Below, one piece after another: positions 1-64,000 of a DNA stretch of 64,000 nucleotides (the stretch's first letter is position 1; the number at the start of each line of letters is the position of its first letter). The stretch is from Diphasiastrum complanatum (taxonomy: Eukaryota > Streptophyta > Lycopodiopsida > Lycopodiales > Lycopodiaceae). The stretch is taken from assembly GCA_029204225.1 (NCBI GenBank), contig CM055092.1, forward strand, positions 27,634,320-27,698,319. Reading direction: 5' to 3'. Below the pieces are notes generated by a model. It was not told the DNA's origin. It saw only the letters and a list, made by a program, of their open reading frames with translations, and did no database searches. A program made the translations under genes and the position numbers.

Positions 1-58
1 ATTCTGATTTGTTGCCAAAGCTTGGAAATTCTCAGGTTGCATTTGGAATTCTCACCTA

Positions 59-1361
59 GTGCTTTGCTCAACGTCCTATTTTCTACGTTGCGTATCTCCT
101 TCACCTGATATAATATCCTTACTTCGAGATTTTGATGATACTTTATTGGGCGTATTTGGTCGTCTTTCGGGACGAGGAACCTTTGACACTTGTGAAGGTC
201 AGTTTTGTAAGCGGCAAATTTCTCTTCCTGCTTCCTCTGGTGGTGTTGGCCTTGTATCTACTGCTTGCATTGCACCAGCCGCTTTTCTCGGAAGTTGGGC
301 TCTTGTTGCCTCTGCACTAGTCTCCAGGTTTCAGCAGGGTAACCAGCCTCTTCTTCTTGATACAGTAGCTGTGGAGACTGGCAATTTTGCTTATCAACAA
401 GCTCTACGCACTGTTCGGGATTTACCTCCACCACTTGTACAACTTTTTGTGCTTCCCTTTGAATCTTTGGTGACAAATCAACAACGAGTTTTTCAGAAGA
501 CTATTATGGGGCATCTTCACTCTTATTTCTTCGGTCAACTTATCAAAGATTCACCTTCTGATGCAGTTCGAGCTCGTCTTCTATCTTGTGCTGGTCCAGG
601 TGCTGGGGCTTGGTTGGTTGCACGTCCAGTTCTTCCACTATTGAGACTCAATAATGACTTGTTTATAACTGCCCTTCGAACCAGATTGGGACTTCCACAT
701 CCAATGTTAATTGGTATCTCTAAGTTTTCATGTGGGCATGTATTGGATTCCTTGGGTACTCATCTTATGCGTTGTCCATCATGTGGAGAACGTATTGTTT
801 CACATGATTCCATTCGTGATGCCCTGACTGCTATTGCTCATGATAGTGGCTTTCATGTTGTTCGAGAGCAAACACATTTTACCAGGGCCTTCATCGCAAT
901 CTACCCGATGACGAGTTGACCTTGTTCTCTCGCGTGATGGAATTCGTACTCCGGGAGATGTTGTAATTGTTGATCCCTCTCGTCAGGACCTTCTTCGTCG
1001 TTCTTCCACCACGCAAGGGGCCGCTGCATCTCATGCAGTTCAAGAAAAGGAACGAGATTATAATGTTCGTGCACCTGGTGAAAATTTCATCCCCTTTGCC
1101 TTGGAAACTTATGGTTGTCTTCACAAGAAATTTATTGATTTTTTATTTTTATGTGCGGAGCTTATGGTGAAACGCCAAGGACAAAACATTACCTTACCTT
1201 CCGTTATTATTTATTTCTACCGCCAGCATATTTCTATAGCATTACTACGTTCACAGGCGATTTCAATTCTTCGACGAGCTCAGTTTGCAGGAGCGGCTGC
1301 TTCAAAGCTTCCTACATTACCTATAGTTAGTGATTTACATCAGGCAGTTGGTTTTGAGTAA
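59..1361 (+). pseudogene. Non-LTR retrotransposon ORF2 tail (zinc knuckle plus restriction-like endonuclease), frameshifted
   Basis: An open frame from 59 to about 885 continues in another frame from about 886 to 1361, so one frameshift and one TGA (909-911) break it. The first part has a Cys/His knuckle around residues 225-242 of the open frame (SCGH, LGTHLMRC, CG), followed by an SHDSIRDAL helix and GFHVVREQ. The second frame continues with RVDLVLSRDG and GDVVIVDP, then FALETYGCLH and FYRQHISIALLRSQA. A knuckle followed by a V-D-L then D-V-V-I-V-D core is the arrangement of the PD-(D/E)XK endonuclease at the C-terminus of restriction-endonuclease-type LINE proteins. The reverse transcriptase core is not in the window; it would lie upstream of base 1. 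The link to a LINE clade is inferred from this layout. I could not assign the clade and no poly(A) end is obvious. Confidence 0.55.
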
Positions 1362-1790
1362 TTAGTTTACTATTTTATTTTTGACTAACATCGAGCAGTT
1401 GGTTTTAAGTAATTAGCTTACTATTCTAAGTTTAACTTAGCTTTTAGGTAGCTTAATTCGTTTCTGTTGTTCTACGGTATTTTACTTTAAATACTTTAAT
1501 CTTCTTGTTTGATCTACATCATTTTTAATAAAATCAAGGTTGATTATTATTGTTGAGATATAGCTTTGAACCATAGTTCATTGTTGGATGAGGGTGTGCC
1601 CTAAAAGTGGACCACATGTTATATGGACACGTGTCAGCATTTTTATTGGTGCGTGCCACAAAGTGGTATAGGGTATAGAGCCCGAAGAGCAACGCAATAA
1701 AGCCCACCAGCGAAACTGAAGCAAAGAGAATAGGGTGCAGATTTTGACGAGAGAGGGAAGCAGAGCGAGAGAGGGAGGAGGGAGGGAGCG
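1362..1790. other. Spacer and likely 5' leader of EFG1
   Basis: No supported gene. The last 40 bases before the EFG1 start are purine-rich (GAGAGAGGGAGGAGGGAGG-type) and probably belong to its 5' untranslated region. A short block, GCAGTTGGTTTTGAGTAATT and its near copy, is duplicated at about 1343-1413 at the end of the LINE remnant. No TATA box could be assigned with confidence. Confidence 0.4.
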
Positions 1791-4700
1791 ATGGGGATGG
1801 GGCATGGGAGCCATGGCAGGAGGCCAGCAGTGGGACGCTCTCCCTTTTCCAAATCCGGCGTGAAGCAGCAGCAGCAGCAGCACAAGAAGAAGAAAGGACC
1901 TCTGCATCTCCATGCCAAAGGCATCGACAAGAGCAAGAAAAAGAAGCCAAAGACGGTTTCAATCAAAAACCAGATTCGTTCAGTTGAGCGTCTTCTGAAA
2001 AAGGTCAAACAAACTCGAAAACCAACGAATAATATAACCACTTCTCTGCTCTCTAATTTCCAAACCTCATAGTTATGCTTTTTTACATTCTTCTCAACCT
2101 CTATAGAATAATGCGTATCTATCATAATAATAATGGAGCAGTGCAGTGGAACCGAATCAAACGATAGATGCTTCAACTGCGCAGTTCCCAGAGCCCCATC
2201 AATGATCCTTATTACAGAACCCTAGCTAGAAGTTTTTCCCTAAGAGTCATTCTGAAAAGGAGGCATGGATAACAGAGCATAAAAATGATCAAAGCAGACC
2301 TTTCGATTGTCATACTCAGCAAGTCTCACTTTCGCTGTAAACTAGTGAACACATAGATCAACGCACATTTGTACAGAACGCGTATCAATGCTAGAACGGA
2401 ATGACAAAAAACGTAATTCTAGAACCTGTAGCACAATGCGTACGTGATGCTTCTGTGTTCTGTGCATTTGTAAATTTAATGCTCCGAACAGTTTTCTGGT
2501 TTGGATGCCAAAAGTGGATACTTAATGTATCAAACAGCTTTTTGATTTGGATGCCAAAAGGAAAGCCTGCTATGTTGTACACTGTTCAGAACATCAAGCA
2601 ATTTTGGACGGATTTATTAAAGTTTTTGTTGGAAGAAACCTGACTTGTGGTAAATACTAACTCTTGAAACTTGAATGTCAATTTTTGTGGTATTGAAACA
2701 AATATTTTCTAAAAGTCAGTCTTTTGGCGGTAGAAACGAGTGAACCTAAATCATCTTGACCCTCTAGTTCACTCTTGAGGGGCACACCCCCAAAGTTTTG
2801 AAAGCTTAGCAGATCGAGATACAACCTGTGGAAGGGAGCAAAACCTTTTCAAGGCAGATGTTTGTTGGAAAGTGAAGTGGGTTTTTACAGAGCATCTGTT
2901 TTGAAACAGAATTTACCAAGAGAAATTAAAGATGCTCAAGAGAAGCGCTTAGCAGAATTGAAGAAGGAAGCTGATCTTCATGCTACATCAGAGCTAGAGC
3001 GAAAGATGGCAGTGCGGTACCGGAAAGTCAAGTTTTTTGGTAAGCTGAACAAAAAGTAAATAAATTTTTTTAGTCAACAGAAGTGCTTAGTAGCACATTG
3101 TTTCCATCCTTTTGAGGAAGTGCTTTTTTTGTGCCTAAGGCAGAGCGAAGGAAAATTGAGAGGATGATACGTCGCCTTGAAAAGCAGCAAAGAGTGCTGG
3201 CTGATCAAGTTGTAGCTGAGAATTCTGAACAAGCAGAAAATATTTCTCAACAGCTGGCACAGCTGCAGGAAGATCTTGAATATGTTCGAGTAAGCTATAT
3301 TTTTTTGCTTGTGATGAGGCTTCATAACTGTTACGTCTGTGATATCTAGTCTAGATGTAGTTTAGAAGCTTTGGAGCATTTTTTTCTGCTGACATATTCA
3401 AGCTATTTGTGCAGTTTTTCCCAAAGACAGAAAAATATGTTTCTTTATTTATGGGGAATGAGGATGATTCTGTGGCTGCTAGAAGGATAGTACTCAGGGA
3501 GAAAATAAAAGTGAACCTCGCAGCTGCAGCAGCCACTGGAGTTGAACTAGAAGGTTTGGTAGCCCAATTTGTTGATTGACATTTAGATATGAATAGAAGT
3601 TGCTCATGGTCTGGTTAGTATTTAAGGGTTTTTGTGCTCTATGATTACTTTTCCATTTATTCTAACCTCTTCAGTGCTTAAATTTGGCATCAATTATAGT
3701 TGCTTTTGAAATTGCAGAAACTGGAAGCGAGGATGATCTACAGTTGGATATTAGTGAAGATGACTTTTTTCTGTCTGGTAAAGAGAGTGGTGATGCAGAT
3801 GCAGATGATGAGTGGACTGACAAAAGCCTGAGGTAAATCAAGTATTCTGAAGATTTGGGTCCTATTTGGATTGCTATGATGAAAGTTATGGTCACTGTTA
3901 AAATTGAATGTCTCATGTCGACTTCGGTTCTTCTCACTGCAGGTTTGAGGAGAGGAAACTAAAAGAGAAGCTCCCTCCACAGAATCTGAAACCTTTTGCA
4001 AAGAAGTTTAAAGAGTATGGAAGCCAAAGTTTGGCCAACTTAGGGATGAATATGGACATCCCTAGAAAAGCATTCACTAATCTATCAGCCACTGGGAAAT
4101 TTCATGTTAAGTTTTATCTGCAACTATCAAGCCATTCTTTATTCTATTTGTTAGAAAGTGCACTTGATTTCTCAAGCTTAAAAAAGTATGGATTTTGCAA
4201 AGGAATTTTTGAGAGTTAAGCTTTGCTTGTTATAGAGGGATCTTATTATATGTAGGAATATGTGAAGGCGATGGAGTTTCCTTTGAAGATATTAACCCAA
4301 ATTAAACCCCACAGAGTACTGTTTTTAAGTTTTGGATTTTATTTTGTAAATGCTTGACTACAGTCGATCTTGGCTAGAAGTTACGCCTATAATTGCTAAT
4401 CCTTTGTACTAGGTTTTTTTACAAAGGAAAAGTGTAAACTGTTAATTGCTAAAAACAATTACTCCATCCTTTAAGAACCTGACTTGGATAAGTATTAACA
4501 ATACATATAAGCATGGTATCAAAAAACCATGAATGTGCACTTCATGGCCCCCACTAGCTCACTGTCATATCTCCATGCTTTTCGTTTGAACAAGCCCTCC
4601 AATCAATGACGTCATTTAATAAGTGGTGGCCTTCAGCAGCTTTTTTTTTCAATGAGCCTCTAATTTCTAGGTCCATCAATCCAGTCACCACTCACCGACC

Positions 4701-5548
4701 TAATGTCTCACTGCTTATAATTTCTGACACGTGATATCCATATTCCGTATACATTATTGTGATAAATTTTCTTAATGGTGCTCAGTAGATGCTATTTGCA
4801 AGTATGTTACTTCCTTTTGCAGTGAGCCTCCTTATCTGAAATAATGTTAGCCCTCCCTAATGGTCAACTTTTTCATAAGACCTAACAATATTGAAAATTG
4901 ACTGTTCTTTATTCAGTTGCAGGGTTTAGGGTTTGTCAAGCTTTCTTGTGGTTGATCTTATTATCGATGGACACGTAGTCATCCCTTGTTTAACCTACAT
5001 ATAACCCCTCGGGTGGTATAGAAACTTAGCACAATGCAGAAATGATTACTGAATTTTGAGGAACCCCCTTCTTTTTGAAGATTTTATTAGCAGTGGGCAT
5101 TGAAGTTTTTTGTAAAATCATATTAGGGAGGCTTATGCTTGTATCTGGTTGGCTATTATTGGGCTTTGTCGAAGTAAGTTGGATTTTGAATGGAAACTTT
5201 GCAATGTAGAAAGGTCTTTCTGCCTTCTGGAGCTGACCTATGTGAATTACTTGGCAGATAACAAAGACAGCGAAGATGGTGGGTCCTACATCACATGGAA
5301 AGGCTTATTCCTCGTCCATGGTACAGTCAAATAATCACTCTTTTGACAGGCATAAGGGGATTGGTGGTAACACAAAATATCATAAACCATCTAGATTTAC
5401 AAGGACGAAGACAACTTCTTCAGGCACCAGCTCTGACATTCTGAGCAATGGAATTGACAAAGCTAGAGATGGTCAGCTTCCTACTTCAGGATCCGATCTG
5501 CAACAAAAAAGAAAACGCAAGCGTTCAAGACCAAAGAAGAAAAAGTAA
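1791..5548 (+). CDS. EFG1: rRNA-processing protein EFG1, seven exons, 398 aa predicted
   Basis: The predicted CDS joins 1791-2003, 2910-3039, 3144-3289, 3415-3553, 3718-3832, 3943-4105 and 5258-5548. All junctions are GT-AG and the phases agree; the total of 1197 nt encodes 398 aa. The N-terminus is basic, with a Gln run and Lys-rich stretches. The EFG1 core starts at about residue 58 (KNQIRSVERLLKK), crosses exon 1/2 into NLPREIKDAQEKR, and crosses exon 2/3 into RYRKVKFFERRKIERMIRR, exactly as the family requires. FFPKTEKYVSLF follows, then an acidic segment (SEDDLQLDISEDDFF) and a Lys/Arg-rich C-terminus likely to be a nucleolar signal. EFG1 proteins act in the nucleolus in early 18S rRNA maturation; that is family knowledge. 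Introns 1 (906 nt) and 6 (1152 nt) are long, the others about 100-165 nt. Retention of intron 2 or 3 would add stops. No disabling change was seen. It is the only intact host gene here. Confidence 0.9.
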
Positions 5549-8156
5549 CAGTATTGAAGGATTTTTCATACAGAAAACTTGCTTTTAAGGAGAACTTACG
5601 TTTTGAAGCTTTTGGGATAATTCGATGTTTTGAATATAAGACGTATAGAGTATCTGAAGACAGTCGTGAGCAAATTTCTATCAAACTAGAATAGTCTATA
5701 ATGAAGTCCCTTCTTGAATCTGAACTAGAATGAATTTCTTACTCTCATAACAATACACTGTCTGTCGTCTCCTTTGCGTTTATTACATCCTAAATGGTGG
5801 AAGCTGACTGACATGACAGCCTCATAGAATCTATCCAGCAAGAGCTTCATAGATGGTTGAGCAGCTATGTTCAAATTTAAAATCATGCACTTTCATCACC
5901 TTAATATCACTGAATTTTGCGAAACAAATCAAGTGGGAAATTGAAAATCTTGAGATTGAGAATGTATGACTTGGCTCTTCTTAACTAATTTGTACACTTT
6001 GTTTTTTCCCTCTTGTATATCCTCATTTGTGTGGCAGATTCGAAGAGGAAACCAAGTTTTAACTGATTTGTACACTTGCAAGATATGAAAAGTATGGCTA
6101 GCTTGCCATTTACATGCACATTTATTAGAGGTAAGGGTGAAGGGCATCCATCCTCTGGAATCACAATGGTGGTCTTAGTGTTTGTTAGAGAGTAATTGAT
6201 GAATTTATTCCAACTCGGGATGGATGATTGAGAGATTTTCCTAATTTGTACATTGCATCGATCCAAAATTAATAAATGCCAATTGTTATGCCACAAAAGT
6301 TTGATCACATTAAAATACGTAAGGTTTGGCTCTGTTTTCCTTCTCTCTTTAAACAAAACATCTAGGCTGCTGTCATGGAAAGGTCAAGATTTCAATGCTT
6401 TGTGTGTATCAACAACATTGAACTCTAAGAAATGTAGTGTCTCGAAAGACACATGATGAGAAGATCTCTTAACAAACTTATCCCATGGAGGATCTAAGCT
6501 CCTCATTTGATGCATGAAATCTAGACAAGATTTTTCCAATCACTTTAATATGTCCTAGTCAAAAGTAGTGATCTGTAAATAAAATGGTGGGAGGTGTTGA
6601 AATTTGGTTTTGAATTGTTAAAAGTTTTGTTTCATACAGTTTGTTTAGATGAACACAACAATTGATAAGACACCGTGGTGGAACATACCATATTGTGAGG
6701 CATATACTTCCATCTAGGTCATGATATTAACAATCACAGCTTGGTATAGTAGAAATACATGAAGAAACCTATAGTAGAAAGACGTCCTCTAAACCTATAC
6801 ATCGAGAAATTTTGGTAAGGGAATATGACAATTAGCAATAGTACTTGTTTAAAAATTTGAACATATAAATAAAGTACCAAAATTTTCCCTAAACTTATCA
6901 CTCACCTTCACAAACTTTTGAGACAAAAAGTTAAAAAAACATTGTGAGCATTAAAGAGAAAAATGATCTAGAGACCCATTTTTTTTAAAACTTAATTTTG
7001 TTTTTGAAAAAATGTGAAAATTTTGAATGTTAAATTTATAAGTACAATTAAAAAATACAAATATGTAACAACTTAAACTATCAGTTATTTATTTATAGTT
7101 TTATATTAAGCAAATTCCAATGTAATTATTGATTTAAAAAATTTCAAAATAATTTCAAGTTTTCAAATTTTAGAATGTTAAAATTTGAAAAACAACTATG
7201 AATTAAAGTTATTTGAATAGTTTCAAATTTCTAAGATCTACTTATATGTCAAAGAAAATCTAAAAACATATATATTTAACCTATTTAAAACTAATTATAA
7301 TGGCAAGAACATTTAATAACTTCAAATTGTTTGTTTTGAATAACGAAGATTAGATTAAAATTAAAAAGCTTATGAAATTTTGCTATTTGGAAGTTAAAAG
7401 TGCAACAAGACTTTCAACTTAAATTTCACTACACATTTGAAACTCATGCCTTATTGGAAAATGCTTTCAAACATATCACTTTTCTCAAATCTACAAGAAA
7501 ATTCTATTTATAGCACACTCCACAATGTTTGTGAATTCTCAAACTACTCTTATGTTTAAATTCAAATTTAAAATTTTAGAATTGATTTTTTTAGTATTTA
7601 ATATTTAATATTAAGCTTGAGATTTTTAAAATTTTAATATCTCAATCTAATTTTGAGTTTAATATATCTAAAATATTAAATCTTGAAAATTTGAAAATTT
7701 GAAAATTGAAATTTTGTTTTTTGAGTTTTGAAATTTTTAAATTTTTTGAAAATTTGAAATTGTGATTTAAAGAAAAATGAAGTTTTTTTTTTTTTAAAGT
7801 TTTCAATTTTCAAATTTTCAAATTTCTAAATATCAAATAATAAATATTTTTATTTTTAGGTTCTTAATATTTTAATATTTATTTTCGACTCAAGCATCAC
7901 AAAAAATATTGTGAAGAGGTGATTTGCTATGCCAGAAATAGCGAAAAGCACTTGTTTTTGCTGTGCTTGGCAAAGCACCTCTTTGCTACACCTCTTCGCT
8001 ATGCTCATAACAAAACCATAGCAAAGAGGTGAAGAGATGATTGATTATTCAGAAGAGTAAAATAAATTTTTTAAGAAATTGAAACTATAAAAAAATAAAA
8101 AAAACCTAGGATTCAAAAATCATTATGTTCCCAAAACTTTATCAAGTAAAACTTAC
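5549..8156. other. Gene-free AT-rich stretch downstream of EFG1
   Basis: No coding region or recognisable mobile element was found. The first few hundred bases probably include the EFG1 3' untranslated region. From about 6840 to 7880 the sequence is extremely AT-rich with many A and T homopolymers and repeated AAATTTGAAAATTT-like words, typical of old, decayed intergenic DNA. A hairpin region near 7911-8036 is listed separately. The open frames here are short and show no family motifs. Confidence 0.5.
7976..8031. repeat. Inverted repeat with related GAAGAGGTG words
   Basis: CACCTCTTTGCT (7976-7987) is the exact reverse complement of AGCAAAGAGGTG (8020-8031), separated by 32 bases. Related copies lie beside it: GAAGAGGTGATTTGCTATG from about 7913, and ACCTCTTCGCTATG in the loop. 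The cluster may be the end of a small inverted-repeat transposon, but no target-site duplication was identified. Confidence 0.5.
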
Positions 8157-9376
8157 CACATCATGTTTTCAGCTCCATGGGTGTGCTCTTTTGAAGATGC
8201 CACCAACACTGATGCTGTCTGTGCAGCATTGTGAAAAACAATGAATCTCCATAAACCGTCGTCAATACCTTGAAATCTGCAACCATCTTTGATATCTGTT
8301 TAAATGTAAATGTTTTTTCATCATTGATAGAATTCGGCAATCAAAATCCATAAGGAATATTAGCAATTGCAAGGCTGTAATCCTTCCGGGGCAGAATAGA
8401 TATCATCTCTTGTACATCTCCAACATAGACTTTATAGTAAAGAGGGTTTATTGTGTGATCATTATTCATAAATGTTTTTAATTCTTCAGACAGGGCATGG
8501 ATGTTTCTTTCTTGGCTGGGAATTTTGCAGGATCCACTAAGACTATGAATGGAACTAGAATGGCATGAGGATTAACTTTCATTTTTTTTTATTAAATTTG
8601 AAACATGCACATTATGAGGCGCCCGTACTTCGAGAGGTCTTCGCTGTGTACCTGGATCAACAAGTGGTCTATGAATTCTAGAAATTGGCAACTAAAAAAT
8701 ACCCAGGTTTTCTTCACTTTCTTCTTCAAATGAGCTGTGCTCTTTAGTTTATTCTTCTTTTTTGTTTTCTTTTGGTGGTCGTTTCTTTGATTTCTTGGAT
8801 CTGCACTTTCTTCTTGCACCTTGGTCTTCATTTTCTTAGGAGGTTCTTCATTGGCCGTAGCCTTTTCTTTGACGATCCATCCTCTATTGCAGGGGGTTCC
8901 AATGCAACTTCCTTGCTCACAAATGGACCAAGGCTGACGACCATATTAGTATAGTTAGATAATCATCGTGATAACATCGATGGAGAGCATAAATCAAATC
9001 AGCAAAGTTTCTCATTCATTGCAAACAATATCTTTGCTTTCTTTTGATTATCCAGTGTATCTAAATCATCCTCTCTTTCATAATCCACCCATGACACTGG
9101 GCCACAACATTTAGAATCTTTCATCTCTAGCTCGGTGATTGGCTTTCGACACATATAAAGCTTAATGCCATCTTCCTGATTATACTTGACGGCCCACTCA
9201 TAATTGAGACATCTGGACTTCACAGGTTTGGACACTCGAGGAGGGTCAGTGATTTTTTTTGATGGATCTTTCCTTGGAGGAGTCTGGGAATCATCCTCAT
9301 CTTGTTGACCAAACTTGAATTGGATGCGCTTTTGGGTATTGCTAGTATGCATCATTGTTATTTTCAAAAATGACAT
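8157..9376 (-). pseudogene. Beta-class DNA amino-methyltransferase-like gene, copy A (5' part, decayed)
   Basis: Reading leftwards on the minus strand, an open block 9376-8999 (125 aa) carries the family's N-terminal domain: WAVKYNQEDGIKLYMC, then SKCCG and WVDYE. A Lys-rich linker follows, then RRPLEVRAPHNVHVSNL, a one-base slip in a poly(A) tract near 8585, and NPHAILVPFIVLVDP. Further on come YYKVYVGDV, YSLAIANIPYGF (motif IV-like, NIPYG at 8347-8361) and FHNAAQTASVLVASS, ending in ATGTG followed by a GTAAG donor at 8156. The exon with the SAM-binding FxGxG motif is missing. The same blocks in the same order occur in copy B (10.1-11.2 kb) and copy C (43.9 kb). Stops and slips show that this copy is dead. 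N6-adenine and N4-cytosine specificity cannot be separated here. Confidence 0.65.
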
Positions 9377-9485
9377 AGATGCAAGGCAATAAATCTCAAA
9401 TCATAAAAAATAGTCAACAATGTATCACCTATGCTAAAAATACATTAAAAAATGCGTGATTTAGGCCATTTTGCATTCAGAATTT

Positions 9486-9658
9486 CGATACGATGTATCG
9501 TAATTCATGTTACAATCTTCATTATTTCTCATTACTTCAAGTTAAATAACAAACAAAATGCCAGAGTCCAACGTATGCGAAGGACAATAAATCGACATGA
9601 AGACATATCCTAATTTAACATAAACCAAAGTTGATCTGAGATAGTGATACGACGTATC
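9486..9658. repeat. Palindromes of the CGATAC...GTATCG type between methyltransferase copies
   Basis: CGATACGATGTATCG (9486-9500) and GATACGACGTATC (9646-9658) are near-perfect palindromes with 6-bp arms, 160 bp apart, lying between copies B and A of the methyltransferase-like gene. They resemble the TCGATGCAGTGCATCGA-type words upstream of copy C at 43.26-43.66 kb. Such repeated short palindromes are typical of subterminal regions of some DNA transposons. Confidence 0.5.
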
Positions 9659-9739
9659 GAGATCTTTGTTCACTACAAATCAATATCCAGCAACATATAT
9701 TCCCTAATGTATCAAGGAATATCTAGTAACATGTCAAGT

Positions 9740-11200
9740 AAGACCTTCTCAGCTGATTGAGAGGCTTGCCCATCATCAACGACATCAGTAGCCCTATTAG
9801 TGAAATCTTGAGGGGGCTCATTGATATCATCTCTCAACCAACTAGCTCCCCTTCTTCGTTTAGTAATGAGGGAACCGGTTCAGATGAGGCACTTTGGAAC
9901 CTCTCACTATTGTCGACTGCTCGAGCCCCAACTTCCTGATCTTCATCTAGAAGTTCTCAAATAGCAGCCACTCTCATCTCAATATAGGTTGCCTGGACTT
10001 CATCTACTTCAACAGCCACACAATTCCTGTTTTACTTAAGGGCACAGTCAGTGGTAGTACCTACAAAACAAAATTATATACGAAATTTAATAATCAATTA
10101 TAAGAACTAAGCTGAAGCAAAGAAAGACATCTTCATACCTGTTCCTGCAAACATGTCCAAAATCCAATCATCCTCATTTGAAAACATATCAATCAACTTA
10201 TTGATTAATCTCTGAGGCTTTTGGTACGGGTTAACCAAACACCTGTCACCCCCTAAGTGTCTCAATTTTCGGGTGACAGCTGGACAAGAAATCACATTAC
10301 TACATTGCTCATTGCAATGAATCCGCAATCTCTTTTTCTCATGGGCATCGTAGTACCCCACGGTCATCATTTTGAAAGAACTGATTTAGTCGGCAGACCA
10401 GTAGATTTGTTTTGTTCCTGCATATGTTCAATATTCAGACATACACTTTCAAACATTAATTAGATCAAACCATCACAATCTGTAATTAAAATGACATACC
10501 ATACAAGGTGCTTAATAGCATGACATGTAGCTTTCACAGATGCAATGACTGATGACGACTGAGCCACGCTATGAAAATCACACATCTCCATAAAGAAGAT
10601 GTTGTCAAGACAGCAAAATCGGTTACCAGCTTCATTATTTGAGGGTAAGGAAATGGGTTCAAGTCATTAATAGAGCCAGGCATTTTGAAACCATATGGAA
10701 TATCCGCAATGGCAAGAGTATACTCATGCTTTGGGACATCGTCCAGCAATTTTGAGACATAAGAATAAACAATCTAATAGGTAAATGTCCTCATCGGATC
10801 CAAAAGACAAGTGAAGATTTTATAATCTTCGGACATTGGCGGGAGGGAATCTTTTAACTGAATCCTCATTCGTTCTTCCTTAGCCCTCTGTATATGCGAC
10901 AGAAAGTTTGGAGGGCAATCCAAGTCCTCTCCTACCTTTGCCTTCTTAGGATGTAAGACCACAACAACAGATGTATATGCCTAATCATACATTATAAAGA
11001 GCTCACACAAAAGATAAATATGGTTTAGTGCGTCCCATATAGGAATGATCATCACAAATACTGATGGGGCGCGTCGATTCAATATCGCAAGGAAAAAGAA
11101 TCTTAAAATCATGACGACATTATGAATATTTCTCTGATATGTATGGCCTATCCCAATCAATCTCAGCCATACATTTGTCAAGAAAAGAATTGAAGTTTGG
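9740..11200 (-). pseudogene. Beta-class DNA amino-methyltransferase-like gene, copy B, with both catalytic motifs and two introns
   Basis: Minus strand, three exon pieces: about 11200-10500, 10417-10139 and 10060 to about 9740. Exon 1 includes FLDKCMAEIDWDRPYIS, RPISICDDHSYMGR and YTLAIADIPYGFKMPGSIND (motif IV-like, DIPYG at 10690-10704). Exon 2 includes TVGYYDAHEKKR, CPAVTRKLRHLGGDR, NPYQKPQRLINKLI and WILDMFAGTG (SAM-binding motif I). Its GT donor interrupts the final Gly codon, and exon 3 resumes as TTTDCALK, NRNCVAVEVDEVQATYI. Motif IV before motif I is the beta-class order of N6-adenine/N4-cytosine DNA methyltransferases. The usual DPPY reads DIPY, so activity is uncertain. At least four in-frame stops and shifts exist (TAG after MRTFTY, TAA after ALK, TGA after MRVAAI, a frame change in exon 2). 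The N-terminal domain of copy A is absent. Both introns have GT-AG ends, so this is a nuclear gene, not organellar or contaminating bacterial DNA. Confidence 0.7.
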
Positions 11201-13084
11201 GGCCCTTAAATGTAGTCTAATAATTGTACCTGTTCCCTCACAATATTGGTCCATAATTATTGGTCATAATTAGCCTTTTCGATTAATCATTAGTGATGAC
11301 CCACGAATATTTATTAATGATTTAATTTTCGAGATTACAAAAGATTTGGAATTTACCGATCACCGTATTATGTGCCTTGATATTGACAACGCCCACGAGG
11401 GCAATTGTTTTGGATTTTGGCCCTATATAAACACAAGCACGATGGTTAAAAAAGTTTTACTTTTAGTATCTGACCAATGCTACTGAGATGAGGTATCGAT
11501 TCAACGTGCCTAACCCAACCAATAAGCTTCCGTTCCACACTCCCGCACGCCCATCTGCTATCGCCCACTTAGAGACTTTTTGTGAAGATTATCAAAATAT
11601 TATCTTCCTATCTCGAGTTTGGGGCCATGTCCATGGTTATTTCCATTGTAATTCATGTTGTACATGCAAGGTATGTGAATTGAGCACATAACCTTCTAGT
11701 ATAGGTCGGATTTGAGTTAGGTAGATTCAATTTTGATGACATGTAGATGTTTAGATAGCATGCAATATCTTTCTGTATGCATGCAAGCCACATGCAATCA
11801 ATGCATGCAACATGCAAAGTAGTTTCTGTGATCTACACATGTCTAGGCAGTTTTATGAGTTGACATGCAGTACATGCAACATCCATGCATGCAGTTATAC
11901 ATGTGGATCTCTGGTAGGTGAATTAGTTCAGTTAAGTGGACTTTACATGCAACTCCGTTGTAGGAATTCGAGTCTCTCTCATGTAGGGAAACCTTGTCAT
12001 GTTTTGCTATATTGTAAATAGTGAGATTTTGGTGTTTTGGACTCATTCTCTCTCTGCCCAAGTTTTCCATCATTGATTTTCTCTCTCTACCCGAGAGCAG
12101 CCTGTTTTTCCCATATTGAACACTTAGAATTATTTCTGACATTCAATTCTCATAGTGAGAAGTTAGATTTTCTCATCAGATGTATGCCATTGTGCTCTTG
12201 CCTTAGCTTTTCTCATCATATCTCTTGCCTTAGATTTTTCAAGCATACTGTTCTTTGATCAATCTTGTGCAATCACAACACCTCAGTAAGATCCTGTAGG
12301 GTGTCTGGTGAAGTTCACACGTGCTAAAAACTTCACACTTTTTGCGTCCGACCTACACTTGTCGTAAAACGGCAGGGGCGTCAGTGGTAGCGGAAGCTTG
12401 AGGATTGAACGCGATGTGTAGGACAGAAATGCAACAGTTAGCAGCATAAATATTTAAGTAGAAGAATTCATACAGAATGCGCAAATGAACGATGTAGTAG
12501 TGAGACAAAAATTGCACTCTGATTAATATCAACAATGAGTACAATAGCTTGAAGTAATAACTTCAGCTTGCTGAGCGTGATAACGCTAGCCACAAAAAAC
12601 TCTGATTAAAAGAGAAATTTAATTAGCACTTACATAGCTTGATTCAGCTAGTATATGTATTTACAAGTGTCGAGAGTAAAATATCTTATGTCTTAACTGC
12701 CATTTACTCCAGTTTTGCATCTGTACAAAGTTGGTAACTGCCCTTAGGATGTTTGTTTCTCCAGCTGTTTAGGGTTGATGATAAGTTGGCGACATAGGTC
12801 TGCCAATGTAGCAAAAATGCGAAAAACCTGAAAAACCCGAAGATGTCCTTTAGAATGAAGGTATGCAACTTTGAAGGTGCCCTTAGACTTAAGGTGTGTA
12901 AATCCCTAAGGCACTTATAGACTGAAGGCAACGAAGAAGGTGAAAAAGACGAAGATGGCTTAAGAATGGTTTCCAAGGCATTCTGGCCAACCTTACACTG
13001 AAGGCAGTGAAGAAGACAAAGGTGCTAGATTTTCATACTTAAGTCACCGATAGTTTTTCCTATCACTTAGACTAATTCTTCTAC
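11201..13084. other. Gene-free spacer upstream of copia element 1
   Basis: No supported gene. The stretch holds a CATGCA-rich cluster (listed separately). Around 12830-13010, words such as AAGAATGGTTTCCAAGGC and GGCATTCTGGCCA also occur at 22.84-22.97 kb, in the LTR of copia element 3. This piece is therefore probably a fragment of a related LTR. No convincing primer-binding site or 5' LTR precedes the gag frame at 13085, so the 5' end of element 1 is undefined. Confidence 0.4.
11757..11955. repeat. Cluster of ATGCA/CATGCA words
   Basis: About ten ATGCA words occur in 200 bp, several as GCATGCA or ACATGCAACATGCA-like repeats, and some overlap as the palindrome TGCATGCA. CATGCA is the RY element bound by plant B3-domain factors, but a simple degenerate repeat explains it equally well. 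Only the clustering is seen directly. Confidence 0.45.
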
Positions 13085-16000
13085 ATGGATTCCCAAGGGA
13101 AAGCCAGTCCCATCATGGACAAGCTTGATGGAGCAAATTACCATCTGTGAAAATTTAAGATAAAAACTGTACTAATGTCTAAAGAATTGTATGACGTTGT
13201 TACAGGTGCAGAAGAGAAACCCAAAGCAGACGACACAACAATCGCCAGATGGAGGTTGAAGGATGGAAAGGCTTTCGCACTGATCATCCTCAACATCACG
13301 AATACTCAGATCGGCCATGTATCCGAGGCTCAAACATCGAAAGAAGTGTGGGACATCTTGAGCACACTATACGAAGTGCGAGATATAGCTTCCAAGCTAC
13401 ATCTTAGGAAGATATTTTACTCCCTCAAGATGGCGAATGGTGATTCTCTACAGAATCACATTAATCAATTCAAGAACCTGCTAAGGCAAATGGACGTTGT
13501 CGGATCCATCATAGATGATCAAGACGCAGTGATGCAACTGCTTACAAGCTTGCCAAGCTCATATGATGGCTGGGTGATGATCATTACGACTCATCCAGAA
13601 TTGTCTCTTTCGAGAGTCATTACTATGTTGGTGCAGGAAGACATGCAAAGTCTCATGTTCCTCAGATGACTCTCATGCCTTATATACCAACAAGAGCACA
13701 ACTAAGCAGAAGAAGAAGAAAGGCCCGAAGCAATCAAATCTAGACCAGAAACTAGCTCAACACAAAGAATAGTCAAATCAACAGACAAAGAAAAAGTTGT
13801 GTTGTAGATACTGCAAGTGAAACAACCACGAAATTCAAGACTGTCGGATACTACAAGCAAAGAACCACAGCAAGGGGCAGTCTAATCAAGCGGCAAATGT
13901 AGCTGCAGAAGCTCCATAGCCTATTCAAGAAGCGGATCATGATGCCTTCATGACCAGCCATCAAGGAGCATCTGGCGATAGTTCTTGGTTCCTGGATTCC
14001 GGAACCGCTCAACACATGACTAGCCTCATTGGCTGTTTTGAGTCCTATACACCTTATAGTACCCAAAAGTATGTTCACCTTGGCGATAATAGCACACAAG
14101 CTACTAAAGGTGAAGGCACTATAAGATTAAACTTTGCAAATGATCAGTCTAAGCTACTCTCTAAAGTCCTGTATGTACCAAATTTATCTACAAATCTGCT
14201 CTCTGTAAGCAGGATCACAGATCTAGGACATAGAGTGATCAATGTAAAGTAGTTGATAGGACAGGCAAGATCGTAGCACTCGAAAAGAGACATGGATACT
14301 TGTGTAAATTAAGTCATTGTTTTTCTGCCTCTAGTCGGGATCTCAGTACTTCTATTCATGCAAATAAAGTTTTACTTTGACATTATAGACTTGGTCATTT
14401 GAATCATGCTACTGTACAACAAATGTCTAGACAACCTATTGTTCTTGATCTCGACTATCCTTGCTAAAAAGTCGAGTTACTATCTGTCAAGACTGTCTAG
14501 TTGGTAAACAGACTAGGAAACCATTTAGATCAAGCCATCAACATACTGCTAGAGGATTGCTAGACGTTGTACATTCAGACATTTGTGGCCCGATGAAAAA
14601 TCCTTTGCTGAAGGATGCCAAGTATTTTATAACCTTTATTGATGAATTTTCCAAAAGGACTATGGTGTATTTTATAAAGAAAAAATCAGATGCCTTCAGC
14701 TGCTTCAGAATCTTCAAGGAGCGTGCAGTAAAGGAGACTGGACAGACGATTAAGGCTCTAAGGTCAGACAACGGTGGAGAATATATCTCTATCAAGTTTA
14801 AGGAGTACTGCCCAAGCCAAGGCATTGAGTAGCAATTCATCTCTCCTTACAGTCCACAGTCTAATGGCTTAGCCAAGAGGAAGAACCGTACTCTGGTTGA
14901 ATTCGCCAAATGTATGCTAGCGCATGCATCATTGCCTAAAAGATTCTGGGCTGAAGCTGTCTCCACTACAGCTTACGTCTAGAACAGATGTTCGACTAAG
15001 GCCCTCTCAGGCAAGACACCCCACGAGGTGTGGACAGGCTCTAAGCCTTCTTTGAAGAACCTAAGAGTGTTTGGGTGCATTGCCTACGCGTAGATCCCAA
15101 AAGACACAAGGAAGAAATTGGACTTCCAAGGTCTCAAGACCATCCTGATCGGATATACTTCATCTGACAATACTTACAAGCTGTATGATCCTGATACCCA
15201 ACAAATCTTGTATAGCCGAGATACAGTCTTTGTCAAGGATCAGTTCGTCGACCTCAAAGACAAGGATATTGCTCCAGGAGAACCTTAATCACTTGCCATT
15301 GACACGACAATCTGAGCTTCTGGCTCAAGCGTGTCTATCGTCGACCCACTTCATGATAGCGAATCAGATGAAGATGTTGCTGCTAACCAGTAACAAGTCC
15401 AAGGAGCGGTTCATCAGTCGAATACCTCCAAAAGATCAAGCCGAGTGCACACACAGCCCAGAAGATATACTCTTGAGTCTGCCTATCTCTTGATACAGGA
15501 ACCAACTACAGTCGAAGAGGCACTCAGCCAACCAGACTCTGATCTCTGGAGAGAAGCTATGGACAGAGAGTATTCCTCTCTGATCAAGAACCAGACATGG
15601 TCATCACTCGAAGCTCCTATTGGCTGCAATATCATTGATTGCAAATGGATCTTTAAGATCAAATACAATCCCAACGGAACAGTTGATTGAAGGAAGGCAA
15701 GACTGGTAGTACGAGAATTCACTCAGATCTCCAATGTCGACTTCAACGAGACTTTCAGTCTAGTAGTCAAACATTTGTCGATCTGAATGCTCTTGTCTTA
15801 TGTTGCAATTGCCGACCTCGAAGTACATCAACTTGAAGTACAAACAACCTATTTGAATGGAGTTATACAAGAAGATATCTACATGATCCAGCTCGAAGGA
15901 TACGTTCTGGAAGGTATGAAGAATTATGTTTGTAAACTCCACAAAGCACTGTATGGCTTGAAACAGTTTATCAAAGCTTGATTTCAGAGGATCAAAACAT

Positions 16001-17090
16001 TCCTCATTGAACAAGGATTCAAACCAAGCATTGCTGATTGCAACATCAATTCCAAGTCAGTGCAACAATCCCTCATTATCATCACCTTATACGTGGATGA
16101 TACGTTGCTCTTCAGCAACAATACCAATATGGTCAAGGATTCGAAGCAGATGCTATTTTCAGAGTTTGACATGACCGATCTAGGCGAAGCTCACTTCTGT
16201 CTGGGCATTCAAATCCATAGAGACAGAGCAAAACAACTGATTTACATCACTCAATAAAGGTATCTTCACAATGTTCTTAATAGATACAATTTAATGAATG
16301 GTAAATTAGCTCACTCACTAATGGATCCAGAGGCTTGTATCTGTCAAAGGACCAATGTCCCCAGACTAAGCAAGAAGAAGAGCAGATGAAAGAGTATCCG
16401 TATCGGTCAATACTTGGATCTCTCATGTACACAATGGTCTGTACAAGACCAGATATCTCGTTTGCAGTAAGCTTACTCATCCAGTATATGGCTAATCCTG
16501 GCATTACCCATTGGAAGGCTCTCATAAGAGTCATGAGATATATTCGAACTACCATGGACCAGTGCATCTGCTATGGATATGTCAACAACGACAGTCTTCA
16601 TCAGCTCAGTGGTTATTCTGATGCAAGCTGGGGAGGAGATGTAGACAATCGTAAATCCACATCTGGATTTACATTCTTCTTCAAAGACAGTCCTATCTCA
16701 TGGAACAGTCGTAAGCAAACCTCTATCGCACTTTCTTCTACAGAAGCAGAATACATTGCTGCTTCTCAATCTATTAAGTAAGCATTTTGGTTGAGAAATT
16801 TACTGTTAGATGTTAATTTGTATTAGTACAGCCCTACAATTCTATTTTGTGAATATCAGAGTGCTATTGCCTTATCGGCCAATCCTAGATTTCACTCTAG
16901 GAGTAAGCACATTGAAATTAGATATCACTCTATCAGAGACAAGGTTCTCAACAAAGATGTGAACTTAACGTACTGCAGAACGCAGGACATGGGTGCAGAT
17001 ATTTCCACAAAAGCGCTCAGTGTTAATGCACACAACAAATTTTTTGCATTACTTAGTCTAAAGATCAAGGCATTCACGGATCCAGATTAA
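13085..17090 (+). mobile_element. Ty1/copia retrotransposon 1, gag-pol with many stops
   Basis: The order is that of copia: gag from ATG 13085, a CX2CX4HX4C knuckle near 13803-13843 with a stop inside, protease WFLDSGTAQHMT (about 13985), the pre-integrase block RLGHLNHA (about 14389), integrase (HSDICGP, RSDNGGEY, SPQSNGLAKRKNRTL), reverse transcriptase (YVDDTLLF near 16090), and RNase H (YSDASWGG, STEAEY, ending about 17090). Integrase has Lys where the third catalytic residue Glu of NGVAER is expected, a G-to-A change. About a dozen in-frame stops occur, nearly all explained by C-to-T or G-to-A (for example AYA-stop-IPKD, KA-stop-FQR, TQ-stop-RYL). The polypurine tract AAGGGGGGG ends at 17097, directly before the 3' LTR. 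Same family as the antisense element at 22.8-24.7 kb. Confidence 0.9.
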
Positions 17091-17097
17091 GGGGGGG

Positions 17098-18140
17098 TGT
17101 TGGATTTATTTCCTCTACTCTCCTAAATCCCATTTTAATCTGCCTCCATTCATGCTGTATTTTTACTCACGTTGTCGCAGAGTCTGCATATTTACATGCA
17201 AATTCTCACAGGTGAAGAAAAGATGAAAGAATTGTGACACTGTGTTTTTACACGTGTTTCTGTGATAGGCAAGAAAGATGACACTGTCTTACAAAATACC
17301 GAAGCTGCCCCAGAAAGCAAAAGCACCCTGTAAATCTAATCCTAAGGCAATTTCGTAAGAGTGACTCATTTTTCGCATCTTCACCAACATTCACTTCAGC
17401 AAAGGCTGACGTCGCACCCTTTTCATGCTCACCCCATAAAGCTGTGTTAACAGACTGGACAACGATTGCAGCCACCCACGATCTCCTACAGACAACATAT
17501 CCACTCTGTACTTTCTTCATCTACACACCTGTAACAATATGTATATATACTGAATACCATTTGCGTATTCAGAGTGATTGATCAGAGATCATTGATTAAG
17601 AGATTGAAGATCAAGTGTGTGTAAATTTAGCATCAGAAGCTTATCAGAGATAGATGAAGTAGATGCCTTGTGCATTGATTCTCTATTGTCAGTAATAAGG
17701 TTTCATTCCTTTACAGATTGAATAAGCTTTGTAGAGCATGCGGTTTCGTCCGCTATTGTCTTGTGCTCTACTGCATTATTGACATGTATATTTGATATAC
17801 TTAATCTAATAACAACTCTTTGTTCTGCGTTCAAATCTGTGTTAGTATTGCTATGCTTGTTTTCATTCTATTTGACTTTTCTAATTGCTCAATCTAGTAA
17901 TCTATTTTGACGACTAAGTTTTAGTCGTCTTCGTGAATCATTCACGATTGATTATCAATCGAGTTAAGTCTCTCTCTTCGCAAATCATTCGCGACAAATA
18001 ATTTGTCTAGCTATTCGCAAAAGGTTACTCTTCTGGTGTTCAATTAGCTTTTGTCTACGTAATCAGAACGGCTGTGATTTCTATCACTAATGTCTTGTTC
18101 GTATCTGATAGGCGTAGTCATGCTTAGGGAAAGAGTTTTA
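17098..18140 (+). repeat. Probable 3' LTR of copia element 1
   Basis: It begins TGTTGGATTT immediately after the G-rich polypurine tract, as an LTR should. A TATATATAC box lies at about 17542. Repeated TTCGCAAATCATTCGC-like words occur around 17930-18010. The right edge is not defined because no matching 5' LTR is in the window; the sequence could run to about 18260, where element 2 begins. The end given is therefore a minimum estimate. Confidence 0.45.
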
Positions 18141-18822
18141 TAGCTCATTCTACTGCGCATGAACACTTCTTGTTCGAGTTTCGCTTCTCGTTCGTGTTCC
18201 TCTTTCTTTTCAAGCTATTTTTCATTTCTCACACACGACACACCTTCTTTCTCCCTACAACCCTTTCTAATTGGCTAGAATTCTAATCTTAGCCATTCAG
18301 ACTAAACTAATTCCAATCTAATGGTTCAATAAGAAGAGGACCAAACTCACATGATTCATGTGAGATTCCCTCAACTTAGAACCATGTAACTTGACTTTGG
18401 AGTTTTTTATTTTTTATTCTATTTATGCCCCAAGTCTTTTATTCAACTTCTACCTAGCCATTTTGTGTGCTCGTTGGGTTGGGCTTACACACGCACAGGA
18501 CGCCAGTGCCCTCACACTTATTATTTTAACTGTACAATGTACTGTGGCGGGGCCCACTAGGTAAGGCTAGGACAACAATATTTTAAGTGGTGGGACCCAC
18601 TTGTTTATTATTGTGCAGGTTATACCCACAACATTGTCCACGGCCCAAAGTAGTGCCAGTCTCTCGGCACTAGGTTGCAACTGTGGTGGAGGGGCACTAT
18701 TTCGGGTCTTTTATTGCTGGGACATGGATGCTTCGGGAAAAACATGGATAGAATTTTCTTACGTGAAACCTGAGGCTTTATTGGATGATGGCGATAAGCA
18801 AGAACTTGGACTTGCCAGATTT

Positions 18823-20345
18823 TCAATAATACCCATAAGGGTCTGGTGACCATTCCGAGTAACCTTGTCCATTGACAATTGGGTAGTTGATGCATTCCAT
18901 AAGATGATCCCAAGATAGATCTTGCTGATATAATGGATTCTCATAGAAAGGCGAAACTGGTCCCAATGTCCTAGACTCCTTCAAATTGTAAGGTGGATAT
19001 GACGTGCTTGCTTGACTCTTTTGTCTGTCTAGGTATTCATGGTATGCCATAACCTGACGACTTTCCTCAGCATTCAATATCATAGATTGAGGGCAAGGCT
19101 TTGTCATTGTAGGCACTGGTGCTTGCTGTACTGGAGGCCTATTTGGGCTTGGATTCCCTGAATCTGGCCTTTGAAGAATGGACATACCCCGAATTGGCGT
19201 TGATTTGGGGGTCTATTGAATTGTGGAACAATTAGACTTTGGCTGAATCTTGCTCGTTGAGAGGCAATCATCAACTTTAGTCTTTCCTTGATCATTGCAC
19301 TTCCTAGTTGAAGGCTGCGTGGTGACTGCGCTTTTCTTTAGATCTTGTGCTGAATTGTCTTCTCGTCATTCTGTTGACACAGGTTCCCTGAGAGATTCAT
19401 CACTAGGAAATCTTTGTAATGATTGCGCTAAGAGCCTTGATAGAACCTGCCGGAATTCCTCGGTTGTCAATTTTTCGACTTCCTCAGCTATCACTAGCTT
19501 GATGGATTCTACCAGCTCTTGCTTCAGTGATGTTGTTGTTGGTTTGCTCATGGGTGTATCTGTGTGCCTTGGGACTTTTGTCAAATTTCCTTCTTCCTCA
19601 CTCGTTTCATAACCAGGTGGCACTAGGATTTTTCGTTTGTAGTGTATTATTTCTGTAGGTGGATGGTCAACACAGGTGCATATCGATCTACATAAGCCAA
19701 ATGCCTCCTAGCTATTTGTGAATTTCTCATTTGGCAATCTCGGCATGGATGATTAACTCTGCATTGTGCACAACAAGGTTCGAATGTTGATGGATTCCCT
19801 CGATGTGGATATTCTGCTCGACGATGTTTTCTTCCGCATCCATAGCATCTTACCGAGTGCAATATACCATTGCCTCTAAGTTGATAGGCATACATTGGTA
19901 ATAGATTCCCCTTAATATCTTTCACAAAATAAACTGGTAGACTATTTTGGTCTTCCATGGAGTTCGGAGACATGCAAGATGATATGGCCAATACTTCTAC
20001 CTTTCCATTGGTTGTCGAAGAAACTCGTGATTTAGATGGATCACTTTGACATTCATCCTTCGGATGAGCTCCTTGTCGGCTTGATTCTGCTTCTGACCGT
20101 TGAATCTTTGAATCTGACCGTATAACTTGTTGCTCTGCATTTTGTCCTTGTGAAAAACATGGATTCTTGATTGGACACCTTGTACTTAGATGATCTCCAA
20201 AGCAGAAGGTACATTCGTCCTTCTCAAAAAACTTAATTGAGTGAGCATAAGCTTGTTGATAGCTTAAAGTGCAAGGTTTTTGGTCTTCTGCTGCACTTGA
20301 TTTGTTTGACTCTGCTCCACTTAGTTGCCTTTCACAGGTTTCCAT
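18823..20345 (-). pseudogene. Gag-like protein with zinc knuckles, of element 2
   Basis: Minus-strand open blocks 20345-19647 (232 aa), 19623-19366 and 19185-18823 follow each other, joined by stops or shifts. The first block has a CX2CX3HX4C knuckle (CTFCFGDHLSTRC) near residue 43, and a second Cys-rich group near residues 168-208 (RCYGCGRKHRR, CCAQCRVNHPCRDC). The second block is a Glu/Leu-rich helix-prone segment. The third is Pro/Tyr-rich (PSPNRPPVQQAP, WSPDPYGYY). Knuckles plus disordered tails fit a retroelement nucleocapsid protein. No protease, polymerase or integrase motif follows. Assignment as Gag rests on the knuckles and the flanking repeats; another nucleic-acid-binding protein is possible. 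Confidence 0.45.
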
Positions 20346-20945
20346 TCTTGTTTGATCATCGCTTGTTGAAGACTCTATTTCCTCTGATTCTCCATCTGAT
20401 GATTCAGCAATTTGATGGATCCGATTGGTGTAGTCTCTAATTGTTTAATCAAAGAACTTCTACAACTTAGACAATTTTGCAAGGATGGTCTCCATAGCTC
20501 AGCATTATAGTGTTGCAAAAGGTAGTTGGGTTATGGATTGCTTCTACGATAGTGCAATGATAATGTTGTTCCAATTTTTTTTTTTTGTTTGAATGAGAAG
20601 AAGAAGGAGAAGAAGAAGAAGAAGAAGAAGAAGAAGAGAAAAGAGTCGGTAAATGATGAATCAATATGGATGGGAACAGAACAGAAATGGATTTACAAAT
20701 GAGCATGATAAAAGTTATACTGTCAAGAGAAGATAGAGATGAAAAGAGAGTGATGGATGGATGGTGGCTGATTTTGGAGGTCACTCGCCAAAGAGGCTTG
20801 GGCTACAATTATTTTTGAATTTTTTTTATGGTCTTATTTACTTATTTTTGGAGTTTTTTTTATGGTCTTTTTTTCTTTCTTTTTTTCTACAGTTTTTTTT
20901 TTCTTACGGTTTTTTTTTTTTTTTCACTTTTTTTTTGTTTTGTTT

Positions 20946-21450
20946 TGGGAATAGAACTGTCAAAGTCATGGGAGGACACTATCTAAAAGATAGAGAAGGC
21001 TCACCACGCTGAGGTTTTTCTTCCAATTTTTAGTGTTTATTATTTTTTTAAGGGAATAGAACCATCGCAGTCGTGGGAGGAGGCTCTCTGAAAGATAGAG
21101 TCACTCACCAGCTAGAGTTAGGTTCTTTTCCAATTTTTTTTTTCTTTTAAGGAAATAGAACCGTCGCAGTCGTGGGAGGAGGCTATCTAAAAGATAGAGT
21201 CACTCACCAGCAAAGCTTAGGTTCTTAACCAATTTTTGGTTTTAAAGGAAATAGAACCGTCGCAGTCGTGGGAGGAGGCTATCTGAAAGATAGAGTCGCT
21301 TACCAGCGAGGCTTAGGTTCTTTTCCAATTTTTTAGCTTTTAGAGGGAAAAGAACCGTCGCAGTCGTGGGAGGAGGCTACCTGAAAGATAGTAGTATCTG
21401 AAAAGATAGAGTCGCTCACCAGCGAGGCTTAGGTTCTTTTCCAATTTTTT
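20946..21450. repeat. Five-copy tandem array, about 95-105 bp per unit, with internal hairpins
   Basis: Units start at about 20946, 21050, 21146, 21246 and 21341. Each has GAACCGTCGCAGTCGTGGGA, then CTATCTGAAAGATAG (a 5-bp-arm hairpin), GAGTCGCTCACCAGCGAGG and GGTTCTTTTCCAATTTT. The end of one unit (GGTTCTTTTCC) and the start of the next (GGAAAAGAACC or GGAAATAGAACC) are reverse complements, so a second hairpin forms at each junction. The first unit is the most diverged and the last carries an extra partial duplication of the CTATCTGAAAGATAG block. In element 2 the array sits between the LTR and gag, the position of a leader. Confidence 0.75.
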
Positions 21451-21573
21451 TAGTTTTTATTTTTTATTTTTCGTACAAGCAAAAAAAAAGACATAATCTA
21501 AAAAAAATGGCAAAACTAACAAGAAATATCACCAATCTAACCCCAAAAATTCTGATTTTTTTGTGTCAAAAAG

Positions 21574-22220
<647 letters not shown>

Positions 22221-22786
22221 GTTAGGAAAGGCTTGGGAGGCCCGAGCACCTTCCCCAAACTATTCGGTCCCAACCAAGGAAAGAGAGAGAGATAGCTAGA
22301 GATGGAGTTAGAAATAGAAAGAGCTAGAGCTTTATTAAGAATAGAGATGATGGTTTACAATGAAAAATGGACTCCTTATATAATTGAGAGGGGAGCCCAT
22401 CTTGGCTCTCATTGGCCCTTTCTAACTGGCTAGAATTCTAATCTTAGCCATTCAAACTAAACTAATTGCAATCTAATGGTTCAATAAGAAGAGGACCAAA
22501 CTCAGATGATTCATGTGAGATTCCCGCAACTTAGAACCATGTAACTTGACTTTAGAGTTTTTTTATTATTTATTCTATTTAGGCCCCAAGTCTTTTATTC
22601 AAATTCTACCTAGCCATTTTGTGTGCTCATTGGGTTGGGCTTACACACGCAGGACGACAGTGCCTCACACTCATTATTTTAACTGTACAATGTATTGTGG
22701 CGAGGCCCACTAGGCAAGGCTAGGCCAACAATATTTTAAGTGGTGGGACCCACTTGTTTATTATTGTGCAGAAAATACCCACAACA

Positions 22787-23156
22787 GTCGTTTTTTTTGC
22801 GAGTGCAAAAAGGCGAAGGAGGCAGAAAAAGCGAAGGTGCCTTAAGAATGGTTTCTAAGGCATTCTGGCCCCTTGGCCACTGTGTCGCTTTTTCGCAAAG
22901 GTGTGAAAAAAGACGAAAAGGAGAAGGTGCCTTAAAATGATTTCTAAAGCATTCTGGCCACTTAGCCATTGTGTCGCATTTTTCACGAAGTTGCGAAAAA
23001 GGTGAAAAAGCAGAAGGTGTCTTAAAAACGTTTAAGGCACAAGAAATCTCAAAGAAAAAAAAATGTGAAGGCCCGAAAACATGTAGTCGGCCTTTGGATT
23101 TCAGGATGCTCATTACTTGAACGATTTGTTTAAGGTTGAGCATAAGAAATCTAACA
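22787..23156 (-). repeat. 3' LTR fragment of copia element 3
   Basis: On the minus strand it begins TGTTAGATTTCTTATGC directly after the polypurine tract TTAAGGGGGAG. It contains the word GGCATTCTGGCCA-CTTGGCCA twice (about 22860 and 22960), an internal duplication of roughly 95 bp. The left end abuts element 2 at 22786, so the LTR is truncated or interrupted there. Confidence 0.6.
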
Positions 23157-24670
23157 CTCCCCCTTAATGTGGATCCTGAAACACTTTGATCTTCAGATTT
23201 AACATATCGTTAAATCTGAGATGTTGCTCCTTTGATAGAGCCTTTGTAAAGTAATCTTCTGCCATGTAATTTGTTCTGCAGAAAATCATTTCTACTTCCT
23301 TGTTGTGCACTTTCTCTCTAAGGTAATGATACTTGATTTCTATATATTTGCTTCAAGAGTGAAATCTCGGATTGAGAGATAGCGCTATTGTGCTTTGATT
23401 GTCACAATAGATTGTTGTAGAAAGTGGTTGTGCAAGGTTCAGGTCGGCAAGCAGTTGCCTTAGCCAGATCGCCTCTTTGGTTGCATTGGTGGTAGCTATG
23501 TATTTGGATTATGTTGATGATAATGCAACTGAGGTCTGCTTCCATGAGATTGGGCCTTGGTTGTATAAGAATACAAATCCAGAAGTTGATTTTCTGATGT
23601 CGACATCTGTTTCCCAATCCGCTTCTATGTAGGCTTGAAAGATGTTGGTAGTGTGGTTGCCTCCGTAGCAGATGCTGGGAGTTTTCATTGCTTGGATATA
23701 CTTCATGATCTTTGTTAGTGCCTTCCAATGAGTTAAGCCTGAATTTGACAAGAACTGGCTGAGTGTACTGATCGAATATGCAAGGTCTGGTCGCATGCAA
23801 ATCATTGCGTACATCAGTGAGCTGATGATGGATTGAAATGGGTAGCGCTTTATCTCCTCATTTTTTGCCTCAATTTGAGGAGACTATTCCTTTAATAGCT
23901 TTAGTCCAAGGTCGAGTGGAAAGAGACTTGGTTTATAGTTGGCCATTCCATACTTCTCTAGCACGTTTTTGAGATATCGTTGTTGAGTGATAAAGATCAG
24001 TCTGCTGGGTCGATCTCGTTGAATTTGAATTCCAAGACAATAGTGGGCTGGACCCATGTCAGTCATCTTGTATTCCTGGGCTAGCATGCATTTTGTATCT
24101 TTCATCAGATTCAGATTGTTACTGAATAAGAGTGTATCATCTACGTAGAGAGTGATGATGATGAAGTAATCTACTACAGACTTGAAGTAGACATTCGAGT
24201 CTGTTGAGTTTGGAATAAAACCATTCTCTATCAGAAATGCGTTTGGTGATGGATCGATTATGCAATTTCTTTGGAATTTTGAAACATGGAGAACGTTGGA
24301 CAACAACTTGACTTCACCTCTTTTGAATTCAACTCTAACTTTTCCTTCGCCTTCGATTGAATGTGATGAGTTGTCTCCAAGTTGCACAACACGAGAGTGG
24401 GTGCATGACTTGTAGTCTTTGAACCAGTTGCAATGGTGAGTCATGTGTTGCGTGCTCCGGAGTCTAGATACAAGGAATCGATATCCTGTTGTTCTCCGAC
24501 TTTGGTCATGAAATCTGCTTCATTTTGAGTCTTCTTGTTGTTGATTTGAGTGACTGGCTGTAACACTATGTGCTTGTTGTTGGAACTGCTTCTTCTTTTC
24601 GTTGTTGTACTTCAAAGTTTGGCAGTCCTTGATTTCGTGGCCAATCCTCTTATAGTATTTGCAAAAAAGT
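22787..24670 (-). mobile_element. Ty1/copia element 3, antisense, internally deleted and 5'-truncated
   Basis: Minus strand, right to left: a degenerate knuckle CKYYKRIGHEIKDC (about 24664-24623, one Cys changed to Tyr), protease-downstream sequence (MTHHCNWFKDYK, VQLGDNSSHSIEGEG), then at about 24270 a direct join to reverse transcriptase (NGFIPNSTDSNVYF, LYVDDTLLFSNN, MTDMGPAHYCLGIQI). RNase H follows (ADWETDVDIRKSTSG, SVALSST), then TTAAGGGGGAG and an LTR starting TGTTAGATTT at 23156. The pre-integrase block, integrase and the first half of RT are gone, yet 24444-23884 stays open across the join. The right end is cut at 24670 by the LTR of element 4. The RT sequence is close to that of element 1. 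Confidence 0.85.
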
Positions 24671-25575
24671 TGAAGAAACAAAACGTTTCTATTTACAAAG
24701 CTTTGCTAGCTTTCAGCCCTTTGCCTGACGAAAATGTTCGTGAACACAAAAGTCAAATGACACGAAGCGAAAATGTTCGCGAACAGCTTGACGAGAAGAC
24801 ACGAATGCGAAAGAGAATCTTTCTCGATACAGTAGGAGAAATTCAGACGACGAGAAAGTCAAATGACACGACACGAAAATAGTCGCGACACCTCTTCTGC
24901 CCTCACGCTCCAAAAAGAATCAAAAACATCATGCAAGTACCCAGAAGTATAGATATCTGATCTGATAGCATGACGTCAGCAGATACACTCTAGGTCATGG
25001 CTAATCTACCACTCTTGTAATTCCTGATTAGTTGTAGATGCTTAATTACTCTAATCTAAGAGTTACACGACACAACTATATACTCTCTAGATGATACTTA
25101 ATATATACATGGATGAAATAGTCTCATGCTAGTAAGTAAGAAAATGAAAATACAGAATAGAAGTCCGCCTGGGTGAGAGACAAGTTTTTGCAAAATAGGA
25201 TTCACAGAGATCCAACAAGTCTGCTAGTAAGCGAGATATTACTCGTGGGAGAACAATATTTCTCTCACGCCAATGTAGTGCGTGGATCTGCATGCAGTGC
25301 TTGAAGAATCAGAAAATCAATAGATGCTCTTGTAGCCGTTTGCGCACATATCACTTTTATTATGTCTGATCTTGAATGTAGATTAGTTTGCTGTTATTTG
25401 TGTGTCTGATTTCGCATATTGGTTGAATTTTGTTAAATGCTACATTAATCTCAAACGTAGATCAACAGTGTCTGACTACATTCTGGAGGATTGTAGGATT
25501 GATTCAGTTGGCAGTGACCAGCTATCAGATCCGAACTCCATCCGAATTGTTTGCTTTCGTGTTTATTTCGCATCA
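24671..25575 (+). repeat. 5' LTR of copia family X, with primer-binding site
   Basis: It begins TGAAGAAACAAAACG and ends TTTCGCATCA, followed by TGGTATCAGAGCC (from 25577), a match to the 3' end of plant initiator tRNA-Met. The reverse complement of nearly the whole LTR occurs at 47628-48413 plus 56768-56899 and at 59436-60828, in the antisense element of the same family. The insertion interrupts element 3, whose gag knuckle stops at 24664. Confidence 0.85.
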
Positions 25576-26790
25576 GTGGTATCAGAGCCTACCTTGTCAA
25601 AGTCTGACGTAGCCAAGAAGCTATTAGATCTAGGAGGCCAAGCATTCAAACAAACAACCATCAACAAGAGAACACACTTCAGAAGCAATGGCTTCAATCA
25701 GCAGCATATAGAGCAAGATCTATACAATTCTTGATTCTTCAGGATCTAACTTTCTAGTCTGAAAAGTTAAGACATCATTGATACTCAAGGGCGAAGGTTT
25801 ATTCCCCTGGGTGGATGGCATAGAGGAGATGCCTACAACATCAGACAAAGAGCTACGTGAGTGGAGGGAGAAAAATGACAAGATAGTAGCCTTGCTATCT
25901 TCATCCATCGAAGATAGTCTCACACTTGACCTGACAACACTCTCCAAAGCTAAGGAGATGTGGGATGCACTGCTCACGAGATTCAAATGAAATCAAGAAG
26001 TCAAATAATGATGCTGGAAGATCAACTGACGAATCTACAGTGGGATGGGAAAGACCTCACTTCTTTTGTGAGGAAGATGAAGGACCTATTTCTATCACTA
26101 CATAACTCTGGAGCAGAGAATGCAGTGTCAGCTGAGAAACTCACTAACCTGTTGAGATCTCAACAGCTCACTAGCCTGTTGAGATCCTTACCCAGATCAT
26201 TTCAGACGACGAGAATCCTGTACGTGAAAGATCCTACCATGACCCTCAAAAGGACAATTGTCGAGATTCGAGAGGAAGTCGAGTCTAGAGAACATCTTGA
26301 TCACAAAGATGGCTTTGACCAGACCCTCTACGACAACAAAGAAAAATCCAAGAAACAATTCAAGCCTAAGAGGGAGTCAAATCAAAGGTAGGATTGTGAT
26401 CAGCAAGCAGAGGGGACTAGCAAAGGCAATTGGAAGAGCAAAGGGAGGTCGAAACAACAAGGTGGAGAAAAGAAGACTTGCATGAGATGTAGAAGAGATG
26501 GGCACACAATTGATACCTGCTGGCTCAATCCAAAAATTGAATGTATCCACTATCACAAGAAGGGTCATGCAGCCATGGATTGTCGCCTGAACCCAAGAAA
26601 CAAATCAGTGCAGGACAGACAGGAGAACATCTAGTTCATCCTATGTCGAGGAGCTGGAGAGCTAAAAAATGGGCGAAGAAAGACAGAAGTGAAGGAAGAC
26701 ATCTCGAAACATTTCAAGATCGTGGATCTGGGAGAAGCCAAGTGTTACCTCAGCTTGCAAATTGAAAGGGACTATGCAATAATACACCAA
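25576..26790 (+). pseudogene. Copia family X gag, directly joined to a short RT fragment
   Basis: The gag region (from about 25688) shows LILKGEGLFPWVDGIEEM, KAKEMWDALLTRFK and SLPRSFQTTRILYVKDP, broken by several stops and shifts. Two knuckles follow: CMRCRRDGHTIDTC (intact CX2CX4HX4C) and CIHYHKKGHAAMDC (second Cys replaced by Tyr). After LCRGAGELKNG the frame 26541-26765 and its neighbour run straight into VKEDISKHFKIVDLGEAKCYLSLQIERDY, which is RT palm/thumb sequence nearly matching the RT of the family-X element at 57.7 kb. Protease, integrase and the first part of RT have been deleted. Confidence 0.75.
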
Positions 26791-28590
26791 GACTTAGGAG
26801 GACAAGGGATCATCCAACAAGACCAAGAAGAACAACAAATGCTTCCATTGTGGCAAAAAGGGCCATTGGAAGAGCGAATGTCGGAAATTCTTGGCGGAAT
26901 TTGGCAAGGGAAAACCAAAGCAAGAAGGTAACCTTGTCGACAAAGGTGAGATTGAAGACTCTAGCATCTTCATATTAGCATTGTCATCTAATCAAGACGA
27001 TCAAGCATGGTAGATTGACTCAGGAGCCACAAGACACATGACAAGTAACAAAGCTTGTTCAGCAGCTTGAGAGAGTTGGATAATGGAACGTCTGTTTCAC
27101 GTGCAAATGGTGATGTGTGCAAGATCAAGGGGATAGGCACCGTTTTCATCCAACTACTTGATGGCAAAAGCAGGACGATCAAGGAGGTACTTTATGTACT
27201 AGGTTTGAAAAAAAATCTACTTTCTGTTGGTGTCATTACTGATCAAAAGTTGAAAGTAGAATTTGCCCATGATCGTTGCTTTGTGAAGGATGTGAACCAA
27301 AAGTTCAAAGTCATTGTTGGTGGAATAAGAGGGCCCAACACTAAATTGTACATGTTAAATGCTACAATCAAGGGGCAACATGGACTTATTTCGTCCATTC
27401 CATTGCAAATTGAACTGTGGCATAATAGGCTTGGTCATTTGAACCTAGGAAGCCTTAGCTTTATGAGAAAATTGGAAATGGTGAGAGAATTGCCTATGAT
27501 GGAAGACCACTTGAAGACGATGTGCGAATCATGTGTGTATGGGAAGCAGCATCGAGAGAAGTTCAAAGGTGTTGTTGCAAGGGCCTATGAGGACTATGTC
27601 CTTAGGTAAAGCCTTCTATTTCATGACCTTCATTGATGATATGTCACACAAGACGTGGATTTACTTCTTGAAGAAGAAATCAGATGCATTTTTTTTTTTC
27701 TTTCAAGAGCTTCAAAGCATTGGTCGAAAATCAAAATGGTAGGAAGATCAAAGTTCTAAGATTAAATAGTGGAGGTGAGTACTACAAGTCTACCGACTTC
27801 AATAATCTTTGTGATCAATGTGGGATCAAAAGACAATTTACGCAAGCTCATACTCCTGAACTCAATGGTGTAGCTGAGCGCAAGAATTGTACGATTGTAG
27901 AAAGTTCCAAATCTATGCGAGCTGAGATGAAACTACCAAAATATTTTTGGTCAGAAGCATGCAGTACAACAGTCTATCTTCAAATAGAAGTCCTACCATT
28001 GCCATACCAAAGATAACACCTGAGGAGAGACATTCACGAAGAAGAAGCCAAAGGTGATTCATTTGCGAATCTTTGGATGTAAGGCCTTTGTACACATTAA
28101 GGAAGATGATAGACATGATCAAGAAAGACCTCATGGAACAAATCAAGATGACAGATCTCAGCCTAATGCATTATTGCCTTGCAGTGGAGGTGTGGCAAAA
28201 AGGACATGAAGTGGGTCTAACACAGGTGAAGTATGTCAGAGAGTTGCTGCACAGGTTCAGGTTATAGGATTGCAAGCTAGTGAACACTCTTATTAAACCA
28301 GGTAAAAAGCTTTCTAAGCTTGACGAATCACAACCATTTGATGCTACGCTTCTGTATAGGCAGTTAGTAGGGAGCTTGATTTATCTTACCACAACTAGAC
28401 CAGATATATGCTATGTTGTTGGTATTGTAAGTCAGTTTATGACAGCACCTACGAAAACGCATTGGAAGGCAGCTAAGCGCATTTTGCATTATGTCAAAGG
28501 CACTTCCAATTATGGCTTGGTGTACATGAAGCATGAGAGTTTACTTGAGTTATGTGGCTATGTGGATGCGGATATCATTCTAAATTCATT
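26791..28590 (+). mobile_element. Copia family Y: gag knuckle, protease, integrase, RT and start of RNase H
   Basis: A third knuckle CFHCGKKGHWKSEC (about 26840) starts a second copia family in the same orientation. Protease reads W-stop-IDSGATRHMT (about 27010, TGG to TAG). The block 27055-27609 holds VLYVLGLKKNLLSVG and LWHNRLGHLNLGSLSFM. Integrase fragments follow: MTFIDDMSHKTWIYFLKKKSDAF, LNSGGEYY, HTPELNGVAERKN. Near 28080 the sequence passes into MTDLSLMHYCLAVEVWQ and RPDICYVVGIVSQFM of RT after losing the first half of RT, and it ends in ELCGYVDAD, the first RNase H motif, at about 28572. Frames change at several points. No 3' LTR of this family follows. Confidence 0.8.
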
Positions 28591-29050
28591 TTCTTGACTC
28601 TTTTACATGATGCTATTAAACTAGTCTGGTATGAGACATGGAGGCCTGTGAGGTATATCAACCGAGAGAAAGGATGTGTCTCTGTCTCATTATTTGAAAA
28701 ACTTTCAAAATAATGAGATTTGTATACATCATTCATCTTGTAATCCATATGCTGCCACTGTCATTATGGACATCAAGTCATTATTTGTTTGTTTAGGAGG
28801 CCATACTTATGCCAGAGGAACATATAAAGGGATTTGGCCATTAAAATATTGGGTTATACTCCCAATGATACTATAGAAATATCATCTGCAATGGCCCTTT
28901 ATTCGGGTTACATAAATATGAGCAAAAGAGAAAATTTAGAATTTTTGGATCCATATGAAAAGAAATTATTCTTTCATGACAATACCATTCGTCTGTATCT
29001 TGAAGAGGATGATGATGAAAATTAAATAATATTCTGTAATAGACTATTGA
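28591..29050. other. Unassigned spacer after copia Y
   Basis: Short open frames occur on the plus strand (28676-28876 and 28834-29025, the latter ending in an Asp/Glu-rich tail), but they show no motif I recognise. The segment could be non-coding sequence linked to the minus-strand gene remnant that follows. Confidence 0.3.
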
Positions 29051-30411
29051 TATATTACAAGGATCTCTCTTTTGTTATGAATTCAAATGTCTTACGAAAA
29101 ATCTTAACATTGGGCGAAATTTTAGCTTGATATCTAATGGTTGTGCTCTTTTGTAAACCACTGAAAAAGTTGAACACCACAGACTCCAGTTTTGTATTCC
29201 ATGCGAGGAGAATATGCAGATAAATTAGTTTTTCAATAATACATGTAATGTGCATACGTGAACATTTTTAAATGGAATTGTAGAACACTTTTCATATTTG
29301 GATCTTCTGCTTCTCTTGTTGGGCCAGTGTTTGGTCGTCCCAAATTCATATTGTAGCAATCCTTCATGCAACAAAGACATGGATGCTTTGATATTGCCCC
29401 ATGAGAGATATTATACATACATTTCAATGTTTTCAAATCCCCTGCAAGGTGCCATTGAATTTGAAAACTTCCATGGTTTTTGACTGTAGATTTCTCACCC
29501 TCCAAATGCCTCTTTACAATCTCGCCATAACATTTGTTCGCGAAAGTATTTTATGGTCCTCTTTCAAGACTGTAGAGAAGCAAGTAATGCATGACATGTT
29601 AATAAAAAATGGCAATTTATGAAATGTTAATAACGATACTTAAAAAGAAAATTGAAAAGTATACATGGAATGCTGCCAACTACCATATGTGATTTTCCGA
29701 TTGAACACTAAACGTTCGATCATCTGTATCTGAAATTTTATTCATCAAAGTGACAATCACTCATTCCAACTTTTGACCTTTGATGATTTAGGATTCATCC
29801 AATTTTATTACTATAATGATTTTTCCATTTACTTGATGTTTGTCTAGTTTATAAAATTGAATAATGTATTTTAAAACATTTTCAATATCAAGAAAAATAT
29901 TACTGCAATCGTTGTAATTGAGCTCACCATATTCTGATTTGTATAATTTAGTTATATGAAGTGGTTGGCCAACTACTTTGAACATTCCGTCATTATAATT
30001 ATTTTTTGCTAATATTACCCAATATGGATGAGGGAGATAAGTTTTCTTCACCATCACTTGAGAAAAGGCTTCTTTAACTATTCTAAAAAAAGTAAAATAA
30101 GCATTTCTGCTAATTCCAGAAACATCACATGCACCTTGTATCACATTTGTATCCAAGTCAGTTTGAACCTTATTCAAAACAGTCTCTGCAATTTCGTTTT
30201 TCATTTTTTCAAACCGATCATCATTGTCTTTGCTGACTTTCTTGGTGAAACATGATTTAAAGATGATTCGATGCATGAACGATCTGTTAAATAGTTCTTT
30301 GCCACCAAACATGATCTGCAACAAACATTTAAAACTCAAATTATATTTAATAAATTGATAATGCATATTGGTGTCTATGATCATTAAGAGTGTAGCTAGA
30401 GCGTTATACAA
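29050..30411 (-). pseudogene. Unrecognised multi-segment gene remnant with GDLKTLK and CxxC motifs
   Basis: Minus strand. The block 30411-29788 (207 aa) has an Asp/Glu/Lys-rich helix (FEKMKNEIAETVLNKVQTDL), GISRNAYFTFFRIVKEAF (helix-turn-helix-like), LPHPYWVILAKNNYNDG and NIFLDIENVLKYIIQFYKLD, ending in IVIKLDES. The same frame runs on past a TAA and a TGA (KGQKLE, VTLMNKISDTDDRTFSVQSENHIW). Block 29505-29233 has FQIQWHLAGDLKTLKCMYN, then HPCLCCMKDC, GPTREAED and, after a shift, VHVCTLH and IIEKLIYLHILLAW. An Asp in a strand followed by a CxxC and a His-containing helix recalls zinc-bearing RNase-H-fold transposases, but I could not place it in a named superfamily. It is broken by stops and frameshifts. 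Confidence 0.5.
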
Positions 30412-30417
30412 CTAGCT

Positions 30418-30640
30418 ATGAATCCAGTATTTCATGCATGCACTAAGCATATTGAAATTAAATATCACTGTTATTGGAGAAAAGCTTTTATCTATGGAGA
30501 TTGATGTGATACATTGCATGAAGACCAACTAGCTGATATTTCTATAAAACCATGAAGTTCTTATAAGATTGAGTTTTTTTAGAGAAGAACTCGATGTATG
30601 TAAAATAAATTAGGGCTTAAGAGAGAGGTTTAGAATAGTA
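30418..30640 (+). pseudogene. Copia RNase H tail fragment
   Basis: In one frame with two stops: NPVFHACTKHIEIKYHCY, then DQLADISIKP and REELDVC. This is the conserved end of copia RNase H (compare NRVFHARTKHIKIQYHF at 46.1 kb and NHVFHSRTKHITIKYHL at 57.1 kb). It abuts the start of the unrecognised minus-strand gene. It may be the displaced 3' end of copia Y, which stops at YVDAD 1.85 kb upstream. That would make the gene remnant an insertion between them, but this is inference only. Confidence 0.6.
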
Positions 30641-31864
30641 AGCCCAATCTATTTACATTTATTTCCAGTTCATACATTGTTTATATTGTGAATAGCAGTT
30701 TTTAACATGCTATAGTGATGGGTGCCACATCGACAACACTCAAATTAATGAATCAGGACAGTTGTTACATAATGGGGACCGGTTTGCCAAACTCCTACAA
30801 ATTAGTACTAAACTATATGTACTATATTTCCTTTAGTAATGATATATAATTCACAATGTGTTGTTTGGGGGGTGGTGTGCTATTGCTTCAGCTTCTGTGA
30901 TTCTGATTGATGGATAGCTTGTCAAATTGCTAGTGTAAACATATAGGATCAATTGGTGACAGCTAGATGGAGTCGAATTTTAGGGCATAATGGAGCCATA
31001 TACTAGCTCTATTTTGACCTAAAAAAAATTGATTCATTGACCGTCAATGCCCGAGATCAAATAAGATGTTGAAATTATCATAATTTTTAACAAGGATTCT
31101 TACCGAAGAATTAACATGTATACAGAGGATATTGTCTCAACATTAATATTGAGGGTTAAATCAAGGATAATTTCTGTTTCTTTTTATGAACAAAAGCCTC
31201 GATATTTACCTAGGAAATTGCCCAAATTGTAGTCATACATTTATGATGAGACATATATGCTTTCTTTTTTGCAATTTAAATCTTAGCATGTAGTTAGATA
31301 AAAAGTTTAATTATGTTGACAAACTATATGATCATATGCATATGAATGCATAGATTCCGCCTCATGTAAGAATAAAAAATCGTATACTTATTGGCCACAT
31401 TCAACCAATTCTTTTCTACTATTATGTTAATTTATAGAAACCAAATTGAAGCGAAAGATTTCAAATTATCCCAAAAGTGGTGACAAAAGTGAGCAAAAGT
31501 TATTTCCATGGTTTTTCTAATCACACATTGGAATGCGCAAATACCCTTTGCTTGGAATGCTCACATCCTATAAAGGGATGTCAAGATAGTGACATGCTTT
31601 GAGAAAGCACAATGGATACATGGAGAGAAAGTTCAATCACCTTCAAATCACCTTAAAAAATGCTTGTGAAAGAGAATGTCTAACATTGAACATAATTGGT
31701 CATTACGGTTTTAGAAAAGTAAGCTCTATTAGATCAAAGCGTCCCAACATGACAACCAAACCGATAATGCCTACCCTATGTAATACTTTTCAACATATGT
31801 TTAGTATCACATTGAGGAGGTCAAAAGCTCTCAACATTTGCTTACTAATCCCGCATCTATGGAG

Positions 31865-31987
31865 CAAACACTTTTTGAGAAAGAACCAGAAACATGCGCT
31901 TTTTGCTGATTTCTAGATTCACTTTGCAAACACTTTTTAACAAAGAACTAGAAACATGCTCTTTTTGCTGATTTCTAGATTCACTTT
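31865..31987. repeat. Two-copy tandem duplication, about 61 bp
   Basis: CAAACACTTTTTGAGAAAG begins the first unit and CAAACACTTTTTAACAAAG the second (31927). Both continue with the same GAAACATGC and CTTTTTGCTGATTTCTAGAT words. Few differences separate the copies. Confidence 0.85.
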
Positions 31988-32519
31988 ATCCCTCAGCTAG
32001 CCTAGGTACGTAACTCAGTTGATTTATAGAGGTTGAGGGATAAAGTAATCAAAATAATTCAAAATATATCTATTTTATTTGATGAAATACATGAGAATTT
32101 CTTGCCTCACCATATGTAGTGTGCGTTACTGAAATACTTTCCATTTTGGGACCTATCAACATTTAGATAAACACAAAAAGATCTGATTGTGCCCATTTTG
32201 GTCTCTTTTTCATGTGATTCATTAGATACTGATCTTGTTATGAATCTATTTTACTGAAAAGGGAATGTTTTGATCACCTTGTTCGTAACTCTTTCACTTG
32301 GGCTAATTATGTCACGCCAAGAAAGAGCCCAAGACTGTAAGTGTCCAATGCGCAGGATTAGAGCCAGCGCTTTGTGAGCATATTCCAACTTTGATCCAGC
32401 TGAAGTTTGAAGGAGTGCAGAGAACTGAGTTTAAGCTTTTGTATTTTACTGTTTGGTTACCTATTTGCTTAGATCCGTGCTTTGAGCTTTGGTGCTTGTA
32501 GATGACGTAAACCCTAAAC

Positions 32520-32725
32520 CGTACCGACCGGTTACCACTTTACTTTTATGTCTTCCGATTCTATAAGCTCATTCAGCTTTGCTGCTTGCAGAAACGCTGC
32601 ACTGACCGGTTGCCACTTTACTTTTATTTTGTTCCGATCCTAAAAGCTCTTTCAAGTTTCAGCCTTCCTGCATGCAGAAACGGTTACCACTTTACCTTTA
32701 TCTCGTTCCGATCCTAAAAGCTGAA
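32520..32725. repeat. Three-copy degenerate tandem repeat, about 80 bp
   Basis: The block GGTTACCACTTTAC or GGTTGCCACTTTAC followed by CTTTTAT, GTTCCGATCCTAAAAGCT occurs three times, starting near 32530, 32608 and 32684. Spacers between blocks share GCTTGCAGAAACG and GCATGCAGAAACG words. Confidence 0.75.
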
Positions 32726-33321
32726 TCGTGCAGTCTGCTTTCGTCGTATACAGTATACACCAGGGTCCGGATCCTTACAAGAAAAGAGAAATGTACACCT
32801 CCTCAATAAGAGGATATATATCCGACTGCATGAGTGACAGTTCGAAACTTCGAGGTCCTTCAAAGTTCAGCTTCCCTATGTTCCGGCCCCCAGGCTTCAA
32901 CCCGGCCGGAATTAGCTAATGGCTTCCAGATTGGAATGCAGACTCCAGATCGACATTTGCAAACTACATCATTACTGTTGTAACTTGTGACTCGTGACTT
33001 ATCTAATTTGTCTCGTTAAACGGAAGATCGAGTTACATCAGCCAGGGCCGCCAAGCTACCAGACACCAGTGCAATGCAGACTTTGCGCAGTGCATGTGCA
33101 CTGATGTGCAGCCTTCCAAGTCCCTATATATTGTAGTACTACAGGGAATGCTTAATGAGTGCACTCCATGGGCACCTGCACTGCCGGCCGCACTCCATCG
33201 AAGGGTGGTGGATGGAGTTACGGGAGAAAAAATACATATATTCCCTGGGATGGTGTGGACCTGTGCACCAGAGGCACAGTAATATATTGGTGTGCTACTC
33301 TGCTGTGGGGCAGAAAGTACA

Positions 33322-33458
33322 CCACACAGCAGCTACAGCTAACAGCACAGATGTCCAGTACTGACTGGATACTTTTGCAGCTTGCTCCACACAGCAGCTA
33401 CAGCTACAGGTAACAGCACAGATGTCCAGTACTGACTGGATACTTTTGCAGCTTGCTC
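33322..33458. repeat. Two-copy tandem duplication, about 65-71 bp
   Basis: CCACACAGCAGCTACAGCT followed by AACAGCACAGATGTCCAGTA and CTGACTGGATACTTTTGCAG is repeated almost exactly. The second copy has a 6-base insertion (ACAGGT). Confidence 0.9.
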
Positions 33459-34199
33459 GTTCGTGCTGCTGGCAGCAGCTGTAGTCGTATCACGATTCAC
33501 TGTGTACTTATGAAGTTCATGGCGGACTGTTGTTAACGGTATGCCTTAACGGCAAACGGGACACTTACCATCTACCGCATCCTAGCGTGCTCACTCTATT
33601 CATCAATTATATCTCAAGGATCAAATCGCCCAAATGGCAAATTGCAAATCTCGATTCTCCACCCGAGGGCCGACAGCTAGTTTAAGCACGTAACCCAAGC
33701 ATTGCAATCAGCTCTGAAAACGAAGTCCGCACTGTGCAAAAATTTTCAGCACGGGTATCCAAGTGTTCGCTAATTGGGAGCGCGTCCACAGTTCCACTTC
33801 TCTCTCCCACAGTCCCACTCAGCGCTTGCGGAAAACATTTTTTTCAACCTTACATACAACCTACTGGGCATTATACCCATTAGGCCTTTGAAAATGTTGA
33901 AAGCTCAAAACCTAAAATAAAAAATTTAGGCGGCCAAAAGCCTAAAAGTGAAAAATTTAAGACGCCTGAAGGCCTATAATTAAAAAATTTCAAAGGTCGC
34001 TAAAAGCTTTAAATGTTTAATTTTTAACATATTGGATGATTACAGCGTCAAACGTTGCGGAAATCCGAGTACAGGTTTTTCTCAAATCCAAAATCTACAT
34101 TGTTTTGTGCCCTAAAAAGTAAATATTTTCCAACAATTTTAACTCACAAATAACCTAATCAAAATGATATCAGTGAGCTTCTAATGTTTTGAAAATTGT

Positions 34200-35035
34200 G
34201 AGGTATGTACCATTCAATTAGAGTTTATTGAAGATCCTATTATTGACATTAATTCTTATCAAGTGGATAGTGGTGGATATCTTATTATTCCTGATTATGT
34301 TCCTAAGAAGGGTTATCTTGCAGCATTACGAGGAGCACTTAAAGGTAACTTCTATATGAGTATAGTGATAGATAGAGATATTGATGGAACTGACTTACAA
34401 AGTGCTATAGATTTTCAGAAACAGTTTTCGAGTTTTATCATAAAAAATTTGAAGAAACGTTTTAAAGATAGTAAAATTCTTTCATAGTTGAAAATTTTAT
34501 CTCCTTGTGTTTTTCCTTTGGGTGGATATCGTGAGTTGAAAAGCTTTGGTGATGATGATGTTGATAACTTGGTAAACTTTTATGGAAAATCTAAAAATTG
34601 GACAACAATAATGAAACTATAGAACCTTTTATAGATAGTTTATCATTTAGACGAGAGTTTACCAGATTTAAAATGAAAGTTTCAAATGAATGGAAAGGTA
34701 AGAGTTTGAGAGAAACTTGGTTGAACATTGGATCTAATGAAACTTGGCGAGAAAAATACCCTAATATGTTAAAATTAGCTAAAGTTGTTTTGTTACAATG
34801 TTCTAGCACTGCAACATGTGAGAGAGGGTTTAGTATGAACAACTGGATCAAAGATAAATTACGTAATTCTTTGTCTACTTCAAATGTTGATTCTCTTATG
34901 CGTATATGCATAGAAAGCCCTCCATTAGACGATTCCATGGATTTTTCTCATGCTATCGAATTGTGGAAAAAAGATACGTCAACAAGCCGACATATATATG
35001 GTTATTGTGAACCTAATTCTTCAGTCCAGGTATGA
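34200..35035 (+). pseudogene. hAT-type transposase, C-terminal half
   Basis: The plus-strand frame 34200-34487 (GGYLIIPDYVPKKGYLAALRGA, DIDGTDLQSAIDFQKQFSSF) is followed after a stop and shift by 34598-35035. This second block holds FIDSLSFRREFTRFKMKV, then WREKYPNMLKLAKVVLLQCSSTATCERGFSMNNWIKDKLRN and SNVDSLMRICIESPP. The segment from KYPNMLKLAKV through ATCERGFS to the Asn/Arg helix is the C-terminal dimerisation region of hAT transposases, in the form seen in ZNF862-like genes. The matching N-terminal half lies 1.2 kb to the right in the opposite orientation. Stops at TAG 34486 and a shift make it non-functional. Confidence 0.8.
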
Positions 35036-35267
35036 TTTCTTTACATTATGCTATGTAAAAATATAACTTTTCATCATTATAGTTTTTCAAATTTTTAAAC
35101 ATGTAAAATTTATAAATGGCCTATGATGAGATCAGATCTTTGGTGTACATATTTTGTGTACACATGATGATTGATATAAATTGTAATATTTGTTTTTATA
35201 TATGTTTGTTTCTCTTATAAAGCATCTCATAGTATGATTCATTGTTTAACTTTCTATTTAAAAAGTT

Positions 35268-35930
35268 TAACATTTTGACTACTTTGTTAGAATTGATTTG
35301 AATAATGTAAGTGATTATCTTAGTACATTCAAAGATGACACTGAGAATGATTTCTGGATGGCAATTTCTAATACAGAGGTTTTCCTTGGCCCAATTTATA
35401 ATTGGGCCAAGGAACTTGCTGGAATTAGGCAGGATATCTTACATGCTTTTGCTTCAATATTCAATGTGGATTTGGACGAGAAAGATAGTAGATGAATGAC
35501 TTGACTTCTGCCCAAGACAACCTTCTCCATCTCTCAAAGGTCTGACAACAAACTCTACATGCAAGTCAAGATCTCTAGATAAAACTTACATGCAAAGTAT
35601 GAATCACAAAGGTTGATACTTATAGGCTCTAGCTGAGTTTTGTACACAGAATAATCTGATTTCTGCTCATGGTCAAAGACTAAAAACGTGCATGCAAGTA
35701 TCTTAAAAGATCCCAACAGATAAAATTTCAATGTTAAATAGAGAAAACTCCCCTCAGATTTGGAAGGCAAAATTCAGAAGGATTAGGGCCTAGGCACATT
35801 TCTTAGGACAATCTGAGAATTTTTTGTAAGAGGATTGTACACAAGGGTCCGCCACCAAGGAAAAATCCAAACAAATTTTTCATCTAACATTTTGACTACT
35901 TTGTTAGAATTGATTTGAATTATGTAAGTG
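35268..35930. repeat. 46-bp direct repeats bracketing a 571-bp segment
   Basis: 35268-35313 and 35885-35930 are nearly identical (one difference seen): TAACATTTTGACTACTTTG, then TTAGAATTGATTTGAAT, ATGTAAGTG. Between them lie an open segment (35298-35495) without recognised motifs and a perfect palindrome. The repeats are too long for a target-site duplication. They could be very short terminal repeats or a segmental duplication boundary. Confidence 0.7.
35382..35414. repeat. Perfect palindrome with 15-bp arms and 3-base loop
   Basis: TTCCTTGGCCCAATT (35382-35396), loop TAT, then AATTGGGCCAAGGAA (35400-35414). The arms are exact reverse complements. It sits inside the open segment 35298-35495. 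Confidence 0.95.
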
Positions 35931-36269
35931 GTGTTATCTTAGTATCACATTTAAATGTCATTAGATTTTGACATTTTAATTATTACTTATAGTGGATTTG
36001 AGTCCTATATGCAATGCAGTTAACACTCTAATAAGATATTTAATTTTTCTCATATTTTTGTTAGCTAATGTCTTATCAATTTTGTATTCCCTATTTGTTT
36101 GACATTCATATGATTATTGTTAGTTAGCTGATTTCTGGAGACTTGAGGCAATAATGTTTGAGGCTTGAGCTGAAATTTTTGAATTGAACGTGATATCTAA
36201 GTTTCACATACATAATCAATGATATTCTGAGGCCAATATCTATATATGTGATATTTTGCATTATGTGTG

Positions 36270-37420
36270 TTAATGAACTTGTTGCCTACTAAGCCAACGA
36301 ATTTTATGAAGTTTTTTAAGCTTAACGATAGAATAGTCAAACTCTTCTTCTAAAACCTTGAGTTTTTCAATTCTTTTACTACTACAAGAAAATATACTAG
36401 CTACAAAACTTACAACTTCGTCTACATGTCTAGCAAAATCGCTCTTCTTAACTGCATTAACAACACACAAGTTAGTCCTGTGTGCAATGCAATGAATAGC
36501 AGTCATGAATGGAGAATGTTTCTTGAACAAAGTAGCAACTCCAACTCTAGATCCAACCATGGATGATGCACCATCAGAACCAAAACCAACACAATCAACT
36601 AAAGACAATCCGTTGGCTAATAATAGTTTTTTTACAGCTTCAAATATGCCTAAACCTGATTCATCATTCACATCACGTAACTCAAAAAATGTCACACAAG
36701 GATAGCTATTTTCCATGAAGCAAACATAGATTATAAGGTGTTTCTTAGAAGAATCATCTGTGGACTCATCTATCATGACACTATAATATTTACTAAATTT
36801 AATTTTAGTCCATGTAGACTCTTTAAGCGCAATACTAAGATACTTGATAAAAATAGCACATGCTTTACCATTCTCATATATACCACGAGGGACATTGGGA
36901 GCACGAGATGCCCGTAAATAGATCAGAATATCTTCAAAATCTGTGAAAGCAAAATTATGTTTAGCAATAAAATATGTCGAACGAAAAAGATGTTGTACAG
37001 AGGTATCCACACTTAGAGCTTGCTTCTTCATTCCTTTTTCAAAAGATTTCCTGCCATCCTTCACAACCCAGTTAGAAATCTTATGTGATTCAGACTTTGC
37101 ATGATTTTTAAAAGCACTAAGTTTGATATTTATAGAACCATTTCTACCATGTTCTGTACGATTATTAGGATTTTTTTCACACCATGTATAGAAAACACAA
37201 CCAATGGTTTTATCGAATCTAACCCATGGAAATGTGTCCTTCCAACTAGGACACCAAGCTTTGATAGCGTTTTTTATTTGATGATCTTCCTCTATGGATT
37301 TTCCATTTAAATTAATATCAGTTAAATCAATAGGATCATCAGTAGAACTACCTACTGCACTTGGAACTTTATTAGACGTATTAGGAACATTAACTTTTTC
37401 AAAGCCAGGAATACTGAAAA
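36270..37420 (-). pseudogene. hAT-type transposase, N-terminal half (zinc finger and catalytic region)
   Basis: Minus strand. The upstream part (about 37420-37065) has WKDTFPWVRF, GCVFYTWCEKN, SINIKLSAFKNHAKSESHK, a TTF/BED-like zinc finger. Block 37064-36270 (264 aa) has YYSVMIDESTDDSSKKHL (first catalytic Asp in the hAT core), VGFGSDGASSMVGSRVGVATLFK (second Asp), HCIAHRTNL and LHKIRWLSR. This is the ZNF862/C17orf113-like branch of hAT proteins. It stops soon after IRWLSRQQV, and about 150 residues between this point and the C-terminal half at 34.2 kb are missing. The long block is free of stops, so the split appears fairly recent. Confidence 0.85.
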
Positions 37421-38183
37421 GAATACTTGATCTATTATTTGAGTAAAAATTCAGATCAGTGTTTTTAAATCTCTCTACTCCAGTATTTTAATTGAGAACC
37501 TATGGATCTCACAGACATTATCTTATTTATCTAGTGGATGCTATTCTACTACAGTTTATGATCTGTAGATGCTTGAGTACCATTCTTCATTTGATTGGAT
37601 CTCCAGATATCTTAGGAGACAAACAAGTCTATTAAGATGAATGAATGTTATTTCTTGCATTTGGTGTTAGAAACAGGAGCATGCAACTCAAAAGAGTATC
37701 TGGGATACTCAGAGTTGAGTTTTAATCATTCGATATCTTAATAATTCTCCTAGAGTTTCTAGTTGAATGAATTATCATATCTTAGAATTGGATTCTAAGA
37801 ATAGTTGTACTTGAAGGTTTTTTATTGAATTGTCTACCAGAGTTTGTGGATAATTTCAGACTGTAATTATTTTTACTTTTCTTTAACTTTAGTCTCCTAA
37901 GTTAGGTAATATTTCACTCAGTTGGTTCATGTAAATGTTTTATATGAAGGTGATGTTACTAACTTGTTGAGAAATTTATTACTTAGTGTACTTTTCAAAC
38001 TTGAGTTGTATTCCAAAACAGAGATTAACGATTGGAAATAGATTTATCTCTGAGTACTTGTTTGATATGAAAGTGAGACTAAGGATAATGATTTTCTCGG
38101 TTAATATTGAAAGTTAAAGAAACTGTAATTTTTTTCTATTTTGAGGAGCTTCTAAGGATAGAAGCAATTTAAGGAAGGAAGAA
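37421..38183. other. Unassigned sequence left of an LTR-like repeat
   Basis: No coding motif found. Its last bases (AAGGAAGGAAGAA) are a purine tract directly before the LTR-like TGTTATGG start, so this may be the 3' untranslated end of a decayed LTR element. Confidence 0.3.
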
Positions 38184-38661
38184 TGTTATGGCCATATTCG
38201 GTTAAGGACCTGGAATAGTCCTAATATGGTAGACCGGCCCTCCAGTACTCAACATTATTGGTCATGCCGTTATTTAAATCTATGTCAAGGCCTGTTTGTG
38301 ACATTACCTTGAGAGGACCCAGACGCTCTAATTGAGACATATGGAGTATTGCATGTCTGTTTGACAGATATAGGTAGGAGGACTGCATGAAGAGATGAGA
38401 CCTATTTATAGTTGACTTGCATGGGGATTGCATGGTTTCATGCATAGGACTCTACTCTCTATATAATGAGGTAGAGATTCTCCCATCGACATATGGGGTT
38501 TAGGTTTCCAGTTTCTCTCTTCTCCTCTTGCTTCACATGGCATGGCTTGGGGGCTAGATCCAGGTTTGATCTAGGATTGGTTGGGCGGTTTGACTCCATA
38601 GTCTCTCCTATTGTGTTCTCCTATTCTCATCTTAGAGGTTATCCCTTTGGGGCATTATAAC
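38184..38661 (+). repeat. LTR-like repeat, probably solo or lone 3' LTR
   Basis: It starts TGTTATGGCC after a polypurine tract and ends GCATTATAAC, giving TGTTAT/ATAAC inverted ends. A TATATAATGAGG box lies at about 38462. TGGTATAGCTC follows the right end, slightly like a primer-binding site. No second copy is in the window, so the call rests on ends and promoter only. Confidence 0.4.
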
Positions 38662-41159
<2,498 letters not shown>

Positions 41160-43026
41160 GCATTATCCATCACTTTTAGGATTGATTGGGATTGAATTTG
41201 CTGTAAAATTTTGTCATGGTAATCCATCTTTATCATGCAAGATTTGATGGATATTGTGAATGGAGAGGAAGATGAGCCAATCCATCCACAAGAAGCAACT
41301 AAATACAAGAGAAGGTGCAAGATTGCACTTCATTGTATTAAAATGAATGTTGCAAATGATTTGCTCAAGGAAGTAGGAGCATGTAGCTCATCCCAAGAGG
41401 CTTGGGAGACTCTTCAAAAGATCTATGAGTCCAAAAATATCTCAAGATTACTTCCCCTCAAGAACTAAGTTCTTCAATGCTTCCAAGGGAAGAGTGAGAG
41501 TGGACATCAATTTGTTTTGAGAGTAAAAGATTTGAACAAAGAGCTTACTTATGTTGGTGAACCTATTAAAGAGAGTGAGCTTGTGCAAATAGTTTTGAAT
41601 GGCTTATGTAGTGATTTTACTAACCTTGTCCAAAGCTATGCCATCATGGGAAACTTGCCTACAATTGAATACCTTCAAAGTGTGTTGATGGCCGAGGAGA
41701 GTAGGAAGGCTCATATCAAATCAAGGATGGAGAGGCTCTCCATCAATGATGGTGATGACAAAGCTTTATTTTTCAAGAGCAAAGGCAAAGCAAAGAGCAA
41801 GGGAGGAGCATTCAAAACTGAGCAAGCAAAGGATGGAGATCAAGGAGGATCTACATCATCATCATCACAAGTCAAGCCCAAGAAGGACAAATCTAGATCA
41901 AGTGCTACTGTTGTAGCAAGATGGGGCACAATGCCTTGGAATGCTTCAAGAGGAAGCAAGCTCAAAGTCAAGCCAACATTGGACAAGAGGAGGAAGAGAG
42001 TTATCATGAGGACTCACTCATGATGTCAACCTTTTCATCATCAAATGTCAAAGGTGAGGATCCTTGGTGGATAGATAGTGGGGCTAGCTCCCACATGTTG
42101 GGTAAAAGGGAGTATTTTTCTCAACTCACACTTTATGTAGGACCTATAAAGTCCATTTTTATAGCAAATGATCATGAACATAAAGTTGAAGGTATGGAAT
42201 CCATTCCCTTATGCTTATAATCTTCCAAGGAGACTAAGATAGATGGTGTTCTCTTCATTCCTAGCATCACTAAGAATTTGCTTAGTGTTGGCCAACTTTT
42301 AGATCATGGTTTCGTTGTGGAGTTCTCTATTAATGTATGCAACATCAAGAAAAGTGGGATCATCATAGCAAGGGGAACAAGGTTTGGGAGATTATTTAAG
42401 CTTGATGCTTTTGTAGATCCTAACCAAGTTGTGATGGTAGCCGAGGAGACCAACATGACCACATTTGATTTGTGGCACAAGAGGCTTGGTCACATCAACA
42501 CCAAGTCCATGGAGCCATGTACAAGGAGGAGCTTGCTCTCGGCCTTCCAAGATCTTTGGAAAAGGAGGAAAGGGTATGTGAAGCTTTTGCCTTGGCTAAG
42601 GCACACAAGTTACCTTTTTCAAGCTCAATCACAAAGACAAGTCATCCTCTTGAGTTGATCCACTCGGATGTGCATTTTGCTAGCACAAAGAGCAATGGTG
42701 GAGCTACAATGTTTGTCACCTTTATAGATGACTACTCAAGATATGGATGGGTATATCTACTTTCCTCTAAAGCACATGTTTTTGAGAGTTTTGTCAAGTT
42801 CAAGACTTTTGTTGAGAAGCATCATAATCACAAGATCAAGTTCCTTAGAAGTGATAATGGAGGAGAATATATCTCAAATGAATTTAAAGACTTTTGTGAT
42901 CAAGAAGGAATCAAGAAGGAGTTATGTTGCCCTTACACCCCTCAACAAATTGGGGTGGCCGAGAGGAGAAATAGGACACTATGTGAATGCTCTAAAGATC
43001 TAAGATTAGATGCATGCATGCCTACC
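41160..43026 (+). mobile_element. Copia family W, gag to integrase, 3'-truncated
   Basis: Gag 41235-42023 shows DLMDIVNGEEDEP, SSQEAWETLQKIYESKN, ELVQIVLNGL and LPTIEYLQSVLMAEE. A knuckle CYCCSKMGHNALEC (about 41909-41950) lies in the next frame. Protease is DPWWIDSGASSHM (about 42060). Then come LFIPSITKNLLSVGQLL, DLWHKRLGHINTKSM and an integrase with HSDVHFA, TFIDDYSRYGWVYLL, LRSDNGGEYIS and CPYTPQQIGVAERRNRTLCE. The D, D, E triad is kept. The frame ends abruptly at about 43026 and RT and RNase H are absent. Few stops are present, so it is less decayed than elements 1 and 4. Its gag resembles the antisense gag at 46.7-47.6 kb. Confidence 0.9.
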
Positions 43027-43889
43027 TAAGCACGTCATTTCCTGGTGAGCAGAGCATAATCGCGAAGATCCTTCTTGAACGGCGGCAAAGGCGCGACTGA
43101 AGGCGCAAGATCCTGTATTGCACTCGCTCCTACTTGCCTCCGCAAAATGAAGACCACCAAGTATGTCCGTAGTGTAATTTAAGGATATTACTCGCCACAG
43201 ATTCCTAGGGTTAAGAAAATTTATCATTGCTTTCCTAGGGTTGGTAAATATGTTAGAAAAATCTCGATGCAGTGCATAAAAAATGTTAGATATTTCCATG
43301 CAGCACACCTTAGTTGTACCACCAACTCGATGCAGTGCATTGATTTGTACGACCAACTCGATGCATTGTATCGAGATGGTATGTCCAACTCGATGCACTA
43401 CATCGAGTTGGAGATACAAGTCGATGCTCTGCATCGAGCTTGTTTACAACATCGCTGCACTTTAAGAAAATATCTAGCATTTTTTATGCATTGCATCGAA
43501 ATCATACTAACATATTACTGGCGCATCAGTTTTTCCCTGTTCGACATTTTGTATCGAGAAACTAGGTAATTGAAGAAGTTCATAATGTTATTTCACCAAT
43601 TCGATGCAGTGCATTGAGCAGGTATAACATCTCGATGCACCGTATCAAGTTGGACACATTATTTCTTGCAGTTTATTGAAGTGGCGAAAGTTGTTGAGTT
43701 TATCTTCAAGTTATAGGATGAAAATTGAACTACATGTCGATGAAAATTAGCTAACATTTAACCAGTTTTAGGCAAATTAATGTTAAAATGACATATCAAA
43801 TTAAGCTTTTTTATGTGAAATATTCTTCTAAAAAACAAAAAATTAGGTGATGAATTACAGTGAATAACAAGTACTATTTTAATTTTCAG
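43027..43889. repeat. Cluster of CTCGATGCAGTGCATCGAG-type words upstream of methyltransferase copy C
   Basis: Between about 43263 and 43650 the word TCGATGCAGTGCAT or a variant (TCGATGCATTGTATCGA, TCGATGCACTACATCGAG, TCGATGCTCTGCATCGAG, TCGATGCACCGTATCAAG) occurs at least eight times, each a near-palindrome. Such arrays mark the subterminal regions of CACTA-like and other DNA transposons, where transposase binds. The flanking bases 43027-43260 and 43660-43889 show no gene. The start of copy C follows directly. Confidence 0.75.
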
Positions 43890-45090
43890 GAGCAAAAAGA
43901 AACAAACACTTGAAAAAGAAATGGCAAATGCTGAGAAACGATTGAAGTTATCACATGATAGTCAAAATTTAGGAATATTACCTGATACACTGATTCCAGC
44001 TATGTTGAAGGCCAGACAAGCCGATCAATTGCCTAGACATTATTCTGATGCTAATATGGAAGATCCAAAAGGAAAATCAGTTAAAGAATCTTCCTCATTT
44101 TCCATTAAGAAATTGCCAAATAATTCTTGGGCATTATCGTATTCTCCAGAGGAAGGCCTCTTTTTGTATGTGTGCAAGCTGAAAGCAACTTCTCTGACAA
44201 ACAATAATTCGAAGTCGTGTGGTCGTATTCAAAGAATAGACTATGAGGGTGACTTTGGTGAGTCAATCTTGATCGAAACCCTTGGAACAAATGACGGTAC
44301 TAGATTATTCTCTTTGGTGGAGGCTAACATGTGTTTAACAACCGCCCTTCCAGAAAAGTTGAAGATAATATTAAAAAACTTAAAAAATTTAATAAAAGAT
44401 TTGCTGTCTTTTATTCAGCAATCTGTGCCACTTAGTGAAGACCTGTCCTCACCTAAAGGGCCTTCTCCAAAAAAGAAACATCCTCCACGTCAGGCTACAA
44501 AAGCTGTGGTTCAAGCGCATTCCCCTGAGAAAACGAAAAGAGTCCTTCTAGCAGCTCTGGTAGTGACGATGGTTTTGAAAGCGAGGCCATACTTCCTGGT
44601 GGTTTGCTAGAGACAGGTGTAATCAAAACTGATCAGAATAAAATCAGGGAGACTATTCAGAATGAAAACTTGGCCTCGTGCAAGATCTTCACCTTGCCTA
44701 TCTAAAAAGTTCATAGGCCTTCTATTGACCTTGATACAGGTAGGAGGACGCTGGAAGTAAGAGCTCCTCACAAAGTGCATGTCACTAACTTGATGAATAA
44801 AATGAAGCTAAATCCCCATGCCACTGTTGTGCCTTTCATTGTGCTTGTTGATCCATACCAATGTCCTTCATAGGAGGATCTGTTTGATTGGTCGACAGAC
44901 ATAGGCCCTAGGCTTCTATTGATTTCTTGACAAATGTATGTCTGTGATTAACATGAAAGAGCTATAAATATGGACACCATCCGACTCACTAAGAATTTGT
45001 GATCCTTTTTTCATAAATCCTTTGTGATTTTGTTCTCTGGCTTTCTCTCGCAATATCAAATCAATGCGCACCTTCATCTTACAACCATTA
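43890..45090 (+). pseudogene. Methyltransferase-like gene, copy C, N-terminal half only
   Basis: An exon appears to start at 43890 after an ATTTTCAG acceptor and stays open to 44610. It reads SKKKQTLEKEMANAEKRLKLS, then the shared N-terminal domain WALSYSPEEGLFLYVC, NNSKSCGRIQRIDYEG, LFSLVEANMC. A frame change in a Ser-rich linker (SPSSSSGSDDGFE) leads to KIFTLPI, a TAA stop, RPSIDLDTGRRTLEVRAPHK, VHVTNLMNKMKLNPHA and VPFIVLVDPYQ, then FLDKCMSVIN at about 44925. These blocks match copy A (RRPLEVRAPHNVHVSNL, NPHAILVPFIVLVDP) and copy B (FLDKCMAEI). Motifs IV and I are absent, so no catalytic part remains. Palindromic repeats lie directly upstream. Confidence 0.65.
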
Positions 45091-45849
45091 GTTTCTCACT
45101 GTCGCGCGCTGAACCGATATCAGCCTCTTCAAAATGGAATATGGAATCAATGAGCATCTTGTTCAAGCGTCCTCGACTGGAATCATTCACGCGCGTTGAA
45201 CCGATACTAGGTTCAATATGGCTAGTTCATCAAGGTCCTCAGACGACAAACTTCTGAATATTTGAATGCCAGTGACATTCCATCTGAGAAATTGAAATAT
45301 TTTTTCACTATTTTTTTTACACCTTTTGATATCGATAAGCTAGTTTATGAGTCTCGTTATAATTTACTTTTTCTTCATGAAATCTTTCTCAGATTATTAC
45401 TACTCCTGTTAGAGATATAGATAGTTTTTGTTTCGTTCATTTTCATAACCTTGTACATTCTCAATCTTCCTCTAAGCACAAACATGATAGAAAGTACGCT
45501 AACTTGCATGAAAATTTTAAGAGAAATATATATTACGATATCCACAAAAGAAAATGTCGCCTTCTAATCAAATGTATGGTTTTTGTCTTTTATATATCTA
45601 TAGAGATTTCAGATAATGATTCTGTTGGATCTTCTGTTGTTCCCATGCTTGAAGCATCTGCATCTGCTCTAGATGATGTAGATGAAGTAGATATTGATAT
45701 AGGGGTTGAAGCTGAAGCATCCATGGCCTCATATTATGAGAAAACTCTCCCTGGTTCTATAATCCTCTTTGACTCTCTTCCAATTGCAACTCCCATTAAT
45801 CCGTTAACGCTACTCGATGTTCCCATATATATTAACTCAGTATATCCCC
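45091..45849. other. Unassigned, probably decayed copia interior
   Basis: Frames at 45504-45926 show Ser/Asp-rich sequence before the RNase H remnant, as expected between copia integrase and RT, but there is no diagnostic motif. Two related words, GCGCTGAACCGATA and GCGTTGAACCGATA, occur at about 45107 and 45196. Confidence 0.3.
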
Positions 45850-46615
45850 TCGGACAGTGTAGAGGCCATGACTATGATGATGGTAGATCCACCACAGGGT
45901 ATGTATTCCAGCTTTGTGGCAGTTAATTTTTGTGGTCTAGTAAGAAGCAAAGTACAGTTGCTCTATCCACAACAAAAACAAAGTATAAGGCAATGTGTAG
46001 TGCAACACATGAAGCTATATGGTTGAGGAAATTTTTGGATGAAGTTGGCATGAAACAGGAAAATCCCATGACTATACATAGCGACAGTTAGAGTGGCATT
46101 CAACTGGCAAAGAATCGAGTGTTCCATGCGAGAACCAAACACATTAAGATTCAGTATCACTTTATATGTGAGAGGCTATTGAGTCATGAAATTAATGTTG
46201 TTCATTGTAGTACGAACGAACAACTAGCTGACATTTTCACTAAGCCACTCATTAGAGAAAAGTTTGATAAATTTAGATCAAAGCTTTATGTACCTAAAGT
46301 TTGTTGACTTTAAAGCTATGTATATGAATGTATAAAAAATAGATTCTACTTTTAGAGAGAGAGAGTTAGAATTAAAAGTAGAATTATTGTGTGACTCTAC
46401 TATGGATCCTATCAATGCATAAGGATCAGTGGCCTCGCCACGAGGCGAGTCTACGGGACTCGTGTCCTGTCAACGGCAACCTGGGTCATGCATGGGTTGC
46501 CTTAGTGAAGAACTATATGTACAGTGTAATTTTGTTTTTGAGAAATACAGTTTGCTATGTGAGCTTGATGTGGAGAGTGCTTTCTGTGTGTGTTACTATG
46601 TAGCATGATCTGTGT
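45850..46615 (+). pseudogene. Copia RNase H end and start of its 3' LTR
   Basis: DDGRSTTGYVF, WSSKKQSTVALSTT, EAIWLRKFLDEVGM, then NRVFHARTKHIKIQYHF and QLADIFTKPLIREKFDKF end at 46307. A shift and two stops interrupt it. GAGAGAGAGAG ending near 46365 is a likely polypurine tract, and TTAGAATTAAAAGTAGAA starts the LTR. The LTR end is not defined. Confidence 0.75.
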
Positions 46616-46639
46616 TTCTGTTTGAAGCAAATTCTAAGT

Positions 46640-47627
46640 ATGCCAGCAATGAAGTGAACTACTCTTTGTGAAAAGTCATGTGTGAGTTTGCACCACTATC
46701 AATCCACCATGGATCTAGATCTCCATCATTAGCAAGCATACATCAAGACATTACAAAAGCATCATCATTTGAGTTTTGAACATCCAAACCATCTTCATCA
46801 TGAGTAAGATTACCTTGCTTGTCTCCTTGATCTCTCTTCTTCTTGTAGCACTCACTTGCAACATGTCTTTTGATGCCACAATATAAGCACTTTAAGCTTT
46901 GACCTATCTTTCTTTTTGCCATTTGAAAAAGCCTCCCCTTGATCTTGCCCTTTAGACCACTTATTTTTGCTTTTTCTACTGAATTTTCCCTTGGTGAACA
47001 TAGCCTCCTCTCCAACTTGGGATGTTGATGTAGATTTACCTCTTGCTTAAAGCCTATATTCTTCATTAATCAAGATCTCTTGAAGATCAATCAAACTTGG
47101 CAAAGTTTTTTGAATGGCAAGACATTGTATAATGATAGCATGAGCATCCAAAAAACCATTAAGACTTACTTGAACAAGCTCTCCTTCCTTAATGCTCTCA
47201 TCAATGCAAGATAACTCATCATTCAAAGCCTTCACTCTCAAAACAAAGATGTTTCGACTCTCTTCATTCTTTTGAAAACTTTGAAAGAATTCTCTTTTTA
47301 GAGTTAGCACTCTAGAAGTAGACTTGGATTCATAAAGCTTCTTTAATGAATCCTAAGCATCCTTTGATGAAGTACTCTTACCAACTTCCTTGAGAAGTTC
47401 TCTCTTTTCATACCACAGTTGTTCTTGTTGTGTTGTTGGACTCCTCTCCAAACCTACAACAATATCCAAAACATCATTCATCTCAAGAAGTGATTCCATC
47501 CTCACTTTCCACAATGAATAGTTGCTTGAGGTAAGCCTATCATTGCCTTCCAATATGTATCCACTTGATGTAGCCATGTTGCAATGACTTGATCCTTCTA
47601 TTTCAATCTATTCCAATTCACAAAGCA
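46640..47627 (-). pseudogene. Copia family W-like element, antisense: gag and protease start (left piece of a split element)
   Basis: Gag starts at ATG 47577 (MATSSGYILEGNDRLTSSNYSLWKVR begins it; key words are NYSLWKVRMESLL and ELVQVSLNGF) and runs left through KSTSRVLTLKREFFQSFQ, LPSLIDLQEILINEE. After a knuckle-like CGIKRHVASEC (about 46884-46850), protease DPWWIDSGANSHMT ends it near 46640. The piece 47578-47627 is its leader, cut by the insertion of the 47628-60828 element. The rest of the leader, primer site and LTR are at 60829-61661. Confidence 0.8.
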
Positions 47628-48429
47628 TGATGAAAAAAACAAAACAATTCAGATGGATTTCAGATATGATTGCTGGTCACTGCCAGTTGTATCATTCCTA
47701 CAATCCTCCTAAATGTAGACAGACACTGCCGATCTACGTTTTTGAATAACAGAGCATTCAACAAAATTCAACCAGGGTGCGAAATTAAATGAACAAGTGA
47801 ATCAGACACACGAATAGCAGCAGACTAATTTACATTCAAGGTCAGACAAGATAAGAGTGATATGTGCGCAACAATTACAAAATAATCTATTGATTTTTTT
47901 GATTCTTCAAGCACTACATGCAGACCCACGTAGTGCGTTGGTGTGAGAGAAATACAATTCTCTCATGAATTCATGTCTCGCTTACTAGCGGACTTACTGG
48001 ATCTACAGATCCTATGCAGAATTGTCTCGCACGCAGGCGGACTCGTGTTCTGTATTTCCGTCTTCTTGCTAACTAGCATTAGACTGCTTCATAGTATATC
48101 ATGCATCAACCAGAAGGTATATAGTCACGTCATGTAACTATTGGATTAGAGTGATTAAACATCTACAACTAATCACAAATTACAAGAGTGCCAGATTAGC
48201 CACGACCTAGAGTGTATCTGCTAATGTCATGATATCAGATCAGATATCTATACTTCCTAGTACTTGCATGATCTTGCTGGTCCTTTTTGGAGCGTGAGGG
48301 TGGAGAAGGTGTTGCGACGATTTTCGTGTTGCCTTGAGTCGTTTGACTTTCGCGTCATTTGACTTTCTCCTGTTGTACCGTGAAAAATTCTCTTTCACGA
48401 ATCTTTCGTGTTCCACAATAACATATCTC

Positions 48430-48830
48430 ATAGATTTCGACGTGGGCGTCCGACGTATGCTCAAAAATTTCATAATCCATCGCAATTCGACACATTAAAT
48501 ATAATGTCCCAGTAAAAAATCCAAAAATCAGAGTCCGGCGGTCGGGAAATATGGGCGGCAACCAATTTTTCAAAGGCACGTTGGAGTCCGACATGTCGGA
48601 TTCCGACTTGCAGACATGGATATGACCTGTCAAAGATTTGTTTTTTTTAAAAATATGTGTAATCCAACGTGGACGTCGGAATCCGACATGCGTCGGATTT
48701 TGACGTCCACGTCGGCAAGCCAAAAAGCCTGTCCACGACATTTGGCACATTTGTCTGGGCCTGAATGAGCACAGACGTCAGATTTCGACGTTTTTGGAGG
48801 CCGTCAGATTCCGACGTCTATTTCAATCTT
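48430..48830. repeat. Left subterminal repeat array of the CACTA-like element
   Basis: Words such as TTTCGACGTGGGCGTCCGAC, GGACGTCGGAATCCGACATG, CGTCGGATTTTGACGTCCAC and CGTCAGATTCCGACGTC recur in both orientations over about 400 bp. The shared core is the palindrome CGTCGGATTCCGACG. The right end of the element has the same words at 56300-56690. Confidence 0.85.
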
Positions 48831-49327
48831 CCAATTTGCGTGATCCAGCGCCTTCTCTTTCACTTTGTTTTTTGTAGATTTGAGCGTCTTTGGAGCGATT
48901 GAGGGCGATCAATGCTTGAGGGCTTGAGGGCTTGAAGATCAGTGCTTGAGGGTGCTTCAAGATCAGTGCTTGAAGATCATTGTTTGAGGTTGGTGCTTGA
49001 TTTTTGTTTGTTTGTTTGAGGTTGGTGTTTGTTTGTTTGTTTTAAGAAGAGATAGAGAGTGTGAAAGATAGAAAGAGATAGAGAGTGTAAAAGATAGAAG
49101 ATAGATAGATAGAGAGAGAGAGAGTGTGTGTGTGTGTGTTTTTTAATTTTGCATTGATTTAAAATGGTTTTGAATGGTCTTGTAATAGATTATTAGTATT
49201 ATTTAGGATAGTAAATTTAGGATTATTAGGTTTGTGATTTGTGAGAGAGAAAGAGAGAGAAGAGGTGAAGTGTAGATGTATGGTTGAAGATATTGAAAGA
49301 TTTTGGAGTCTTTTTTTAAAAAATAAA

Positions 49328-49489
<162 letters not shown>

Positions 49490-49858
49490 TGTGTGAGTGT
49501 GTTTTGATTAAGATTTGTAGTAGTAGATGTGTAGATAGTGTTTGATGGTAATTGTATGTTTGAATCTGCTTATAATAATAGTTCAATTGTGTAATATAGT
49601 GTTATTTTTTTATTGCTTATGAATGTGACAAAAATATTCAAAAAAAAGAGAGCAAGCGTTTGAAGAGCGAGCAATTGCACGTTTGCACTTAAGCTTTGAG
49701 TGAGTTTACCGGTGAGTTTGTGTTGTTTCAATTTGTTTTATTATTAGAGCTAGTGAAGTGTGCCCGATGTTGACGGGCAGGGGCAAACGATCGTGACGGC
49801 CGATGACGACGGGCAGGGGGTGACGATCTGGGTGATGGTCGATGACGGGCGGCCAATG

Positions 49859-49917
<59 letters not shown>
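49859..49917. repeat. (GT)n followed by a run of 31 G
   Basis: GT dinucleotides at about 49859-49886, then G at every base 49887-49917. It lies immediately upstream of the C2-domain fragment and could form quadruplexes; length may vary by slippage or sequencing error. Confidence 0.9.
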
Positions 49918-49918
<1 letters not shown>

Positions 49919-50170
49919 GACTAAAACGAAAACCAAAGTAGTGCAGAAGAGTTTAAATCCGTCATGGTACGAGGAATTTCTTCTCAAACTGGAAGATCTA
50001 AAGTCAGAGCTTTTGATTTCGGTCTGGGATGAGGACTCATTTATTGATGATTTTCTTGGGCAAATCAAGTTGCCAGTGGCACAAGTGCCCAATTTTGATA
50101 AGCAAGCCCTACTCCCCACCTGGTATCCCTTGCAGAAGTGCAACCGCAAATCCAAAGTGTTGGTCTTTGG
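49918..50170 (+). pseudogene. C2-domain protein fragment captured in the transposon
   Basis: One open frame reads TKVVQKSLNPSWYEEFLLKL, LISVWDEDSFIDDFLGQIKLPV and TWYPLQKCN. The pattern K-S-L-N-P-x-W-x-E-x-F followed by V-x-D-E-D and DDFLGQ is a C2 domain strand set, with two of the Ca-binding Asp positions kept. It most resembles the C2 region of plant C2-and-GRAM proteins. Only about 80 residues are present and the N-terminal strands are replaced by the G run. It probably represents one captured exon. Confidence 0.75.
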
Positions 50171-52243
50171 TTCATGCTACCCAGGTGTAGTGGGTTTCTT
50201 TCCTTGCCTAGCCTGAATCCAAGATCTAGTCAATCTAGCATCAAAGAGACAGAGTTAGTTGTCACGCGTAGGTTCGTTCCCATGAGAGCGATAGTATAGT
50301 TCAGATTTCAACATGAATGGAGGATCTAACACTAACATCCATTAACACTAAGCATTAACACTACATCCATTAACCCTAAATCCACAACAATGATAGAAAC
50401 TTACTCTTCTCTCTCTCCCTTTCTCTCTCACAAAAAGCATAAGAAATAACAATCCTAATAATGATCAAATCCAACAATTAGCAAAATCCAAAGAAAGCAT
50501 GAGAAATGGAGGAAAAGAGAGGAAGAGCAAGGACATTCATCAATCCATTTCTAAAGAGAACCAATTTGCTTTATTGAAATGAGGAAATGAACATCAAGAA
50601 CAACTCGAGTTGGTCCCTTTTTATAGTAGAGAGGAGGACCCTGGCCTCTGAATACTATTGGTCCAGTCTTGTCTCTCTTTTTATTCAAATTTAAAAAAGT
50701 GTGGGAACCATCAAAATTGGAGGGAAACCCAACTTTATTCACTAACTTTGTTTGCTCCTTCCACCAGGAGCAAGAGCAACCCCAAATTCAGCCTCTGCAT
50801 CTCAGAAATTCTACCCAAAGATGATGGATCCAGGACAACAACTTTACCTGTCCAGCCTCATTGCTCCAATGAAGGAGCACATGTAAATCCAAACTCACTA
50901 CCTTCCGATCAGTCTCATCATCATCCAAATCCATCAACCGACCTTCATTCACATGTGAAAGCAGCAGTTCGTTTGAAATTCCAATTGAAGTTGAGGCCTT
51001 AACAAGGTTGGATGTTGCAAACTCAACGTTGACGAAACTGGTGAGCGCTCTTGGAGCAGTTGTGCCAGGGCTGATTGCTGTCGGAGGAATGCCTCAAGTA
51101 GATGAGCTTTGTTGAAAGCTTCTTCCTTTGGCAAAAATCCTTGCCCTAATGCCCCACTCTCAACTTCGAACAATGCTTAAGGTAGGACTCCATAGCCAAA
51201 GTATTTAAACCATAAACCATAAATTTGTTTGATTTGATCCCTTTGTAGTGCAAAAAATCGATATGGTTGTTTGATTCTGGTGTTGAACTAATGCCCCACT
51301 CTCAACTTCGAAAAATCCATAGCCAAGTGTTTGATTCTGGTGTTGAACAGTTTAATTTGTTTTTGTTAGAATATTGATTGTAACCTTCGAATAATTAGCT
51401 TGCTGCAAAGCATAGTAACAGCAAGTTGCGATTCACAGGCCTCTGAATCGATTCGAGATTGAAATCTTTTTTTCAAAGTTTTTACAACATTTTTTGGAAT
51501 TAAAAAAAAATGAGGCTATTTTTGAACTGATTTGCAATGCAACAGTTTGAACTTTCCAAACAAAATTTGAGCTAATTAGGATTGCATGTACTTGAATGTT
51601 GAGTTGTTTGGAGTTGTAACTTGTAGCTACAAACTGCTTGTGAAGACAAAAGACCCGATTGGTCACTGCATAAGCAAATGTGGCAACTATATGGACTAAA
51701 CATAAACAGCTGTCAAAGAATGCGCACAAGACTGGCAGGACATGACATTTACACATTTGACAATATCTCCTTATGTGTAAGCCATTCTCATTGCTGCATT
51801 TGCTATGGGACCAACAAGGCATTTTGCCTCCACATGGCAGTTATGTGACAAGACCACAGTGACCAGCCTGTACCGGCCATAAGGTACGCATTTGACCCTT
51901 CTGTACGGATTGTTTGACTGTCAAAAAATTAGAACTTTGAAAATATGACTTTTGATGATCTAGATTGCTTGGAAATCATTTCTAATGGTCAATATAGATC
52001 GGAAATGAAATTAGATCAGTGCTGATCTAAACTTAGACTGGTCCACAATAGACACGCAGCCACACATGTGAAAATCAAAATTGGGTTGAGCTGGAAATCC
52101 AACCCCTAATTGTCCGAAAACATATCCACATCAAATTTAGTAGAAATAAATGAAATTGATAACCTCAGATCAAACATGGCATCTACATTAATCATAACGA
52201 TAGTGTGGTCAGCAACAACAGAGAGGCAGTCGCACAAAGATAT
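50171..52243. other. Transposon interior without a confident gene
   Basis: An open segment at about 50765-51000 (plus) is Ser/Pro/His-rich (LPSDQSHHHPNPSTDLHSH) and could be further captured exon sequence, but no family was recognised. The rest, including 51200-52240, shows no coding motif. ATGCCCCACTCTCAACTTCG is duplicated at about 51151 and 51290. Confidence 0.35.
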
Positions 52244-52272
52244 TGTGAAAAGTTTTTACACTTGATGTGTGT

Positions 52273-52343
52273 GGTCGGGCTAGGGATTGAACCTAGGACC
52301 TCCCCCATTCCGGTGGGGTGCTCTACCACTGAGCTACCTGTCC
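52273..52343 (-). tRNA. tRNA-like sequence in the left LTR of the TRIM
   Basis: The minus strand has a Pol III A box (TAGCTCAGTGGT), a D-arm GCTC/GAGC, a C-rich/G-rich anticodon stem, a 5-base variable loop and a T-arm CTAGG-TTCAATC-CCTAG with B box GGTTCAATCCC. The 5' acceptor strand has decayed (GGACAGG against CCCGACC). Position 33 is C rather than T and the anticodon by position would be GGA. It is best called tRNA-like or a tRNA pseudogene. Confidence 0.6.
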
Positions 52344-52496
52344 CTTTATGTTCCTAGAGTGTTGTGCAAGGGCTATAGCCTTGACACTTTCTAACACACC
52401 CCCTCGAGGCATAGCCCTTTTAGCTACCTCCCGCCTAGATCACACCCACAACCATGGCTCTGATACCATGTAAAATTTTTCTACACTTGGTGTGTG

Positions 52497-52568
52497 TGGT
52501 CGGGCTAGGGATTGAACCTAGGACCTCTCCCATTCTGGTGGGGTGCTCTACCACTGAGCTACCCGACC
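52497..52568 (-). tRNA. tRNA-like sequence in the right LTR of the TRIM, near-complete cloverleaf
   Basis: The minus strand folds with a full 7-bp acceptor stem (GGTCGGG/CCCGACC), TA, D-arm GCTC-AGTGGTA-GAGC, a 17-base anticodon arm, variable loop AGGTC and T-arm CTAGG-TTCAATC-CCTAG, 71 bases plus discriminator A. The anticodon by position is AGA, but residue 33 is C and one or two anticodon-stem pairs mismatch, so decoding function is doubtful. Both Pol III boxes are intact and point in the sense direction of the TRIM. Confidence 0.65.
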
Positions 52569-53078
52569 CTTTATGTTCCTAGAGTGTTGTGCAAGGGCTA
52601 TAGCCTTGACACTTTCTAACTTCCAACCTTTTTCCAGATGGATTGAGCAAGTCTTGCCCTTTACAGCATTGCTGCCGATTGTTTTTGTGTGATAGCACCC
52701 ACAAGGTATGAACAATCTCTAAGTCTGATAAGCTAAAATTTTCAGGATTTTTGGCTTTTCCACTAATCTGTGGCATCTGGCTATGTAGCAGAAAAATGCT
52801 TTATTGCTTATTTCAACAATGATCATTTTTTTGTTTGTTATTAAGCCTTGCTAGCAATGATCATTTTTTTGCTTTAATGATCATTCACTTTTTTGCTAAT
52901 AAAGTAAATCAATGTCCATTGTTGATTGCTTCACTAGCAATGATCATTTTTTTGTTCGCTAGAAAAGTAGAAAATTTTGCCATTTAATGCAACTTTCAAA
53001 TGCACTTGAAAAAATGCTGCAGGTATTTACAAATATTTTCCGTTTCTTTAATGTCCATTGAGAATTGTTTCGATCATG

Positions 53079-53713
53079 ATAGTGGACCGGTTTGGGCGGA
53101 GAGTTTTGTTTCTGGAAGCCTCACTACAGATGATGATTCGACAGGTGAATAAGAGTACCTAATTTTGGATGTCGTTGTTGGGATTTTTATTAGTTTGTAT
53201 TGTAAAGTACACTCATGACAATGTTTGTCATTTGTAGCTTAATCTTGATCAAACTATTAGCTTAGGATTCAGTTCTAGAAAATTTTTTGAACATCAAAGA
53301 ATTTGAGATTGACTTTAATTTCTAATTTAGTTTTATGGCCATATAAGGTAGTTAAACTGCCACTGATTGAATGCAACGCTTTGTTTTGATCGAATGTGCA
53401 GGTTGTGATAGCTATTTTGTTAGGAACAGGACTCCATAATGGGTCAGACAAACTCGCACATGCCTCTGCTACAGTGGTAGTGCTGATGATTTGCCTTTTC
53501 GTTGTTGCATTTGCCTGGTCTTGGGGTCCTTTGGCATGGCTTATTCCCAGCGAGATTTTCTCTTTGGAGATCAGATCCGGTCAGAGCATAGCAATATCCA
53601 CAAATCTTCGTGATTGTGCAATCTTTTCTGTCCATGCTATGCTATTTTCGATACGGCATTTTCCTCTTTTCTGGCTTTGTGGTCGTTATCAACATTGCTA
53701 CTTTTACTTTTAG
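53079..53713 (+). pseudogene. STP-type sugar transporter fragment, two exons, captured in the transposon
   Basis: Exon piece 53079-53144 reads IVDRFGRRVLFLEASLQMMI, then a GT donor. The second piece, from 53402 after a TGTGCAG acceptor, reads VVIAILLGTGL, then ICLFVVAFAWSWGPLAWLIP, SEIFSLEIRSGQSI. VDRFGRR and the AWSWGPL-WL-PSEIFPLEIRS loop are diagnostic of plant hexose/H+ symporters of the STP group (major facilitator superfamily, plasma membrane, 12 helices, about 500 aa). Only about a quarter of the protein is here. One residue is missing in EIRSAGQS and a frameshift follows STNL, after which the next frame reads [19 protein letters not shown]. The 257-nt intron is retained, so the capture was of genomic DNA. 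Confidence 0.85.
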
Positions 53714-53775
53714 GTTGCTTTTGATCCTCATCAACATGTACATTGCCATTTTATGTGTTGTTCATCTTTGTGCAG

Positions 53776-53940
53776 GGCCTCCAGGCTGCGGTAAAGGCAC
53801 ACAGTCACCCATTTTGAAGGAGGATCATTGTTTAGGCCATTTAGCTATATGGGACATGCTCAGGGCTGCAGTAGCTGCCAAAACTCCTCTGGGATTAAAG
53901 GCTAAAGAGACCATGGAGGAGGTTTTTGCTCCCTTTGTTT
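53776..53940 (+). pseudogene. Adenylate kinase N-terminal exon fragment captured in the transposon
   Basis: After a CTTTGTGCAG acceptor the frame reads [20 protein letters not shown], then [20 protein letters not shown] and KAKETMEE. GPPGxGKGTQ is the Walker A loop of adenylate kinase, and LATGDMLRAAV is the AMP-binding region, here changed to LAIWDMLR (TG to IW). The match is to plant cytosolic/mitochondrial-type adenylate kinases, which interconvert ATP, AMP and ADP. About 50 of some 240 residues are present. It is only about 60 bp from the sugar-transporter piece and in the same orientation. Confidence 0.85.
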
Positions 53941-54897
53941 TTTATTACGATTGGTGGGTTTTGTATGGGATTTTCTTGAATCTCTGTGCACAAAGTCTGT
54001 TTTTATTGTCTATGGCTATATTTTCTTTTACTTTAAGACAAAAATGAATAAGTCGACGAACGGGTTTCATGCCTATTCTTATGAACAATGTTGAACCGTT
54101 GTTAGATATTGCAAGAAGGAGGTCATTAGTTTTCTGTGTAACAAACTTGGTACTATAGATTGCTTTCTTCTAAGTCACACGCGTTTTTCTCTAAGTTACA
54201 TGCAATCTTTAATTTTACTAGGTTTTGCATTAATTGCTAAGCTCAATTGACATGAATCCCATTTCCCAATAGCATCTATCTAATAAGCCAGTTTCATCTC
54301 GTGAATCTTATTACTTTCTAACTAGCGAGCTAGCAATGTTTGCCCACCCACTTGGGTGGGCAAACATTTTTAAAAATATTTTGTTTAGGGAGGGCGCATA
54401 AGTGCGCCCTCCCCTCCCATAGGCCCAAGCGTGACGAGCAACTCACGTTGTGCCCTCCTCTCGCACAGGCCCAAGCGTGACAGGCAGCTCACGTTGCACC
54501 CTCCCCTCCCACAGGCTCTATATAGAACATGGTCTTCTGGACATGCATGTATTTATTACTTACCGTGTTAACTTGAGTATTGTCTTCATCGCTAGACTGA
54601 TCTGAATATAATTCATCTCGTTGTGATAAACTGCATATATGCACAAGTACAAAACACAAATAACATAAAATTATTGTATGATTTTAATGTCTTAATTTTT
54701 AGATAGTACTATTCTTATACATTGTCGCTTAGCTCGAGCTCTACACGCATATCTCTCTTCTTTTGTTAACACAGGTATGAAAGTCCCACTCCAATATGCA
54801 TTAAAGTTCTGTAATCGATTTTCTTTTCTACTTCATTTCAATATATTAGGGTTTATTGTAATGTATTGTATATTTATGAATGTAGTAATCATGTTAG
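53941..54897. other. Transposon interior between captured fragments and the accessory ORF
   Basis: No gene recognised. At 54385-54525 a segment with CCCTCCCCTCCCA-CAGGC and GGCCCAAGCGTGAC is repeated three times in imperfect form. A palindrome-like CCCACCCACTTGGGTGGGCAAA occurs at about 54345-54366 (arms TTTGCCCACC-CAC / GTGGG-TGGGCAAA). Confidence 0.45.
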
Positions 54898-55755
54898 GGT
54901 CAGGCAGCGGTGAAAGCTCGGGAGACTTTGTAAAAAATTTATATGAATCATTAACTCATGAGCAGAAAACACAACTGCAAAATATGCTTAGCCAAGATGA
55001 GGGTGGTCTCTCACAAGCGGTCGTGGCTCCCGCCCTCACCGAAGAGTCATACACAAATCCTGATTATGATGTGGATCCTCAAGGCAATATAATTGCCAAT
55101 AGAAAAGGGAGGGTGGTTTTGAATGGACTCTATTCTTTATGCCAACGCCATTTTGGCGACAGATTATTTAGGAAATGGTCCGAACAACCTGCCACCGATA
55201 AATGACAGGTTATTGGTACCCTTCATGACGAATTCCATAAGGACAAGGAAATTCATAAGCATATGAGCTTATGGATTAGGCATCGTTGTAATATGGCACG
55301 ACGAGCTTATAGGGACGCACAATTCAAGCCCTCCTGGTGTTCAAGAAATGATTGGAACCATGTAAAAGCGGATGAATGAACACCAAATAAATACAAGATT
55401 CAGAAAGATGCTTCATATGCTTTTATTTTTTAATATGCATTATGACTAGCTGCTTCAACGTAGCCCTAAATTAATTTCAACTTAAATTGAATGGATGGAT
55501 AGTTGGCGGACTATGGACGTCTGCCAACTAAGGAGGAATACGAATATGCCTACAGAAAATCGTACGACGCATTAGTTGACAAAATAAAGAGCGAGGGTCA
55601 TCCTCCAAATGTAAGTACTAGTTTTTGTATTCATACTAATGTGGTTTGTATCATGATGTCAATTTTATTTAATTGAATACGATCAAGCATTAAATATTAA
55701 TGTAGTTTGTTTGCTTGTGTTCATGTAGACTGGACATCACGACGACGACGAGTAG
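54898..55755 (+). pseudogene. En/Spm (Ptta)-type accessory transposon protein, C-terminal exons
   Basis: Predicted pieces are about 54898 to at least 55380, 55503-55610 and 55729-55755. The first reads GESSGDFVKNLYESLTHEQK, RKGRVVLNGLYSLCQ, then past a TGA HDEFHKDKEIHKHMSLWIRH and RNDWNHVKADE. The second, between an AG acceptor and a GTAAG donor, reads LADYGRLPTKEEYEYAYRKS. The last ends TGHHDDDE-stop. The repeated pattern of short Trp/His/Lys-rich helices and a final exon after R-K-S resembles the plant Ptta/En/Spm transposase-associated family that accompanies CACTA transposases. Internal stops fit CGA to TGA and TGG to TGA. This supports the CACTA assignment but is an inference from pattern, not a search. 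Confidence 0.55.
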
Positions 55756-56299
55756 ATTAGGTTTATAAATTCTAGTTGATGTTAGATCTAGAAAGACTCG
55801 TGCGACATTAAAGCACCAATTTTGTAATACATTGATTCATATTATGAAAATATTATTATTGCAAATGATCGTGCTATATTGCCATTATTTTTATATGTGC
55901 AATGTTCTTTTTTCAAAAATTGCAATGTCAAATTTAGAGATGTGGATTGACGTAATAACCAACTAAGAAATTAAAATCATGTGCAATGTCAGATTTCAAA
56001 ACAACAATCAATATCATATATAAAAATATAAATGAAATTTATGATGTGCACAAAGCAATGCAATAAAGTATTGTCATTCATAATGGACATGAAGTAATGC
56101 AATAAGATATAAAATGAAAAGTAGTTTAAGAATGAAAAGTACCTCATGCTTAGTTTGTTGTTTGATCCAAATGTTGAATGCAACTCAAAAATAGTTTTAA
56201 AAACAATTCACGAACATCGCTTCTCCAAGAACTCAACTCCAAGAATAGTCCGATAAAAATGCACACGTTGTTTTTTATGCATTTTTATTGTTTTTCACC

Positions 56300-56690
56300 T
56301 AATTTGGGACGTCGAAATCCGACATCCTAATGCGTCGGATAGACGTCGGACATTTTTTTGGATCATCCTGTTAATAGACGTTGGATTCCGACAAATTTCT
56401 GGGACGTCGGATTTCAACGTCCAATTATACGTCGGATGGGCGTTGGACATCCATCGGAGAAATTTTGGCATCATTCTGTGTTTACAGCCGGGACATCGAT
56501 GTCCATGTAGGACATCGGAATGTGATGTCCACGTCAAACGTCGCATTGCGATGTCCACGTCAGAATGTGTCTCTATCATCGGTATTTTTTGGTTCGAGAT
56601 CCGGCACGTTGTGTCTGTCGGACTGCGACGTGTTTTAAAGTCATCAAATTCCGACGACCTTATAGCGACGTGTTTTTTCGACGTCCACGA
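56300..56690. repeat. Right subterminal repeat array of the CACTA-like element
   Basis: GGACGTCGAAATCCGACATC, GCGTCGGATAGACGTCGGAC, GACGTCGGATTTCAACGTCC, GGACATCGATGTCCATGT and related words recur over 390 bp, sharing the CGTCGGATTCCGACG core with the left end. Confidence 0.85.
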
Positions 56691-56899
56691 CGAATCAAAA
56701 AAAAAAATTAAGCTCGCGATTCATGTCACAAAACATGTCGCAAATCGCGACGGGTGTTGTTGTGTTCGTGTCTTCTCGTCAGGGTGTTCGCGAACATTTT
56801 TGCTTTGTGTTTTTTGACTTTCGTGTTCGCAAATTTTTTCGTCAGAGCGAGGGCTGAAAGCTAGCAAAGCTTTGGTAATAAAAACGTTTTGTTTCTTCA

Positions 56900-59435
56900 A
56901 CTCCCTCTCAAAGCATGATAGCTTGACAACTCCAAGACTGCTCCTCTGTCTCTCAAAAAGACCTTTGTCTAGGGCTTTTGTGAAAATGTCAGCAACCATG
57001 TCTTTCGTTTTGATGAAGGTGGTCTGCAGCATCTTCGTCTCAATCAGATCCCTGATCAAGTGGTACTTGATTGTGATGTGTTTCGTCCTTGAGTGAAACA
57101 CATGATTTTTGGTTAGATGTATTGCAGATGTGTAATCCATTTGAAAACCAGAGGCTCATTCCTTGTTTTGCCCAATTCGTCCAGGAACTGCTTGAGCCAA
57201 ATTATTTTATTGGCCATCTTTGTTGATGCAATGTACTCTGCTTCACAGGATGACTGAGCCACAATGGTCTATTTCTTGCTGACCCAGAGAATTGTCACTC
57301 CTGACGCGATGTTGCATCCTCCTGAGACGATTTACAATTGACCTTGAGGGATGCCCAGCTAGCATCACTGTAGGAAAGCATCTTGAACCTTGCATCACGA
57401 CAATAACACAAGCCATAATCTCTTGTTAATTAAAGATATTGCAAAATTTGTTTTGCAATCTTCAAATGTGTTGAGCTTGGATTCATGCCGAATTGGCTCA
57501 TCCTGAACACTGCATAAGCAATGTCAGGGTGTGTGTTGTCTGCAAGGTAACGAACCTATCAGCTTCCTATAAGGTGTGAGATGCATTTGTTCTCTCTTTT
57601 CTTCAATTCTCGGACAATCATCGTTCGTCAGGACCGTTCCTGCGAGCATTGGAGTATTCGCTCCTTTGCAATTCAGCATCCCAAAATCCTCTAGGATTTT
57701 TTGGGTGTATCTGGATTGGTGAAGGTACTACTTACCTCCCTCATAGTCCCTTTCAATTTGCAAGCCGAGGTAACACCTGGCTTCTCCTAGATCCACAATC
57801 TCAAAATATTTCGAGATGTCTATCTTCACTTCAGCAATTAGCTTCTCACTCTTACAGAGTATCAGAGTGTTGTCCACATATACAGCCACAATAATGATCT
57901 AGCTGTTTGTAATTCTCACATATACATTGGAATCAACCATCAGTGGCTTGAATCCCAATGATTACAGGGCTTGATCCTTCTTTTTGTACCATTGTCGAGC
58001 TGACTGTTTCAGATCGTAGATACTTCTATGCATTCTGGATGCATAATCAAGAAGTGAACTCGAGACATAACTTGGGGGTTGATCCATGTAGACCTCCTCG
58101 TCTAACTCACCATGCAAAAAGGCTGTCTTCTCATCGACAATGTGGATCCTGAGGTCATAAGTAGCTGCATATGCAAATTACAAGCATAGAGATGAATGTT
58201 TGATGGCAGGAGAGAAGGTTTCAGAGTAGTCAATATCATATCTCTGAGAAAATCCTGTCGTTACCAGTCTTGCCTTGTATTTCGAGACATTCCCATCTGG
58301 TCCATACTTGAGCTTGAAAACCCATTTGTATTTGACAATCTTGCGCTTATGTGGTAATGGCTTTAACGTCCATACCTGGTTCTTCCTCATGGATTCCACA
58401 TCATGCATCTGACAGCTTCCATCAGGGTCCTATTCTTTCTTTCTGCAACACCGTTGTGCTGTGGTGTGTAGGCTGCAGTCCTTGTGTGAATGATATCACT
58501 ATTATTGCAGAAGTCAGTGAAGCGATTTGAGATGTATTTGCCACCTCGATCTATTCTGATCTGCTTTACTTTGTTGCATGTGCATCTCTCTATCCAATTC
58601 ACATATTCTGTGAATTTATCAAGTGCTTCAGATTTATTTTGAATAAAGTACACTGTGGCAAATTTACTATAATCATCAATGAAGGTAATGTAATATTTTG
58701 GGCCTCCTACTGAGATTGCATTGAAAGACCCACAGATGTCAGAATGCACTAACTCCAAAATCTTAGTTGTTCTGTAAGAGTCTTTGACAAATGGAGTGTG
58801 AGACATCTTACCCTTTAGACATGCATCACAGGTGGTTAAACTGGTTGCATTTGAGATGCTGACCCCTGTTATTGCTCCATGATGGCTTGTTTGGTAAAGT
58901 GTCATTGAGTTCATGTGGCATAGTCTCCTATGCCACATAGTGTCTGGCGAATCATCATGAGTTGATACACATGATTAGTAGGCAGACGTACCTTCAGATG
59001 ATATAGATTATCTTCCTTCTGTCTTGAGTGATTAGGGTACTGGTACTGGCATCAACCACGTTGCATGCTTCGTCATAAAATGTCACACGCATCTCTGCAT
59101 CAGCTATCTTGCCACAGTAAGCAAGTCTTGCTTCAGTGTAGGCATGAACAGAATGTCTTCGAGTCGTCTGTCTCTGCCATTGGTGTTGAGCCACAATGAA
59201 CCAATACCGTTCACTTGATTTTCGGATCCATCTTCAAGAACTATGAATCTGCACTTCTGAAATCAGACATGATTCATCTTGATGTCACGAAGTGTGAGGT
59301 GGCTCCCGAATCTAGGATCACCTCATGTGTGTCAGGCGTAGACGCTGCACACAGATCTGTACAAATTTAAGCGGTCGAATAATTTTTGTTCAATCTCTCT
59401 TTGCCCATTTTCGAGCTCTCAGGCTCCTTAACATA
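56900..59435 (-). pseudogene. Copia family X pol: gag end, protease, integrase, RT and RNase H, with internal deletion
   Basis: Minus strand, right to left: gag end KEPESSKMGKERL, protease EVILDSGATSHFVTSR (about 59310), LAYCGKIADAEM, LWHRRLCHMNS, then integrase 58938-58387 with HSDICGSF, ITFIDDYSKFATVYF, RIDRGGKYIS and [21 protein letters not shown] (all three acidic residues kept). At about 58410 integrase passes directly into RT ([43 protein letters not shown]). RT continues with YVDNTL, ISKYFEIVDLGEARCYLGLQ, and RNase H with SYSDASWA, NHVFHSRTKHITIKYHL, DIFTKALDKGLFE. The polypurine tract GAGAGGGAG lies at 56900-56909. Several stops are present. Confidence 0.9.
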
Positions 59436-60828
59436 TGATGAAGACAAGATAAGAGTGATATGTGCACAACAGCTACAAAATAATCTATTGATATTTTGAT
59501 TCTTCAAGAATTGCATGTAGATCCATGAAGTGCGTTGGCATGAGAGAAATACAGTTCTCTTACGAATTCGTGTCTCGCTTACTAGCGGACTTGTGGATCT
59601 ACAGATCTTATGCAGAATTGTCTCGCACGCAGACGAACTCGTATTATGTATTTTTGTCTTCTTGCTTAATAGCATTAAACTACTTCATAATATATCATGC
59701 ATCAACCATAAGGTGTAAAAATTACAGCAAATAAGGATCCTAAAACACTTGAAATGATGAGGGAAACAATAGATTATGATTTCATAAGATTAGCACAAGT
59801 TGAACCATCAAAATCCATCAAAAATCTATGCTTGAACCTCACTAAATGGCCCAAATCCTTGAAGAAGGCTTCACACGTGTGAAAGTACGGCCTCCCACAG
59901 TCTGAGTACTGTACACCAGACCTACATTCAATCCTATAATCATTAGTAATCACAAGTACTCAAACAATTATGAACATAGAGAGCAATTGCACCATTATGA
60001 GAGAAAAAACATGAAATTGCTTGATTGATTTTGGTGAGATATCATCACCTATATATACATGATCCATCACGGTTTTGGGCAGGTATGAGTAGCCCTAAAC
60101 CTATCCCTAATGCTAATTTTGGTGGATCTTTCATCCCTACCAAATTAGGGTTGGAATCTTGGAGAGCCCTCAACAATGCAAAAACTACCAAAAATAGCTC
60201 CTATTTTTTCTCTCTTGTATCTAAGCATAATTTGGACTCATTACAAAGGTTCTAACACTTAGGTCTACTTGAGAACATCCTTATGAATGGAATCCTATGC
60301 TATTGGGCACGTGTGACAAGCCACATCATGACCATCTAGCTATTTACAAGTCATATGACCAAAACTAGTCAAGCTAGAATTGTGAATTTTTAACAGAAGG
60401 TATATAGTCGCGTCGTGTAACTACTAGATTAGAGTGATTAAACATATATAACTAATCACAAACTACAAGAGTGGCAGATTAGCCACGACCTAGAGTGTAT
60501 CTGCTGATGTCATGATATTAGATCAGGTATCTGTACTTCTTGGTACTTGCATGATCTTGTTGGTCCTTTTTGGAGCGTGAGGGCAGAAAAGGTGTCACGA
60601 CGATTTTCGTGTTGCCTCGAGTCATTTGACTTTCGCGTTGTCTGACTTTCTCCTTATGTACCGTGCAAAATTCTCTTTCGCGAATCTTTCGTGTTCGTGT
60701 CTTCTCGTCAGGGTGTTCGCAAACATTTTCGCTTTGTGTTTTTTGACTGTCGTGTTCGCAAACTTTTTCGTTAGAGCGAGGGCTGAAAGCTAGCAAAGCT
60801 TTGATAATAGAAACATTTTGTTTATTCA
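59436..60828 (-). repeat. 5' LTR of the family X copia, interrupted by a solo LTR
   Basis: 59436-59713 and 60396-60828 together match the reverse complement of the LTR at 24671-25575 and the left LTR at 47.6-48.4 kb. The inner end (last 170 bp or so of U5), the primer site and most of gag are missing: at 59435 the sequence jumps into gag C-terminal coding. Confidence 0.8.
59714..60395. mobile_element. Solo LTR, 682 bp, inserted in the family X LTR
   Basis: Starts TGTAAAAATTAC and ends GAATTTTTAACA, so the ends are inverted (TGT-AAAAATT/AATTTTTAACA). The five bases after it are GAAGG and before it TAAGG; the uninterrupted LTR copy at 48.11 kb reads CAACCAGAAGGTATA, so GAAGG is the duplicated target with one later change. 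A CTATATATACATG box is near 60050. No internal domain or primer site is present, as expected after LTR-LTR recombination. Confidence 0.75.
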
Positions 60829-61661
60829 AAGCACTCTTTTGAAATACAACAAATTTTTCCAAAAAGAAATCACAAAGATATGGAACTCCTCAATTCTCTT
60901 CTAGCACTTATATCTAGCAAACACATAGAATGTAGAAATCTTGATCAACCTATGATCTATCCTCAATCTAATGACTCTTGCCACTTCCTAAGATTGAAAC
61001 ACACTCTAATGAAGTTTAGTAACCTCACAACAAAAAAATTCCAATCAAAATTAGGGTTTTGACAAAATCACAAAAAATTGATTATTTCAAATTCTACATG
61101 CAAGTGCCTATAACTTGATATAGAATCTTGTATCCTCAAGTGAGACCTTCCTAATGCATCCAAAATCGGCTATTTCTAGCAAGTATGGAGTGAAATCTAA
61201 ATTCCTCAAGTTTTTTGACCTAATATGAGTTTTGATCTACAAAGATCCAATCTACATAGGCCAAGAAACTTGATTTTTGAGTAGAAGTCAATCTAGCATG
61301 CTTTGGCATTAATATCTCCTCCAAATCCTTGATAGATGTGCTTGATGCAACACAAGCTCTGATACCATGTGAAGAAGTTTAGATAATTTAAGATCCAAAT
61401 CCATAACCTGATCTTTGGTTAGATATAGATCAACGCTACCAATGTTGCCAATGTAGAAAAATCAACATCTATTCTATGAAAGAGATGCAAACTCAATAAG
61501 ACTTGATCAAACATCAAACATATGATATGATGAAGTTGATGTCCATACAAAAATAATAAGCTACTTTATTTCACATGTGTGGATCTGAAAATAGCGTAAA
61601 ATAAGCATTCTACACACAAGATTACAAGATATCACAAATATAGTGCACCAATCTCACATAC
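60829..61661 (-). repeat. Right piece of the split family W-like copia: leader, primer site and 5' LTR
   Basis: TGGTATCAGAGC on the minus strand (61356-61367) is the initiator-tRNA-Met primer site. The LTR lies to its right, ending ...TTCTTCACA at 61368 and probably starting TGTATGTGAG near 61661. The leader 61355-60829 leads to the break caused by the 47628-60828 insertion, and the gag of this element resumes at 47627. The right LTR border is approximate. Confidence 0.6.
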
Positions 61662-61667
61662 AAGCAC

Positions 61668-62041
61668 TCATTTTTCTCTTGTTGCCTCTTTATTGAACTT
61701 CTCTCTATGTGACTTGTTTGATAGAAACTCTTTGCAAATGGACTCTTCTTTGTCATCCAAATTAGATAGATCTATCATCATCTTGAATTTGCGAAGCTTC
61801 CCCAAGATTTTGAAATTCAGATGCCCTAAGCATCTATGAACAATTCGCTTTGAGATATTGACATTGTTGCCAATGCATTGCACTTTATAACTACAAAATT
61901 CAACTTGTACAAACCACAGTTCTTATTATGAGAGACATCAACATTCATCTTGAAACCATGCTCCACATCTTTGATCTGATGTTTTTTATTGTTGGATTCT
62001 CGAAGATTGAAAGGCGACGAATCTTGACGCTCCAAGTACAA
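61668..62041 (-). pseudogene. Copia pre-integrase fragment
   Basis: Minus-strand frames read GFKMNVDVSHNKNCGLYKL, then IVHRCLGHLNFKILGKLRKF and ICKEFLSNKSHREKFNKEA. RCLGHLNFK is the HxxxH-type pre-integrase block found in all the copia elements here, and KSHREKF is the segment before the integrase core. The fragment is bounded by the LTR above on the left and by a plus-strand LTR-like sequence on the right. Confidence 0.7.
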
Positions 62042-62149
62042 AGGAAATCAAGAAAGTACCAGGGGGACATACCCCTCTACGGATGATGTTGAAGGCAATC
62101 TAAATACCATTAGAACATGCTTAATCAACCATTCTTGTAATCTCAAATT

Positions 62150-62610
62150 AGACTAAACTCTTTCTCTATCCATCTATATAATCAGATTGAAGATGAAGGA
62201 ATCGGTTGAACATCAAATTTGGTTGAACGCCAATGTGAGCTAGGCACATAATTGCCAGCAGATGTCACGGAAGTCTGTTAGTAAGTGAGACGATATGATA
62301 TAATTCGTGAGAGCCAAAGTATCTCTCATGTCGATGCATTGTGTGAGTTTGTCACAACATCGCTCTTACAAAAGGATCATTGATAATATAGTAGCTTGAA
62401 TGCACATGTTGAATGATCTCGAATGTTTTGTTGTCTGATTGTGGTCTGTTTGTAATCAACTAATTATTCATTATTCTGCACCCTGGTTCACCTTGTTGAA
62501 TGCTTAAATAATTAAATGTAGGTCAATAGTGTCTGTCTGCACTCTGAAGGATTGTAGATCTGTTCTAGCAGATAGACATAATTGAATTCCATCCAGGTTC
62601 TCAACAACAG
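62150..62610 (+). repeat. Diverged family X LTR fragment with degenerate primer site
   Basis: Words in the order of the 24671-25575 LTR recur: GTCTGTTAGTAAGTGAGACG, GAGAGCCAAAGTATCTCTCA, TAGGTCAATAGTGTCTGTCT, GAAGGATTGTAG, AATTCCATCC, then AGTGGTAATCAA where CAGTGGTATCAGAG is expected. So this is an older, plus-strand LTR of the same family with a mutated primer site. Confidence 0.6.
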
Positions 62611-64000
62611 TGGTAATCAAATTGACCGCATTTTTGCATCGCATCCAAACCAACTCTGTTATAGACCAATTTTGGTCTTTGGTATAGAGAGAAGGAAATA
62701 CACACAAAATTGAGAGATCTCCAATTCTATTGGAACCCCATTTTTTTCATTGCAAATGTTGATAGCATCAATGGTTTCTCTTGGTCTCTGATTATGTGTT
62801 GTCACAAAGAGAATGAAGAGAATGAGAAGTATACCTAAGAATGACAAAAAGTTCCTAAACTATAGCGATTAGTTGACTATAGTTTATGGCTATTGATGTA
62901 AAATCAACCTTTTAAGTGTACAAATACGGGCAGCAAAAGAGTATTCGGGCAGTAATTGTGGGTCTCCCAAGAAACAAATCATAGTCATATATCCAAATAC
63001 ATAGTTTTTCATGGATTTGATCGATGACTCCAACCCCCTTGAGGCCAATTTGCAATTTGATGTGTCTCAAAGTCTCCCTCTTTTTCAATTCTCTTCCCTT
63101 GGAGAAGGACTAGATTAGATGAAGGAATATGGGTAGCATGAAGATGTCGAGATATTGGTGGGACTTGGTTTCAGAGATGCTCAAATTGCCAACAAGAATG
63201 GAGTCACTGTAGGTTCGTGAGCCCTTCACCTTGAAGATTTTGAGAAACTTGATGACTTTGAAGAAGAAGAGTTTCAATTGAAGGTAAAAGCTATTGTAGT
63301 TTTAGCTAGCTAGGCCACCACCTCAAGCTTAGTTTCTTTTGATTCTCAAGATGTCATGGGCCTTCATCAACAACTTGGCTAGGTGATATAGAAAATGATG
63401 GAGGACAAGGCAGTGATGGATTTGTGCATTACAGAATTGGGCCAAGATAACAGCTTTATGGATTAGAAGCTAATCGAAATAAAGAATGAGCTACTAGTAT
63501 CAAATCAACACAAGGATGAAAGAATCTCAAACACATGAAGCGGCCTTGCGAAAATACGTGCAACAATTGTAGGCTAGCTTACACGGCGCTCATGAGCATG
63601 TAAACTAAGTTGTCCTTAATTAGCTGAATGCGATTCTCTTCTGACAACTCCTATTAAGCAAATGCCAGCAATATATCGCATACTTGGTGTAGAGAGTTGT
63701 GGCCTACAAGACCACATTGATGGGCTTTCAGGAAAGTTTTGACCAATACAAGCTGATGGCAATCCAAAAATTGAAAAAGTTAGAGAGATTAAAAAAAAAG
63801 TATGAGTAGAAGCTACGACGACAAAGGCTAGATGGTCCCCAGATCCAAATCCCCCTCTAGCATTAGTTTTCACTACAATGCATTGAAGAAGAGAAAGGTG
63901 GAGATGTTTGTGATTTTTAGGATGTTCAGGATCAAGGTGGAGATGCCTCACAAAAAGTACAATAGGACTTCGACACCAACATCACGAAGACACATTTCAA
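62611..64000. other. Unassigned right end of the window
   Basis: No convincing gene. Short frames (62659-62847 and 63616-63951, minus) lack motifs, and the first is hydrophobic at one end. Glu/Lys-rich broken frames between about 63070 and 63540 could be old coding sequence, but no family is visible. Confidence 0.3.

Follow-up and report, generated by a model that had tools for sequence, protein, structure and literature searches.

The locus studied here raises the question of what broken pieces of DNA amino-methyltransferase genes, interrupted by introns, are doing side by side in the genome of the clubmoss Diphasiastrum complanatum, and how they came to lie there. Whether plants carry 6mA and 4mC is disputed, in part for want of obvious writer enzymes. 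The window, that is, the whole stretch of DNA that was analysed, comprises 64,000 nucleotides of contig CM055092.1, and a first, sequence-only reading of it had seen a plant gene family of such enzymes arranged in tandem. We argue that the copies A, B and C of the window are instead the decayed remains of DNA transposons whose family carries its own beta-class amino-methyltransferase, a reading to which we give a probability of roughly 0.8. The parts of it which are directly supported by observation are the methyltransferase family, the high copy number, the sharp 3' end, the divergent pairing with a second gene and the third-position bias.

As judged from its reading frames, copy A (8157-9400, minus strand) is a broken remnant of one lineage of the methyltransferase element. 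It holds an N-terminal domain at 9002-9400 (a 27% match), a linker, the start of a middle domain at about 8514-8700, and the methyltransferase motif IV exon at 8341-8571 with ANIPYG from 8364 downwards, all on the minus strand; the G of its splice donor TG|GTAAG is at 8156, just past the edge at 8157. Copy B (9676-11021, minus strand) comes from a second lineage and is a broken piece of the element interior, both element ends being missing. On the same strand its methyltransferase exons carry motif IV as ADIPYG (from 10707 downwards), NPYQKP (from 10232) and motif I as LDMFAGTG followed by TTTDCALK. Intron 1 of copy B occupies 10418-10499, with the donor TG|GTATG at 10499 and the acceptor end at 10418, and its donor falls at the identical codon in copies A and B. 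Intron 2 occupies 10061-10138, with the donor at 10138 after LDMFAGT and the acceptor end at 10061, TTTDCALK coming next, and splits the Gly codon of motif I as G|GT. The ordered blocks, the GT-AG introns, the split Gly codon and the common donor codon described by the sequence-only reading were thus all found, on the minus strand, and its claim of spliceosomal introns is borne out.

A third fragment, copy C (43029-44877, plus strand), corresponds to the 5' half of the element, and no methyltransferase exon was seen in it. It contains the start of the divergent partner gene on its antisense side, a minisatellite, the N-terminal domain exon (a 248-aa open frame at 43864-44610) and the start of the middle domain, and it matched 15 of the fetched loci with identity up to 92%. 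The minisatellite (43312-43438, assigned to neither strand) is made of 4.1 copies of the 31-bp unit AGTTGGTACGACCAACTCGATGCACTGCATCG and lies between the two divergent genes, and repeats related to it occur in the presumed methyltransferase-gene intron of other copies (L019 and L024). In the minisatellite region, copy C in addition shows an inverted match to itself. The layout of the methyltransferase gene goes beyond the extent first recognised, and runs from an N-terminal domain, present in window copies A and C, through a charged linker and a middle domain to the methyltransferase.

The sequence-only reading had assigned these genes to the beta-class N4/N6 amino-methyltransferases and had proposed a Pfam search of the spliced copy B as a check. 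The copy B exon alone matched Pfam N6_N4_Mtase (PF01555) at 3.7e-9, the matching exon lying at 10107-10385 on the minus strand (37.3 bits against a cut-off of 26.7), and the hand-spliced copy B, with X at the stops, matched at 1.8e-15 with 57.9 bits against the same cut-off of 26.7. Hand-spliced L032 covered positions 5-201 of the profile in order (1.7e-8). Both the profile order and the alignments place motif IV N-terminal to the AdoMet motif I, and this order, together with the PF01555 match, upholds the class assignment. In a PDB search the best match of the methyltransferase was RsrI methylase (2.9e-5), followed by MboIIA and other adenine methylases including CcrM; the top seven of the best 60 of 529 matches (E<=10) were methylases, and the remaining matches among the listed 60, from about 9e-4, were antibody chains, which we took as chance. 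When two family rows, one of them composed from several copies, were aligned with four phage methyltransferases, fourteen columns were invariant (D, P, Y, W, K, E, P, K, D, D, G, G, T, T) in the beta-class order, and the composite row was 22-27% identical to the phage enzymes. The copies thus encode a beta-class family whose members are predicted, on their sequence, to be N6-adenine or N4-cytosine amino-methyltransferases. It is alike to RsrI, MboIIA, CcrM and the phage methyltransferases in having motif IV before motif I, the NPYQKP/HPTQKP block and LDxFxGxGTT. Unlike its PF01555 relatives (RsrI, CcrM, phage), the element methyltransferase has a long N-terminal region and spliceosomal introns, is carried by a eukaryotic repeat, and shows DIPY in four of seven rows.

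The tested pieces of the N-terminal region gave no Pfam match above cut-off. The middle domain looked ParB-like by eye, and this candidate found no support in Pfam, PHROGs, PDB and phage searches. Since the genome of the window has no Pfam ParB_N match (E<=1) while 11 of 14 control genomes are positive, we do not claim a ParB identity for this domain. ParB-methylase fusions do exist, for example Bacillus cereus Bce_0392 as presented in the accessible part of PMC5512222, and the likeness lies in a domain placed upstream of an amino-methyltransferase, with a middle domain that is ParB-like by eye; the difference, set against that same part of the source, is that ParB_N is absent from the genome by Pfam search and the ParB resemblance is unproven.

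The copies in the window are dead. Copy A has a TGA directly after PYGF and one frameshift, and copy B has three stops (TAG 10776, TAA 10034 and TGA 9959) and at least two frameshifts, near VIF/HSVAQ and before ISSFKMM. It is these stops and frameshifts, not DIPY, on which we base this statement. The change to DIPY had been taken as a sign of an altered active site or an inactive lineage, which is a weak argument, as DIPYG also stands at this position of the alignment in a gene of Klebsiella phage KB2 (L043) whose annotation is site-specific DNA-methyltransferase; DIPY by itself is therefore no mark of inactivity. The three other aligned phage enzymes have DPPY. Among seven hand-picked family rows four have DIPY, and the others have NIPY, DISY and YIPY (one each). 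YIPY is motif IV of L029, the sole copy read from a second, genome-wide lineage, and from its sequence the catalytic competence of that lineage cannot be asserted.

We then asked whether copies A and B belong together as neighbours. They are 41.8% identical over 79 codons, and blastn of copy A against copy B gave no match. Among the fetched loci copy A matched two, L027 (79.7%) and L028 (85.9%), and copy B matched 20, the best being L021 (92%). Copies A and B thus derive from two lineages of a repeat that is scattered through the genome in high copy number, and each is nearer to copies elsewhere than to the other. Searched through the genome (1.74 Gb), the copy B exon was present at at least 150 places, as the best 150 of 1293 candidates all matched, a count which includes the copy of the window itself and a few copies in two pieces. 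PF01555 likewise scored above cut-off at at least 150 places (the best 150 of 1605 candidates, all passing), and the second lineage, of the L029 type, at at least 150 places with 77-100% identity (the best 150 of 2832 candidates). This second lineage is 41% identical to the first row of the seven-row alignment and 50% to the copy B exon. These genome counts are lower bounds, as only the best candidates were scored and the remaining ones are unconfirmed, and a few rows count two pieces of a single copy separately or come from duplicated contigs. Stop codons are present in many of the scored copies, in the copy B exon list as well as in the second-lineage list. Hence, rather than intact, low-copy host genes, we found copies A and B broken and the family in hundreds of scored places, although a separate intact host gene may exist elsewhere in the genome; the tandem host gene family of the first reading is not upheld, as the two copies are so dissimilar, dispersed, closer to copies elsewhere, and of a family paired with DUF7869, as described below.

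To define the unit we relied on 31 genome stretches, read around copies or extensions of copies. Ten of 20 gene-oriented copies share a sharp 3' end, GGAAATTGTGTT, beyond which their flanks differ, with the exception of L011 and L018, which have one flank in common. L023, which duplicates L021 almost exactly (99% identity across nearly all of the 9.9 kb), also terminates at this end, L010 ends about 80 bases before it, and L026-L028 belong to another lineage. A 160-nt query of the end was found at at least 40 places (the best 40 of 141 candidates), each within 2 bases of the end. The repeat is thus a unit scattered in many copies, with a sharp border on its right side between the unit and unrelated flanking DNA, and short-motif searches showed no clear inverted copy of this right end in the loci searched. 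As many copies are apparently 5'-truncated with a common 3' end, retroposition was considered; we rejected it because the introns are retained in the copies, which argues against copying from spliced mRNA, and because the left breaks of some copies (L019, L025 and L024) are internal deletions or copia insertions. A Helitron was also rejected, since the copies lack a CTRR terminus and the base that follows their 3' end varies.

Upstream of the methyltransferase gene, on the opposite strand and thus head to head with it, lies a second gene, the outer part of which matched Pfam DUF7869 at 4.8e-41 in L039. Genome-wide, DUF7869 scored above cut-off at at least 150 places (the best 150 of 2953 candidates); it was found in 0 of 14 prokaryote control genomes, and a PDB search with the DUF7869 protein gave no relevant match. 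In L037, a sub-threshold match to Cullin_binding (PF03556; 9.7e-5, 23.2 bits against 27.9) was noticed beyond DUF7869 at 1352-1597 on the minus strand. In all 13 pairs of DUF7869 and the partner ORF, both lay on the same strand. The partner ORF was divergent from the N-terminal domain in 32 of 35 pairs and from the methyltransferase in 11 of 16 (5 of 16 were not), and DUF7869 was divergent from the N-terminal domain in 8 of 8 and from the methyltransferase in 5 of 5. These five-part lists took in 150 of 150 methyltransferase rows, 40 of 40 end rows, 79 of 109 N-terminal rows, 57 of 82 partner rows and 58 of 150 DUF7869 rows, second pieces of one copy and weaker DUF7869 rows being left out. Only two places in these lists have the five parts complete and in order, C11:49182633-49187401 and C11:47817893-47825405, and their common right flank marks them as one insertion duplicated.

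Similar pairing was observed in the second lineage. When its 150 methyltransferase places were compared with 243 DUF7869 places, merged from 300 rows, the best-scored places gave 17 pairs within 12 kb, of which 15 were divergent and 2 were not; the spacing was 5.1-6.4 kb in 12 of the divergent pairs and 1.7-2.0 kb in the other three. Methyltransferase places shifted by 0.2-3 Mb in 1000 trials gave a mean of 0.30 pairs and a maximum of 4. With the PF01555 places (150 of 150 rows in both lists) we obtained 4 pairs within 12 kb, 3 of them divergent (shifted mean 0.18, maximum 2), and a further test, which overlaps this one, of 121 of 150 PF01555 rows with 150 DUF7869 rows gave 3 pairs within 15 kb, 2 of them divergent. 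The independent pairs are fewer than those counted because of duplicated or alternative contigs among the rows, and a few second-lineage pairs are probably duplicates of each other. The divergent pairing of methyltransferase and DUF7869 is thus not peculiar to the copy B lineage.

Furthermore, we analyzed at which codon positions the copies differ from each other. In the methyltransferase exon the third position took 49% of the differences in pairs less than 10% diverged, 60% in those 10-20% diverged, and 50% and 46% in more diverged pairs, and in the motif IV, middle and N-terminal exons its share was 41-51%. In a 3' UTR control cut into triplets (one of 10 copies, L017, was omitted) it was 31-32%, with 0.36-0.38 at position 1. 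DUF7869 gave 0.35, no excess, in only 3 pairs with 62 differences. In this comparison all pieces of a locus were combined into one row, so that copies A, B and C of the window share a single row, and duplicates that are almost identical were retained; the pairs are not independent of each other. In every bin of the methyltransferase gene, however, the excess points in one direction. From this excess, set against the 3' UTR control, we conclude that the source copies were probably under selection as protein-coding genes while the copies in between decayed.

These results bear on three other explanations. The copies may descend from a host amino-methyltransferase gene family that was spread as pseudogenes by segmental duplication, perhaps resembling the Marchantia 4mC enzyme. 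The retained introns and the third-position bias would fit such an origin, and some copies are indeed segmental duplicates (L021/L023 and the C11 pair); the accessible part of PMC8885841 also mentions a liverwort 4mC methyltransferase of bacterial origin. We nevertheless consider this origin distinctly unlikely in view of 300 scored methyltransferase places in two lineages with thousands of candidates, a sharp common 3' end against unrelated flanks, and a head-to-head pairing with DUF7869 that recurs in both lineages.

It is also conceivable, though unlikely, that a DUF7869 element captured the methyltransferase gene once and amplified it as passive cargo, without using it. Transposons are known to capture gene pieces together with their introns, and the stops in many scored copies as well as the YIPY of L029 agree with an unused gene; against it, two lineages that are 41% to 50% identical have kept the same arrangement, and copies differ from each other preferentially at third codon positions, unlike the 3' UTR control. 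A third explanation, in which the copies are pieces of a large DNA virus or a plasmid-like element that had integrated with a methyltransferase and a DUF7869 gene, appears very improbable. The PF01555 family is indeed common in phages (788 of 50,697 records at E<=0.01), but nothing larger than the two genes was seen as a recurring unit, reading by eye revealed no hallmark gene of viruses, and short-pattern scans of IMG/VR found no relative of either gene. Scans of prokaryote genomes found none either, and both kinds of scan miss distant relatives. A plasmid search gave one weak match.

Under the transposon reading, the full element would consist of two head-to-head genes, one for the DUF7869 protein, most likely the transposase that moves the element, and one for a long protein with the N-terminal domain, the charged linker, the middle domain and a C-terminal beta-class amino-methyltransferase, putatively acting on N6-adenine or N4-cytosine. 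The methyltransferase would be a working, selected part of the element, marking the DNA of the element or the DNA around it, and such marking could have regulated transposition or let the element evade 5mC silencing by the host. The element may thus once have chemically marked DNA itself. More tentatively, there could be a superfamily of eukaryotic DNA transposons whose standing second gene is an amino-methyltransferase writing 6mA or 4mC on transposon DNA, which would provide the element with its own epigenetic mark, apart from the 5mC machinery of the host, and the minisatellite between the genes may be the site where this mark acts; this wider proposition we regard as possible rather than likely.

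To our knowledge, most eukaryotic transposons so far described with a DNA methyltransferase are retrotransposons with a C5 enzyme. If the transposon reading is true, it would add a new enzyme class and a new element class to the transposon-borne methyltransferases and give a likely role to DUF7869, a domain of unknown function, and the hundreds of scored and thousands of candidate places would offer a concrete candidate writer together with its target DNA for 6mA or 4mC. As described in the accessible part of PMC5890265, C5 cytosine methyltransferases were acquired by retrotransposons in dinoflagellates and charophytes; these too are mobile elements with a DNA methyltransferase, and differ from the present family both in enzyme class (C5) and in element class (retrotransposon). 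N4CMT of bdelloid rotifers is, in the accessible part of PMC8885841, a host gene with a chromodomain; it shares with our family the Pfam domain, the permuted type, the introns and a eukaryotic host, and is set apart, by that description, from a methyltransferase that sits in a high-copy unit with DUF7869. Among the papers listed in a literature search that covers few subscription journals, judged by title and start of abstract, none reports an amino-methyltransferase on a DNA transposon, and the same literature gave no paper on DUF7869 or on DN4MT1.

The remainder of the window carries other repeats and gene pieces. Beside copy B, at 13100-17090, lies a decayed Ty1/copia-like retrotransposon with gag, integrase and reverse transcriptase frames recognised by eye, and copia pieces also flank copy C and interrupt L025 as well as the L024/L034 locus on its left side. 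A 405-aa open frame at 36270-37487 on the minus strand (MIDESTDDSSKKHLIIY) resembles, by eye, a hAT-type transposase. Long (TC)n/(GA)n microsatellites at 39502-39799 and 49238-49507 give rise to spurious open frames that encode SL or ER repeats, and at 53390-54047 on the plus strand there are fragments which, by eye, resemble a sugar transporter exon and the N-terminus of an adenylate kinase.
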